A program made the position numbers and the translations under genes. A stretch of DNA of 45,102 bases, taken from contig DASYZB010000049.1 of assembly GCA_035946615.1 (NCBI GenBank), positions 1 to 45,102 of the forward strand, read 5' to 3'. The DNA comes from Verrucomicrobiia bacterium. Lineage in GTDB: Bacteria; Verrucomicrobiota; Verrucomicrobiia; Limisphaerales; UBA8199. The notes beneath the pieces are model-generated. The model ran no database searches. It saw nothing but the letters and a program-made list of their open reading frames with translations, and was not told the DNA's origin. Positions 1 to 45,102 of this stretch are shown piece after piece. The first letter of the stretch is position 1; each line of letters begins with the position of its first letter.

Positions 1-668
1 TGCACGATATTTAGGAAGGGCAATCCCGAATCCAGGGACGTTTGGCGGATCAGTGCCAGGTTTAGAAAATAATCCGGCGAATCTCCTTTGGCAGTGAGCT
101 GGTAGTGATCATAGCTGATCAACCCCGGTTTTACGATGTCAAGATATTGACGCAGGTGCGCCTGGTAGGCCGCAACTTTGTCCCCCGAATTCCCCAGTTG
201 TTGGTTGCTCGCATACGTCGGGAACAGGTTGATATACGCCAGGTGGGCAGGGTCTTCTTTCCGAAGATAGGCAACCAATTTCCCCAGCGCCGGAAAGTTT
301 GTTGCGTTCGGCTCGTCGGTGATGAAATACGAGTAAAGCGCAGGATGCCCCCTAACCCGCTTGATCAACGCATCCAACTGCTCCCTTTGGGCAGGGTTGT
401 CCAACGATGTCGGTGCGAGCAAACCATCCTGAAGTTGCGCTCTCAGGCCATAGCGAGCCGCCACATCCAGTTCATTTTCTCGACACCAAACTAGATTCCA
501 GCCGCCTTGGGTCATCTGCTGCGCCGTTTTGTCTGTCATGGCAGGACCGGCCCAGTATGTCACAATTGGGGTCCCGAGTTGCCATTGTTTTGCAGGCTCA
601 CCGCCCTGGCTGAGACTTGAAGTGGAGGCCAAGCACACGAGGGCGCGCGCCATGACTTTGGCATTCAT
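1..668 (-). CDS. Glycoside-hydrolase-like TIM-barrel protein, C-terminus cut by window edge
   Basis: An open frame runs on the minus strand from an ATG at 668 off the left edge, with no stop inside the window (about 222 residues visible). The N-terminus (MNAKVMARALVCLAS) looks like a weak signal peptide; an in-frame stop lies about 20 nt upstream, so the start is fairly secure. The protein reads like secreted glycosidase-like alpha/beta-barrel proteins: VTYWAGPAMTD, GGWNLVW, HPALYSYFITDEPNA and LAYINLFPTYAS. The DEP and YINLFP stretches are typical of beta-galactosidase/GH42-like and DUF4434-like barrels, where acidic residues at strand ends are catalytic. The exact family is inference; a polysaccharide-degrading or non-catalytic carbohydrate-binding role are both possible. 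Confidence 0.75.
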   Translation of the reverse strand, partial: MNAKVMARALVCLASTSSLSQGGEPAKQWQLGTPIVTYWAGPAMTDKTAQQMTQGGWNLVWCRENELDVAARYGLRAQLQDGLLAPTSLDNPAQREQLDALIKRVRGHPALYSYFITDEPNATNFPALGKLVAYLRKEDPAHLAYINLFPTYASNQQLGNSGDKVAAYQAHLRQYLDIVKPGLISYDHYQLTAKGDSPDYFLNLALIRQTSLDSGLPFLNIV

Positions 669-786
669 GGTCCAAAAGGGGCAAAAACTCACTGGAGCTA
701 TTGCTTTTGAAAATGCCGCGTTTATCTGCTGAAAGGGAGACTTGGCAGTGAAGGCGAACCACATCGGTTTCATTCGTCTTTTTGGA

Positions 787-1062
787 TTATGGCAGCAACC
801 CGTCGTAAATCCGCTCCTCGTCCAGCGAAATGGTCAGGTGGTCCTGGTCGAGGTTCAAGTAAGCCTCGGCTCCCGTTTCCGTGTTCCGAAACCAGTAATC
901 GATGCCGACACCACTGTCAGGTCCATCCAATACCTGCCAGTCTTCTGGCCTGCTTCTGGTCACGGCAGCCAACACATCCAGGGATGAGGGTAAATGCTTG
1001 CCCATGACCGGCAGGATGCGCTGCTCGGCGACTTGTTTCAAGCTCGCCTGCGGAAAAATCAT
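787..1062 (-). CDS. Hypothetical small acidic protein
   Basis: A 91-residue protein starting MIFPQASLKQVAEQ and ending in an acidic segment (HLTISLDEERIYDGLLP). No signal peptide, membrane segment or recognised domain. The reading frame stays open for 27 codons upstream of the ATG, to a TGA near 1144, and encodes a cysteine-rich stretch (CAKCANTSAAHLW) without an ATG, GTG or TTG. The neighbouring frame from an ATG at 1184 (MKGEQQFEVRHFFDVPR) could supply a start if there were a one-base frameshift, so the gene may be a shortened remnant of a longer one. It is a lone minus-strand gene between a glycosidase-like gene and an opposite-strand hypothetical. Confidence 0.45.
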   Translation of the reverse strand: MIFPQASLKQVAEQRILPVMGKHLPSSLDVLAAVTRSRPEDWQVLDGPDSGVGIDYWFRNTETGAEAYLNLDQDHLTISLDEERIYDGLLP

Positions 1063-1227
1063 CAGCGAGCGGGTAGGAAAACCGTCGTTTTTCCAGAGAT
1101 GGGCGGCGGAGGTGTTGGCGCATTTCGCACAACACGCGGCACGTCAAAAAAATGCCGCACCTCAAATTGCTGCTCTCCCTTCATAAACTTGTTGCCTATC
1201 AGTTGGTGCGTGACATATTCCCATAGT

Positions 1228-1770
1228 ATGAAGCCCTCACTGAACACACCACAAAAGCAAACTGATGGCGGCGCAAAAGTGAAGACATTGAATGAAAGCT
1301 TTATGGACGCAACCGCGTCGGAAGCAAGACGAGGCTTGGTAGCCCTCCACCCCACGATCATTCAGCCCAATATGGTGATTTACCGGTTTGCGGACAGCAA
1401 TAAGCCTGAACTTTACTTCACAGGCAAGTGGTGGGTTGGTTACAGCCCTTTTGAGGCATTGAAGCAACATGCCCAACGCCGCAACCAGACGCTGAGTGCC
1501 GCAGCTCGCCACTGCTTAGCTATTGATTTCGAGTGGAGCAAGTTGGATGTATTGCATAAAGTCATTTTGAAGAAGCCAGTCTCCGCATGGGCTGGCACAC
1601 CGCTAACCCAAAGAGTTCGCAAGGGGAACTTTTCCCGACCTGACAGGCGCTGGGAACCTGACCGAGAGGTGACTCAGCTCTTTATCCCTGGTCTGGACCA
1701 AGCGGACCCAAACAATCCGCACCAAAAAATCTGGCAGGCCGTCTTTCAAAGTCAAATTCGCCTGGGTTAG
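1228..1770 (+). CDS. Hypothetical protein (180 aa)
   Basis: Starts at the ATG in MKPSLNTPQKQTDGG and runs 180 residues. The frame is open upstream, but that part is low-complexity and reads through the antisense of the neighbouring gene, so this internal start is preferred. The N-terminal ~30 residues look disordered. The rest is a compact globular-looking domain rich in aromatic residues (YFTGKWWVGYSPFEAL, LAIDFEWSKLDVLHKV). No signal peptide or membrane segment. I do not recognise the family. It converges with the lipoprotein gene that ends at 1817. Confidence 0.5.
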   Translation: MKPSLNTPQKQTDGGAKVKTLNESFMDATASEARRGLVALHPTIIQPNMVIYRFADSNKPELYFTGKWWVGYSPFEALKQHAQRRNQTLSAAARHCLAIDFEWSKLDVLHKVILKKPVSAWAGTPLTQRVRKGNFSRPDRRWEPDREVTQLFIPGLDQADPNNPHQKIWQAVFQSQIRLG

Positions 1771-1816
1771 GCCGCCGCAGGACGTGAACCCGGGCCTGCC
1801 CTCGCAAACCGGCCAC

Positions 1817-3013
1817 TCAAGGCACCGGATATTCCTCCATTATCTGACCGTCTTGACCCGTCCGCCACGCCTTCTGCAACTGCCAACGCCTGCCTTTGGA
1901 TGCGCGGGTTACTGTGTAATGGTAGATGGACGAATCGCCCATTTTTTGCGCATCCAGGGTTACAGAGTCGAGATGGGCGTCATGTTGGAAATGAAAAGCG
2001 GTTGTCCCGCCGCCGTCATTTTTTGACCAACCGGGCAACCGCCCTTTTTGCTTCAATCTCTTTAAGAAATCCGCCGCTGAGCTTGCCCATGATTTTGCCT
2101 CTGACTGAATATGTTTAGGAGCAAGGGGCCAATCGCTGGCGCGTTTGAGGTACATTGTCCGCCTGGGGAAATCTAAAGTGACAAGATTTTGGGCCAAAAC
2201 GCGGAGTCCAATTCCATTGAGCTTCAGGCGTGAATCATTGGCATTCAGTCTCTCGTCAAGCCCATGCAATTCAAGGTCGTGATAAGTTTCTTCGCCCAGC
2301 ACGCCATCGGGAGCACGAGTTTCACCATGTGCTAGCGAAATCGCTTGATTGGTCCATTGCTGGAACAATCTTTTCACCAGCCAACCGCCGTAGTTGCACC
2401 CGGTATCAATGAGCGAACTTGGACCTTTTGCGTGGGCAAGGTTCCCGGCGACAGAAAAACATCCGTCTCCAATGTCGGTCAAAGGAAACGGCTGGCCCCA
2501 ATCTGTTTTCTTCGCACGCTCATCGTCGAGAAAACGCATTTTACCCCTGTTGAAATCCAGTTGGATGCAATAATGTTCCAGCACGTCCATGCCGAGAATC
2601 CCCATGATAGGACGGCCTTCGGTAGGACAAAGCTGCTTGCAATCACAGGCCCCGACGTTGGTGCCGGTCATCATCAGCAGAGCGTTTCGGACATAGAGCT
2701 TCGGCGCGGCATAAATCTCCGTTTTAATGCCAACGCCGAAATTCCAGACCGTTACGGCGCCGAGACGTTTTCCTAACTTTGCCTCCAACGATTTGTCGAA
2801 GGTAGTAATGGGGCAACCCGTGTCCACCACGAATGGCAACTTTTCGTCACTCTCCAACCGCACCATCACAATTAACCAGTCTCCACGACCAGCATCTTTG
2901 TTCATAGTCACATCGGCTGGAAGGCATGAACGAATCGGCCTCTCTGTTGCGCAAGAACAGAGCACCAGCAGCAGAAATACGCCCAATGTGCGGCACGTCA
3001 GGATTATTCTCAT
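1817..3013 (-). CDS. Lipoprotein with two retropepsin-like aspartic protease lobes
   Basis: A 398-residue protein. The frame is open to 3109, but the start at 3013 is chosen because it places a lipoprotein signal at the N-terminus (MRIILTCRTLGVFLLLVLCSC, lipobox before Cys21). Two Asp-Thr-Gly motifs are visible: FVVDTGCP at about residues 61-68 and SLIDTGCN at about 200-207. Each is followed by the hydrophobic segment usual in retropepsin folds (IMGILGMDVLEHY after the first, VLAQNLVTLDFPRRTMYL after the second). Bacterial aspartyl-protease-like proteins normally carry one DTG per chain and act as dimers, so two lobes in one chain suggest a pepsin-like pseudo-dimer. The predicted location is lipid-anchored on the envelope. 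Substrate unknown. Confidence 0.75.
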   Translation of the reverse strand: MRIILTCRTLGVFLLLVLCSCATERPIRSCLPADVTMNKDAGRGDWLIVMVRLESDEKLPFVVDTGCPITTFDKSLEAKLGKRLGAVTVWNFGVGIKTEIYAAPKLYVRNALLMMTGTNVGACDCKQLCPTEGRPIMGILGMDVLEHYCIQLDFNRGKMRFLDDERAKKTDWGQPFPLTDIGDGCFSVAGNLAHAKGPSSLIDTGCNYGGWLVKRLFQQWTNQAISLAHGETRAPDGVLGEETYHDLELHGLDERLNANDSRLKLNGIGLRVLAQNLVTLDFPRRTMYLKRASDWPLAPKHIQSEAKSWASSAADFLKRLKQKGRLPGWSKNDGGGTTAFHFQHDAHLDSVTLDAQKMGDSSIYHYTVTRASKGRRWQLQKAWRTGQDGQIMEEYPVP

Positions 3014-3242
3014 GGATTTTGTGGGCGACGCCACCACGCTTCTGCGCTGAGAAGCGCCCGCGATGGCCGCCTCTGGAGCGGCTGCCTTTCTGCCATGTGA
3101 TTTGGCCATGATCTGTTGCAGGACGGTCTTGAGACGCCCGCCTTGTGGAGGTTATTGCCGGGCTGCAAAATCTTCCAGAAACTTAATCTGGCGCGGTGTC
3201 TCGACCGCTGACTTTTCCCCGGCGCGAACCCGGCTTATGTCC

Positions 3243-3806
3243 TCAAAGAACAAATGGAACCAGAGCCTTTGTGCGGGCCTTGTATTCGGAATACCCAGGG
3301 AGACGTTTTGTCAGCAGAGCTTCCTCCTGCCGCAGTTTAATCCACGAAGCACAAAAGCAGATGAAGAAGGCGACAAAGCCGCTCACTCTGCCCCCAAGAA
3401 TGGCGGTTCCCAGGACCATCAACAGCAACCCTGAATAAATGGGGTGGCGCACAACACGATATGGCCCGCGTTGAATCAGTTCGTGGTCCACCTTCAGAGC
3501 CACCCGCGCACTCCAGTTGCCTCCCAGTACGGCGCGTGCCCAGACGGCAATGACCAGGCCAGCCAGGACGATGGCGTCGGCGAGGATGCCTATCCAGAAG
3601 GTATGGGGAAGGACCACCCGGGCAAAATTAACTTCGCGAACCCCTCGTTTCAGAAGCACGGCGACAACGACGGCGAGAAAAAGGTAAAGCAACCGACCGG
3701 GCAAGGGCTGTCGCTCCTTGGTCGGTTTGACCGACAGCGCCGAAATCACCCAGATGAAGACGATGACGACCCAGCAGAGGACAACAAATCTGGTGGTTGC
3801 TTCCAT
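3243..3806 (-). CDS. Isoprenylcysteine carboxyl methyltransferase (ICMT)-family membrane protein
   Basis: A 187-residue integral membrane protein with about four or five hydrophobic helices. The C-terminal half carries the family hallmark: RGPYRVVRHPIYSGLLLMV, in which the R-H-P-x-Y-x-G segment contributes to SAM and substrate binding, then an E-E-x-L-x-x-R...Y-x-x-Y segment (RQEEALLTKRLPGYSEYK). Bacterial members methylate or alkyl-modify small lipids or are of unknown substrate; true isoprenylcysteine activity should not be assumed. It lies upstream of and co-directional with the retropepsin-like lipoprotein gene, 229 bp away. Length is normal for the family. Confidence 0.88.
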   Translation of the reverse strand: MEATTRFVVLCWVVIVFIWVISALSVKPTKERQPLPGRLLYLFLAVVVAVLLKRGVREVNFARVVLPHTFWIGILADAIVLAGLVIAVWARAVLGGNWSARVALKVDHELIQRGPYRVVRHPIYSGLLLMVLGTAILGGRVSGFVAFFICFCASWIKLRQEEALLTKRLPGYSEYKARTKALVPFVL

Positions 3807-3839
3807 ACCCGAATCAAATCTGAAGCCGGTTGAACATAT

Positions 3840-4096
3840 TCATTTTACTCCCGCCTGGGCGGCGGCTTCGGGGTCGATTTGCTTGAGCGCGTTGGTTGCG
3901 GCCTTTCTCGCGTCCTGATTTCCCTCGCTCAGCAACTCAATGAGCGGAGCCACCGCAGGTTTGCCATTGTTGCCAAATTCTCCTAAAGGGGTTTGCCCTG
4001 ATAAACCGGCTCGCGCAGGCGCACTACCTGCCACATAATCATGCCAAGGATGGCAACGAGCAGAACGGCGAGCGCGATTTGGACCCGCTTTCGCAT
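3840..4096 (-). pseudogene. HEAT-repeat membrane-anchored protein, internally deleted and frameshifted
   Basis: On the minus strand an ATG at 4096 opens MRKRVQIALAVLLVAILGM, a positively charged start plus one transmembrane helix, followed by REPVYQGKPL and a stop. The continuing coding sense is in the next frame: LSGQTPLGEFGNNGKPAVAPLIELL, then a HEAT repeat (EGNQDARKAATNALKQIDPEAAA), ending at 3840. Membrane-anchored HEAT-repeat proteins with this N-terminus normally continue after 'YQGKPL' with several repeats. Here the anchor is joined out of frame to the last repeat, which suggests an internal deletion. Not expected to make a working protein. Confidence 0.7.
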
Positions 4097-4528
4097 GGCG
4101 ACAGTATACGGGAGTGAAAACGTAATTCGAGCAAGTTGCGGCTCTTGGTCAGCATGTTCAACTGTCAAATGTTGAGAGTTGCGGTGGCGCCGCCGGACCG
4201 GGTGCGGCGCCTCTGGTCGGCCCCTTGGCTCGAGGGCGGCGCTGGCTGTGGTGGTCGATTTGGTCGTGGAACTCGCATACAGCCTGCTTTCGCGAGCATG
4301 GCTTTGGAGGCGCTGGCCAAGCCAAGGACAAGGGTGACGGCATTTCAACCAGGCAATGACTCCAACGGAGTCGCCGCGATACGCCGGGACAGCGGAATGG
4401 ACAACAGAAGCGGGCCAAGGACGGCTTTTAGTTGTGTTCCATCCGGGGGTGCATTCGTATAGACTTGACCCATCACTGGTGTTGAGGTTGAGATTAATAA
4501 GACTCCAAACATTAACCGATTCAAAATT
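4097..4528. other. 432-bp stretch without a convincing gene
   Basis: Reading both strands I find no frame with natural-looking protein sequence. Near 4243 it holds the 19-bp word ctggctgtggtggtcgatt, which recurs with one difference near 6041 in another gene-poor stretch, so both may be decayed copies of one dispersed sequence. The AIM24 gene starts immediately to the right, so its promoter probably lies near the right end, where the sequence becomes AT-rich (about 4490-4525). Confidence 0.4.
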
Positions 4529-5224
4529 ATGGCTGTCCCGACCCAATTACCCACGTCCGCCCAAAACGAAACCTTCGGCGGTGTCACCTATCACATCGAA
4601 GGCGAACTTGTGCCCGCGCTGCATTTGGAATTGAGCAGCACCGGAGTTTATTTCGAGCACCACATCCTGCTCTGGAAAGACCCGGCTGTGCAGATTGAAC
4701 TGCACCCAATGAAAGGCGGATTTAAACGGATGCTGGCGGGAATGCCGTTCCTGCTCACCGGTGCCAAAGGTCCGGGCCGCATCGCCTTCAGCCGCGACGG
4801 CGTGGGACACGTGTTTGCATTGCACCTCAAATCCGGCATGGGAATGGACGTGCGGGAACATCAATGGCTCGCCGCGACGAACAACGTGGACTATACCTTC
4901 ACGCGGGTGAAAGGCGCTGCGAACATCTTGCTGGGTGGGACGGGCTTTTTTATCGACACCTTTTCGTGCCCGGCGCAGGAAGGCATTCTTTGGGTGCATG
5001 GCTACGGCAACGTGTTCGAAGTGACACTGGCTCCCGGCGAAGCGATTGACATCGAGCCAGGCGGCTGGATTTACAAGGACCGCAGCGTGCAAATGCAGAC
5101 GATGTTTCAGAGACTTTCCACGGGGCTGTTCGCCAGCGCGGGCCAGATTTGCTGGAATCGCTTCACCGGACCGGGAAAAATCGCCCTGCAAACTATGTAT
5201 GTCCACATGGCAGGCGGCGAGTAA
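4529..5224 (+). CDS. AIM24 family protein
   Basis: A 231-residue protein starting MAVPTQLPTSAQNETFGG. It matches the AIM24/TIGR00266 family of beta-helix-like proteins: VYFEHHILLWKDPAVQIELHP near the start, GPGRIAFSRDGVGHVFALHL, then GFFIDTFSCPAQEGILWVHGYG and CWNRFTGPGKIALQTMYVHM at the end. The G-x-G-x-I/L 'GPG-I' steps recur every 60-70 residues, as in the family. No signal peptide, so it is probably cytoplasmic. Mitochondrial AIM24 helps keep membrane complexes in order, but the bacterial role is not established. Full length; monocistronic by context. Confidence 0.88.
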   Translation: MAVPTQLPTSAQNETFGGVTYHIEGELVPALHLELSSTGVYFEHHILLWKDPAVQIELHPMKGGFKRMLAGMPFLLTGAKGPGRIAFSRDGVGHVFALHLKSGMGMDVREHQWLAATNNVDYTFTRVKGAANILLGGTGFFIDTFSCPAQEGILWVHGYGNVFEVTLAPGEAIDIEPGGWIYKDRSVQMQTMFQRLSTGLFASAGQICWNRFTGPGKIALQTMYVHMAGGE

Positions 5225-5418
5225 TTGATTCCAGTCGAGCATGACGGCCAAGGAAAAAGCTCAGAAGTTAACTCTCCTGCTCGCGGCTGAAGGTAAGATA
5301 TTTGAAAATGACGCCGCGCTTGACAAAAATCACAACTCTCTGGCATGACCGGATTGTCCGTCGGGGCTTGGTATTCCAGCAGATGGTCACTGAAGTTTTC
5401 AGCCCTATGAGATGCGCC

Positions 5419-5892
5419 ATGAAGAATATCGCCAGCCTGTTTCTACTGTTTGCTTTCGCTTCGGTCGGGATTGGAGCCAACAACGCACCCCAAAGTCAGG
5501 AGGAGGACATTCGCGAGGCGGTATTCCGATGGCAGTTCGACCATAACGTTTCGGGTCAGCAGAACAAGGCCAAGGGTTACTTCCTGACGGTTGGCGAGAA
5601 GAGCGGCGACCCGTCGGACAAGTTCATCAAGCGATTCGCCCACAACAAACCGCCGGTTCGCAAGAGGTCTGAGTGCAGTGCGGACCCAGGGAGAGGTGTT
5701 TTGGATAAGAAGACGGGAGAGCGGGGTCTGATTTTTTTCGTCACGAGCATCAAGTGGAATTCGGACACGGAGGTTGAGGTGAAGGGTGGTTACTATGAGG
5801 CAGGAATGAGCGCCTCTGGAAACACTTACGCCCTCAAGAAGGAGAAAGGCAAATGGAAGGTAACCAATGACACCCTGGATGAGATTTCGTGA
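5419..5892 (+). CDS. Secreted hypothetical protein (NTF2-like size)
   Basis: A 157-residue protein. The frame is open to 5302, but the start at 5419 gives a clean signal peptide (MKNIASLFLLFAFASVGIG, cleavage likely before ANNAPQ). An in-frame ATG at 5407, four codons upstream, is the alternative. The mature part begins QEEDIREAVFRWQFDHN and ends in beta-strand-rich sequence (TEVEVKGGYYEAGMSASGNTY, GKWKVTNDTLDEIS). The pattern of an N-terminal helix followed by strands ending in 'G-K-W-K-V' resembles small secreted NTF2-like/DUF4440-type domains, but that is inference from shape. No catalytic motif seen. Confidence 0.65.
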   Translation: MKNIASLFLLFAFASVGIGANNAPQSQEEDIREAVFRWQFDHNVSGQQNKAKGYFLTVGEKSGDPSDKFIKRFAHNKPPVRKRSECSADPGRGVLDKKTGERGLIFFVTSIKWNSDTEVEVKGGYYEAGMSASGNTYALKKEKGKWKVTNDTLDEIS

Positions 5893-6192
5893 GGCTAACG
5901 AAGCCGGTCCAACGAACCGCCGCTCAACGTTTCATCCCTCCGGTTCTTCAAAGCAAAGTACCGGCGGGCGCACGATTGAGCGCGGGCATGAAACCCCAGA
6001 GAATTCAGCGGGTCGGCCCAGGCAAAGGGGCGCGGGGCTGGCCGTGGTGGTCGATTTCCCGGCGCAGCGGGCAACACGTCAATCAGGGCCAATCGGTCCA
6101 CTGGGCACCAAGTCCCAACGGTAACCTTCAGGCTCTGGCTGCGGTGGTGTGGCTGATTTTGAGGGCTGGTCCCTACTAAAGGTGAGCCGGGA
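5893..6192. other. 300-bp gene-free spacer
   Basis: No frame on either strand looks like natural protein. It includes the word ctggccgtggtggtcgatt near 6041 that is nearly shared with the spacer at about 4243. It separates the convergent ends of the secreted hypothetical gene and the DUF2934 gene. Confidence 0.35.
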
Positions 6193-6480
6193 TCAGAACT
6201 TGCGCACCTGCTGGGCCGTGGCTGAGTTTGGCCGACTCGGCCCCAATTGCCCGTTGGCGGCTTTGCGAACGGCTTTACTGTCCGATGCCACTGGTGATAT
6301 AGGCGTAGCGGGCGCGGCGGAGGCAGCCTTGGCGGCAGCAGCGCGAAGCTGCCCTTCCGCATCCAACCAAAACTGTAAATCCCGGCCTGCGGGGCGGCCT
6401 GCTTTTTCCCACATCTGGTAAGCCACCACACTAATTTCTGATTCCTTAACTTTGACTGACTGTTCAATTGTATTTTTCAT
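6193..6480 (-). CDS. DUF2934 domain protein
   Basis: A 95-residue protein. The start at 6480 (MKNTIEQSVKVKESE) is preferred because a GGA lies about six bases upstream; an ATG two codons earlier (6486) is equally in frame. Residues of about 20-45 carry the DUF2934 signature VVAYQMWEKAGRPAGRDLQF (Y-x-x-W-E-x-x-G-R-P) followed by W-L-D-A-E. The C-terminal 45 residues are Ala/Pro/Ser-rich and probably disordered. Function of the family is unknown; such proteins are usually small and cytoplasmic. The upstream frame as far as 6624 is open but overlaps another candidate gene. Confidence 0.75.
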   Translation of the reverse strand: MKNTIEQSVKVKESEISVVAYQMWEKAGRPAGRDLQFWLDAEGQLRAAAAKAASAAPATPISPVASDSKAVRKAANGQLGPSRPNSATAQQVRKF

Positions 6481-6547
6481 AATCATTCCATCGATATTAA
6501 ATGACGGTTCAACTGCGTTTTTCGTCGATTCCGCCAATCTCGACGAC

Positions 6548-6742
6548 TCACTCGTTGATTCCCCAGTGAAAGGAGGGGCGGAAATGAAGTATTGCCTCCA
6601 TGACCGGCGTGAGGGCTGAAGCACGGACTTGAATCGCTTCCAAGATGGAAGCCGAGTCCAGTTCTGCTACTACGGCCCCTGACGCCTTCGCCCCATCGGA
6701 CACCAGTCCCGATTCGGCCGAAGAGGGAATTAAAGCGTCCAT
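6548..6742 (-). CDS. Small hypothetical protein upstream of DUF2934
   Basis: A 64-residue frame, MDALIPSSAESGLVSDG to HFRPSFHWGINE, co-directional with and 67 bp upstream of the DUF2934 gene. The sequence is amphipathic in the middle (VAELDSASILEAIQVRA). No Shine-Dalgarno sequence is evident. It may form a two-gene unit with the DUF2934 gene, or simply be leader sequence. No family recognised. Confidence 0.35.
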   Translation of the reverse strand: MDALIPSSAESGLVSDGAKASGAVVAELDSASILEAIQVRASALTPVMEAILHFRPSFHWGINE

Positions 6743-6880
6743 AAGCTTATTTTGTTGAAATCCGGCAGCGAGTCAAGAAGTATTTATTTCGCCGACCCGC
6801 TTGGTTGAGCGGCCCTTGTTCCCAGAAACGTTGCCTGGAGTGATTTGTGGCTTGGCGCGGGTGTTTCCATCATGCCGAGG

Positions 6881-6975
6881 GTAATCGGTTAGTGACGGCG
6901 GGCGCTGCCGCCTAAAGGCGGCGTTCCGCGCGTCCGGAACGCCGGCTTCAGCCGGCAGCCCCGTAGTCACTGAGG
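6881..6975 (+). repeat. 95-bp three-hairpin dispersed repeat, copy 1
   Basis: It begins GTAATCGGTTAGTGACGG and ends CCCCGTAGTCACTGAGG. Three hairpins stand in a row: GCCGCC-taaa-GGCGGC, GTTCCG-cgcgt-CCGGAAC and GCCGGC-ttca-GCCGGC. The ends AGTGAC and GTCACT pair as an outer stem, giving a cloverleaf-like fold. It lies 74 bp upstream of the alginate-lyase-family gene, pointing toward it. Near-identical copies are at 13750-13844 (minus), 21635-21729 and 40808-40894, with a variant at 33836-33926 and a rearranged pair at 36363-36434. Confidence 0.93.
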
Positions 6976-7049
6976 GGATACTGCCGAGGCTAGTTGCCTG
7001 ATTGACTTTCGCCACAAGCAGGGGCAGTTTGCGTTTCAGATTGGGACCT

Positions 7050-8477
7050 ATGAACGGCCTTTGGCAAGCGCCGCCCGGCAAAGCCCTCGAACCGGCCACG
7101 AGGACAACCTCCAATTTCGTATCTGCATCCGGCAAAAGGAACGGCCCTGCATGTAGGTTTTTCGACCGTCCTCTGGGATTCAGCCTGGTGGAACTGCTGG
7201 TGGTGCTTGCGATTACCCTGCAGGTGCAGGGTGCCTCCAACGCTCAGTTGGCCAGAACCGTGGCCCAAATCGATCAAGCCAGAGTCTTTAAACTGGCAGG
7301 GCAGGCGCTCGAACTGAAGGCACCGACCATCACGGCCTACTTTGCCACGAATAGTGAAGGTGGTCCGCACGATTTTTATTCGCAAAGCGACTATTTTTGG
7401 CCCAATCCGACCAACAGCAACGGCCTGCCCTACATCGGGCGGGACGGAGAAACCAACCCTGACAACTTCGATTATCATCGCATGGCGATGCGCGACATGA
7501 AAGATGCGGTGGCTGCCCTTGCGGCAGCTTATGCGCTTAACGGCGACCAGAGCTATGTTGCCAAAGCCGCAGAATTACTCAGGGCATTCTTTCTCGACGA
7601 GAAAACGAAGATGAACCCAAACCTCAATTATGCCCAGGCGGTATTGGGCAAGTGGCCCGGCACGAGTTGGGGGGTGATCGACACCCTCCACTTGGCTGAG
7701 GTGCCGGTGGCAGTTGGCTTTCTTGAAAAAGCTTCCAATTTCCCTCTGGCGCTCGATAGGGGCCTTAAAAAGTGGTTCGCCGATTACCTCGACTGGATGA
7801 CGACCTCCACCAACGGTGTCAAGGAGATGAACGCAGCAAACAACCACAGCATCGCTTATTTTGTCCAGGCGGCCAGCTTCGCCCGTTTCACCGGCAATGC
7901 CAAATTGCTGAATTTTTCGCGAAACCGTTTTAAAGAGGTCCTTTTGCCAAAGCAGATGGCCGAGGATGGCAGCTTTCCACTGGAACTGCGGCGCACCAAA
8001 CCATACGGTTACTCGATTTTCCAAGCGGACAATGTTGCGACCCTTTGCGTCCTGCTCTCAACGCCCCGGGAGGATATGTGGCGGTTGGGTTTGCGCGATG
8101 GTCGCTCGCCCGAGCTGGCGATAGATTTCATCTATCCATACCTGGCTGACAAAAGCAAATGGGTGAGGGACGGACGCGCCAAAGACGTTATGCATTGGGA
8201 CAACTGGCCGATGCGCCAGCCTTGCCTGCTCTTCGCATATGCGGCGTTCGGCGATCCAAAATACTTCGCATTGTGGAAAAGGTTGGATGCCGACCCCACC
8301 GATCTCGAAATTCGGCGCAATGTCGCCATCACCCAGCCTTTGCTCTGGATAGCGGCGCCGGAGGACATTCCTTTGCTCAACCGGAACCACTCGGAGGTAA
8401 TCGGAGGTAATCGGAACCAATCGGAGGCAAAACGCCCCTTTCATAAACCGAATCTCAGTGCCACGGCCCACGGATGA
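7050..8477 (+). CDS. Alginate-lyase-family protein with prepilin-type N-terminus
   Basis: A 475-residue protein from the ATG at 7050; a TTG at 7002 is an alternative. Residues of about 41-56 are a type IV prepilin-like leader: G43 followed by FSLVELLVVLAIT, with Glu at position 5 after the cleavage glycine. The hydrophobic run stops early and changes to LQVQGASNAQ. The rest matches the alginate lyase (PF05426/PL5-like) helical fold: NPNLNYAQAVLG, the catalytic-type N-N-H at about 264-266 (ANNHSIAYFVQA), then DGSFPLELRRTKPYGYSIF at about 306-324. This fold cleaves uronate polysaccharides by beta-elimination. The C-terminal 35 residues are encoded by a decamer tandem repeat. The leader may be a graft from a pseudopilin gene. 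Predicted exported. Confidence 0.85.
   Translation: MNGLWQAPPGKALEPATRTTSNFVSASGKRNGPACRFFDRPLGFSLVELLVVLAITLQVQGASNAQLARTVAQIDQARVFKLAGQALELKAPTITAYFATNSEGGPHDFYSQSDYFWPNPTNSNGLPYIGRDGETNPDNFDYHRMAMRDMKDAVAALAAAYALNGDQSYVAKAAELLRAFFLDEKTKMNPNLNYAQAVLGKWPGTSWGVIDTLHLAEVPVAVGFLEKASNFPLALDRGLKKWFADYLDWMTTSTNGVKEMNAANNHSIAYFVQAASFARFTGNAKLLNFSRNRFKEVLLPKQMAEDGSFPLELRRTKPYGYSIFQADNVATLCVLLSTPREDMWRLGLRDGRSPELAIDFIYPYLADKSKWVRDGRAKDVMHWDNWPMRQPCLLFAYAAFGDPKYFALWKRLDADPTDLEIRRNVAITQPLLWIAAPEDIPLLNRNHSEVIGGNRNQSEAKRPFHKPNLSATAHG
8381..8430 (+). repeat. Decanucleotide tandem repeat (five units)
   Basis: Five 10-nt units in a row (ccggaaccac, tcggaggtaa, tcggaggtaa, tcggaaccaa, tcggaggcaa) inside the 3' end of the alginate-lyase-family gene, encoding NHSEVIGGNRNQSEAK. 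Ten is not a multiple of three, so a change in unit number would alter the C-terminus. Confidence 0.85.
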
Positions 8478-9545
8478 TTACCCCAGAACCCGGGCCACGG
8501 CCTCATAGACCGCCTCAACGCGCACGGAAGCCATGCAGCGAATCAATTCCTCACGCCTGCCTTGGATGCCTCTGCCGTCGTAGCGATAGTACTGGAGGTT
8601 TCTGCCCGCAATCGCCGGGTTGGGCACCAGGGTGAACGGATTTCCGTAGGGCAGGTTGGTTTTATTTAGCGTTGGGGCTTCAATGACCAGTTGATTGGGC
8701 GCTTTGACGGCGGCGGCGAGGTGCATCAGGGCCGTATCGACGCTCAGGAAAGCGGTGCACCGCTTCACCAGGGCCGCTGCCTGGCGCAGCGTTTGGCTGC
8801 GCACTCGAACCGCTGCCGAGGGCCCGAGGGCCGCCTGGATTTGTCGCTGGTCGGCTTCTTCTTGCGGACCGCCGAAGAGCAGCACAGCCACATCAGGCCG
8901 GGTTCGATGCAATAGTTTGAGCAGTTCGATATAATGGTCTAGCGGCCAACGCTTGAGCGCCAGGTTCTTGGTCCCGCCCGACCCGGTGTGGACCCCCAGC
9001 CGGGGCTTGCCTTCCAGTTGGTGCTGGGCAAGGAATTGTTCGGCCCAGTCGTGTTCGGCGGGGGATAAAAAAATCTCAAGCTCGTGTTGGGGCAGCATCG
9101 GCTTTTTGCCTAACAACGAGAGCAGGTCGAGGTTGTTCTCGACTGAATGTTTTGAGTAGGCGTGGGGCAGGAACCGGTTTATCAGGAGGCGATCCAGCAG
9201 GCGGGAATTATCATAGAGATGGCTGAGCCTGTGCGGCGCGCCGACGACGCGGGCGATGACACGGTAGTGAATGCGGCTCTGCGGATGGGTGTTTATGGAG
9301 AGGTCGTATTGAGACCCGCGCAGCGGGCGCAGGAACCGCCAGGCCGCCAGTTTGCTTTCTTCGAGCAGATTGTGCTGACAGATGGATGTCAGGTGCGGAT
9401 TGCCCTGCAGGACATCCTTCGAGCCGGCCCACAGCACCAGCGCGTCAATTCGCGCCTCGGGATAATGGGCGCGCAGTTCATGCATCAGCGGTGTGGCCAG
9501 TATCGTGTCGCCGATGCCGGCCAGCGAAATGACCAGTATCTTCAT
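8478..9545 (-). CDS. Glycosyltransferase family 9 (heptosyltransferase-like)
   Basis: A 355-residue protein. The start at 9545 (MKILVISLAGIGDTILATPL) begins exactly at the first beta strand of the GT9 N-terminal domain, so the open frame upstream to 9611 is ignored. Hallmarks: GIGDTILATPLM near the N-terminus, GVHTGSGGTKNLALKRWP and FLSVDTALMHLAAAVKAP in the C-terminal nucleotide-sugar domain. Known family members transfer ADP-heptose to the LPS inner core at the cytoplasmic face of the inner membrane. Its stop codon abuts that of the convergent alginate-lyase gene. It is the second gene after the rhamnulokinase-like gene (102-bp gap), so the two could share a transcript. Confidence 0.9.
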   Translation of the reverse strand: MKILVISLAGIGDTILATPLMHELRAHYPEARIDALVLWAGSKDVLQGNPHLTSICQHNLLEESKLAAWRFLRPLRGSQYDLSINTHPQSRIHYRVIARVVGAPHRLSHLYDNSRLLDRLLINRFLPHAYSKHSVENNLDLLSLLGKKPMLPQHELEIFLSPAEHDWAEQFLAQHQLEGKPRLGVHTGSGGTKNLALKRWPLDHYIELLKLLHRTRPDVAVLLFGGPQEEADQRQIQAALGPSAAVRVRSQTLRQAAALVKRCTAFLSVDTALMHLAAAVKAPNQLVIEAPTLNKTNLPYGNPFTLVPNPAIAGRNLQYYRYDGRGIQGRREELIRCMASVRVEAVYEAVARVLG

Positions 9546-9647
9546 TTGATTCGAGGCTCTTGGCGCGGAAAGCCGGCAACCGCCCGCCGCGCCCGGCAGG
9601 TATAGCAACAAGGAGTCTGAAACGGAAACCCATTTACCAACCAGGCC

Positions 9648-11132
9648 TTATGCCGGGGTCTCGGCGGCCGCGGCAGTTGGGTCCAAACCAATGAACCGGT
9701 CGAAGGCGATGTCCCAGACACTGGCGTGCGGCGCGATGGTTTCCAGCTTGAAGGAACGCCGGATGATCTCGCGGCCTCGCTCGAGCGAGGGCAGGTGTTT
9801 CAAGGCCAGCGCCTGGAATATAACGTTGCCCATCGCGACGGAATCCGGTGCGGCAATGGCAACCGGGACCTGGAGGGAATTGGCGATAAAGTGATGGAGC
9901 AGACTATTGGTCTGGCCGCCCATGATGTAGAGCCGGGTGATTTCAGCCCCGGTGAGGTACTCGATTTCCTGAAACATTTTGCGGTATAGCAGCGCCAGGC
10001 TCTCCAGGATGCAACGGAAGATTGGGCCGGGCTTTCGGGGCACCGTTTGATTGGTTTCCTTGCAGAAGGCCTGTATCTTTAGCGGCATATCCCCTGGCTC
10101 GGCGAACCTCGGGTCCATCGGATCGATCAATGATTCAAACGGCGGGGCGGAGCTTGCCAAATGTCCCAGTAAATCCCAGTCCAGCGCCAGATCGCGAGCT
10201 TCCCAAAAGCGCTGGCACTCTTCGAGGAGCCACAGCCCGACGGCGCGTTTGTGGAAAGAGAAAGTCCCTGCGGGCCCCGGCTCATTGGTAAAGCCCATTT
10301 CGCGGCTGGCGTCATTGATCATCGGCTGGGTCAATTGAGTTCCCATCACCGTCCAGGAGCCAGGCCAGATGAATCCCCACCTCTCTTGGCCGGCTATCGG
10401 CAACCCGGCCAATGCGGAGGTAATCTCGTGCGAACAGGAGGCCACCACCCGGGCTTCGAGCAGGCGCGTCTCTTTGGCAATATCAAGCCGCAGTCGCCCA
10501 AGTTCAGTACCCGGTTCCACCAGGGGCGGCAGCAGCTTTCGCGGCAAGCCCACCGCCTCAGCCAGCATGTCCGACCAGCCGGCAGTGGTTGGGTTGTAAA
10601 GCTGGGTCGTGCTGGCCAACGAATGTTCCACCACGTGCGCCCCCGACAACATGAAGTTCAAGCCGTCGGCAATCGGCAAGAGATGGGCCGCATGCTTGAG
10701 GCGCTTGGAGCTTTCAGCCGCCAACTGCAGCAAGGTGTTGCATGGCCGGCGTTGGATGCCGGTCTCCGCATATAAAGTTTCCCAGGGCATTTTGGCCAGC
10801 GCTTTGCCCGCCGCGGCGCGCTGACGCGAGTCGCTTGGATGATAAACCGGTGTGATTAATGAACCCTCCGGGTCAAAGAGCAGATAATCGCCGCCCCAGG
10901 ATGTGCAACTGACTCCATCGACGGGCTCGTCGTACAGGCCTGTCGCGCGCAGCCCTTCGATGATTTCGTGATAGAGTTGGGGAACGTTCCACTGAAGGGA
11001 ATCCTTATCCTGTAAAGGCTCATTAGGAAACTTGCGGACCTCGCTGATGGTCAGTTCCTCCTTGTGGAGGGTGCCCAGGAGAATCCGACCGCTTTGTTCG
11101 CCCAGCTCGCAAGAAACGTAGTAACGGCTCAT
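9648..11132 (-). CDS. rhaB: FGGY-family carbohydrate kinase, rhamnulokinase-like
   Basis: A 494-residue protein. The start at 11132 (MSRYYVSCELGEQSGR) is fixed by a strong Shine-Dalgarno GGAGGTG ending three bases upstream. The N-terminal phosphate-binding segment ELGEQSGRILLG corresponds to the D-x-G-x-x-S-x-R of rhamnulokinases, with Glu in place of the usual Asp. The hexokinase-like C-terminal lobe shows YIMGGQTNSLLHHFIANSL and the adenine-binding segment PDSVAMGNVIFQAL. CTSWGGDYLLFD matches the rhamnulokinase 'D-T-W-G-V-D-F' region. Expected reaction: ATP-dependent 1-phosphorylation of L-rhamnulose or a related ketose. No isomerase or aldolase gene accompanies it, so the exact sugar is uncertain. 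Confidence 0.8.
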   Translation of the reverse strand: MSRYYVSCELGEQSGRILLGTLHKEELTISEVRKFPNEPLQDKDSLQWNVPQLYHEIIEGLRATGLYDEPVDGVSCTSWGGDYLLFDPEGSLITPVYHPSDSRQRAAAGKALAKMPWETLYAETGIQRRPCNTLLQLAAESSKRLKHAAHLLPIADGLNFMLSGAHVVEHSLASTTQLYNPTTAGWSDMLAEAVGLPRKLLPPLVEPGTELGRLRLDIAKETRLLEARVVASCSHEITSALAGLPIAGQERWGFIWPGSWTVMGTQLTQPMINDASREMGFTNEPGPAGTFSFHKRAVGLWLLEECQRFWEARDLALDWDLLGHLASSAPPFESLIDPMDPRFAEPGDMPLKIQAFCKETNQTVPRKPGPIFRCILESLALLYRKMFQEIEYLTGAEITRLYIMGGQTNSLLHHFIANSLQVPVAIAAPDSVAMGNVIFQALALKHLPSLERGREIIRRSFKLETIAPHASVWDIAFDRFIGLDPTAAAAETPA

Positions 11133-11135
11133 AAA

Positions 11136-11142
11136 CACCTCC
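11136..11142 (-). promoter_or_regulatory. Shine-Dalgarno of the rhamnulokinase-like gene
   Basis: GGAGGTG on the minus strand, three bases before ATG (11132). It is one of few strong ribosome-binding sites in the window and it decides this start over the ATG seven codons upstream (11153). Confidence 0.8.
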
Positions 11143-11350
11143 GCCTGATGCAACTGTTATGCCCTTCTTCCGCTTAACTCGCTCTCCACCCGGCTGAAAT
11201 CGACCCAAACCCTCAATTCTCAAGCTCTGCGCTGCTTTTGTCCCTCGTGAGCGGCCTGCATTATGCCAACAAGACGACAAAACGGCCTGCCAGGCCCTCT
11301 AGCTATGCTCCATTTCGGTACAGCGGGATATAGGGTTTTGACAGGGTTAA

Positions 11351-11378
11351 AGCAGAAAGCTGAAAGCTGAAAGCAGAA
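11351..11378. repeat. Heptanucleotide tandem repeat AGC(A/T)GAA x4
   Basis: Four 7-nt units (agcagaa, agctgaa, agctgaa, agcagaa) in the 419-bp spacer between the kinase and the M13 peptidase genes. The same word recurs at 30724-30737, 31440-31480 and, reversed, at 40905-40933. The rest of the spacer holds no gene I can support. Confidence 0.9.
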
Positions 11379-11513
11379 ATCGGGAAGAAGTTTGGGCATT
11401 TTCATAACCATCTCATCTCCCTTCGTCGGAGACTTTGTCGGAAACTTTGTCAAGGCCCAACCTCGCTGAACCTCAAAAGCTACCACTCGGCTCAAGAGCT
11501 CTCGGATATCGTA

Positions 11514-11534
11514 CAGCCGACGTGGCGTCGGCTG
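11514..11534 (-). terminator. Hairpin downstream of the M13 peptidase gene
   Basis: CAGCCGACG-tgg-CGTCGGCTG, a perfect 9-bp stem with a 3-nt loop, 17 bp beyond the stop of the M13 gene (which reads leftward). No T-tract follows, so it may be a 3'-end stabiliser or a dispersed palindrome. A related hairpin, GTAGCAGCC-gac-GGCTGCTAC, is at 21544-21564. Confidence 0.45.
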
Positions 11535-11551
11535 CTACGGACCAGGATGTC

Positions 11552-13627
11552 CTACCAGATTTTGGCGCGCAGACTGGGGGCGCGCCACATGGGAGAGCCG
11601 GGCTGGACGCCGAAGGCGCGATAGAAGGCATCCAGATTGACCAGCGGTCCAATGGCGCGGAATTGGCCCGGGCTATGCGGATCGATGGTGATCAGGCGGC
11701 GCTGTTCGGCATCCCGGCAATTGGTGCGCCAAATCTGTGCCCACGAAACAAAGAACCGCTGCTCGGGCGTAAGGCCATCGATTGTTTTGCGTTTGGCAGG
11801 GTTTTTGGCGAGAACGCGTTCGAGAGCCTCGAATGCAATGCTGGCGCCGCCCAGGTCGGCAATGTTTTCGCCGAGCGTCAACTTCCCATTCACGTGCAGT
11901 CCGGGGAGGGGCTCGTAAGCGTTGAATTGCTCGACTACCTTTTGCGCGCGGGCTTCGAAGGCCTTGGCGTCGGCTTCGGTCCACCAATCCTTTAGATTGC
12001 CATCCGCGTCGTATTTGCGCCCCTGGTCATCGTAACCATGGGTCATCTCGTGGCCGATGACGGCCCCAATGCCGCCGTAATTGACTGCGTCATCCATTTG
12101 CACATCGAAAAACGGGGGTTGAAGGATTCCGGCTGGAAAGACGATTTCGTTCAAAGGCGGGCTGAAGTAGGCATTCACGGTCTCTGGGGTCATGTGCCAC
12201 TCGGTCCGGTCCACCGGTCCGCCGACGCGGCGGAACTCGCGGTCGGTCTCGAATTGGTCAGCCCTCTGGACGTTGCCCAGGAAATCCTCGGGACGAACCG
12301 CCACGGAGGAATAATCGCGGAACCTGTCCGGATGTCCAATCTTGCTGGTGAACCGATCGAATTTAGCAAGGGCCTTGGCGCGGGTGGCCTCGGTCATCCA
12401 GTCGGCTTTTTGCAATCGGTCCCGGAAGACTCCCTTGAGATTATCGACCAGTTCGATCATGCGGGCGCGCGCTGCGGGCGGGAAGTATTTCTCAACGAAA
12501 AGCTGGCCGAGGGCCTCGCCGATTTCACTGTCAATGACGTGAGCGGCGCGTTGCCAGCGGGGTTCCTGCTCCTGCTGCTCCCGCAGCACCTTGCCGTAAA
12601 AAGCGAACGACTCCTCCTCCGCTGCGGCGTGCAAATAAGGCGCCATCGAGCGCAAGAGGTGCCAGCGCAAATAAACCTTCCAGTCATCAAGCGGGCGTTC
12701 CTTGACCAGCTTGTAGAAGGCCTGGAAAAATTCCGGCTGCCTGATAATGACTTCCTTCAAATTGGGCAGACCGGCGGCAGCGAGGTAGGTGGCAATGGGG
12801 GCGTCCGGGTAATCGCGCTGGATGTCGGCGACGGCGAATTTATGATAATTGGAGATGGGGTCGCGCAGGTCGGCGCGCGCTTTGCTGGCAGTGGCCAGCC
12901 GGGTTTCCAAATCCAGCACGGTGGCCGCGTGGGTCTGCGCCGCCTCGGGTTTTTCGCCCAGGAGCTGCAGCATTTTGCCAATGTGAACCCGATAGGCCTC
13001 CCGTGCTTTGGCAAATCTTTCGGTGAGGTAATAATCGCGGTCCGGCAGGCCAAGGCCGCCCTGGCCGAGGTAAAAGGCATATACCGCGCTGTTCTTGGCG
13101 TCCGGCGAGGCCGACCGCCCGAACCCGGCGCTAATGCCCCGCCCCTGGAAATTGGCCAGCAAACGAAGCAGGTCCGGAATGCCGGCCATCTCCTCGATGC
13201 GTAGGAGGTCCGGTTGCAGCGGACTAAAGCCGAGTTGCTCCAGGCGGTTGGTATCCATCGCCGAGCGGAAAAAATCCGCCACCTTTTGCGCCGGTGAATT
13301 CGCATCGTTAGCCCCTGCGCAGGTGGAATCCAGAATCTGATGGATAAGGAACCAATTGCGCTCCTGCAGTTCCGCAAAGGAGCCCCAACGCGATTTATCC
13401 GCCGGGACCGGATTGTTTTTGATCCAGTCGCCGTCAGCGTACCGATAGAAATCGGCGCCCGGGGCCACGGCGGCATCCATGTACTCCACGGAAAAGCGGG
13501 GGACTTTTGGCGCCGCTGTATCGGCGGTCTGGGCCGAAACAGGTTGGACGCCGAAGAGAAGGCCTGAAAGAAGCGTCCCTGTGGGTGCGGTTACCGGCAG
13601 GCAAATGAATCGATTTAATTGCTTCAT
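11552..13627 (-). CDS. pepO: M13 family zinc metallopeptidase (PepO/neprilysin-like)
   Basis: A 691-residue protein. The start at 13627 (MKQLNRFICLPVTAPTG) gives a signal peptide ending near SAQTADTA; the frame is open 18 codons further upstream. N-terminal M13 features: FYRYADGDWIKNNPVPAD and WGSFAELQERN. Zinc site HEMTH at about residues 526-530, third ligand in GENIADLGG (Glu about 587), and the conserved C-terminus RAIGPLVNLDAFYRAFGV...G-S-P-M-W-R. NAYFSPPLNEIVFPAGIL is the usual substrate-binding N-A-Y-Y/F segment. Expected to cleave oligopeptides outside the cytoplasm, as a soluble periplasmic or secreted enzyme. A copy of the three-hairpin repeat lies 122 bp upstream of its start, in the same orientation. 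Confidence 0.95.
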   Translation of the reverse strand: MKQLNRFICLPVTAPTGTLLSGLLFGVQPVSAQTADTAAPKVPRFSVEYMDAAVAPGADFYRYADGDWIKNNPVPADKSRWGSFAELQERNWFLIHQILDSTCAGANDANSPAQKVADFFRSAMDTNRLEQLGFSPLQPDLLRIEEMAGIPDLLRLLANFQGRGISAGFGRSASPDAKNSAVYAFYLGQGGLGLPDRDYYLTERFAKAREAYRVHIGKMLQLLGEKPEAAQTHAATVLDLETRLATASKARADLRDPISNYHKFAVADIQRDYPDAPIATYLAAAGLPNLKEVIIRQPEFFQAFYKLVKERPLDDWKVYLRWHLLRSMAPYLHAAAEEESFAFYGKVLREQQEQEPRWQRAAHVIDSEIGEALGQLFVEKYFPPAARARMIELVDNLKGVFRDRLQKADWMTEATRAKALAKFDRFTSKIGHPDRFRDYSSVAVRPEDFLGNVQRADQFETDREFRRVGGPVDRTEWHMTPETVNAYFSPPLNEIVFPAGILQPPFFDVQMDDAVNYGGIGAVIGHEMTHGYDDQGRKYDADGNLKDWWTEADAKAFEARAQKVVEQFNAYEPLPGLHVNGKLTLGENIADLGGASIAFEALERVLAKNPAKRKTIDGLTPEQRFFVSWAQIWRTNCRDAEQRRLITIDPHSPGQFRAIGPLVNLDAFYRAFGVQPGSPMWRAPSLRAKIW

Positions 13628-13749
13628 GGATGTTTTCCCAGCCCGGCGCCCTCCTCTCACGCAGTTTCGCCTCGAGTTCAATGGACCCAGCCAAGGGCTA
13701 TAGCATTGGCGGGCCTGGCCTTGGGGTCAAGCTCGGAAAGGTGGTAACG

Positions 13750-13844
13750 CCTCAGTGACTACGGGGCTGCCGGCTGAAGCCGGCGTTCCGGACGCGCGGA
13801 ACGCCGCCTTTAGGCGGCAGCGCCCGCCGTCACTAACCGATTAC
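13750..13844 (-). repeat. 95-bp three-hairpin dispersed repeat, copy 2
   Basis: Reverse complement of copy 1 with all three hairpins and the AGTGAC/GTCACT outer stem intact. The similarity continues outward: GTAATCGG on one side and GGTAACG on the other also pair, so the element may be about 105 bp with ~17-bp terminal inverted repeats. It points toward the M13 peptidase gene. Confidence 0.93.
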
Positions 13845-13921
13845 GAAAGGTGAGTGGCCAGGTTGGCCAGGTTACCGCGGGGCGCATGACAGAGTCGAAG
13901 CAACGAGCCGCCATTCCTGAG

Positions 13922-14023
13922 TGTAGGAGACGACGTAAGGAGTCTCTGATCGGCAACTTCCGGGTGAGCCAAAGGCGGCCAGCCGACAATCTTGATCAGA
14001 GACTCCTTACATCGTCTCCTACA
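13922..14023. repeat. 102-bp palindromic element with 30-bp inverted arms
   Basis: Left arm 13922-13951 begins TGTAGGAGACGACGTAAGG; right arm 13994-14023 is its reverse complement with one difference in 30. The 42-bp centre holds no gene. Length and structure fit a small non-autonomous palindromic mobile element (MITE) or a strong hairpin between two convergent or divergent units. Confidence 0.9.
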
Positions 14024-14059
14024 AAGGTTTGGAACTGACCTTGTCATTGGCCCTGAGGT

Positions 14060-14107
14060 AACCGCGAATGCACGCCAATGAACGCGAATTGGCCTCCATT
14101 CGCGGTT
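14060..14107. repeat. AACCGCGAATG inverted repeat
   Basis: AACCGCGAATG and its exact reverse complement CATTCGCGGTT, 26 bp apart, with an internal AACGCGAAT. It sits next to the stop of the RlpA gene and could act in 3'-end formation. A fragment of the same word (taaccgcgaataaacgcg) is near 24459. Confidence 0.7.
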
Positions 14108-14111
14108 CGTA

Positions 14112-14489
14112 TCACCGAACCGGACGAATTTTGACCGGTACCAACCCATTTCGAGTTGGGGCGACCTTTTTAAAGGCCGCGTGGCTCAGGTCGATAATCC
14201 GGCCTTGGCGCACCAGCTCGTAGGCCGGGCCGCGGTCCGTGATGGTCACCATGACTGTTTTGAGCGCGCGGTCCGGCGAGCGAGCGGTCACTTCCACCTT
14301 GGTCCCCAGCGGGTAAAACCACGAGGCGGCGGTGAGCTTATCGGGATTAAACCTCTTGCCGTTCGCCATCAGTTTGCCCCGATGCTCCTCGCCATACCAG
14401 GAAGCGACACCTTTACCCGGCCGCTCATCGGCTCGGACCAGAGCCAACCCGGCAGCGAATACAAAGCCGGCTACCCAAAAGGTCTTCAT
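14112..14489 (-). CDS. rlpA: RlpA family septal-ring/lytic transglycosylase-like protein
   Basis: A 125-residue protein. The start at 14489 (MKTFWVAGFVFAAGLALVRA) gives a signal peptide; an ATG nine codons upstream is possible. The double-psi beta-barrel is nearly the entire mature protein: GVASWYGEEHRGKLMANGKRF, TAASWFYPLGTKVEV, VTITDRGPAYELVRQGRIID and LSHAAFKKV. The G-x-A-S-W-Y-G, acidic residue and D-R-G-P motifs are those of RlpA, which binds or cleaves denuded peptidoglycan glycan strands. It lacks the C-terminal SPOR domain of longer RlpA proteins, so it is a minimal secreted form. Divergent from the GT2 gene. Confidence 0.93.
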   Translation of the reverse strand: MKTFWVAGFVFAAGLALVRADERPGKGVASWYGEEHRGKLMANGKRFNPDKLTAASWFYPLGTKVEVTARSPDRALKTVMVTITDRGPAYELVRQGRIIDLSHAAFKKVAPTRNGLVPVKIRPVR

Positions 14490-14634
14490 CGGAATCGATG
14501 TTTCGGCATTGAGCATAGCCGATTCATAAAAAATGCTTAGAGGGGTGTTTAACCCATCTTTTTAAGGTCTTCGCCTACTTCATTTAAGGCCCCCGCGGGT
14601 CCTACGATTCAAAGCGGTTGGCGGATTTTTGCAA

Positions 14635-15936
14635 ATGACACGAACAGACCATGCCGATTCAGCCTGGGTATCGCTGGGCATTTTTGCCTGGAACGAGGAA
14701 CGGGCCGTAGCGGATTTGCTCGAATCGCTTTTCCGCCAGACGCTTTTTCGCAACGCCCGCGAACGCGGTCTGCGATGTGAGGTGCTTTGCCTGGCCAACG
14801 GGTGCACCGATCGGACCGCGGCGGTTGCGGCCAGCGTCTTTGCGAAACAATCGGCCACCCACCCGGAAGCGGGGGCTTTTAGCGCCCGAGTGGAAACGAT
14901 TGCGCAACGGGGAAAGATTAATGCCTGGAATCAATTCGTCCATCAGCTCTCATCCAGGGACGCTCGTTTCCTTTTCCTGATGGATGCCGACATCCTTCTT
15001 CAGCGCCCGGAGACGCTCTGGAACATGGCGCGCGCCCTGGAACAACATGCTGAGGCAAGCATTGCCGTGGACCGCCCTTGCAAAGACATCTCGTTTAAGC
15101 CGCGCAAAACGCTCTTCGAGCGCCTCTCGCTGGCTGCCTCCCGGATGACCCTCTCGGCTGACGCCCAGTTATGCGCCCAGCTTTACTGTATTCGCTCCGA
15201 AACGGCCCGAAACATCTACTTGCCCAAGGACCTCGCCGCGTGCGACGACGGTTTTATCAAGGCGCTGGTGTGCACGGATTTCCTCGAGGATGAGATTCGA
15301 CCGGAGCGGATTTGCCTGGCGCCCGAAGCCGAGCACACGTTCGAGGCCTACACCTCTCCGGCCGCTATCTTGAAGAACCAGAAGAGGCAGGTGATTGGGC
15401 AAACAATCGTTCACATCCTGGTGGACCAGTGCTTGCCGGCCCTAACGCCCGCCCAGCGCCGGCAAATGGGCGAGGTGATCCGCAACAAGGAAACAACGGA
15501 CCCGGCCTGGCTAAAGCGCCTGATTGCCGGGCACCTGGCTCGGCAGAAATACTGTTGGCGCCTTTATCCGGGTTTGTTCGGCCAGCGGTTCCGCAAGTTG
15601 AAAAAGCTCGGACTGATTTCGCGGATGTTTTGTTTGCCGGCCGCCGCGCTGGGCTCGGGCGCCACGCTGCTGGCTAGTTTCCTGGCCTATCGCTCCTTGA
15701 AGGCGGGTGGCACCGATTACTGGCCCAAAGCGCCCCGGCGGGGATTCGCGCAGGGCAATGGCCAAGAGGTTCCGACCGCGATGGGGTTGCTGGCAGGACC
15801 GTGGGATGGACTACACACAGAGGGATCCCTCTTCCCTTCGGAAGTGGAGAGGGAGAAGCATCGGCAGATTAAAGATGTAGTTCATGTTAGGGACTCCTCA
15901 ATAGGGGCGGTGGCCTCCGCGAAGTTAGACCGCTGA
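14635..15936 (+). CDS. GT2 glycosyltransferase with repeat-derived C-terminal tail
   Basis: A 433-residue protein from the ATG at 14635; TTG two codons upstream is the alternative. GT-A fold: SLGIFAWNEERAVADLLESL, CLANGCTDRT and the D-x-D-like FLFLMDADILL at about residues 113-123. Near the C-terminus is a hydrophobic segment (FCLPAAALGSGATLLASFLA). The family transfers a sugar from an NDP-sugar to a lipid-linked or growing glycan at the inner membrane. The last ~45 residues (from about GPWDGLHTEGSLFPSE) are translated from a dispersed IS630-related MITE at 15796-15901, so they are probably not part of the ancestral enzyme. First gene of a polysaccharide locus that continues to 20.4 kb. Confidence 0.88.
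   Translation: MTRTDHADSAWVSLGIFAWNEERAVADLLESLFRQTLFRNARERGLRCEVLCLANGCTDRTAAVAASVFAKQSATHPEAGAFSARVETIAQRGKINAWNQFVHQLSSRDARFLFLMDADILLQRPETLWNMARALEQHAEASIAVDRPCKDISFKPRKTLFERLSLAASRMTLSADAQLCAQLYCIRSETARNIYLPKDLAACDDGFIKALVCTDFLEDEIRPERICLAPEAEHTFEAYTSPAAILKNQKRQVIGQTIVHILVDQCLPALTPAQRRQMGEVIRNKETTDPAWLKRLIAGHLARQKYCWRLYPGLFGQRFRKLKKLGLISRMFCLPAAALGSGATLLASFLAYRSLKAGGTDYWPKAPRRGFAQGNGQEVPTAMGLLAGPWDGLHTEGSLFPSEVEREKHRQIKDVVHVRDSSIGAVASAKLDR
15796..15901 (+). mobile_element. IS630-related MITE (element A), inside the GT2 3' end
   Basis: It begins GGACCGTGGGATGGACTACA and ends GTAGTTCATGTTAGGGACT + CCTCAA, directly followed by TA. The right end matches the IS630-type right end at 27669-27692 in layout (GTAGTCTATGCTAGGGACT + six bases + TA). 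Between the ends are a CTTCCCTTCGGAAGTGGAGAG hairpin-like palindrome and an ATCGGCAGATTAAAG segment. There is no coding capacity of its own; it supplies the GT2 tail. Related pieces are at 16620-16721 and 27860-27913. Confidence 0.75.
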
Positions 15937-15966
15937 AATCAACGCCGGCGAGAAAGTGAATTAATT

Positions 15967-16596
15967 ATGCACGGAACTGTTCCTCAAAAAATTGGACGGG
16001 TATTTACCAACTTGCTGCTGCACCCGCAGTATATCTCGCGGTGCCTCTCGCACAATCTATCCAAAGAAAAGACGCCGCTGGACCTCGAGATTCCCTGGTT
16101 CTCCTATGCCGCTATCGATTTCCTCGAAACATTCCTCGAACCGCACATGTCAGTTTGCGAATACGGCTCCGGCGGTTCGACGATGTTTTTCGCGCGCCGG
16201 GTCAAGAGCGTGTTCTCGATTGAGGATAATCCGAAGTGGTTCGAGTTGGTATCCCGGCGGTTGAGGGAAAAATCCATTCACAACGCGCAGCTTAACCTGT
16301 ATCCGTTCGATTTCAAAAACCCCGGCGGCTTCGAGCATTCGAGCTATTTGCACGCCATCCCGGAAGAGCGGTTTGATGTGGTTGTCATTGACGGCAGCGA
16401 GGAGTGGACCCAAGTCAGGCCCATCTGCTTTGAAAAGGCCGAAGGCAGGGTGAAACACGGGGGAATCATTGTGGTGGACGATTCCTGGCGCTACCCTGGC
16501 CTGCGGGAGAAAAACCAGGCGCGCAGTTGCCAGGTTTTTGAGAGCGTCGGCCCCTGCCGTCCCGGTGTCACCAGCACCGATGTCTTCTTCTATTAA
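15967..16596 (+). CDS. Class I SAM-dependent methyltransferase
   Basis: A 209-residue protein. SAM-binding motif I is VCEYGSGGSTMFFARRV at about residues 63-79, motif II acidic end VFSIEDNPKWFE, and the later strand is DVVVIDGSEEW followed by GGIIVVDDSWRYP. This order is the Rossmann-like methyltransferase core. No membrane segment. Its position between a GT2 and an O-antigen ligase suggests methylation of a glycan or sugar nucleotide, but the substrate cannot be read from sequence. Separate from the preceding gene by 30 bp. Confidence 0.85.
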   Translation: MHGTVPQKIGRVFTNLLLHPQYISRCLSHNLSKEKTPLDLEIPWFSYAAIDFLETFLEPHMSVCEYGSGGSTMFFARRVKSVFSIEDNPKWFELVSRRLREKSIHNAQLNLYPFDFKNPGGFEHSSYLHAIPEERFDVVVIDGSEEWTQVRPICFEKAEGRVKHGGIIVVDDSWRYPGLREKNQARSCQVFESVGPCRPGVTSTDVFFY

Positions 16597-16619
16597 CGAG
16601 TCTGGCGAAGATTGCCGTG

Positions 16620-16721
16620 GAGGACCCCTAACATGAACTACATCTTTAATCTGCCGATGGGGCCGTGGCATAGACTACAGAGAGGGACTCCTCTCCCCTT
16701 CGGAAGGGGAGAGGGAGAAGC
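16620..16721. mobile_element. IS630-related MITE (element B), rearranged, carrying a Shine-Dalgarno
   Basis: It holds the same two modules as element A but rearranged. First comes the inverted right-end module (GAGGACCCCTAACATGAAC... ATCTGCCGATG), then the left module (GGCATAGACTACAGAGAGG ... CTCTCCCC-TTCGG-AAGGGGAGAGGGAGAAGC). The last bases GGGAGAAGC sit directly in front of the GTG of the O-antigen ligase gene, so the repeat provides that gene's ribosome-binding site. Confidence 0.7.
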
Positions 16722-18212
16722 GTGTTTATGGACGTGAAGTCTCTATTCGGGCTGACCGTCGTGCCCGCCTCGATTCTGGGCGGCATCCTGGCAGCGACGG
16801 TTTCCAAGCGCATTCGGGACCTCTTTTTCATTCTATTGCTGGCGCTCTCTCCTCTCATCGAGCGGTTGGACGTCAACTTCGTCAGCCGGGAATGGTATCG
16901 GGGCACCTCGCGCGGATTCGAGGTGTCGGTGTTGGATGTGCTGGCCATCAGCCTGCTGGTCAGTTCCTTTCTGGTCCCGCGGCGCGGGGAATCGCGGGCC
17001 TATTGGCCGCCGAGTTTTGGGCTGATGCTGCTGCTTTTTGTGTACGCGGCTGCCAACGTCGCGATGTCCTCTCCAATGCTTTTTGGCCTTTTCGAGTTGT
17101 TCAGGATGTTTCGCGGGTTGCTGCTGGTGCTGGCGGTCGCATTTTATTTAAGAAACGAGCGCGAGCTGCGCATGTTCGTTTTCGCCCTGTCGATCCTGAT
17201 CTGTTATGAGGGCCTGCTGGCTCTCAAGCAACGCTATCTCGGCGGCATTCATAGGGTGCCCGGCACGGTCGATGAATCCAACAGTCTCTCTGTCCTTTTG
17301 TGCAGCACCACCCCGGTCATGGTCGCGGCGCTGACCTCGCGTCTGCCTAAGATGCTGAAGCTGTTATGCGCGCTGGCGATTCCTCTGGCGCTTGTCGCCG
17401 AGGTCATGACGATTTCGCGCGCGGGTGTCACGATTATGGCCCTGGTTTTGTTTGGCGCGACGATCACGACGGTCTCTTTTAAAATCACCCCCCGCTCGAT
17501 TGCCATCTCCCTGGTTGTGGTTTTGGGAGTAACAGGCATCGCCGCCAAATCCTGGAAAACGCTCAAGGAACGTTTTGGCGAATCCACCCTCAAGCAGGAG
17601 TACGGCAATAAGGAGAACATGGGCCGGGGTTACTACATCCGTGTGGCCAAGGCGATAGCGCGCGAGCAATTTTTTGGGGTCGGCTTGAATAATTGGTCCT
17701 ACTGGGTCAGCAATAAGTACGGGCCCAAGCTGGGTTACCGGTTCGTGCATTACAAAGGGGTGGACCGCGAGCCCAGCGATCAGGTGCCCCCGGACAGCAA
17801 CGTAGATGAAGCCCAGGCCGCCCCAGCCCATAACCTCGGCGCGCTGACCGTGGGCGAGTTGGGCATTCCCGGTTTTCTGCTCTTTACGCTGGCCTGGTTG
17901 CGCTGGTTCCAAATGGGGGGGAGCTTCCTCCTCCATCGCGACCCCGACCCGATGCGCCGCATCGGCGTGGGCATTTTCTTCGGCTGCTGCGGCATGTTCC
18001 TCCAATGCCTCACCGAATGGGTTTTCAGACACCTCCCGCTCTATTACACCTTCCATGTCATGCTCGGGGTGTTGATGAGCCTCTACTTTATCAAGCGCCA
18101 GGCCGCAAAACAGCCTGTTCCACCCCAACCTGATGCCTATCCGGCGGTGGTCTCGCCGCCGGCCTTCCAGCCCCTCCCCACACCAAATCCATGCGCGTCG
18201 CCCATTTATTGA
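16722..18212 (+). CDS. O-antigen ligase/polymerase family membrane protein
   Basis: A 496-residue polytopic protein with about ten hydrophobic helices. The GTG at 16722 is well spaced from GGGAG; the ATG two codons later (16728) is the alternative. The Wzy_C/WaaL-type region is ENMGRGYYIRVAKAIAREQ followed by FFGVGLNNWSYW, then the large periplasmic loop and AHNLGALTVGELGIPGFLLF. The arginine in the first and the histidine-asparagine in the second correspond to functionally required loop residues in this family. Function: joining polysaccharide repeat units to lipid A core or polymerising them. It overlaps the downstream GT4 gene by 22 bp. The C-terminal tail is Pro-rich. Confidence 0.88.
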   Translation: MFMDVKSLFGLTVVPASILGGILAATVSKRIRDLFFILLLALSPLIERLDVNFVSREWYRGTSRGFEVSVLDVLAISLLVSSFLVPRRGESRAYWPPSFGLMLLLFVYAAANVAMSSPMLFGLFELFRMFRGLLLVLAVAFYLRNERELRMFVFALSILICYEGLLALKQRYLGGIHRVPGTVDESNSLSVLLCSTTPVMVAALTSRLPKMLKLLCALAIPLALVAEVMTISRAGVTIMALVLFGATITTVSFKITPRSIAISLVVVLGVTGIAAKSWKTLKERFGESTLKQEYGNKENMGRGYYIRVAKAIAREQFFGVGLNNWSYWVSNKYGPKLGYRFVHYKGVDREPSDQVPPDSNVDEAQAAPAHNLGALTVGELGIPGFLLFTLAWLRWFQMGGSFLLHRDPDPMRRIGVGIFFGCCGMFLQCLTEWVFRHLPLYYTFHVMLGVLMSLYFIKRQAAKQPVPPQPDAYPAVVSPPAFQPLPTPNPCASPIY

Positions 18213-19438
18213 GGAAGCTCGACCCGGCGGAATGGAGCGGGACGGAAATGGCCATTCAGCGATTGCTGGATGGCCTGCGGGATCAGGGTGTGGCGCCGGT
18301 TGTGTTTTGTCCGCGTCTCCAACGCGAGTCCAACGGCGACCCCTTGGCGCATTCCGGAGTCTCCGTGCAGCGGTTCAAGGCATTTGTTCCCGTTCTTGGA
18401 CTTTCGCCGGAGCGCAAACGCCAGCTTGTGGCCGTAGGCGGCAATTTAATGTCCTTTGAACTCATCTCGTCTTTATGGCGACAGGAAGAGCTTTCTATCG
18501 TCCATACGCATACCCTGGGCCGGATAGGCGGCATCGGGCTGACGATCGCCAAACAACGGCGCCTGCCTTTCGTCGTCACCGTGCATGGCGGCGTGCTGGA
18601 TTTGCCGGAAAAGATCAAACGCAGTTTCAACGCGCCCATCGAGCAAGGCTGGGAATGGGGGAAACTCTTTGGATTTTTGTTTCAATCACACCGGCTGTTC
18701 CGGGATGCGGGCGCCATTCTGACCTGCAACCAACGAGAGGCGGCGCTGCTCCAGGCCCAATTCCCCTCGAAACATATCGTGGTGCAGCCTCACGGAATTC
18801 CCTTTGAGATTTATCAGCGCGACCAGCGGCGGGCCGCTCGAGACGCTTTCCCCGAGGTTCAGGGCCGTCAGGTATTGCTTTGTTTAGGGCGTATCGACCC
18901 GATCAAAAACCAGGTATGGCTTCTCGAACAAGCAGGGGCTTTCTGCAAAAGGCATCCGCGCGCGCTGCTTGTTCTGGCCGGCCCTTGCACGGACGAGCCT
19001 TATGGGAACCTTGTCCATACCACGATCCGCAAGCTCGGATTCGAGCAGCGCGTGCTCTTGACCGGCGGGTTTCCGCCCGACGACCCGCGGTTGGTCGGCT
19101 TGCTCCAGGTTGCGGACCTGCTCTTGTTGCCTTCTCTTTCGGAGACATTCGGGTTGGTCATCCTGGAGGCCTGGGCTGCCGGCACACCCGTTCTGGCCGC
19201 AAGGGCCTCGGGCCCTGCCTCCCTGGTCAAGCAGGGCGAGAACGGCTGGCTCTTCGATCTGGACAATCCGCAGGGCTTTCATGAAGCCCTCGATTCCGCG
19301 CTCAAGAACCCGGAAATGGCGCGCCAAACAGCCAAACGAGGGGCGGTGCTGGCTGCAAAACACAGCACCACCGCCCTGGCCGGAAAAATGAAAGTGCTCT
19401 ACGAGCTTCTCTTGGAGGAAAAGCAATGCGCTACGTAA
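18191..19438 (+). CDS. GT4 family glycosyltransferase
   Basis: A 415-residue GT-B protein. N-terminal donor-side start MRVAHLLRKLDPAEWSGTEM; VHTHTLGRIGGIG and VVTVHGGVLDLP in the acceptor domain. C-terminal domain: LLCLGRIDPIKNQVWLLEQA, then LVLAGP and the E-x7-E motif in LPSLSETFGLVILEAWAAG, which binds the nucleotide sugar. Retaining glycosyltransferase acting at the cytoplasmic side during polysaccharide assembly. It overlaps the upstream membrane protein gene by 22 bp and the downstream deacetylase-like gene by 13 bp, strongly indicating one operon. Confidence 0.92.
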   Translation: MRVAHLLRKLDPAEWSGTEMAIQRLLDGLRDQGVAPVVFCPRLQRESNGDPLAHSGVSVQRFKAFVPVLGLSPERKRQLVAVGGNLMSFELISSLWRQEELSIVHTHTLGRIGGIGLTIAKQRRLPFVVTVHGGVLDLPEKIKRSFNAPIEQGWEWGKLFGFLFQSHRLFRDAGAILTCNQREAALLQAQFPSKHIVVQPHGIPFEIYQRDQRRAARDAFPEVQGRQVLLCLGRIDPIKNQVWLLEQAGAFCKRHPRALLVLAGPCTDEPYGNLVHTTIRKLGFEQRVLLTGGFPPDDPRLVGLLQVADLLLLPSLSETFGLVILEAWAAGTPVLAARASGPASLVKQGENGWLFDLDNPQGFHEALDSALKNPEMARQTAKRGAVLAAKHSTTALAGKMKVLYELLLEEKQCAT

Positions 19439-20367
19439 TCTTCCGCGATGATGATACCAACGCCCTGACGCCCGTGGATTGTTTGGAACGCCTCTACCGG
19501 CCATTCCTGGATTCGGGCCTGCCAGTCAACCTTGCCACCATCCCCGAAGTCAGCATGGATGCCGCGATGGCCGATGGCAGCCCCGAAGGCTTCTTGCCCA
19601 GGGCCGCCCCATCGGCTGCTCAGGGTGGCAAAAACCAGACCGCCTCCAGCCAATCCCAAGGCTCGCAGGCCACCGCTGGCGCCGCCGATAGACAGGAAAG
19701 CCCCGCTCCAGCGCAGGGGGCCGGTCAAAGCGATTCCTCGACGGACCGGCGAGTGCCGCTCGCCTCGAATCAAAGGCTCGTTTCCTATTTGCGCGCAAAC
19801 TCCGGATACCATATTGCCCAACACGGCTGTCATCACGAGTACCTTGAATTTGATAGGCTGGACTTGTCCGGAATTTCCCAACGATTGAAGCGCGGGACCG
19901 AACGGCTCATCGAGGCGGGCTTTGCGCGCCCGCAAACCTTTGTGGCGCCTTATGACCGGCTTTCCCGGCCAGCGTTGCAGCAAGTGGCCCGGCGCTTCCG
20001 CGTGCTGTCAACCGGCTGGTTTGAACTTAGCCGCTTGCCCTACTCCTGGTGGCCACAATATGCGGTTAAGAAACTTTCGCATTCGCCTCATTGGCGTGTT
20101 GGAAACACCCTGCTGCTGACGCATCCAGGCTGTTTGCTCTCCTGCCAGCGCAGCTTTAGCACGATGCTGGGGGGTATCATTCATTTTCTGGAGAATCAAC
20201 AACTCACCGTGCTCGTCACCCATTGGTGGGAGTACTTCCGCAACGGCAAGCCGGACGAGGACTTTATTGGTTTCTTGCATGAGACCGGCAACTTCGTCGC
20301 CACTCATCCGCAACTCAAAGCGCTTTCCTTTGATGACCTGGTGAACGGGAATGTTCCGCTGAATTGA
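19426..20367 (+). CDS. Polysaccharide-deacetylase-like (DUF2334/NodB-like) protein with disordered insert
   Basis: A 313-residue protein; GGAGG lies seven bases before the ATG. It begins MRYVIFRDDDTNALTPVD, where the D-D-D after the first strand is the metal/catalytic Asp cluster of NodB-like deacetylases. YHIAQHGCHHEYLEFD supplies the histidine motif and PQTFVAPYDRLS the later loop. Between about residues 55 and 110 is a low-complexity Ala/Gln/Ser/Gly insert (SSQSQGSQATAGAADRQ) that interrupts the barrel between 'GSPEGFLP' and 'VPLASNQRLVSYLR'. It probably forms an exposed loop. Expected role: removing N-acetyl groups from a glycan, or a related hydrolase. Last gene of the first polysaccharide operon. 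Confidence 0.78.
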   Translation: MRYVIFRDDDTNALTPVDCLERLYRPFLDSGLPVNLATIPEVSMDAAMADGSPEGFLPRAAPSAAQGGKNQTASSQSQGSQATAGAADRQESPAPAQGAGQSDSSTDRRVPLASNQRLVSYLRANSGYHIAQHGCHHEYLEFDRLDLSGISQRLKRGTERLIEAGFARPQTFVAPYDRLSRPALQQVARRFRVLSTGWFELSRLPYSWWPQYAVKKLSHSPHWRVGNTLLLTHPGCLLSCQRSFSTMLGGIIHFLENQQLTVLVTHWWEYFRNGKPDEDFIGFLHETGNFVATHPQLKALSFDDLVNGNVPLN

Positions 20368-20645
20368 ACCTTCCGGAGGGACGAGCCCCCGCGACTCCCC
20401 ATTTTTTGCCCAAAAACCGCCCGAGTTCGCCATGCCAGGAAAATCCTGGGGCGCGTTGCGTCGCAAGCGGCACATGCTCTGCTCCTTAGGCTCGACGAAT
20501 GCGCAGCGCACAAAATCCGCCAGGATTCCTGGGAGTGAAGAGGTCCGGCCCCCTCGAACAGTCTCAGCCATGTCCTGTTCCGGTACGAATTGAAGTCGCT
20601 CCCTGGGCCCCGGACAGCCCGTTACTTTAACCAACATCAACCGAC
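20368..20645. other. 278-bp spacer without a recognised feature
   Basis: No natural-looking frame on either strand and no clear terminator hairpin with T-tract. It ends at the DUF6882 gene start. Confidence 0.35.
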
Positions 20646-21512
20646 ATGCAAATCAAGGAACAACTATACCGCAGCAATGGCGCCCCTCATGGCGCCGCCT
20701 CCAATGCAGCCGTGATGCAAGCACCTGGCTTGCGCCTCATAGAACAGTTGCAACGAGACAACGAACCGGCGCCGGTGGCGGCACCCGATTTTGACGAACT
20801 GCTCCGGGCAAACATGGATGAGTTGCTCGACAAAACCCGGGCCCACCAGAAAACCTGGCGATTGGGCCAGGAGAAACAATGGCATCTGGACCTTGGGTCC
20901 GGGGAATTGGTGTGGAGCTTTCCGGAAGTGACAGCGTGGGCGCCGGCGCAGGTTATAGGATTTTTCGACTCGCAAACGGGCATCTGGAAGTGGGCCTGGG
21001 CGGATGCGTCGCTGCCCGAGCATCTAAAAGAGGATGCGTTGCGCGTCCGGCAATACGGCGAGCAATATGGGTTCGAGCGCCTGGTGGTTGCCGAATGGGA
21101 CGCCCAGGAAACCGATGGGTGGTATATGGCCGCGCTGGCGTGCTGGTTATGCGGGGCGCAGGGGGCCTATCGGCGCGAAGGGGGCAACGGTTGGATGTTT
21201 ATGACATTCGGCCCGGTGGACCTGAGGGCCACCGGGGAGTGCGCCGACGAACGCTTCGGCCCGCTGGCCGAGCAGGCCGCCGCCGATTTCAAGGCTTGCG
21301 CCGGCAGCCTCGAAGAAATCCGCCGGGCCTGTTGCCGCTATTTCAAACGCGGCGCCGATATCGGATTGGCCCAGGACGAACTCATCCAGCGCCTGGGCCT
21401 GGCTGCCCCGTCGGTCCTGGACATGGCCGGCTTCTCTCCCGACGCTGCCGAACAGGTGATGCATTTAATCGGACGGATTTCCAACGAGGAGATCGAAAGC
21501 TGCGAGATTTGA
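20646..21512 (+). CDS. DUF6882 domain protein
   Basis: A 288-residue cytoplasmic protein (no signal peptide or membrane helix). The central region matches the DUF6882 pattern: WHLDLGSGELVWSFPEVTAW, APAQVIGFFDSQTGIWKWAW, and SLPEHLKEDALRVRQYGEQYG followed by a W-Y-M-A-A-L-A-C segment. The N-terminal 60 residues and the helical C-terminus (from about ADERFGPLAEQAAADFKAC) are additional. The molecular function of the domain is not known; it often occurs as a stand-alone protein in diverse bacteria. It lies between the polysaccharide operon and rpsA, with its own spacers on both sides. Confidence 0.75.
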   Translation: MQIKEQLYRSNGAPHGAASNAAVMQAPGLRLIEQLQRDNEPAPVAAPDFDELLRANMDELLDKTRAHQKTWRLGQEKQWHLDLGSGELVWSFPEVTAWAPAQVIGFFDSQTGIWKWAWADASLPEHLKEDALRVRQYGEQYGFERLVVAEWDAQETDGWYMAALACWLCGAQGAYRREGGNGWMFMTFGPVDLRATGECADERFGPLAEQAAADFKACAGSLEEIRRACCRYFKRGADIGLAQDELIQRLGLAAPSVLDMAGFSPDAAEQVMHLIGRISNEEIESCEI

Positions 21513-21543
21513 AGAACTCTCAGTCCATCTCCTCGACCTGTCC

Positions 21544-21564
21544 GTAGCAGCCGACGGCTGCTAC
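21544..21564 (+). terminator. Hairpin after the DUF6882 gene
   Basis: GTAGCAGCC-gac-GGCTGCTAC, a perfect 9-bp stem with 3-nt loop, 31 bp beyond the stop. No strong T-tract. Similar hairpin at 11514-11534, so it may be a dispersed palindrome used at gene ends. Confidence 0.45.
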
Positions 21565-21634
21565 TATCTGATGAGAACGAGGATGAGGGCATCCGGGTCC
21601 ATTTTCAAAACACGCACTCCCGGGCACACAGGCA

Positions 21635-21729
21635 GTAATCGGTTAGTGACGGCGGGCGCTGCCGCCTAAAGGCGGCGTTCCGCGCGTCCGGAACGCCGGC
21701 TTCAGCCGGCAGCCCCGTAGTCACTGAGG
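21635..21729 (+). repeat. 95-bp three-hairpin dispersed repeat, copy 3
   Basis: Sequence appears identical to copy 1 across the 95 bp and is followed by GCATTACCAC, matching copy 2's flank. It lies upstream of rpsA (257 bp before the chosen start) and points toward it. Confidence 0.93.
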
Positions 21730-21763
21730 CATTACCACAGGCACACAGGCACACAAATTGTGC

Positions 21764-21791
21764 TTGCGCGGGGTTGGGATTAGCTTATCTT
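21764..21791 (+). promoter_or_regulatory. Candidate sigma-70-type promoter for rpsA
   Basis: TTGCGC, 16 bp, TATCTT. This is the best-looking pair between the repeat and rpsA and would give a ~190-nt leader. Only moderate matches to consensus, so tentative. Confidence 0.3.
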
Positions 21792-21986
21792 TACGCTGCC
21801 TGGACGCCGTGTGTGCGGCAGTTCAAAAAGGCTGAGAAAGAACAGTTAACAAAAGAACCTAACCTTCAACCTCTGTTGCCCGAGCAACGTTTGGTCCGTT
21901 AGGCAATGGAGAGCGGAAAGCGCTGCGCTGACCAAGTCTCCCCAAAGGTTCTTCGGAAGGAAGTCCGGTCGGTTTACAAATTAATT

Positions 21987-23669
21987 ATGCTCACGATGGA
22001 AGAGGCCATGAGGCAAACGGGCAGTTTGCCCTTTGCGGCTGGTAATATCGTCAAAGGTCATATCATCGAGGTCCGCCCCAAAGAGGTGCTGGTGGATATC
22101 GGTTACAAAAGCGAGGGGGTCATTTCCGCCAACGAGTTTGATGACATCAAATCGGTCAAGGTAGGCGATGAGGTGGATGTATTAATCGAGAAACTCGAAG
22201 ACAAAGAGGGCATGGTAGTGCTCTCGAAGGAAAAGGCGGAGTTCAAAAAGAATTGGGAACGGATTCTGACCATCTGCAATGAGGGGGGAACGATTGCGGG
22301 CAAGGTCAAAGCGATTGTGAAGGGAGGGTTGCTGGTCAACATCGGGGTTGAGGCATTTCTGCCGGCATCGCAAATCGATATCATGACGCCCAAAAACCTG
22401 GCGCAGTATGTGGGCAATACTTACGATTTCAAAGTCGTCAAGATCAACCAGGAACGGCAGAACATTGTCCTGTCGCGGCGCGAACTCATCGAGCAGGAAC
22501 GGCTCGAACGGCGCCAAAAGCTCCTGACCGAGATGACCCCGGGCGATATTCGCAAGGGAACGGTGAAGAACATTACGGATTTCGGGGCGTTTATTGATTT
22601 GAACGGCATCGATGGGCTGCTGCACATCACCGACATGAGCTGGGGGCGCATCGGGCATCCTTCCGAACTGCTCAAGGTAGGCCAGGACATTGATGTCGTG
22701 GTCCTGGACATCAATCGGGAAAAGGAGCGGGTCAGCCTGGGGTTGAAACAGAAGCTGGCCAATCCCTGGGATTCAATCGAGCAGAAGTATCCCGTCGGGG
22801 CGCGAGTCAAAGGGAAGGTGGTCAATCTGGTGCCTTACGGGGCGTTTGTTGAACTGGAGCCTGGGGTCGAGGGGTTGGTGCATGTGACGGAGCTGTCCTG
22901 GACCAAGCGAGTGGCCAAACCATCGGATATGCTCAAACAGGACCAGGAACTCGAGGCGGTGGTGCTGGGCATCAACCGCGAAGAGCAAAAGATTTCGCTC
23001 GGGTTGCGCCAACTCGAAGCCAATCCGTGGGACAAAGCCCACGAGAAATACCCGCCCGGCACCCGGGTCAAAGGCAAGATTCGCAACCTGACCAGCTACG
23101 GCGCCTTTATCGAATTGGAAGAGGGCCTGGATGGGATGATTCATGTGTCGGACATCTCCTGGACGCGCAAGATCAACCACCCCTCCGAGGTGCTGAAGAA
23201 GGGCGACGAAGTTGAGGCGGTGGTGTTGGAGGTGGATAAGGCCAACCAACGGATTGCCGTGGGGCTCAAGCAGGTGACGCAAGACCCTTGGGAGAATATC
23301 GACCAGCTTTACAAGGTGGGCGACCTGGTAACGGGGAAGGTGACCAAGCTGGCCAGCTTCGGCGCGTTCATTGGGTTGCAGCATGAGATCGACGGGCTGG
23401 TGCACATCTCGCAGATCAGCGAAGACCGCGTTGAAAAGATTAAGAATGTGCTTAAGGTGGGCCAGGAAGTAACGGCGCGCGTAATCAAGATAGATAAAAG
23501 CGACCGGCGCATCGGGCTGTCCGTCAAAGCCGCCAACTATTCGACCGAGCAGCTCAAGGCGGAGCAGGCGGTTCTGGATGCGCTCAAGCCAGGCGAGGAC
23601 CTGGTCGCCCTCCAGCACGCCTTCGATGCCGCCGATGAGGCCAAGCAGGAAGAAACCAAGGAGGGGTGA
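21987..23669 (+). CDS. rpsA: 30S ribosomal protein S1
   Basis: A 560-residue protein from the ATG at 21987 (MLTMEEAMRQTGSLPFAAGN). The frame opens at 21906, but the extra 27 residues do not resemble S1 N-termini. Six S1/OB-fold repeats follow each other; typical cores are VKGHIIEVRPKEVLVDIGYK, KGTVKNITDFGAFIDLNGID, KGKVVNLVPYGAFVELEPGV, KGKIRNLTSYGAFIELEEGL and GKVTKLASFGAFIGLQHEID, each ending in a 'GLVHISxIS' strand. S1 binds mRNA leaders and delivers them to the 30S subunit, which matters in a genome with few strong Shine-Dalgarno sequences. It ends 24 bp from the convergent infC stop. Confidence 0.97.
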   Translation: MLTMEEAMRQTGSLPFAAGNIVKGHIIEVRPKEVLVDIGYKSEGVISANEFDDIKSVKVGDEVDVLIEKLEDKEGMVVLSKEKAEFKKNWERILTICNEGGTIAGKVKAIVKGGLLVNIGVEAFLPASQIDIMTPKNLAQYVGNTYDFKVVKINQERQNIVLSRRELIEQERLERRQKLLTEMTPGDIRKGTVKNITDFGAFIDLNGIDGLLHITDMSWGRIGHPSELLKVGQDIDVVVLDINREKERVSLGLKQKLANPWDSIEQKYPVGARVKGKVVNLVPYGAFVELEPGVEGLVHVTELSWTKRVAKPSDMLKQDQELEAVVLGINREEQKISLGLRQLEANPWDKAHEKYPPGTRVKGKIRNLTSYGAFIELEEGLDGMIHVSDISWTRKINHPSEVLKKGDEVEAVVLEVDKANQRIAVGLKQVTQDPWENIDQLYKVGDLVTGKVTKLASFGAFIGLQHEIDGLVHISQISEDRVEKIKNVLKVGQEVTARVIKIDKSDRRIGLSVKAANYSTEQLKAEQAVLDALKPGEDLVALQHAFDAADEAKQEETKEG

Positions 23670-23693
23670 GACCCTCCCTTCCACGGAATTGAA

Positions 23694-24359
23694 TTACTCG
23701 GGAGCGGGTCCAGGCGCGGAGGCGGCTGCGCCGTGGTCTTCGGTTTTGTCGCTCGAGCCGCCGGAGGGCGAAGGGCCCGGGGTGTGGCGTTCCAGTGGAA
23801 CTGGGCGCCGCTTGCTGCGCGGGACAGGGCTGAGGGTGACGTTGAGGTCGCGATCGCCCAGCATCTTGGGCGGGGAATCCGCGTGGCCATAATCGGCGAT
23901 GTCTTTGACGAACTGGTTGACGACTTCAAAGCCGATTTCTTTATGGGCCTTTTGACGTCCACGGAAGCGCAGTTTAACGCGCACTTTCATGTCGTCGGAC
24001 AGAAACTTGATCGCGTGATTTCGTTTGGTAGCCAGGTCGTGAGGGTCAATTGCGGGAGAAATCTGGATTTCCTTCATGCGCCCTGCAGGCTGGCGGGAAT
24101 GGGACTCCTTTTTTGACTCTTCGTAGAGGAATTTCCCATAATTGACGATGCGACACACGGGGGGAACGGCGCTGGCAGCCACCTCGACCAGGTCCAGTCC
24201 CTTATCGTAAGCCAGGCGCAGAGCCGCATTGAGCGGCATCACACCCAGTTGTTGTTTCTGGTCGCCGATGACTCGGACCTCGCGAGCGCGGATTTTGCCG
24301 TTGCGCCGGTGCAGCGGTTCGCGGGAATGAAAAGAGCGGGGAGAGAACGGGCGGCTCAA
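23694..24359 (-). CDS. infC: Translation initiation factor IF-3, TTG start
   Basis: A 221-residue protein. The only plausible start is TTG at 24359, preceded by GGAGG four bases upstream; the first internal ATG is at residue 41, past the conserved N-terminal segment NGKIRAREVRVIG. Other hallmarks: AYDKGLDLVEVAASAVPPVC, RIVNYGKFLYEESKK, MKEIQISPAIDPHDLATK and KVRVKLRFRGRQKAHKEIG. The C-terminal ~45 residues (PRSKRRPVPLERHTPGPS...) are a Pro/Ser/Ala-rich extension absent in E. coli IF-3. IF-3 rejects non-canonical starts, and E. coli infC uses AUU for autoregulation; the TTG here would permit the same feedback. Usual partners rpmI and rplT are not adjacent. Confidence 0.95.
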   Translation of the reverse strand: MSRPFSPRSFHSREPLHRRNGKIRAREVRVIGDQKQQLGVMPLNAALRLAYDKGLDLVEVAASAVPPVCRIVNYGKFLYEESKKESHSRQPAGRMKEIQISPAIDPHDLATKRNHAIKFLSDDMKVRVKLRFRGRQKAHKEIGFEVVNQFVKDIADYGHADSPPKMLGDRDLNVTLSPVPRSKRRPVPLERHTPGPSPSGGSSDKTEDHGAAASAPGPAPE

Positions 24360-24388
24360 TGAGCCTCCACTGGGCTGAATTGTTTCAT
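24356..24388 (-). CDS. Possible 10-residue leader peptide overlapping infC start
   Basis: ATG at 24388 opens MKQFSPVEAH and stops at a TGA that overlaps the infC TTG by two bases within TTGA (minus strand). The infC Shine-Dalgarno is inside this frame, so translation of the leader could be coupled to infC initiation. The frame is very short and could be chance; no Shine-Dalgarno is visible in front of its ATG. Confidence 0.25.
   Translation of the reverse strand: MKQFSPVEAH
24364..24368 (-). promoter_or_regulatory. Shine-Dalgarno of infC
   Basis: GGAGG on the minus strand, four bases before the TTG start. It lies inside a possible 10-codon leader frame. Confidence 0.7.
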
Positions 24389-24717
24389 CAGGCAGGTATA
24401 GAATTCAAGATAATCAATAACGCTCCAATCTCGCATGTGGCCGCCAAAGGGCAAGGCGTAACCGCGAATAAACGCGCATTCTTGGTTGCTAACCCAGCGT
24501 CGGGATCAATTGGAAGAAAATAAAGCATTGGCTTAGCGGGGTTAAAAGCCCATATTGCGGAGCATGGAAACAGTTCTGTTGGCCCATCTTCCTGGAAACG
24601 ACGCGCGGTGTGAACCGCTAAACCTGGACTTGGGCCGCCGGGCGAGGCGCCTGAGTGCGCGCCTGCCTGCCAGGAGAACGCCTTTGCCGGTTCATTGCGT
24701 CGCGGTATCCCTTTAAT
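24389..24717. other. 329-bp spacer upstream of infC
   Basis: No supportable gene. It contains a fragment of the dispersed word taaccgcgaataaacgcg near 24459, related to 14058-14107. The AT-rich segment 24400-24425 (minus strand TTATTGATTATCTTGAATTCTATACC region) is the likely place for the infC promoter, but no clear -35/-10 pair can be fixed. Confidence 0.4.
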
Positions 24718-25110
24718 ATGTATCAACAGCGAATTGGCGCCCGGGCAGAATACCTTCAAGAGGAAAAGGAGCGCATCAGGGCCTCAGCGAGCCTGGCGGA
24801 AAAGTTTCCCGAGCTCAAATCATTGAGCGTCACACTGGGTTATTTCGCCCCGGGCGGCAGCCTGCAGCACAGTGAAATCAAATGCACTTTCAATCTGCCG
24901 CATGCCAAGTCCTTATTTCGATTCGACTGCCCTAATCCTGAGTGTGTGGGGGGCAATTTCGACTTGACCTCCGAATTGCTCGATGCGGTAGCAGGCCGGC
25001 AGGAGACAGCAAGCGGCGAAGCGCGCTGCCCGGGCTGGCAAAGCAAGACCACGATTGGCGATATCCACTGCGGCCACGTGCTGCGCTATAAACTGAGCCT
25101 CGCCTTTTGA
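24718..25110 (+). CDS. Hypothetical protein with two cysteine clusters
   Basis: A 130-residue protein from the ATG at 24718 (MYQQRIGARAEYLQEEKERI); the frame is open 21 codons upstream but that part is unconvincing. The middle reads as beta strands (LSVTLGYFAPGGSLQHSEIK). Cysteines occur as FDCPNPECVGGNFDL and later EARCPGWQSKT...DIHCGHVLRYKL; the C-x4-C and C-x(~15)-C-x-H arrangement suggests a zinc-ribbon-like fold. No signal peptide. Family not recognised. It ends 9 bp before the desaturase GTG, so the two may be cotranscribed. Confidence 0.6.
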   Translation: MYQQRIGARAEYLQEEKERIRASASLAEKFPELKSLSVTLGYFAPGGSLQHSEIKCTFNLPHAKSLFRFDCPNPECVGGNFDLTSELLDAVAGRQETASGEARCPGWQSKTTIGDIHCGHVLRYKLSLAF

Positions 25111-25119
25111 GAATGATTT

Positions 25120-26223
25120 GTGAATGCCGCTATGACCCAGGGTCCCGCCTCAAACGCAAATCCTCCCGAAGCAGCCCCTTCGCGGTGGAAGGCCATCGTG
25201 ATGCAATATGAACGGCCAAGGCTCAGCCACGGCCTGTGGCAGCTCATCAACACCTTGGTTCCCTATGCGGCGCTCTGGTGTTTGATGTACTTTAGCCTGC
25301 GCCTTTCTTATTGGCTGACCGCCGGGCTTGCGCTCCTGGCGTCCGGTTTTTTGATCCGGGTTTTTATTATCTTCCACGACTGCGGACACGGCTCCTTTTT
25401 CAAATCGCGCCGTGCGAACGACATCCTGGGCTTCATCACTGGCGTGCTGAGTTTCACGCCATATTATCACTGGCGCTGGGAGCACGCCCTGCACCACGCC
25501 ACCGCCGGGGACCTGGACCGGCGCGGCACCGGGGATGTTTGGACACTGACGGTGCAGGAGTATCTGGAGGCTTCGCGTTGGAAGCGCTTTGCCTACCGGC
25601 TCGCCCGGAACCCCTTCCTCCTGTTCGTGCTCGCGCCGTTGTTCCTGTTTTTAGTGAAGCAACGCTTTCCCTCGCGCAAGGCCCCGCGCCGGGAACGCAA
25701 TTCGGTATATTGGACGAACCTGGCGCTGGCGTCGGTGGCGACGGTGTTCAGCTTTGTGTTCGGCCTCAAAACCTATCTGCTTCTCCAGTTTGGCCTGGTC
25801 ATGGCGGCGGGGGCGGGCGGGGTGTGGCTGTTTTACGTTCAACATCAGTTTGAAGGGGTTTACTGGGAGCGCCGGATGAATTGGGATTACTGCATGGCGG
25901 CTTTGAAGGGCAGTTCCTATTATAAACTGCCAAAGCTGTTGCAATGGTTTTCGGGCAACATCGGTTTTCATCACATTCATCATCTGAGCCCGCGCATCCC
26001 CAATTACAGCCTCGAGAAATGCCACAAGGCCGAACCCTTGTTTCAAACCGTTAAACCGGTGACGCTGTGGACCAGTTTTAAATCATTGAATTTTCGTCTT
26101 TGGGATGAGCAACGCCGCAAACTGGTAGGCTTCAGCGCGGTCAGGAAGCACCCGAACGGGGTCTGGCGCTTTATCTCGCGGTTGCTTCTGACGGCGCTGA
26201 ATGTCCCGCGCTCCAAAACCTGA
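25120..26223 (+). CDS. Membrane fatty-acid desaturase
   Basis: A 367-residue membrane protein. GTG at 25120 is chosen; ATG four codons later is the alternative. The three histidine boxes of the di-iron desaturase family are present and ordered: HDCGHGS at about residue 90, HALHH at about 125, and GFHHIHHLSPRIPNY at about 285. Four hydrophobic helices flank them. Expected reaction: O2-dependent insertion of a double bond into an acyl chain of membrane lipid, with electrons from ferredoxin or cytochrome b5-like donors. Related beta-carotene hydroxylases/ketolases share the boxes, but the H-L-S-P-R-I-P-N-Y ending favours a lipid desaturase. Confidence 0.93.
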   Translation: MNAAMTQGPASNANPPEAAPSRWKAIVMQYERPRLSHGLWQLINTLVPYAALWCLMYFSLRLSYWLTAGLALLASGFLIRVFIIFHDCGHGSFFKSRRANDILGFITGVLSFTPYYHWRWEHALHHATAGDLDRRGTGDVWTLTVQEYLEASRWKRFAYRLARNPFLLFVLAPLFLFLVKQRFPSRKAPRRERNSVYWTNLALASVATVFSFVFGLKTYLLLQFGLVMAAGAGGVWLFYVQHQFEGVYWERRMNWDYCMAALKGSSYYKLPKLLQWFSGNIGFHHIHHLSPRIPNYSLEKCHKAEPLFQTVKPVTLWTSFKSLNFRLWDEQRRKLVGFSAVRKHPNGVWRFISRLLLTALNVPRSKT

Positions 26224-26238
26224 GGATAAAAATTACGC

Positions 26239-26250
26239 CAGACGCGTCTG
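26239..26250. repeat. Perfect 12-bp palindrome upstream of rpsU
   Basis: CAGACGCGTCTG between the desaturase stop and the rpsU start (23 bp before the ATG). It could be an operator for a dimeric regulator or a small structural element in the rpsU leader. Confidence 0.4.
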
Positions 26251-26272
26251 CCGCATGAAATGAGTATTGATT

Positions 26273-26470
26273 ATGACTGAAGTTCAATTGAGGAGAGGGG
26301 AGCCGGTCGAGAAGGCCATTCGCCGGCTCAAGAAAAAGCTGGACCGCGAGCAAACTTTGCAGCAGTTCCGGTTGCATCGCCGTTTTGAAAAACCCAGCGC
26401 CAAAAAGCGGCGCAAAACAAAAGCAGCCCGGTTCTCGGCGATGCTGAAGGCAAGACACGCCGACGACTGA
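26273..26470 (+). CDS. rpsU: 30S ribosomal protein S21
   Basis: A 65-residue basic protein from the ATG at 26273 (MTEVQLRRGEPVEKAIRRLK). Family hallmarks: V-x-L-R-x-G-E-P-x-E-K-A-I-R-R-x-K, EKPSAKKRRKTKAAR. S21 sits at the 30S platform near the anti-Shine-Dalgarno and affects initiation. It follows the desaturase gene after 49 bp. Normal length. Confidence 0.95.
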   Translation: MTEVQLRRGEPVEKAIRRLKKKLDREQTLQQFRLHRRFEKPSAKKRRKTKAARFSAMLKARHADD

Positions 26471-26589
26471 TTGGGCGCGGCCGGTCCTTAAGCCGGACGC
26501 ATACGGCCCATGCGCACGAGGGCGATGGCCAAGTTGAATAGCAACCGGCGCGGGCGATAGGCGGCGCTGGTAACGGGACGGGTACTATA

Positions 26590-27692
26590 CTGACCAGTCC
26601 GTAATATAGACTACAATTTCCTAGACAAGCTTATCTACGGGGTCTAGGATGGCGGCATCATGAAAGTTGACGGACGCACGCTGGATCATAAGACTCTGGA
26701 GCACTTGCGAATCACCGCTGTGCGGCGCGTGGTTGAAGATGGCGAAGCGCCCGGTGAAGTAATGCGCTCGATGGGACTGTGTCGCAGCAGCATTTACCCT
26801 TGGCTGCGGAGATACCAGGACAACGGTTTGGCGGCGCTGGCTGAGAAGATTGCCCAAGGGCGAGAACCGAAGCTAACGGACAAGCAGCAACAGCAAGTCA
26901 AGCGGTGGATTGTCGGCAGGGACCCGCGGCAGTATGGCTTTGACTATGGCTTGTGGACCCGCCGGATCGTCCAGAGCCTAATTGAGAGGAAATTCGGCAT
27001 CCGTTTGGGTTGGACTGCGGTGGGGCGCTTGCTGGCTCGTTTGGAAATCACGCCGCAAAAGCCGTTGCGGCGCGCCTATGAGCGGGACCCCGAAAGCATT
27101 CAACGATGGCTGGACGAGGACTATCCGAAGCTGCGCCGCCGGGCCAAGAAACACGGGGCCAAAATTTATTTCCTGGATGAGGCGGGCTTTCACTCCGACC
27201 CGGTCTTGGGGCGGACCTACGGGTTGAAGGGGCACACGCCGGTGGTTGCTACGTCCGGGCAACGCCAGAGCATCAACGCAATCAGCGCGGTCAATGCCAA
27301 AGGCGAGTTCTGGTATAACGTTTATACGGGCAAGCTCAACGCTGCCCGGTTTGTCGAGTTCCTACAGGACCTAATGAAGGGCCGACGCGAGCGCGTGTTC
27401 CTGGTAGTCGATGGACACCCTTCGCACAAGGCCAAGCTGGTGCAAGCTTGTGTCAAGTCATTCGCTAGTAAGCTCGAACTGCATTTTCTGCCGCCCTACG
27501 CCCCAGACCTGAACCCTGACGAGTTTGTCTGGGGCTATGCCAAGACCAACGGAGTAAGCAAGAAGCCCTTGCAGCAGAACGAATCTCTCAAAGAACGAGT
27601 AATATCCGACTTGGAGGCCATCAGGCGAAACAGGAACCTTGTGAAGTCATTTTTTTGTGCCAAGAGTGTAGTCTATGCTAGGGACTGGTGAG
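26590..27692 (+). mobile_element. Complete IS630-family insertion sequence
   Basis: 1103 bp with one transposase gene. Left end CTGACCAGTCCGTAATATAG and right end (reverse complement) CTCACCAGTCCCTAGCATAG form imperfect terminal inverted repeats that continue into ACTACA. TA occurs immediately outside both ends (26588-26589 and 27693-27694), as expected for IS630/Tc1-mariner target duplication. The transposase stop lies inside the right repeat. The element looks intact. Confidence 0.88.
26660..27691 (+). CDS. IS630 family transposase
   Basis: A 343-residue transposase. N-terminal helix-turn-helix: VMRSMGLCRSSIYPWLRRYQ; second winged-helix part: RKFGIRLGWTAVGRLLARL. The DDE catalytic core is FLDEAGFHSD (first Asp), VFLVVDGHPSHKAK (second Asp) and FLPPYAPDLNPDEFVW (Glu/Asp region). 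Full length, uninterrupted, and carried between matching inverted repeats, so possibly active. Confidence 0.95.
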   Translation: MKVDGRTLDHKTLEHLRITAVRRVVEDGEAPGEVMRSMGLCRSSIYPWLRRYQDNGLAALAEKIAQGREPKLTDKQQQQVKRWIVGRDPRQYGFDYGLWTRRIVQSLIERKFGIRLGWTAVGRLLARLEITPQKPLRRAYERDPESIQRWLDEDYPKLRRRAKKHGAKIYFLDEAGFHSDPVLGRTYGLKGHTPVVATSGQRQSINAISAVNAKGEFWYNVYTGKLNAARFVEFLQDLMKGRRERVFLVVDGHPSHKAKLVQACVKSFASKLELHFLPPYAPDLNPDEFVWGYAKTNGVSKKPLQQNESLKERVISDLEAIRRNRNLVKSFFCAKSVVYARDW

Positions 27693-27859
27693 TAAACAGG
27701 TTACCCCTACGGGGTTTGAAGCAGCGGCTAGCTCTGGGTCCAAGACACCGAAAACCGCCTGCGATTAGAAGACCTCAAGCTTCCTCGAAGAAAACGCGGG
27801 GAATGGCAAGGGTTGGAACCTGCGCTACAAAGCGCCGGCGCGAGCATGCTAAACAGATA

Positions 27860-27913
27860 CCGGAAGGGGAGAGGAGAAGCATTGGCAGATGTAGTTCATG
27901 TTAGGGACTCCTC
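27860..27913 (+). mobile_element. IS630-related MITE fragment (element C)
   Basis: CCGGAAGGGGAGAGGAGAAGC followed by ATTGGCAG and the right-end module GATGTAGTTCATGTTAGGG + ACTCCTC. Same modules and order as element A but without the left end. It lies 170 bp beyond the IS630 element; the rest of 27693-27985 holds no gene I can support. Confidence 0.6.
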
Positions 27914-27985
27914 GGTGTAGAGTGTAAAAGCAAATAAAGCACGGCTTGCAAATTGGGGAGAATCAGGTATCCAAAGAGAAACTCC

Positions 27986-28978
27986 ATGAATGCCGGCCAG
28001 CATTTTGATTCATCGCAGTTCAGGCCTCGGACAACCCGCCGCCAGTTCCTGGAGCAAACGGCCGGGTTGGCCGCCGGAGCGGGTCTTCTGGGACAAATCG
28101 GCACGGCAGATGGAGAACCAGGAAGCGCCGCGGCAGAGCGATTACCCACAATTAAAATCGGCCCTTATGAGGTCACACGGCTGATTATCGGCGGCAATCC
28201 GATCTACGGTTATTCGCATTTCAATCATTTATTCAGCGAGCATCAACGCGCCTGGCACACTCCGGAACGAGTGGTTGAACTCATGAAACATTGCGAGGGG
28301 CAGGGACTCAACACCTGGCAATTCAGTTACTCGGAACGCACCCTGGCGGACCTGGCTCGTTACCGAGCGGCTGGAGGGGTGATGCAGTGGCTTTGCCTTG
28401 GTGAACCGAATTGGGACCAGCACCCGGAGAGGATCGATGATGCGGCAAAGCGCAAGCCCATCGGCATCGCCCCCCATGGGGCTTTAGGCGAGCGGTTATA
28501 TCGTGAGAACAAGCTCACCGCGCTAACCGATCTGCTCAAGAGGATTCGCGACGTGGGAGGCCCTCACGGGTGCCTGGTCGGGTTGTCCGCTCATAACCCG
28601 GCGCTCATGGAGTTGGCCGACGAGAAGGGGTGGGACGTGGATTATTACATGTGCTGCCTTTATTACCTGACACGCCCTCGGGAGGAATTCCGCAAGATTT
28701 TAGGCGCCGAGCTGCCATTGGGAGAGATTTACCTGCCCAGCGATCCGCCCCGGATGTTCCGCGTCGTTCAGCACACGCGCAAACCCTGCCTCGCCTACAA
28801 GGTGCTGGCTGCAGGGCGCAGGATTGACAGCGCCGCCGAGCGCCGCCGGTGTTTTGAAACCGCCTTCAGCAGCATCAAACCGAGTGACGGGCTCATTGTG
28901 GGGATGTACCAACAGTTCACGGATCAAGTAGCCGAGAACGCGGCAGTTGTGCGCGAGTTGTGCGGCGCGAGGCGCTAA
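27986..28978 (+). CDS. Tat-exported aldo/keto-reductase-like TIM-barrel protein
   Basis: A 330-residue protein from the ATG at 27986 (MNAGQHFDSSQFRPR); AGAGAAA precedes it. Twin-arginine signal: TTRRQFLEQTAGLAAGAGLL, so it is exported folded. The mature part reads like a TIM barrel of the aldo/keto-reductase-related type: LIIGGNPIYGYSHFNH, GLNTWQFSYSER, VGLSAHNPALMEL, VDYYMCCLYYLTR, and a late KPSDGLIVGMYQQF. No clear catalytic Tyr/Lys pair of true aldo/keto reductases is evident, and such Tat proteins in Verrucomicrobia/Planctomycetes are mostly uncharacterised. Function not assigned. Confidence 0.7.
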   Translation: MNAGQHFDSSQFRPRTTRRQFLEQTAGLAAGAGLLGQIGTADGEPGSAAAERLPTIKIGPYEVTRLIIGGNPIYGYSHFNHLFSEHQRAWHTPERVVELMKHCEGQGLNTWQFSYSERTLADLARYRAAGGVMQWLCLGEPNWDQHPERIDDAAKRKPIGIAPHGALGERLYRENKLTALTDLLKRIRDVGGPHGCLVGLSAHNPALMELADEKGWDVDYYMCCLYYLTRPREEFRKILGAELPLGEIYLPSDPPRMFRVVQHTRKPCLAYKVLAAGRRIDSAAERRRCFETAFSSIKPSDGLIVGMYQQFTDQVAENAAVVRELCGARR

Positions 28979-28988
28979 AGCGGGCGAG

Positions 28989-29156
28989 ATGGGACCCGCT
29001 CTCTTGCGAGAGTATCGCAGCCGGAATCCCGCGCAAACCTGCTTGGACATTCTTCATGTGGCGACGGCGTTGCACCCTGGGCGCGCGGGAATTTCTCACG
29101 TTCGATAGCAACCAGCGTAAACTCGCCGCTGCTGAAAAGTTGAAGGTGAAACCGTG
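28989..29156 (+). pseudogene. VapC-type PIN-domain toxin, C-terminal relic with frameshift
   Basis: From the ATG at 28989 one frame reads MGPALLREYRSRNPAQTCLD followed by ILHVATALHPG. The rest of the PIN domain continues in another frame: GAREFLTFDSNQRKLAAAE + KLKVKP and stop. The L-D-x-x-H-V-A-T-A-L and F-x-T-F-D-x-N-Q-R-x-L-A motifs are those of the last helices and strand of PIN ribonucleases. The N-terminal half with the first catalytic Asp residues is missing, as is a partner antitoxin. Non-functional. Confidence 0.72.
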
Positions 29157-29273
29157 ACGGGTGGAACTGGTGCGGCTCGCTTGGAAATGGAACAGGTTTC
29201 TAAACCAACAGCACCTCAGTTCAAATTACGACGGAACGGCGGCGAAGGACCTGTCCCGTAGGGACATCCGACA

Positions 29274-29424
29274 ATAGCCCAACCCTTTAGCGTTGGGGAC
29301 GGCTGTGTTGTGCTCCTGAGTCCCGAAGGGACCGCTGAACCAAACCGCGGCCGCCGGCTTCAGCCGTCCCTTCGGGACTCAGACGCGCTTCAACGTCTCT
29401 CCCAACGCTAAAGCGCTGGGCTAT
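29274..29424. repeat. Large nested palindrome upstream of the REP-type transposase
   Basis: Outer arms ATAGCCCAACCCTTTAGCG (29274 on) and its near reverse complement ending at 29424 (22 of 24 match). Inner arms TGAGTCCCGAAGGGACCGCT (29318 on) and GGCTTCAGCCGTCCCTTCGG (29357 on) also pair. A GTCCCGTAGGGAC palindrome precedes it. A related nested palindrome lies on the other side of the transposase at 30158-30308. Confidence 0.88.
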
Positions 29425-29600
29425 TCTCATGCCGTCCGCTCCGGGACGGGGATGACCAATGCGGAATCGTCAAAAGAGCCAATGTGGGGTTTGGACTTGA
29501 CGGCTGTTGTTGCGGCGCCTCCGGGACCGAAAAAACACTTCATTCAACATTAGGTGACATTTGCGCTTGCCCCAAATGCGGAAATAGCCTAAATGGACGC

Positions 29601-30046
29601 ATGTCTTACGTAAGCTCGTATTATCACTGCGTCTTCAGCACGAAAGAACGCCAACCCCAGATTACTCCCAACCTGCGCGAAAAACTGTGGCCGTACATGG
29701 GCGGGATTGCGCGGCTAAACAAAATGACAGCCATCGAGATTGGCGGTGTCTCCGACCACGTTCACATCCTGCTTTCCCTCCCGTCCACCCTTTCAATCGC
29801 CAGGGCGCTGCAGCTAATCAAGGGCGGCTCTTCCAAGTGGGTGCATGATACTTTCCCGGAGACGCCGTTTTTGGGTTGGCAAGTCAAGTATGCGCCTTCG
29901 GCACGAGCGTGTCGCTTCTGGATAAGATTATCGCCTACATCCGCACCCAGGAGGAGCACCATCGAAAGGTGACGTTCCAGGACGAGTTCCTCGCGCTGCT
30001 TAGAAGGCACCGTATTAGGTATGACCCACGATATCTATGGGAATAA
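29601..30046 (+). pseudogene. REP-associated/IS200-type Y1 transposase (RAYT), frameshifted
   Basis: The start at 29601 reads MSYVSSYYHCVFSTKERQPQ. The HUH motif is intact in VSDHVHILLSLP, and SIARALQLIKGGSSKWVH follows. At about 29892 the frame breaks: the continuing sequence FGTSVSLLDKIIAYIRTQEE...H-H-R-K-V-T-F-Q-D-E-F-L lies one frame over and ends at 30046 (YDPRYLWE). One missing G in 'tatgcgcc' would restore YGAFGTSVS. The catalytic tyrosine (AYIRTQ) is in the shifted part, so the product as read would be inactive. The gene is bracketed by two palindromic elements, the layout of a RAYT with its REP substrates. Confidence 0.85.
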
Positions 30047-30157
30047 TCAGCCTTCACCTCGATGCCCAATGCGGATGAGGATTGTCCAGGAGGGACAAGG
30101 TCATTCATTGTCCCATTTTGGCTTCCGGCATTTTGGATGTCCCGGCAGGGACAACTA

Positions 30158-30308
30158 AGAATAGGCCAAGGCTTCAGCCTTGGGTAAGGGGCCGGTGGGA
30201 GACGAGTCCCGACGGGACGGCTGAACCAGATCGCGCCAGGTTCAGCCGTCCCTTCGGGACTAAGACGCGTCGGGCGCCAAACCCAACGCTGAAGCGTTGG
30301 GCTATTCT
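30158..30308. repeat. Large nested palindrome downstream of the REP-type transposase
   Basis: Outer arms AGAATAGGCCAAGGCTTCAG (30158 on) and the near reverse complement ending at 30308 (25 of 28 match). Inner arms AGTCCCGACGGGACGGCTGA (30205-) and GGTTCAGCCGTCCCTTCGGG (30239-) pair almost perfectly. Shared words with the upstream element: AATAGcCCAA, CCCAACGCT.AAGCG, GAGTCCCGA.GGGACGGCTGAA. Confidence 0.88.
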
Positions 30309-30319
30309 CAATCACGAGG

Positions 30320-30501
30320 ATAGTTTTCTGGTCGAACGCGTTTTCAGTGGCGATGACAACTTTGTTCAGGGTAATGCCTTTTATATCCGGGAAACCGGTT
30401 ACATCGAGGGCGTCCGGGCCATCGTCCAGGAGGGGCTGGAGGGTTACGGGAAGGGGCCAGGGGCTGTTGATGTGAGGGGTTTCGGTCTGTTGAGCTGGCA
30501 T
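30320..30501 (-). pseudogene. Relic of a secreted/outer-surface protein gene (part 1)
   Basis: The minus strand encodes natural-looking sequence: PLPVTLQPLLDDGPDALDVT, then GFPDIKGITLNKVVIATENA and FDQKTILVIE, after which the frame runs into the palindromic repeat. Upstream, the adjacent frame gives SEWAKALNYDFGALCQLN, so at least one frameshift is present. No start or complete domain. Family not recognised; interpreted as a decayed gene interrupted by repeat insertion. Confidence 0.35.
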
Positions 30502-30739
30502 AGGGCTCCAAAATCATAGTTCAGCGCCTTCGCCCACTCCGAGAGTTCGGATGAGCGCGGCTCTACTGGGTGGCGGCGAAGTTTAAGCCGCCAAAACGAC
30601 CCACCGGGCGGGATAAACGGCTCACGCCTGGCGCCGCACGCTGGCGGCAGAAATGGAAGGAGCACTAATTGTGCCAGTCGCAGATTTTAGAATTTTGATT
30701 TGGGATTTTCGATTGAAAGAAAAAGCAGAAAGCAGAAAG

Positions 30740-30871
30740 GGTATTCGCCGTGTTGGGAACGTGAACCCCGCCCCGAATGGCCTGCTGATTGGCCAGCACG
30801 GCCGGTTCGCCGTTAACATTCGAATCAGTGTAGATATCCACGGTGTTGCCGGGAAGGGCGCCGGTGATGTC
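30740..30871 (-). pseudogene. Relic of a secreted/outer-surface protein gene (part 2)
   Basis: The minus strand reads DITGALPGNTVDIYTDSNVN then GEPAVLANQQAIRGGVHVPN-TANT without a stop. It looks like genuine beta-rich coding sequence but has no start and is cut off by heptamer repeats at 30681-30737. It may belong to the same decayed gene as the fragment at 30320-30501. Between and around them (30502-30739, 30872-31092) I see only repeats. Confidence 0.35.
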
Positions 30872-31092
30872 CGTCGGTTCGGATCATAGGGATCGCCCGA
30901 AAGGGGTCCTGACAGGATGTCCTCACCGCGCCGCGGGCCGGCGGGCTGAGGACGGCCCGCCCTCCCTTCCGATTCATGGGGAAAAGGCGGCGAGTCCTGC
31001 GCTGTTGAAAGCTGAAACCGCAATCGGAAATAAAGAAATCGGAGATTGAAAAGGCGGAAAGCTGAAACAGGGAGCTCCGGAGGTGCAGCCCG

Positions 31093-31338
31093 TTAAATCT
31101 CGAACTCCCCGATTGGATTGGGCTTAGAAAGCCGGACCGCCGGGGCCGAGCGGCCCAAAGGAGGCAAAGGAACCGCAAGACCACTTGTGCGCTCAGCTTG
31201 ATCCAAAACCCCCAAAAGCGCGTGCGCTTCGGCGAGGGTCAATTTTGCCCTGGAAAGGAGCTCGGCTCGGAGCAAAGGGGAGGGGAGCTCGTGGCCCAGC
31301 GTGGCTGTCGTATGTACGGTGTTCAAAATCGCCGCCAT
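31093..31338 (-). CDS. Small hypothetical protein (81 aa)
   Basis: From the ATG at 31338: MAAILNTVHTTATLGHELPS, then LLSRAKLTLAEAHALLGVLDQAER and a C-terminus rich in Pro/Leu (PLPPLGRSAPAVRLSKPN). The helical middle suggests a real folded segment. The upstream part of the frame is built from heptamer repeats and is excluded. No family recognised; the only intact-looking gene in the repeat-rich zone 30.1-31.8 kb. Confidence 0.4.
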   Translation of the reverse strand: MAAILNTVHTTATLGHELPSPLLRAELLSRAKLTLAEAHALLGVLDQAERTSGLAVPLPPLGRSAPAVRLSKPNPIGEFEI

Positions 31339-31439
31339 GGTTGGGATTATACTCGTGAGGGTGGATGATTGGGTATGGGGTAAGTGCCTACCGGGGGCGT
31401 TCGATTTTAGAATTTTGATTTTGGATCTAAAAAGGCAAA

Positions 31440-31480
31440 AGCAGAAAACCGAAAGCAGAAAGCTGAAAGAAAAAGCAGAA
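31440..31480. repeat. Heptanucleotide tandem repeat AGCAGAA-type
   Basis: Units agcagaa, aaccgaa, agcagaa, agctgaa at 31440-31467, a 6-nt interruption, then agcagaa to 31480. Adjacent at 31402-31428 is the other common heptamer family (gattttagaattttgattt). Confidence 0.85.
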
Positions 31481-31554
31481 AGCAGGGAGACACGAATTTC
31501 ACGAATCCGCAGGAATGGCGAGGCCGTTGTCTTAGGGGCCGTCAAAAACTAACC

Positions 31555-31674
31555 TTTACACTTTGACGCGGCGGCGTGACGGCATGTGCTTCGTTGCTCC
31601 TCAGTTACAGAGCGCTGGCGGCTCCTTCGTCGCGCCTTGCATCTGCCGCCACGGCGCTCGCGCCAAAGTGTAAA
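31555..31674. repeat. 120-bp fold-back element
   Basis: Ends TTTACACTTTGACGCG and CGCGCCAAAGTGTAAA are inverted repeats (15 of 16 match); pairing continues imperfectly inward (GCGGCGTGACGGCATG against CATCTGCCGCCACGGC). No coding potential. Size and structure fit a small palindromic mobile element. Confidence 0.75.
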
Positions 31675-31700
31675 TCTTATTTCCTGACAGCCCCTTCCCC

Positions 31701-31735
31701 AATCGAAAATCCAAAATCAAAATTCTAAAATCAAC
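31701..31735. repeat. Heptanucleotide tandem repeat AATCNAA-type
   Basis: Five 7-nt units (aatcgaa, aatccaa, aatcaaa, attctaa, aatcaac) followed by a run of nine C and six G. The same family in the opposite orientation is at 30683-30716, 31402-31428, 32525-32552 and 32569-32601. Confidence 0.88.
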
Positions 31736-31830
31736 CCCCCCCCGGGGGGTCGGGTCTTTTCCCGGCAATGAAATCCGTAGAGTTTGGCGTTGTTGGCAAG
31801 CTAATTGCCTCTATACTCGTGAGAATCCAA

Positions 31831-32427
31831 ATGAATTGGCACGAGATGGATGAGCAACGCGGCGAGCCCGCGTGGTATTGCGCCAGGACGCAACCCAAGC
31901 ACGAGCATATCGCGGCAGGCAATGTGCGGGCGCGGCTTGGGCTCGATGTATTTCATCCGCGCCTCAGGATGGAGCGAGCGACACGGCGCGGGGTGGTGCG
32001 GGTAGTTGAGCCCCTTTTTCCGGGATATATTTTTGTGCGGTGCAGTCTGGCGGAGCGGGTGGATGAGATTCGGTATGTCAGCGGGGTGAGCAGCCTGGTG
32101 CATTTTGGACTGAAGATTCCTTCGGTGCCGGAGCATGTCATTGAGGAACTGCGGCAGTGTTTTGAATCGGACGAGCCGATGGCAGTGGAGGAGAGGCTGG
32201 CGCCTGGGACTGAGGTAACTGTGGCCGAGGGGGCGTTGTTGGGTTCTCGAGGGGTGGTGGTGCGGGTGCTTCCGGCGCGGCAGCGGGTGCAGATACTTTT
32301 GGATTTTCTTGGGCGAACGACTTTGACGGAAGTGGATCGGAGGTCGGTGACGGTTGAGGAGAGGCGGATGGCGGATTTGATGCCGGCGCTGGCGGTCGAG
32401 CCATTGAGCGTGGCGGCAGCGGCCTGA
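31831..32427 (+). CDS. NusG/RfaH-like transcription antitermination protein
   Basis: A 198-residue protein from the ATG at 31831 (MNWHEMDEQRGEPAWYCART); a longer frame from 31768 is less likely because NGN domains begin at the W-Y-x-x-x-T strand. NGN domain: AWYCARTQPKHEHIAAGNVR, VEPLFPGYIFVRC, VSGVSSLVHFG. The C-terminal KOW-like part: LAPGTEVTVAEGALLGSRGV and VQILLDFLGRTTLTEVD. Specialised NusG paralogues (RfaH, UpxY, LoaP) promote readthrough of long polysaccharide operons. As the first gene of the 31.8-45.1 kb glycan locus it is the likely regulator of that operon. Confidence 0.9.
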   Translation: MNWHEMDEQRGEPAWYCARTQPKHEHIAAGNVRARLGLDVFHPRLRMERATRRGVVRVVEPLFPGYIFVRCSLAERVDEIRYVSGVSSLVHFGLKIPSVPEHVIEELRQCFESDEPMAVEERLAPGTEVTVAEGALLGSRGVVVRVLPARQRVQILLDFLGRTTLTEVDRRSVTVEERRMADLMPALAVEPLSVAAAA

Positions 32428-32524
32428 GGAAGGCACAAGAAGCGAGGGCCACTGCAGATAAGTGGCAGGGGAGAGCAGGTTTGGCGGGAAAACGGGAAAT
32501 CCTGCAAGTGCGGAGCTTTGTACA

Positions 32525-32601
32525 ATTTTGATTTTAGATTTTTGAATTTCGATTGCGGGGGGCGGGGGATTTTAGAATTTTGATTTTGGATTTTCGATTG
32601 G
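32525..32601. repeat. Heptanucleotide repeats TTTTGAT/ATTTTGG-type, two tracts
   Basis: Tract one (32525-32552): ttttgat, tttagat, ttttgaa, tttcgat. Tract two (32569-32601): attttag, aattttg, attttgg, attttcg, attgg. They lie in the 262-bp spacer between the NusG-like and FemAB-like genes. Confidence 0.88.
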
Positions 32602-32689
32602 AGGGAACGGGTGGAACCGGTGATAAAAACGGTAATGCGCGCTGATTTTAGAGCAGCCGAAATAGCCGATAGGATATAGCCAACAGGCG

Positions 32690-33805
32690 ATGGCCAGCCA
32701 ACAGCGTGTGAGGGATGATCGATTGATAGTGTGCGAGGTGGAGAAGCGGGGGACTGAAGCGTCCGGAAACGGGGAGGTGGCTGTGCTCAATCCCCTCGAA
32801 GGTTCGTGTTGGGATGAGGCCATTGGTGTGGTGGGGGGTGGTGGGTTTTTTCATGGGAGCAGATGGGCGCTGGTTTTGCAGGAGTCTTATGGTTACCGGC
32901 CATATTACATTTGTTGTGAGCAGGGTGGGCGCACCACTGGGCTCCTCCCGCTGATGGAGGTCGATAGTTGGGTCACAGGCCGGCGGGGAGTTTCTCTTCC
33001 ATTTACCGACGAGTGCCAGCCGCTGGCGGTCAATTCCGCTTCTTTTCAATTGCTGCTGCAAAAGGCGCTGGCCCGCGGCAACGAGCATCGCTGGAAATAC
33101 CTGGAATTGCGTGGCGGAAGGGAATTTTTGCCTGAGGAGCAGGCTTCGCAGCGATTTTACGGGCACGTGGTGGACTTGACTCCGGGTGAAGAGAAGCTAT
33201 TTGCGAGTTTGAGGCCATCGGTTCGGCGGGCCATTCGCAAAGCGAAAGGCCGTGGTTTGGAGGTTGAAATCTCGCAGGAATTGGAGGCAGTTCAGCAGTT
33301 TTATGCGCTCCAATGCAAAACGCGCAGGAAGCACGGCCTGCCACCGCAGCCATTCCAGTTTTTCCGGAAATTGCACGAGCACATTTTGTCAAAGGGGTGC
33401 GGCATCGTGGTGCTGGCCCGGCTGGGGGCGAAGATAGTCGCAGCGAACGTGTATCTTCATAAGGGGCAAGAGGCGCTCTATAAATTTGGAGCATCGGAGC
33501 CGGCCTACCAGGAAATGCGCGGGAATGACCTGGTGATGTGGGAGGGGATTAAGTATTATGCCTGGAAAGGTTTCCGGAGCCTTCACCTGGGCCGAACGTC
33601 GGTGGCTAACGAGGGACTACGGCGATTCAAGCTGGGCTGGGGCGCCCGTGAGGGCTCGATAGAGTACTTCAGGTACGATCTGCGGCTGCAGGGGTTTGTG
33701 ACTGGGCGCGACGAGGCGTTTGGGTGGTACAACCGGTTTTTTTCGGTATTGCCTTTGGGGCTGTCGCGGCTATTTGGGGGGTTGCTGTACCGGCACGTGG
33801 GGTGA
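32690..33805 (+). CDS. FemAB/GNAT-type aminoacyl- or acyltransferase of exopolysaccharide loci
   Basis: A 371-residue protein. It has the double-GNAT layout of FemAB-like proteins: FFHGSRWALVLQESYGYRPY near the N-terminus, LPFTDECQPLAVNS, the arginine-rich helix SLRPSVRRAIRKAKGRGLEV, and the C-terminal half VLARLGAKIVAANVYLHKGQ, ALYKFGASEPAYQEMRGND, SLHLGRTSVANEGLRRFKLG. This matches FemAB-related proteins associated with PEP-CTERM/exosortase-type exopolysaccharide clusters. Classic FemAB adds amino acids to lipid II; in glycan clusters the substrate is unknown, possibly acylation of a sugar. Cytoplasmic. Confidence 0.85.
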   Translation: MASQQRVRDDRLIVCEVEKRGTEASGNGEVAVLNPLEGSCWDEAIGVVGGGGFFHGSRWALVLQESYGYRPYYICCEQGGRTTGLLPLMEVDSWVTGRRGVSLPFTDECQPLAVNSASFQLLLQKALARGNEHRWKYLELRGGREFLPEEQASQRFYGHVVDLTPGEEKLFASLRPSVRRAIRKAKGRGLEVEISQELEAVQQFYALQCKTRRKHGLPPQPFQFFRKLHEHILSKGCGIVVLARLGAKIVAANVYLHKGQEALYKFGASEPAYQEMRGNDLVMWEGIKYYAWKGFRSLHLGRTSVANEGLRRFKLGWGAREGSIEYFRYDLRLQGFVTGRDEAFGWYNRFFSVLPLGLSRLFGGLLYRHVG

Positions 33806-33835
33806 GGCCTTGGAGCGTAAATGCCTGCTAAAGAA

Positions 33836-33926
33836 GGGCTTGCCAGCCGAAGCCGGCTGAAGCCGGCGTTTCCGGACGCGCGGAACGCCGCCTTTAGGCG
33901 GCAGCCCCGCCGTCACTAAAGCGATT
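33836..33926 (-). repeat. Three-hairpin dispersed repeat, variant copy 4
   Basis: Reverse orientation. The hairpins and the AGTGACGGCGGGGC end are conserved, but the other end is replaced by TGCCAGCCGAAGCCGGCTGA, so the outer stem is broken. It lies between the FemAB-like and Wzc-like genes and points away from the latter. Confidence 0.85.
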
Positions 33927-33943
33927 GATGTGGAGCGTGGGTA

Positions 33944-33992
33944 GCTGATTGCTGATAGCTGATAGCCGATGGCAGATGGCAGATGGCAGATG
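33944..33992. repeat. Heptanucleotide tandem repeat GC(T/A)GAT(A/G) x7
   Basis: Seven contiguous 7-nt units: gctgatt, gctgata, gctgata, gccgatg, then gcagatg three times. The longest uninterrupted tract in the window, 71 bp upstream of the Wzc-like start, where unit number could alter promoter or leader spacing. Confidence 0.93.
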
Positions 33993-34062
33993 ACGGAGGG
34001 ACGGGGTGACGGATTAGGCGGGGCGCCGGAGAGTATTCAGGCGCAGAAGGAAGAAGCGCATT

Positions 34063-36276
34063 ATGCAAAGTCATGAGAAGCAAAGCCAACCCCCGGGGAT
34101 GAGCCTGGGGGATATTTACTACACGCTGTTCCGGCACAAATGGAAAATCATTGCCTTTTCCAGCGTGGGGATTGTGGCCGCGGGATTGGTCTATTTGCTT
34201 ATGCCGCATTTATACAGTTCGGAGGCGAAGCTTTTCATCCGGTATGTGATGGACTCGAGGGTGCCGAGCGGGCTCGATGGGGATCCACAGATCAAAAACC
34301 CGGACCCCGGTGGCGCCAATATTATCAACTCGGAGATGGAGATTCTTAAGAGCCTGGACCTTGCGGTGCAGGTTGCTGAAGCGGTGGGGCCCGAGAAGAT
34401 TCTTGGGAAGGGCACTGGTGAGACCAATAAGTACACGGCGGCGCAGGTGCTGCAGAAAAACCTCCTCGTCGAGGCGCCACCGCGCAGTGATATCCTGCGG
34501 ATTGTGTTTCAGAATCCCGACAAGGACGTTGTGCAGCCGGTTTTATCGCAACTGATCGATGCCTACCTGCGCAAGCACGTCGAGATTCACCGCAGCATCG
34601 GGGCCTTTGATGATGTTCTGACGCAGCAAACCGATGCGTTGCGCTCTCAGCTTGCGCAGACGGAGGAGGATTTGCGCAAAGCCAAGACGAACACTGGCCT
34701 GATGTCGATTACAGAGACGAAAACGGCTTACACAGAGGAGATTTCGAAGATTCGCGAGGCGTTATTCAACAGCCAGGCGGAGCTGGCGGAGCGTGAGGCC
34801 TCACTGCAAGCGTTGCAAAAAATGATGCCTGTGAAGCAAACGCAAGCTTCGGCGGAAGACGCAGCCGTTGTCATCCCATCTGGAAAGATTGATGAGTACA
34901 AGAGCATTTCCGGGCAGCTTGAGGCATTCCGCAAGAAGGAGCAGGAACTGCTTGGGCAGTACACTGATGAAAGCGCACTGGTCCGTTCTGTGCGGGAGCA
35001 AATCGCTGCAGCGCAGAAGGCGAAGGAGAAACTCGAAGCCGATTACCCGAAGCTTGCCGCGATGCAGCCGGTTGCGTCGCAGCCGGGCGCCGCTGTGCCG
35101 GGAGATGCCGACGATGCGGTGCGGATTACGGCGTTGCAAGCCAAGCTGAGGGTGCTGAGCGCGCAGCTTTCAAATGTGACAGCCCAGGCTGAATCCATCA
35201 ACGCGATTGAGCCCGCGATTACCGAACTCGAGCGCAAGAAAGACCTCGAAGAGACAAAGTACCGGCACTTCTCGACCAGCCTCGAGCAGGCCCGTTTTGA
35301 TGAAGCCCTGGGCGCGGGCAAAATGTCGAACATCAGTGTCACTCAAACTCCGAGTCCGCCCTTCCGTGAATCCCGCCAGATGGCGAAAATTCTTGGAATG
35401 ATCGCAGGCGGGGGTATTGCGTGCGGCATCGGGTTGGCGTTTCTCCTGGAACTCTTTCTTGACCCTACGGTCCGGCGCCCAGGTGAAATCGAAACGCGTC
35501 TGCGCCTGCCTCTGTTCCTGACGATCCCCGAGAGCCATAAAAATGGAAAATCTCGCCGGCCCGCGGCGCGCGGGGCTGCCGACAACCTGTCGGGTGAACC
35601 CCAAGTGGAGGGTGCGGCGGCTTCGCAAAACGGGGTGGCCGCCTGGAATCCAAACGGCTTGCGCACCTACTATGAAGCTCTTCGCGACCGCCTCGTCACC
35701 TACTTCGAAATGCGGAACCTTGTCCACAAGCCAAAGCTCATCGCCGTCACGGGCTGCGGCGAAGGCGCTGGCGTCACAACCATCGCTACGGGCCTGGCTG
35801 CCAGCCTGTCCGAGACCGGCGATGGCAACGTTCTCCTGGTAAATATGACGGGGGGGCAGGGGAGCGCGCATCCCTTCTTCAAGGGCAAACCAAGCTGCGG
35901 CCTGGCCGGGGCCTTGGAAAATGAAACCCGCGACAGCGCCCTGGTCCAGGAAAACCTTTACGCGGTGGCGGAAGTTGGCAATGGAGACAAGCTCTCGCGG
36001 ATTCTGCCCCGGCGTTTCAACAGCCTGGTGCCCAAGCTGAAGGCCAGCGACTACGATTACATTATTTTTGACATGCCGCCGGTCAGCCAGATCAGCGTCA
36101 CCCCGCGCCTGGCCAGCTTTATGGACATGGTCCTGCTCGTCATCGAGTCGGAAAAGACCGACCGTGGCGCGGCCCAGCGGGCCGTGGCCATGCTCAGCGA
36201 AACCAAAGCCAACGTCACCGCGATTCTGAACAGGACCCACCGCTACGTGCCGGAGCGGCTGCTGGCAGAAGGGTAG
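34063..36276 (+). CDS. Wzc-like polysaccharide co-polymerase with degenerate BY-kinase domain
   Basis: A 737-residue protein; GGAAGAAG precedes the ATG. The N-terminal Wzz domain is bounded by two membrane helices (about residues 27-49, KIIAFSSVGIVAAGLVYLLM; and 440-466, ILGMIAGGGIACGIGLAFLL) with long coiled coils between. The cytoplasmic part has a P-loop ATPase fold, but the Walker A reads TGCGEGAGVTT (residues 563-573), with no lysine, and the Walker A' position reads VNMTGG instead of D-x-D. Walker B is kept (YIIFDMPPV). The Tyr-rich tail of true tyrosine autokinases is absent. It probably controls chain length and export without kinase activity. Confidence 0.9.
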   Translation: MQSHEKQSQPPGMSLGDIYYTLFRHKWKIIAFSSVGIVAAGLVYLLMPHLYSSEAKLFIRYVMDSRVPSGLDGDPQIKNPDPGGANIINSEMEILKSLDLAVQVAEAVGPEKILGKGTGETNKYTAAQVLQKNLLVEAPPRSDILRIVFQNPDKDVVQPVLSQLIDAYLRKHVEIHRSIGAFDDVLTQQTDALRSQLAQTEEDLRKAKTNTGLMSITETKTAYTEEISKIREALFNSQAELAEREASLQALQKMMPVKQTQASAEDAAVVIPSGKIDEYKSISGQLEAFRKKEQELLGQYTDESALVRSVREQIAAAQKAKEKLEADYPKLAAMQPVASQPGAAVPGDADDAVRITALQAKLRVLSAQLSNVTAQAESINAIEPAITELERKKDLEETKYRHFSTSLEQARFDEALGAGKMSNISVTQTPSPPFRESRQMAKILGMIAGGGIACGIGLAFLLELFLDPTVRRPGEIETRLRLPLFLTIPESHKNGKSRRPAARGAADNLSGEPQVEGAAASQNGVAAWNPNGLRTYYEALRDRLVTYFEMRNLVHKPKLIAVTGCGEGAGVTTIATGLAASLSETGDGNVLLVNMTGGQGSAHPFFKGKPSCGLAGALENETRDSALVQENLYAVAEVGNGDKLSRILPRRFNSLVPKLKASDYDYIIFDMPPVSQISVTPRLASFMDMVLLVIESEKTDRGAAQRAVAMLSETKANVTAILNRTHRYVPERLLAEG

Positions 36277-36362
36277 AAGGGAATGCTACCCTTATTTCTT
36301 ACCGCGCCTAACCTACGCCTAACCTGCATATTTCGCATATTTCACACACCGAACGCCAACCC

Positions 36363-36434
36363 ACCGGAACACCGGCTTCAGCCGGCAGGCTTGGGGCCTC
36401 GGGGGTCGCTGCCGGCTGAAGCCGGCGTTCCGGT
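36363..36434. repeat. Rearranged three-hairpin repeat: two half-elements head to head
   Basis: ACCGGAACACCGGCTTCAGCCGGCAG and, inverted, CTGCCGGCTGAAGCCGGCG + TTCCGGT, about 20 bp apart, so the two halves form one long hairpin. It sits between the Wzc-like gene and the deacetylase-GT4 gene and may act as a transcription attenuator inside the operon. Confidence 0.8.
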
Positions 36435-36484
36435 CTCGTGGGTGTGAAATATTGGGGCTAAGAGGCAAAGAGGGTTTTTGAATC

Positions 36485-38758
36485 ATGCTGCGCAACCGGC
36501 TATACTATTCGATTAAGCCGCTGGTGCCGTTGCCGGTTCGGTTTGCGATCCGGCGTTGGTTCGCCGTCAGGAAGCGCCGCCAAATTGAAGGTTCCTGGCC
36601 GATCATGCCCGGGTCGGAAACTCCGCCCGAGGGCTGGACCGGCTGGCCGGATGGCAAGCGGTTTGCCTTGGTGCTGACTCACGATGTCGAAGGCAATCTC
36701 GGCCTTGCTAAATGCCAGAAGCTGATCGAACTCGAGAAAGCCCTGGGGTTCCGTTCGGCCTTCAACCTCATTCCCGAAGGGGAGTACACTGTAAGCGAGC
36801 CTGTGCTTGCTGACTTCCGTGGCCGTGGCTGCGAAATCGGCGTCCACGATCTCTATCACGACGGCAAGCTCTTCCTGGGTGAGCATGAATTTCGCGCCAA
36901 TGCCGTTCGGATCAACCATTACCTGCGGGAGTGGGGCGCCGCGGGTTTTCGCTCGGGGTTCATGCTGCACAACCTCGACTGGCTGCATCAGCTCAGCGTG
37001 CAGTACGACGCCTCGACGTTCGACACCGACCCTTTCGAGCCTCAACCCCAAGGCCGGAACACCATCTTTCCTTTCTGGGTCCCGCGTACAGACAATCGCG
37101 CCAAGCCCAAGTCCCTTAATGGCTCCCCACATTCATCCTTCATCCTTCATCCTTCATCCTTTCCCGGCTACGTCGAGCTTCCCTACACGCTCCCGCAGGA
37201 TTCGACACTTTTCCTGCTTCTGCGGGAACGCCACCCGGACATCTGGTTTCAAAAGCTGGATTGGATTGCGCGTCACGGCGGCATGGCCCTGGTCAATGTG
37301 CATCCGGACTACATGCGTTTCGAAGGGGACCCCGCGTCGCCTCACACGTATCCTGCGGACCTGTACCGGCAGTTTCTCGATTATGCCCGGCGCAGATACA
37401 AAGACTCGTTTTGGCAGCCCTTGCCCAGGGATCTGGCGGTCTTCGTCGCCCGGCGCCGCCTTCCGCCTCGCCGGGAGCCGCGCCGCATCTGCATGGTCAC
37501 GCATTCCTATTTTCTTTCCGATGCTCGCGTTTCCCGCTATGCCGAGGCTCTTGCTGAGCGCGGCGATCACGTCGATGTACTGGCTCTTCGGCGGTCGCGT
37601 GAGCTCCCGGCCCGCGAGAGCATTGGCAATGTTAGCCTGTTCCGGCTCCAGGCTCGTTATGGCAAAGCCGAGAAGTCACGCCTCTCGCACCTGGTGCCGG
37701 TGGTTCGCTTTCTCCTCAGGTGCTCCTTCTGGCTGCTGCGCAGCCACCGCCGGAATCCATACGATTTGCTGCATATCCATAATGTCCCGGATTTTCTCGT
37801 CTTCGCCGCCTGGTATCCCAAGCTCACCGGCGCCAAAGTCATCCTCGACATCCACGACATCGTTCCGGAGTTTTACGCCAGCAAGTTTGGCGCGCGGCAC
37901 AACTCATTCGTGATTGGGTTTTTGAAATGGCTGGAGCGCGTTTGCGCCAAGTTTGCCGACCATGTCATTATCTCCAACCATCTCTGGCGTGACACATACG
38001 CTTCGCGCAACCACCTGAACGGGACATGCTCCGTCTTCATCAACAATGTGGATTCGCGAATCTTCCGCCCCCGGCCGCGCACCCGCAACGACGGCAAGCT
38101 CATCATCATCTTCCCCGGCGGCCTGCAATGGCACCAGGGCCTGGATATCGCGATTCGCGCCTTTCCCAAGGTGCGGTCGCAATTCCCGAATGCCGAGTTC
38201 CATATCTACGGCGATGGGAACATGAAAGAGCAGTGGCTCAAGCTGGTCCAGGAACTCGGGTTGCGCGACGCCGTGCGTTTCTTCACCCCGCTGCCGGTGC
38301 GGCAGGTCGCCGAGATAATGGCCAATGCTGATCTTGGAGTCGTTCCCAAGCGCGCCGATTCCTTCGGCAACGAAGCCTACAGCACCAAGATCATGGAGTT
38401 CATGTCCCTGGGTATCCCGACTGTGGTCTCGAGCACAAAGATTGATCGGTTTTACTTTGATGATTCCGTGGTCCGCTTCTTCGAATCCGGCAATGTGGAG
38501 GCCCTGAGCGATGCAATGCTCGAAATGCTCCGCGACCGCCAACTGCGCCAGAACATGACCGTTAAGGGCCTCGAATACGTCGCCCGCAACAACTGGGATT
38601 CGCGCCGCGCCGCCTATCTCGACCTGGTTGACTCGTTGATCTCGGGCGAGCATAACTCCACACCGATTCCGCCCGACCCGTTTGACCAACCCACTCCCAG
38701 GCGAGCTGCTGCCTCACCGGAACCCATCCCCGAGCTGGCAGTTTTGTCCGAAGATTGA
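36485..38758 (+). CDS. Fusion of polysaccharide deacetylase and GT4 glycosyltransferase
   Basis: A 757-residue protein; GAGGG lies 11 bases before the ATG. Residues of about 50-330 are NodB-like: FALVLTHDVEGNLGLAKCQK, FRSAFNLIPEGEY, CEIGVHDLYHDGKLF and GMALVNVHPDYMRF. Residues of about 335-720 are a GT-B glycosyltransferase: RICMVTHSYFLSDARVSRYA, DLLHIHNVPDFLVFAAWY, LIIIFPGGLQWHQGLDIAI and the donor-binding E-x-x-S/K-x-I-x-E region EAYSTKIMEFMSLGIPTVVS. The two enzymes usually occur as separate genes. At residues of about 214-226 the domain contains an in-frame heptamer tract (HSSFILHPSSF). Expected role: coupled addition and deacetylation of a glycan sugar. Confidence 0.9.
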   Translation: MLRNRLYYSIKPLVPLPVRFAIRRWFAVRKRRQIEGSWPIMPGSETPPEGWTGWPDGKRFALVLTHDVEGNLGLAKCQKLIELEKALGFRSAFNLIPEGEYTVSEPVLADFRGRGCEIGVHDLYHDGKLFLGEHEFRANAVRINHYLREWGAAGFRSGFMLHNLDWLHQLSVQYDASTFDTDPFEPQPQGRNTIFPFWVPRTDNRAKPKSLNGSPHSSFILHPSSFPGYVELPYTLPQDSTLFLLLRERHPDIWFQKLDWIARHGGMALVNVHPDYMRFEGDPASPHTYPADLYRQFLDYARRRYKDSFWQPLPRDLAVFVARRRLPPRREPRRICMVTHSYFLSDARVSRYAEALAERGDHVDVLALRRSRELPARESIGNVSLFRLQARYGKAEKSRLSHLVPVVRFLLRCSFWLLRSHRRNPYDLLHIHNVPDFLVFAAWYPKLTGAKVILDIHDIVPEFYASKFGARHNSFVIGFLKWLERVCAKFADHVIISNHLWRDTYASRNHLNGTCSVFINNVDSRIFRPRPRTRNDGKLIIIFPGGLQWHQGLDIAIRAFPKVRSQFPNAEFHIYGDGNMKEQWLKLVQELGLRDAVRFFTPLPVRQVAEIMANADLGVVPKRADSFGNEAYSTKIMEFMSLGIPTVVSSTKIDRFYFDDSVVRFFESGNVEALSDAMLEMLRDRQLRQNMTVKGLEYVARNNWDSRRAAYLDLVDSLISGEHNSTPIPPDPFDQPTPRRAAASPEPIPELAVLSED
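37132..37159 (+). repeat. Heptanucleotide tandem repeat TTCATCC x4 inside the deacetylase-GT4 gene
   Basis: Four perfect 7-nt units within codons for HSSFILHPSSF. Gain or loss of one unit shifts the frame before the GT4 domain, so it would remove that domain. Confidence 0.95.
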
Positions 38759-38790
38759 CGTCAGCCGCCAGTCCTTTTATCTTTAATGGC

Positions 38791-38985
38791 GTGAATTCGC
38801 TCAGAACTCTTGAACAAGTCGAAGCCGCTGTGCGCAGGCTCTCGCCGGAGGAGCAAGGGCGGCTTCGCGAGTTCTTGGGTGAGCTCCTGGAAGACGGCCT
38901 CGAATTGACTGATTCATTCAAGGCGGAAATCGAAGCTGGCAAAAGAGATATCGCAGAGGGCCGCGTTCGCATCCGCAAGCCATGA
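38791..38985 (+). CDS. Small antitoxin-like protein
   Basis: A 64-residue protein from the GTG at 38791 (VNSLRTLEQVEAAVRRLSPE); a TTG at 38755 overlapping the previous stop is the alternative. Helical: ALSPEEQ-type turn, RLREFLGELLEDGLELTDSF, then KAEIEAGKRDIAEGRVRIRKP. This pattern (S-P-E-E-x-x-x-L-x-x-F...L-x-D-x-F-x-A-x-I-x-x-G) is common in antitoxins that precede RelE/ParE-type toxins. Its TGA overlaps the ATG of the following toxin-like frame by ATGA, the usual coupling in such modules. The toxin is broken. Confidence 0.72.
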   Translation: MNSLRTLEQVEAAVRRLSPEEQGRLREFLGELLEDGLELTDSFKAEIEAGKRDIAEGRVRIRKP

Positions 38986-39263
38986 GTCCTTCGGGCGCAG
39001 CGGCCACGCAGATCTGAGCCCACCGTTTCGATCAGCGCTTTTTCGCGCTGCCGGACGGCATTCAGCGGCGGATCCAGTCCCGTATAGACCAGTTAGGGCG
39101 CCACCTTCGTGACTTTCCACATTGCCGAATGCAGGGAGTCGAAGCCTTCCGGTTACGGGTTGGCGATTATCGAGTCATGTATGAGTTCAACGTGGAGAAA
39201 AACGAATTGTACCTGCTCGCGGTTGGAAACCGGCGAGACATTTACAAGCATGGACTTCACTGA
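38982..39263 (+). pseudogene. RelE/ParE-type toxin with in-frame stop
   Basis: The ATG at 38982 overlaps the antitoxin stop and gives MSPSGAATQI, then TGA at 39015-39017. The same frame continues without a further stop for 82 codons: AHRFDQRFFALPDGIQRRIQ, DFPHCRMQGVEAFRLRVGDY, RVMYEFNVEKNELYLLAVGN + RRDIYKHGLH. The R-L-R-V-G-D-Y-R-V-x-Y and V-G-x-R-R-x-I-Y motifs are the RelE-fold core. A CGA-to-TGA change would explain the stop. Without it the toxin is about 94 residues, the usual size. No good alternative start lies just after the stop. Confidence 0.78.
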
Positions 39264-39307
39264 ACCAGGACAGGTTCGTTTCCCGCGTTCCACTTAGCCT
39301 TTCTCCT

Positions 39308-40360
39308 TTGCGCCTCGACCGCTCCATCACGCTGAATCTCGTGCAGCCCCTGCGCCGCTTGCTTGCCGCGCCAAAGCGGAGCGTGGGCTCGTCCAACGCT
39401 CCATCTCTCCTAACTCCCACCACTCTCCAGCATTCCACTTCCCCCGTCCCCATCCTGATGTACCACAGCATCTCGGATGCACCCGAACCCGGCGTGCCCG
39501 CCTATTACCAAACCAGCACCAGCCTCGCTGTCTTCCGCCAGCACATGGAATTCCTTGCCCAAAATGGCTACAAAGCTGTGAGCTTGAAAACGCTCGTTGC
39601 GGACCTGTGCGCTCCTTTCTCGCCGCCCACCACTCCGCCACTCCGCCACTCCACCACTCCATTTCCCCGTTTGGCAGCGATCACCTTCGACGATGGTTTC
39701 CGGAACTTTTACACGGAGGCCTTTTCAGTTTTGCAGCAGCACGGCTTCACCGCCACCATGTTCCTCTCGACCGCTTTTATCGGCGACACCCCTCGCCGTT
39801 TCTGCCCCGTCGGTAGCCAATCAAAAATCAAAAATCAAAAATCAAAAATCTTTCTCGACTGTCTCAAGTGGACTGAGGTGCTCGAACTCCACCGCGCCGG
39901 CATTGAATTTGGCTCCCATTCCGTCAACCATCCTAGACTCGTCGAACTGGACTGGCCCGCCGTACGCTCTGAGATTTGTGAGTCTAAATCCGAAATCGAG
40001 CAGCGCTTGGGTGAGGGGGTCACCACCTTCTGTTACCCCTACGCCTTCCCGCAAGCCGACCGCCAATTCGCCGGCCGGTTTGCTCAGTTGCTGCGCGAAA
40101 CCGGCTACCGCTGCTGCGCCACCACCGAACTTGGGCGCGTCCGCCCTGGCGACGACCCCTTCCGCCTGAAGCGGCTCCCGGCCAACTCCCTGGACGACCC
40201 CGCCCTTTTCGCCGCCAAGCTCGACGGCGCCTACGATTGGCTCGGCTCCATCCAGTCACTGAGCAAAAAACTCCGTCGCCTCGGGAGACCCCTGAAGGCC
40301 AGGCCACAAGTTCCGGCTCCTGATGTGGGCGCTCTTGCGATTCCCAACCGGCGCCTGTAA
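39308..40360 (+). CDS. Polysaccharide deacetylase with tandem-repeat inserts
   Basis: A 350-residue protein; the start is uncertain (TTG at 39308; no ATG before the conserved VPILMYHSISD). NodB core: LAAITFDDGFRNFYTEAFSV with the catalytic Asp pair, FGSHSVNHPRLVEL with the two metal-binding His residues, and TTFCYPYAFPQADRQF. Two short tandem repeats are inside the gene: octamers at 39629-39660 (PPTTPPLRHSTTP) and heptamers at 39821-39848 (SQSKIKNQKSKI). Both sit in loops between conserved motifs. Expected to remove N-acetyl groups from an exopolysaccharide, probably in the periplasm, although no clear signal peptide is seen. Confidence 0.85.
   Translation: MRLDRSITLNLVQPLRRLLAAPKRSVGSSNAPSLLTPTTLQHSTSPVPILMYHSISDAPEPGVPAYYQTSTSLAVFRQHMEFLAQNGYKAVSLKTLVADLCAPFSPPTTPPLRHSTTPFPRLAAITFDDGFRNFYTEAFSVLQQHGFTATMFLSTAFIGDTPRRFCPVGSQSKIKNQKSKIFLDCLKWTEVLELHRAGIEFGSHSVNHPRLVELDWPAVRSEICESKSEIEQRLGEGVTTFCYPYAFPQADRQFAGRFAQLLRETGYRCCATTELGRVRPGDDPFRLKRLPANSLDDPALFAAKLDGAYDWLGSIQSLSKKLRRLGRPLKARPQVPAPDVGALAIPNRRL
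39629..39660 (+). repeat. Octanucleotide tandem repeat (A/G)CCACTCC x4 inside a deacetylase gene
   Basis: Units accactcc, gccactcc, gccactcc, accactcc. A change of one unit shifts the frame before the catalytic TFDDGF motif. Confidence 0.93.
39821..39848 (+). repeat. Heptanucleotide tandem repeat TCAAAAA x4 inside a deacetylase gene
   Basis: Four perfect units followed by tctt. They encode Q-S-K-I-K-N-Q-K-S-K-I between the catalytic Asp and His motifs, so slippage by one unit would remove the metal-binding histidines. Confidence 0.95.
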
Positions 40361-40369
40361 TTTTTAGCG

Positions 40370-40624
40370 ATGATTGCAACCCGCTATCGCTATGTCGTCC
40401 GGGCCCCGGGCGTCCGCTCCGGCCTGCCCATCGTCGAGGCCACGCGGATTGGCGTGCATGACATCGTGGCGATGGTCAAGACCGGAGCTACAGTGGACGA
40501 AGTGGTCGCGAGCCTGCCGCCTCTTGTGCGCGCCAAGGTTTATGAGTGCCTGGCCTACTACGAGGACCACAAGAGCCAGTTGGACCCTTTGGTCGCTGCC
40601 CAGATTGCCCACGTGGACGAATGA
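40370..40624 (+). CDS. DUF433 domain protein
   Basis: An 84-residue protein starting MIATRYRYVVRAPGVRSGLP. The DUF433 signature is RSGLPIVEATRIGVHDIVAM (usually G-x-P-x-I-x-G-T-R-I-x-V), followed by GATVDEVVASLPPLVRAKVY and a helix ending YEDHKSQLD. These small helix-turn-helix proteins often pair with PIN-type toxins (DUF5615) as antitoxin-like partners, but none lies next to it. It starts 9 bp after the deacetylase gene and may simply ride in the operon. Confidence 0.85.
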   Translation: MIATRYRYVVRAPGVRSGLPIVEATRIGVHDIVAMVKTGATVDEVVASLPPLVRAKVYECLAYYEDHKSQLDPLVAAQIAHVDE

Positions 40625-40807
40625 CATTCCTGGCAGGTTGAAGAGCAACATCAACTTTGCCTGAATTTCCTGCCTCCTTGGCGCGGCACCCCGTCTCTGA
40701 GAAGCTGTGAAAAAATTAGCGGACAACGAAAAAACGAAAATGCGCCCATTGATAATCAACAATTTGCAAACAGAATTTTTTGCCGTTTTCAATTCTTTCA
40801 CACCTTC

Positions 40808-40894
40808 TTAGTGACGGCGGGCGCTGCCGCCTAAAGGCGGCGTTCCGCGCGTCCGGAACGCCGGCTTCAGCCGGCAGCCCCTTCGTCACTGAGG
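40808..40894 (+). repeat. Three-hairpin dispersed repeat, copy 5
   Basis: TTAGTGACGGCGGGCGCTGC ... CCCCTTCGTCACTGAGG with all three hairpins; GTAG of copies 1-3 is TTCG here, so the outer stem AGTGACG/CGTCACT is longer. It ends 41 bp before the GT2 start and points toward it. The remaining 40625-40807 holds no gene I can support. Confidence 0.92.
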
Positions 40895-40904
40895 CATGGC
40901 ACCC

Positions 40905-40933
40905 GCTTTCAGCTTTTCAGCTTTCAGCTTTTC
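40905..40933. repeat. Heptanucleotide repeat GCTTTCA-type next to the GT2 start
   Basis: gctttca, gcttttca (one extra T), gctttca, gctttt; ends two bases before the GTG start region (ccc GTG at 40936). Reverse complement of the AGCTGAA family at 11351. Unit number would change the spacing upstream of the start. Confidence 0.85.
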
Positions 40934-40935
40934 CC

Positions 40936-41949
40936 GTGTCCTACGTCATCATCACCCCAGTCCGCAATGAGGGCGCACATTTTCACCAAACCCTCGAGTC
41001 CGTCCTCGCCCAAACCCTCCGCCCGCTCGCCTGGGTCATTGTCGATGACGGCTCGACCGACATCACCCCGCAACTTGTTGATGCCGTGGCTGCCCAGCAT
41101 CCCTGGATTCACGCCGTTCACCGCACCGACCGCGGCTTCCGCCAGCAAGGCAGTGGCGTCATCGAAGCCTTCTACGACGGCTACGCCAAACTTGCGACCC
41201 TCGGCTCCAATTCCGCTCCCTCTCTCCCCTCCGAGGGGAGAGGGGTTAGGGGAGAGGGGTCCTCTTCCTCGGCTGCCTGGTCTTTCCTCGTCAAGCTCGA
41301 CGGCGACCTCTCCTTCGCCTCAGATTACTTCGAGCAATGCTTCAGCCGTTTCGTCGCCGACCCTAAACTCGGCATCGCTGGCGGGCGTGTCTATTGCCGG
41401 CGTAATGGCGCCACCGTCGAAGATTCCCCCGGCGACCCCTCGTTCCATGTCCGCGGCGCCACCAAAATCTATCGGCGCGAATGCTGGGACCAACTCGGCG
41501 GCCTCGTGCGCGCCCCGGGCTGGGACACCCTCGACGAAGTCAAAGCCAACATGCTCGGTTGGAAGACCTGCTCCTTTCCCGACCTCCGCCTCCTCCAACT
41601 CAAGCCGACCGGTTCCGCCGACGGTTCCTGGAGAAACTGGGTCAAGAACGGACGCGCTAATTACACCAGTGGCTATCACCCGCTGTTCATGCTGCTCAAA
41701 TGCCTTAAGCGCACTGTCGAAAAGCCCTACGGCATCGCCGCGCTGGGCCTCTTTACCGGCTTTTGCGCGGGATACCTCAGGCGCTTGCCTCAGGTCCCCG
41801 ACCCCGGCCTCATCCGCTACCTCCGCCGCCAGCAGATGAATCGCTTATTGGGCAAACGGAGTCTCTGGAGTTCTCCATCACTCCAACACTCCAATACTCC
41901 ATCACGTCGGGCCTCCATTACCCCAGCTCCGCATTCCGCCAATGGGTGA
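40936..41949 (+). CDS. GT2 glycosyltransferase with repeat-derived insert and tail
   Basis: A 337-residue protein. The GTG at 40936 puts the first GT-A strand at the start (VSYVIITPVRNEGAHFHQTL); the frame upstream is only repeat sequence. Motifs: LAWVIVDDGSTDITPQLV and FLVKLDGDLSFASDYFE (D-x-D-like, metal/nucleotide binding), and WDTLDEVKANMLGW as the acceptor-side acidic region. Between the two donor motifs is an insert (SAPSLPSEGRGVRGEGSSSS) encoded by a palindrome, CTCTCCCCT-ccg-AGGGGAGAG (about 41223-41243). The last ~20 residues come from an octamer tract. It overlaps the AsnB-like gene by 8 bp. Role: sugar transfer in exopolysaccharide assembly. Confidence 0.88.
   Translation: MSYVIITPVRNEGAHFHQTLESVLAQTLRPLAWVIVDDGSTDITPQLVDAVAAQHPWIHAVHRTDRGFRQQGSGVIEAFYDGYAKLATLGSNSAPSLPSEGRGVRGEGSSSSAAWSFLVKLDGDLSFASDYFEQCFSRFVADPKLGIAGGRVYCRRNGATVEDSPGDPSFHVRGATKIYRRECWDQLGGLVRAPGWDTLDEVKANMLGWKTCSFPDLRLLQLKPTGSADGSWRNWVKNGRANYTSGYHPLFMLLKCLKRTVEKPYGIAALGLFTGFCAGYLRRLPQVPDPGLIRYLRRQQMNRLLGKRSLWSSPSLQHSNTPSRRASITPAPHSANG
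41873..41904 (+). repeat. Octanucleotide tandem repeat CTCCA(T/A)(C/A/T)A x4 at the GT2 3' end
   Basis: Units ctccatca, ctccaaca, ctccaata, ctccatca. The tract is 37 bp before the start of the overlapping AsnB-like gene; a change in unit number would move the GT2 stop relative to that start. Confidence 0.93.
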
Positions 41950-43747
41950 TTTCTTCCTCAGCCTGGACTGCTCGGCAAACCGCGGCGCCTCCAACGCCGC
42001 CGAGTTGCTTCGCTTCAGGGACTATACCGAGGCGTTCGTCTTCGATGAGGCCCTTTTCTCAATGGTCGTGACTTGCACTGAAGGCGCAGCATTGTGGGCT
42101 CCTTACCGGGCCGCCGACGGCGCCACGGTGGCCGTCGCTGGCCGCGTGGCCATGGACGAGCCGCAGTGGGCGCTCGGTGAATCCGTGGCGGGGCGGGGCG
42201 GGCTGGCGGGCAAGGCCCTCTACGCTATTTATCAGAAAGACGGTTTGGCGGGAGTCGAGGCCATAGGCGGCAACCGCGTCATCCTTATCCACGACGTCTC
42301 TAAGCAACTGCTCCATCTTGTCAACGATGCCGCCGGAGCGTTCCCCGCATTCCGCCTGGATTCCGCCGAGAGGCTCATCTTCTGCTCTCACCCGGACGTC
42401 CTTGCGGCCGTGGCGGGCGAGCAGCAAAACCTGGACGAAATCTCCCTGGCCGAGTTTCTCCTCGCCAGCACCGTCACGCCGCCGGCTACCTATTACCGGC
42501 GCATCCGCGCTCTCCCGCACGGCACCACCACCAGCATTGCCCTCACCTCCCGGCCCCCCGTGGAAATCCAGGCCAGGCGCTACTTCGATATCTCCTGGCG
42601 GCCGCAGCCGGACCAGGACGAAGACGACCTCGCCGACGAGCTGGCGCAGGCATTCCGAACCTCCGTCCGCCGCCGCACTCTCCCGCGCCTTGGCCGCACG
42701 GCCGTTGCGCTCAGTGGAGGATTGGATTCCCGCGCGCTGCTGGCTTGTGTCGAGAACAAGGAAAACGTATTTGCCTTCTGCTGCTACAACGAGCCCAACC
42801 GCGAGCTCGCCACCGCGCAGGCCATTGCCAAAGCCCTGCAAATTCCCTTCCTCCCCTGGCAGCGGGAATTCGAGTACTACGGCAACCAGGCCGAGCAGGG
42901 AGTCAGAATCTCCGGTGGAATGGGCACCTTTGCCAACAACCATTTTCTTGGCGTTGTCCCGCGCCTGCGCGCTGAGGGAGCTCAGAACCTCCTCACCGGT
43001 TGCTACTGCGATTACCTGTTCAAGGCCTTGCCGCTGAACCGCAGCACCCACTGGCTCACCGGACGGGAGCGCCTCGCTCCGTTTCGGCACCAATTCTATT
43101 TCGATCATTTTGAGCGCGCGGTCCCTTTCGGGCTCCAGTTGCGGGACCGCTGGGAATCACGAGTTCCGCTGGAGTTTCAGAATCACAACTCCGACGAATC
43201 CCTTTTTCAAATCGAAGCCCGCCGGACATTTCCTTTCTGTTACGAAGGCGACAACCAGCAGCGCCTGGTTCCGCAGCGTGTCAGCGGCTGGTATCTCCCC
43301 GTGGCGGACCGGGCAGTGCTGGATATCTACCGCAAAATCCCGTCGCGCCTCAAGCTCAACCGTTCCGTCTTCACCCGAGCCGTGGGCCGCCTGTGCCAGG
43401 GCTCTCTGGCCCGGGTGCCCGACGCCAACACCGGCGCCCTGGTCGGCGCCCCGGCCATCTCGGAAACCCTCCATCACCACTGGTCTCGCGCCCGCCGCAA
43501 GCTGCGCCGCCGCACCCAATCCATCGGCACGGACGGCTCCTGGCCCGACTGGTATAGCTATGTCGCGCAAAGCGGGCAGCTCCGCGCTCTCTGGCAGCGT
43601 CCCAATCCGGCTGCGAACGACTTTTTCCAGCGCGTTCTTCCTGCCGGGGACATGCGCCCGGACACCGCTGCCTACGCGGGGCACGACATCTGGCTCCTGG
43701 TCCCCATACTCACCCTCAAACTCTGGTTCGAGCAATGGCACTCCTGA
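41942..43747 (+). CDS. Asparagine-synthase-like amidotransferase/ligase lacking the N-terminal Cys
   Basis: A 601-residue protein. The ATP-pyrophosphatase domain is clear: TAVALSGGLDSRALLACVEN, with the P-loop S-G-G-L-D-S at residues 258-263, then TGCYCDYLFKALPLNRS and WYLPVADRAVLDIYRKIP (substrate and domain-closing part). The N-terminal domain follows the glutaminase layout (IGGNRVILIHDVSKQLLHLV, GAFPAFRLDSAERLIFCS), but the protein begins MGDFFLSLDC rather than M-C-G, so the catalytic Cys2 is absent. It therefore probably uses another amine source or acts as an adenylating ligase. AsnB-like proteins are common in exopolysaccharide loci, perhaps amidating uronic acids. Overlaps neighbours by 8 and 13 bp. 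Confidence 0.88.
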   Translation: MGDFFLSLDCSANRGASNAAELLRFRDYTEAFVFDEALFSMVVTCTEGAALWAPYRAADGATVAVAGRVAMDEPQWALGESVAGRGGLAGKALYAIYQKDGLAGVEAIGGNRVILIHDVSKQLLHLVNDAAGAFPAFRLDSAERLIFCSHPDVLAAVAGEQQNLDEISLAEFLLASTVTPPATYYRRIRALPHGTTTSIALTSRPPVEIQARRYFDISWRPQPDQDEDDLADELAQAFRTSVRRRTLPRLGRTAVALSGGLDSRALLACVENKENVFAFCCYNEPNRELATAQAIAKALQIPFLPWQREFEYYGNQAEQGVRISGGMGTFANNHFLGVVPRLRAEGAQNLLTGCYCDYLFKALPLNRSTHWLTGRERLAPFRHQFYFDHFERAVPFGLQLRDRWESRVPLEFQNHNSDESLFQIEARRTFPFCYEGDNQQRLVPQRVSGWYLPVADRAVLDIYRKIPSRLKLNRSVFTRAVGRLCQGSLARVPDANTGALVGAPAISETLHHHWSRARRKLRRRTQSIGTDGSWPDWYSYVAQSGQLRALWQRPNPAANDFFQRVLPAGDMRPDTAAYAGHDIWLLVPILTLKLWFEQWHS

Positions 43748-44592
43748 AGCGCTTAATCAAACTACTCATCAGCCTGCTCGTCCGCGCCTGGGACATCCTG
43801 GTCGCTGGTGCGCTCCTGCGCCTGGGCAACCGCCCTCGCCCCACCTGCGTGGTCATCTATTATCATGCCATAGACGCCGCCCAACGCTCCCGGTTCGCTC
43901 GCCAAATGGATGAACTGCTGCGTCTGGCCAAACCTATCCCGGCCGACCTCGCCGCTCTCCCCGGCGACGATGCCCATTGCTGCGCCGTGACCTTCGACGA
44001 CGGTTTCGTGAGCGTCCTGGAGAATGCCTTGCCCGAGTTGGAAGCGCGCAATATCCCAGCCACTTTCTTTGTCCCCACCGGTTGCATGGGCCAGGCGCCC
44101 GGCTGGGTCAAACCGAACTCGCCCGCACGCCGGCAGCGCGTCCTCTCGGCTGACCGGCTCGCCACCCTGAAGCACCATCGCCTCCTGGCCATCGGCTCAC
44201 ATTCCGTCTCACACCCCGATTTCCTGAAACTCGACCCCGCCCAAGCTCGCTGCGAACTCGAGCAGTCCAAAGCTGAACTGGAGACCATTCTGGGCCGCAA
44301 AGTCGGCCTGTTCAGCTTTCCTCATGGCAAATGCGACCCGGCGAGAATCGAACTCGCCCGCGCCGCCGGTTACGAGTGCGTCTTTACCATCAACCCCTCC
44401 AACGTATTCTGCTCGGCCGCCGATTTCGTCCAGGGCCGCGTCGCGGTTGACCCCGCCGATTGGCCGCTGGAATTTCGCCTCAAGCTCCTGGGCGCCTATC
44501 GTTGGTTGGCCAAATCCGAGCCGAGAACCGCTGCGGCCAGTCCTTCGCTTCTCCCTCTCCCTCGGGAGCGGGCAGGGGTGAGGGGGAATTAA
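43735..44592 (+). CDS. Polysaccharide deacetylase
   Basis: A 285-residue protein starting MALLKRLIKLLISLLVRAWD, a basic-hydrophobic N-terminus that may be a membrane anchor. NodB motifs: CCAVTFDDGFVSVLENALPE (catalytic Asp pair), IGSHSVSHPDFLKLD (two metal-binding His) and GLFSFPHGKCDPARIEL. Length is normal. The last ~25 residues (SLLPLPRERAGVRGN) come from a palindromic repeat (CCCTCTCCCTCGGGAGCGGG) that recurs elsewhere in related forms. It overlaps the AsnB-like gene by 13 bp, so it is part of the same operon. Expected to de-N-acetylate the exopolysaccharide. Confidence 0.92.
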   Translation: MALLKRLIKLLISLLVRAWDILVAGALLRLGNRPRPTCVVIYYHAIDAAQRSRFARQMDELLRLAKPIPADLAALPGDDAHCCAVTFDDGFVSVLENALPELEARNIPATFFVPTGCMGQAPGWVKPNSPARRQRVLSADRLATLKHHRLLAIGSHSVSHPDFLKLDPAQARCELEQSKAELETILGRKVGLFSFPHGKCDPARIELARAAGYECVFTINPSNVFCSAADFVQGRVAVDPADWPLEFRLKLLGAYRWLAKSEPRTAAASPSLLPLPRERAGVRGN

Positions 44593-44637
44593 CCATTTGT
44601 GGTGCTCTTCAACATTCAGCCTTTAGCCTTGTCCTTG

Positions 44638-45102
44638 ATGCTCGCCCCAGTTGCCACCACTCGCCCCTTTACTACTTCGGTTGATGAAATAACCGAATCG
44701 GAGTGGAACGACCTGCTCACTCGGTTCGCCGATGCCAGCATCTATCAGACCTGGGCCTACGGTGCCGTTTCCTGGGGTGAACGGAATCTGAGTCACCTTG
44801 TGCTTAAGGATTCTGGACAAGTTATTGCGATGGCTCAACTACGCATCGCCAGAATCCCCATTCTCCGGCGAGGTGCGGCTTACCTCCGTTGGGGTCCTCT
44901 CTGGCGCCGGCAGGATCATTCTGTCGATCTTCAAAATCTGCGATTAATCACAGACTGCCTCGTACAGGAATATGTCCAAAAGCGCAAACTGCTCCTCCGC
45001 GTGCTCCCAAATGTGTTTAGCGAAGATGAATACGGGCTGGCTGCCAAGAAAATCCTACTAGCCGCCGGCCTCGTTTCCAGCAAAGCAACCAAGCCGTATC
45101 GT
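44638..45102 (+). CDS. FemAB/GNAT-type transferase, C-terminus cut by window edge
   Basis: An open frame from the ATG at 44638 (MLAPVATTRPFTTSVDEITE) with no stop before the edge; 155 residues visible. A GTG 12 codons upstream (44602) is an alternative start. FemAB-like N-terminal domain: WNDLLTRFADASIYQTWAYG, LSHLVLKDSGQVIAMAQLRI, and RGAAYLRWGPLWRR. These are the usual Q-T-x-x-W/Y-G and 'L-R-x-G-P' positions of peptidoglycan-bridge/lipid-II-type transferases. It is the second FemAB-like gene of the locus (the first is at 32690). Confidence 0.82.
   Translation, partial: MLAPVATTRPFTTSVDEITESEWNDLLTRFADASIYQTWAYGAVSWGERNLSHLVLKDSGQVIAMAQLRIARIPILRRGAAYLRWGPLWRRQDHSVDLQNLRLITDCLVQEYVQKRKLLLRVLPNVFSEDEYGLAAKKILLAAGLVSSKATKPYR

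Follow-up and report, generated by a model that had tools for sequence, protein, structure and literature searches.

The locus raises the question of what kind of sequence recurs, almost unchanged, along the window (the whole 45,102-nucleotide stretch that was analyzed, 58% GC and one of the 161 contigs of a 5.6-Mb draft genome). A preliminary description made from the letters of the window saw a dispersed element of about 95 bp with a cloverleaf-like fold and considered a mobile element, a structured RNA, or a nucleoid or gyrase binding unit. Our analysis points strongly to the first of these. The element is very probably a MITE (a non-autonomous DNA transposon) that belongs to the IS66 family, within which the ISBst12 group is the nearest, and its core is formed by a pair of REP-like units. 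It is classed as a MITE because it has terminal inverted repeats and 8-bp target duplications, occurs in about 50 copies and is too short to hold a transposase gene; in addition, a candidate autonomous relative with such ends was found in another genome.

Copies of the element in the window

The copies at 6881-6975, 13750-13844 (minus strand) and 21635-21729 were 100% identical over 95 bp. Alignment of their flanks placed the true right end 6 bp beyond the reported one, which gives a full element of 101 bp, GTAATCGGTTAGTGAC...GTCACTGAGGCATTAC. The right end reads variously CATTAC, CGTTAC or GGATAC among the window and genomic copies. Copy 1 (6881-6981, plus strand; right terminus GTATCCCCTCAGTGAC) lies between two 8-bp target duplications, TGCCGAGG, at 6873-6880 and 6982-6989. 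Copy 2 (13744-13844, minus strand; right end GTAACGCC) is bordered by CACCTTTC, read on the minus strand, at 13736-13743 and 13845-13852, and copy 3 (21635-21735, plus strand; right end GTAATGCC) by CACAGGCA at 21627-21634 and 21736-21743. Within copy 1, two REP-like hairpin units were recognized: unit 1 (GCTGCCGCCTAAAGGCGGCGTTCCG) at 6904-6928 on the plus strand and unit 2 (GCTGCCGGCTGAAGCCGGCGTTCCG), which faces the other way, at 6935-6959 on the minus strand.

Two further copies are altered. Copy 4, which probably spans 33819-33930 on the minus strand, has diverged, with changed ends and interior insertions and deletions; an 8-bp match, ACGCTCCA on the minus strand, was seen by eye in its flanks at 33931-33938 and 33811-33818 and is likely a target duplication. 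Copy 5 (40808-40894, plus strand) differs from copy 1 at 2 bases over 87 bp, has lost its left terminal bases and ends on the right in CATGGC; no target duplication was recognized in its flanks. The list of near-full copies made at the outset is thus partly confirmed: 33836-33926 is part of the longer, diverged copy 4, and the ends had been drawn too short.

Copies, termini and target duplications across the genome

Forty-five places in the window's own genome matched 30 nt of the left part of the element with at most three mismatches (22 and 23 on the two strands), and the reversed control pattern matched none, so the recurrence is far above the level of chance. Four copies of a 102-bp subfamily and a few copies at contig ends or damaged bring the total to about 50. 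The set examined for ends comprised 50 places, namely the 45 pattern matches, L061-L064 and L230; window copy 4, the copies in L065 and L066 and the second copy in L067 lie outside it. Both ends were kept at 45 of the 50 places, and the other five (L027, which is window copy 5, L046, L050, L052 and L230) have no recognizable end or core.

The 45 two-ended copies carry the imprint of transposition in their flanks. The target duplication was 8/8 in 38 copies and 7/8 in four, with single copies at 6, 5 and 3 of 8, the last of these being L054, in which the left boundary is probably misplaced. Agreement between the two flanks was found in 42 to 45 of the 45 copies at each of the eight positions and in 4 to 12 at the next six, and randomly mispaired flanks reached a maximum of 6/8 and never 7/8 in 2,000 draws. 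The insertion target had no clear consensus, since at most 19 of the 45 copies share any base at a position. The element is 101 bp long in 35 copies and 102 bp in six. It starts with GTAA at the left end in 44 copies and at the right end in 41. Terminal repeats of about 17 bp extending to GTAATCGG/GGTAACG had been proposed; this was close, but the repeats are imperfect (GTAATCGGTTAGTGAC versus GTAATGCCTCAGTGAC, 12 of 16 terminal bases alike in the commonest form) and the right end lies 6 bp further out.

Thirty-one distinct sequences were present among the 45 copies, the commonest of which occurs in 11 copies that are identical over the full element. The amplification is therefore recent. Among these otherwise near-identical copies the right end varies: GTAATGCC was found in 32 of 45, GTAACGCC in eight and GTATCCCC in one (plus L230; in L050 it stands on the left), as if terminal bases had been swapped between elements. 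The full element was restricted to its own genome when 58 relatives were searched. Confinement to one lineage had been named beforehand as an argument against a conserved element; it applies to the full element, but the terminal frame was met again in two further genera. The phage and plasmid collections gave no blastn match at 1e-5, and a phage or plasmid origin was rejected on that ground.

Fold of the element

The cloverleaf with three hairpins is not the favored fold. Folding gave one long imperfect hairpin of -65.9 kcal/mol as RNA, compared with -41.7 kcal/mol for the cloverleaf, so that the cloverleaf is penalized by about 24 kcal/mol as RNA and by about 17.5 kcal/mol as DNA. The long fold is significant, with z-scores of -6.96 (RNA) and -5.92 (DNA). 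As read in the sequences, the two inner hairpins differ from one another symmetrically (GCCGCCT/AGGCGGC in one, GCCGGCT/AGCCGGC in the other), as expected of hairpin units that are related but separate.

The very stable fold (z of -6.96 as RNA), together with the depletion of copies in genes, could speak for a dispersed, conserved structured RNA or cis-regulatory element, a reading that we regard as extremely unlikely. Compensatory variation in the stems had been proposed as the support to look for, and it was absent: among the 31 distinct copies, none of the 29 pairs of the cloverleaf and none of the 40 pairs of the long hairpin had changed on both sides. Paired cells amounted to 98.2% (cloverleaf) and 98.0% (long hairpin), the shuffles to 98.3% and 98.0%, so there was no excess of pairing over the shuffle level. 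Slid partners paired less, as is expected for a structure derived from the same sequence. A scan against Rfam found no family at the gathering threshold, a tRNA scan gave nothing, and the flanking duplications fit transposition instead. It seems that the copies took the fold over from a recent founder, and the pairing bears no visible sign of selection.

A candidate autonomous partner

The candidate for an autonomous partner was found in G009, a genome of the same family as the host. This element (L197, positions 927-2780; 1,854 bp) has the 8-bp duplication CATTTTTG on both sides and ends GTATCCCCTCAGTGACGGCGG and GTATTCCCTCAGTGACGGCGG, which are alike at 19 of 20 bases. It encodes a DUF6788 protein (39.4 bits against a cut-off of 27.2) and an IS66 transposase (NF033517, 200.7 bits against a cut-off of 180; PF03050, 120 bits against a cut-off of 23.1); the transposase scans left out the first 120 or so residues of the frame. 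These residues, counted from the preceding stop, contain no ATG, GTG or TTG, which leaves the translation of the transposase unexplained. Over 16 of 16 bases, the left end of the L197 element is the same as the right end of copy 1 in the window. The two ends of the L197 element match the common right end of the MITE at 13/16 and 14/16 and the commonest left end at 11/16 and 12/16, and the partner itself ends in GTAT rather than GTAA. The IS66 assignment of the window element follows from these like ends and the 8-bp duplications on a DUF6788 plus IS66 element in a genome of the same family. The ISBst12 group is indicated by GTAA-type ends, 8-bp duplications and, in the autonomous form, an IS66 DDE transposase. 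That group has a single open reading frame, but the partner has two, DUF6788 and the transposase, and we therefore use the name ISBst12-like, within IS66.

A related structure was found in G137: an element of 606 bp, bounded by GTAATGCCTCAGTGAC and TTAATGCCTCAGAGAC and flanked by a 7/8 duplication, encodes a DUF6788 protein that is 81% identical to that of G009, as well as a fragment identical at 28 of 38 residues to the beginning of the transposase frame of G009. From its sequence this element reads as an internally deleted relative. DUF6788 was detected in 19 of the 320 genomes of the order at 1e-6, and the degenerate terminal pattern in five of the 320, own genome included. The small DUF6788 frame (L197:1025-1363; L103) stands beside IS66 transposase sequence in both G009 and G137, a weaker relative in G012 (L162) adjoins a differently classed DDE transposase frame, and DUF6788 looks like a transposon accessory gene. 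The name DUF6788 was not met in the literature searched.

IS66 matches in the order were screened for ends as well. The first screen covered 33 loci (IS66 matches and two stretches of the own genome) and the second eight, several of them cut by contig ends; ends with a perfect duplication were found at two of the 33 loci and at one of the eight. The three elements concerned (L074, L077 and L154), classic IS66 elements of the same order, resemble the window element in having GTAA ends and perfect 8-bp duplications. Their ends, however, continue with GCGT, in contrast to the NNNNCTCAGTGACGGCGG type of the window element, and these canonical elements were rejected as the partner on this account. 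L154 has further open reading frames, which resemble TnpA and TnpB. Two other loci, L072 and L076, have GTAAGC ends without a perfect duplication.

Several other candidates were set aside. The search of the own draft assembly with PF03050 found two IS66 fragments only (on C4 and C26), both near contig edges and without matching ends, and the assembly gave no DUF6788 match. The DUF6788-like match of G012 (L162, on C152) adjoins a DDE_Tnp_1_4 transposase that scores below the cut-off, and no end was among the listings for that contig. At the DUF6788 loci of G310, G274, G285 and G021 the downstream frame that was scanned belongs to no transposase family. G090 has such ends only at contig breaks and a DUF6788-like locus without a transposase frame, and in G104 a single end resembles coding sequence and has no second end. 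A variant end pattern, which did not cover the window element's own left end, was run against a collection of 84,980 genomes and matched eight stretches: three in a Verrucomicrobiales MAG (PLIU01), four in a Limisphaerales MAG (PLZQ01) and one in Rhizobiales.

Draft MAGs often lose multi-copy IS elements, and it is thus possible that the partner is present in the host cell. A full-length DUF6788 plus IS66 partner in the host would be expected to have GTA(A/T)...CTCAGTGACGGCGG ends and 8-bp duplications.

The element could instead be a MITE moved by some other DDE transposase that makes 8-bp duplications. Several IS families make duplications of about this length, and the own assembly contains no IS66 partner. 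The GTAA-type ends combined with 8-bp duplications nevertheless match the IS66 elements that were found, the 16/16 identity ties copy 1 to the end of the G009 element, and DUF6788 with IS66-type sequence lies between such ends both in G009, where it is complete, and in G137, where it is partial. Movement by another enzyme is accordingly judged very unlikely.

With the IS66-linked MITE as the preferred reading, we infer mobilization in trans from the ends, the duplications and the G009 partner, of which the draft assembly of the host itself yielded no counterpart. An IS66-type transposase acting in trans would bind the two ends, cut, and insert the element at sites with an 8-bp stagger and with little regard to their sequence. 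Insertions that hit genes would mostly be lost, leaving a surplus of intergenic copies. The interior would have arisen when an inverted pair of REP-like hairpin repeats was captured between two IS66 ends; it would now be a passenger, possibly a helper that joins the two ends by folding back, rather than a conserved RNA.

Hairpin cores and terminal frames

The terminal end pattern was used to survey other genomes for elements with the same frame; 11 of the loci fetched showed no end pair. In G012 (same family, other genus) the framed elements measure 109-116, 124 or 179-180 bp, with a single one of 71 bp, and in G137 some measure 112-135 bp. Duplications in 20 framed elements of these two genomes were at least 7/8 in nine, 6/8 in two and at most 5/8 in nine; some of the last, which lie in shared flanks, may belong to larger repeats. 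The window's element and a G012 element with an 8/8 duplication (L119) have 21 of 21 left bases and 14 of 16 right bases in common, yet the alignment of their interiors does not rise above the shuffle level (equalled by 98 of 200 shuffles).

The interiors themselves are of several kinds. Those of the 113-, 124- and 179-bp types of G012 are inverted pairs of a hairpin unit, the core in G137 consists of two different hairpins between GGCAGGG-type arms and is not an inverted pair of one unit, and the 71-bp frame of G012 (L218) has no such hairpin pair. When interiors were aligned, four of 200 shuffles were as good for L119 versus L221 and 14 of 200 for L119 versus L105, so the L119 interior may be distantly related to both by sequence; for the remaining pairs, 18 to 200 of 200 shuffles were as good. 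From these alignments against shuffles, the number of unrelated cores is estimated as at least three and probably four.

The reverse arrangement, one core in several frames, was seen in the own genome, in which the window's REP-like unit occurs in two further MITE-like frames with ends unrelated to those of the main element. The first, MITE2 (GAGCGCATCTTGACAC...GTGTCAAGATGCGCTC), is complete in L233, L231 and L228, with 9-bp duplications of 9/9, 8/9 and 8/9, respectively, by eye; further copies in L227 and L232 are cut by contig ends. The second lies in the window at about 36337-36452; its ends read ATATTTCACAC...GTGTGAAATAT, and the REP-like units between them form an inverted pair that is arranged the opposite way. 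The sequence at 36363-36434, first taken for a rearranged pair of the main element, is this unit pair within the different TATTTCACAC/GTGTGAAATA frame (about 36337-36452), and the TATTTCACAC frame recurs in L229. In both frames the tails of the units point outward, opposite to the main element.

An inverted pair of hairpin units is also what a REPIN or BIME would present, namely a REP pair moved by a REP-associated tyrosine transposase (RAYT), and the terminal repeats would then be incidental. Other observations agree with this. The units fold as hairpins, and pairs of the window's unit stand outside any visible frame in G008, G017 and G034, as judged by eye from 80 bp of flank. A further unit type, that of the 179-bp elements, is free of a frame in G048, G008 and other genomes. 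It is present in six of the 58 relatives, including 35 places in G048, which had no match to the terminal end pattern, and the loci inspected hold free inverted pairs and single units of it. A fragment of a Y1-type transposase (PF01797; L059) lies about 230 bp from one copy, and GTAG is found in the frame a few nucleotides outside unit 2 in many copies.

The copies themselves, however, end at IS66-type repeats with 8-bp target duplications, a mark of DDE transposition that is not known from RAYT elements. In the own genome, which has 114 units, the units inspected outside the main element among the 100 listed were mostly in the two other TIR-bounded frames, L234 being the one clear free pair. 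In the comparison of unit types across genomes, the frame test allowed four mismatches and may call some free units framed; for the other unit types, the fetching of loci by end pattern biases the sample toward framed units. Moreover, the unit ends as read in the sequences do not have the GTAG that tags RAYT-linked REPs, as that tag is defined in the accessible part of PMC3733652. Because of the duplications, a REPIN or BIME is largely refuted for the movement of the present copies and as an account of the element is highly improbable, although such a pair may be the origin of the interior.

The preferred reading is a MITE with a REP-pair core. Across three genera, one frame encloses cores of at least three and probably four unrelated kinds; within one genome, one unit stands in three unrelated frames and two arrangements. 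On these grounds we propose tentatively, and with rather more doubt than conviction, that in these Verrucomicrobiota the ends of transposons and hairpin pairs of the REP type can be exchanged for one another as modules, that DDE end pairs repeatedly capture REP pairs and that a fold-back core perhaps raises transposition efficiency.

Position relative to genes

The copies lie preferentially outside genes. The test used 29 of the 45 copies, the others having too little flank. When the element was removed, an open reading frame of at least 200 aa covered seven of the 29 testable sites, compared with 66% of random positions in the same loci; for frames of at least 100 aa the values were 15 of 29 and 88.5%. 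In the window none of the copies falls in any of the Pfam domains found. Copy 5 is within the first residues of a mechanically called frame, and the glycosyltransferase domain of that frame begins downstream of the copy; copy 1 overlaps a mechanically called frame without a Pfam match. Among the neighbors of the copies in the window are genes for an alginate lyase, an M13 peptidase and a protein with six S1 RNA-binding domains, as well as glycosyltransferase and chain-length-type genes.

The intergenic bias and the long hairpin could mean that the copies now serve as transcription terminators, as hairpins that stabilize mRNA, or as gyrase or IHF sites, a secondary use that is compatible with a MITE origin. 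Loss of gene-breaking insertions yields the same bias, though, and no conserved position relative to genes was shown, so that such exaptation is considered unlikely.

Other repeats

Several other repeats were met in the course of the work. A dispersed element of roughly 100 bp that is built as an inverted pair, GGAGTGCGCCCGTCCTCGGGCGCAGC...GCTGCGCCC...GCACTCC, was seen along with single units at L240-L269 (G048, G008, G020, G012, G010 and contig C142 of G000), and some of its copies look positioned inside reading frames. In the window, an inverted repeat at 13922-14023 (TGTAGGAGACGACGTAAGGAGTCTCTGATC) has arms that are 97% complementary, and very similar words stand beside the MITE copy L053. 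A dispersed repeat CATCGGCAGATTAAAGATGTAGTTCATG... with a CCCTTCGGAAGGGG hairpin lies at 15815-15892 and 16626-16721 and also in L229, and it is nested inside a MITE copy in L067. The intervals 29270-29428, 30683-32607 and 31438-31481 contain a 70-bp imperfect inverted repeat (79%) and A+T-rich or purine-rich repeats (GATTTTAGAATTTTGATTTTGG; AAAGCAGAAAGCTGAAAGC).

Comparison with known systems and implications

The closest known system is the ISBst12 group of the IS66 family, an example of which is ISDge4 of Deinococcus geothermalis, with observed transposition, ends GTGACTACTCAGCA / GTAACTGCTCAGCA and an 8-bp duplication, according to the accessible part of its description (PMC12898284). As described there, ISDge4 resembles the window element in that its ends are similar to GTAATGCCTCAGTGAC, form an imperfect pair and are bordered by an 8-bp direct repeat, and it shares the IS66 transposase with the G009 element. 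ISDge4 is autonomous with a single open reading frame, whereas the G009 element has the extra DUF6788 frame and the window element has no transposase gene. The MITEs MITECca01, linked to IS982 (PMC9769881), and MITEPye1, linked to IS1182 and portrayed as a long, intergenic stem-loop bordered by direct repeats (PMC11578231), are like the window element short, bounded by terminal inverted repeats and attributed to an IS acting in trans, but the parts of these sources at hand assign them to other IS families. The interior of the window element resembles REPINs, BIMEs and REP dimers, as presented in the accessible text of PMC3733652, in being an inverted pair of short hairpin units; it differs from them in the DDE-type ends and target duplications around the pair and in having no GTAG tag at the ends of the units. 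No IS66-linked MITE was met in the literature searched, as far as its accessible parts go, although one may have been published elsewhere.

What had been a dispersed structure without explanation is now very probably a mobile element whose ends are defined and for which a rule of insertion and a likely enzyme can be named. It is set apart from an ordinary MITE by its core, which seems exchangeable in the handful of genomes on which this observation rests. Exchangeable hairpin cores make two questions testable, by what route REP pairs spread and whether MITE movement is aided by a palindromic core. If transposon ends and hairpin pairs are indeed modules, they would let REPs spread without a transposase of their own.
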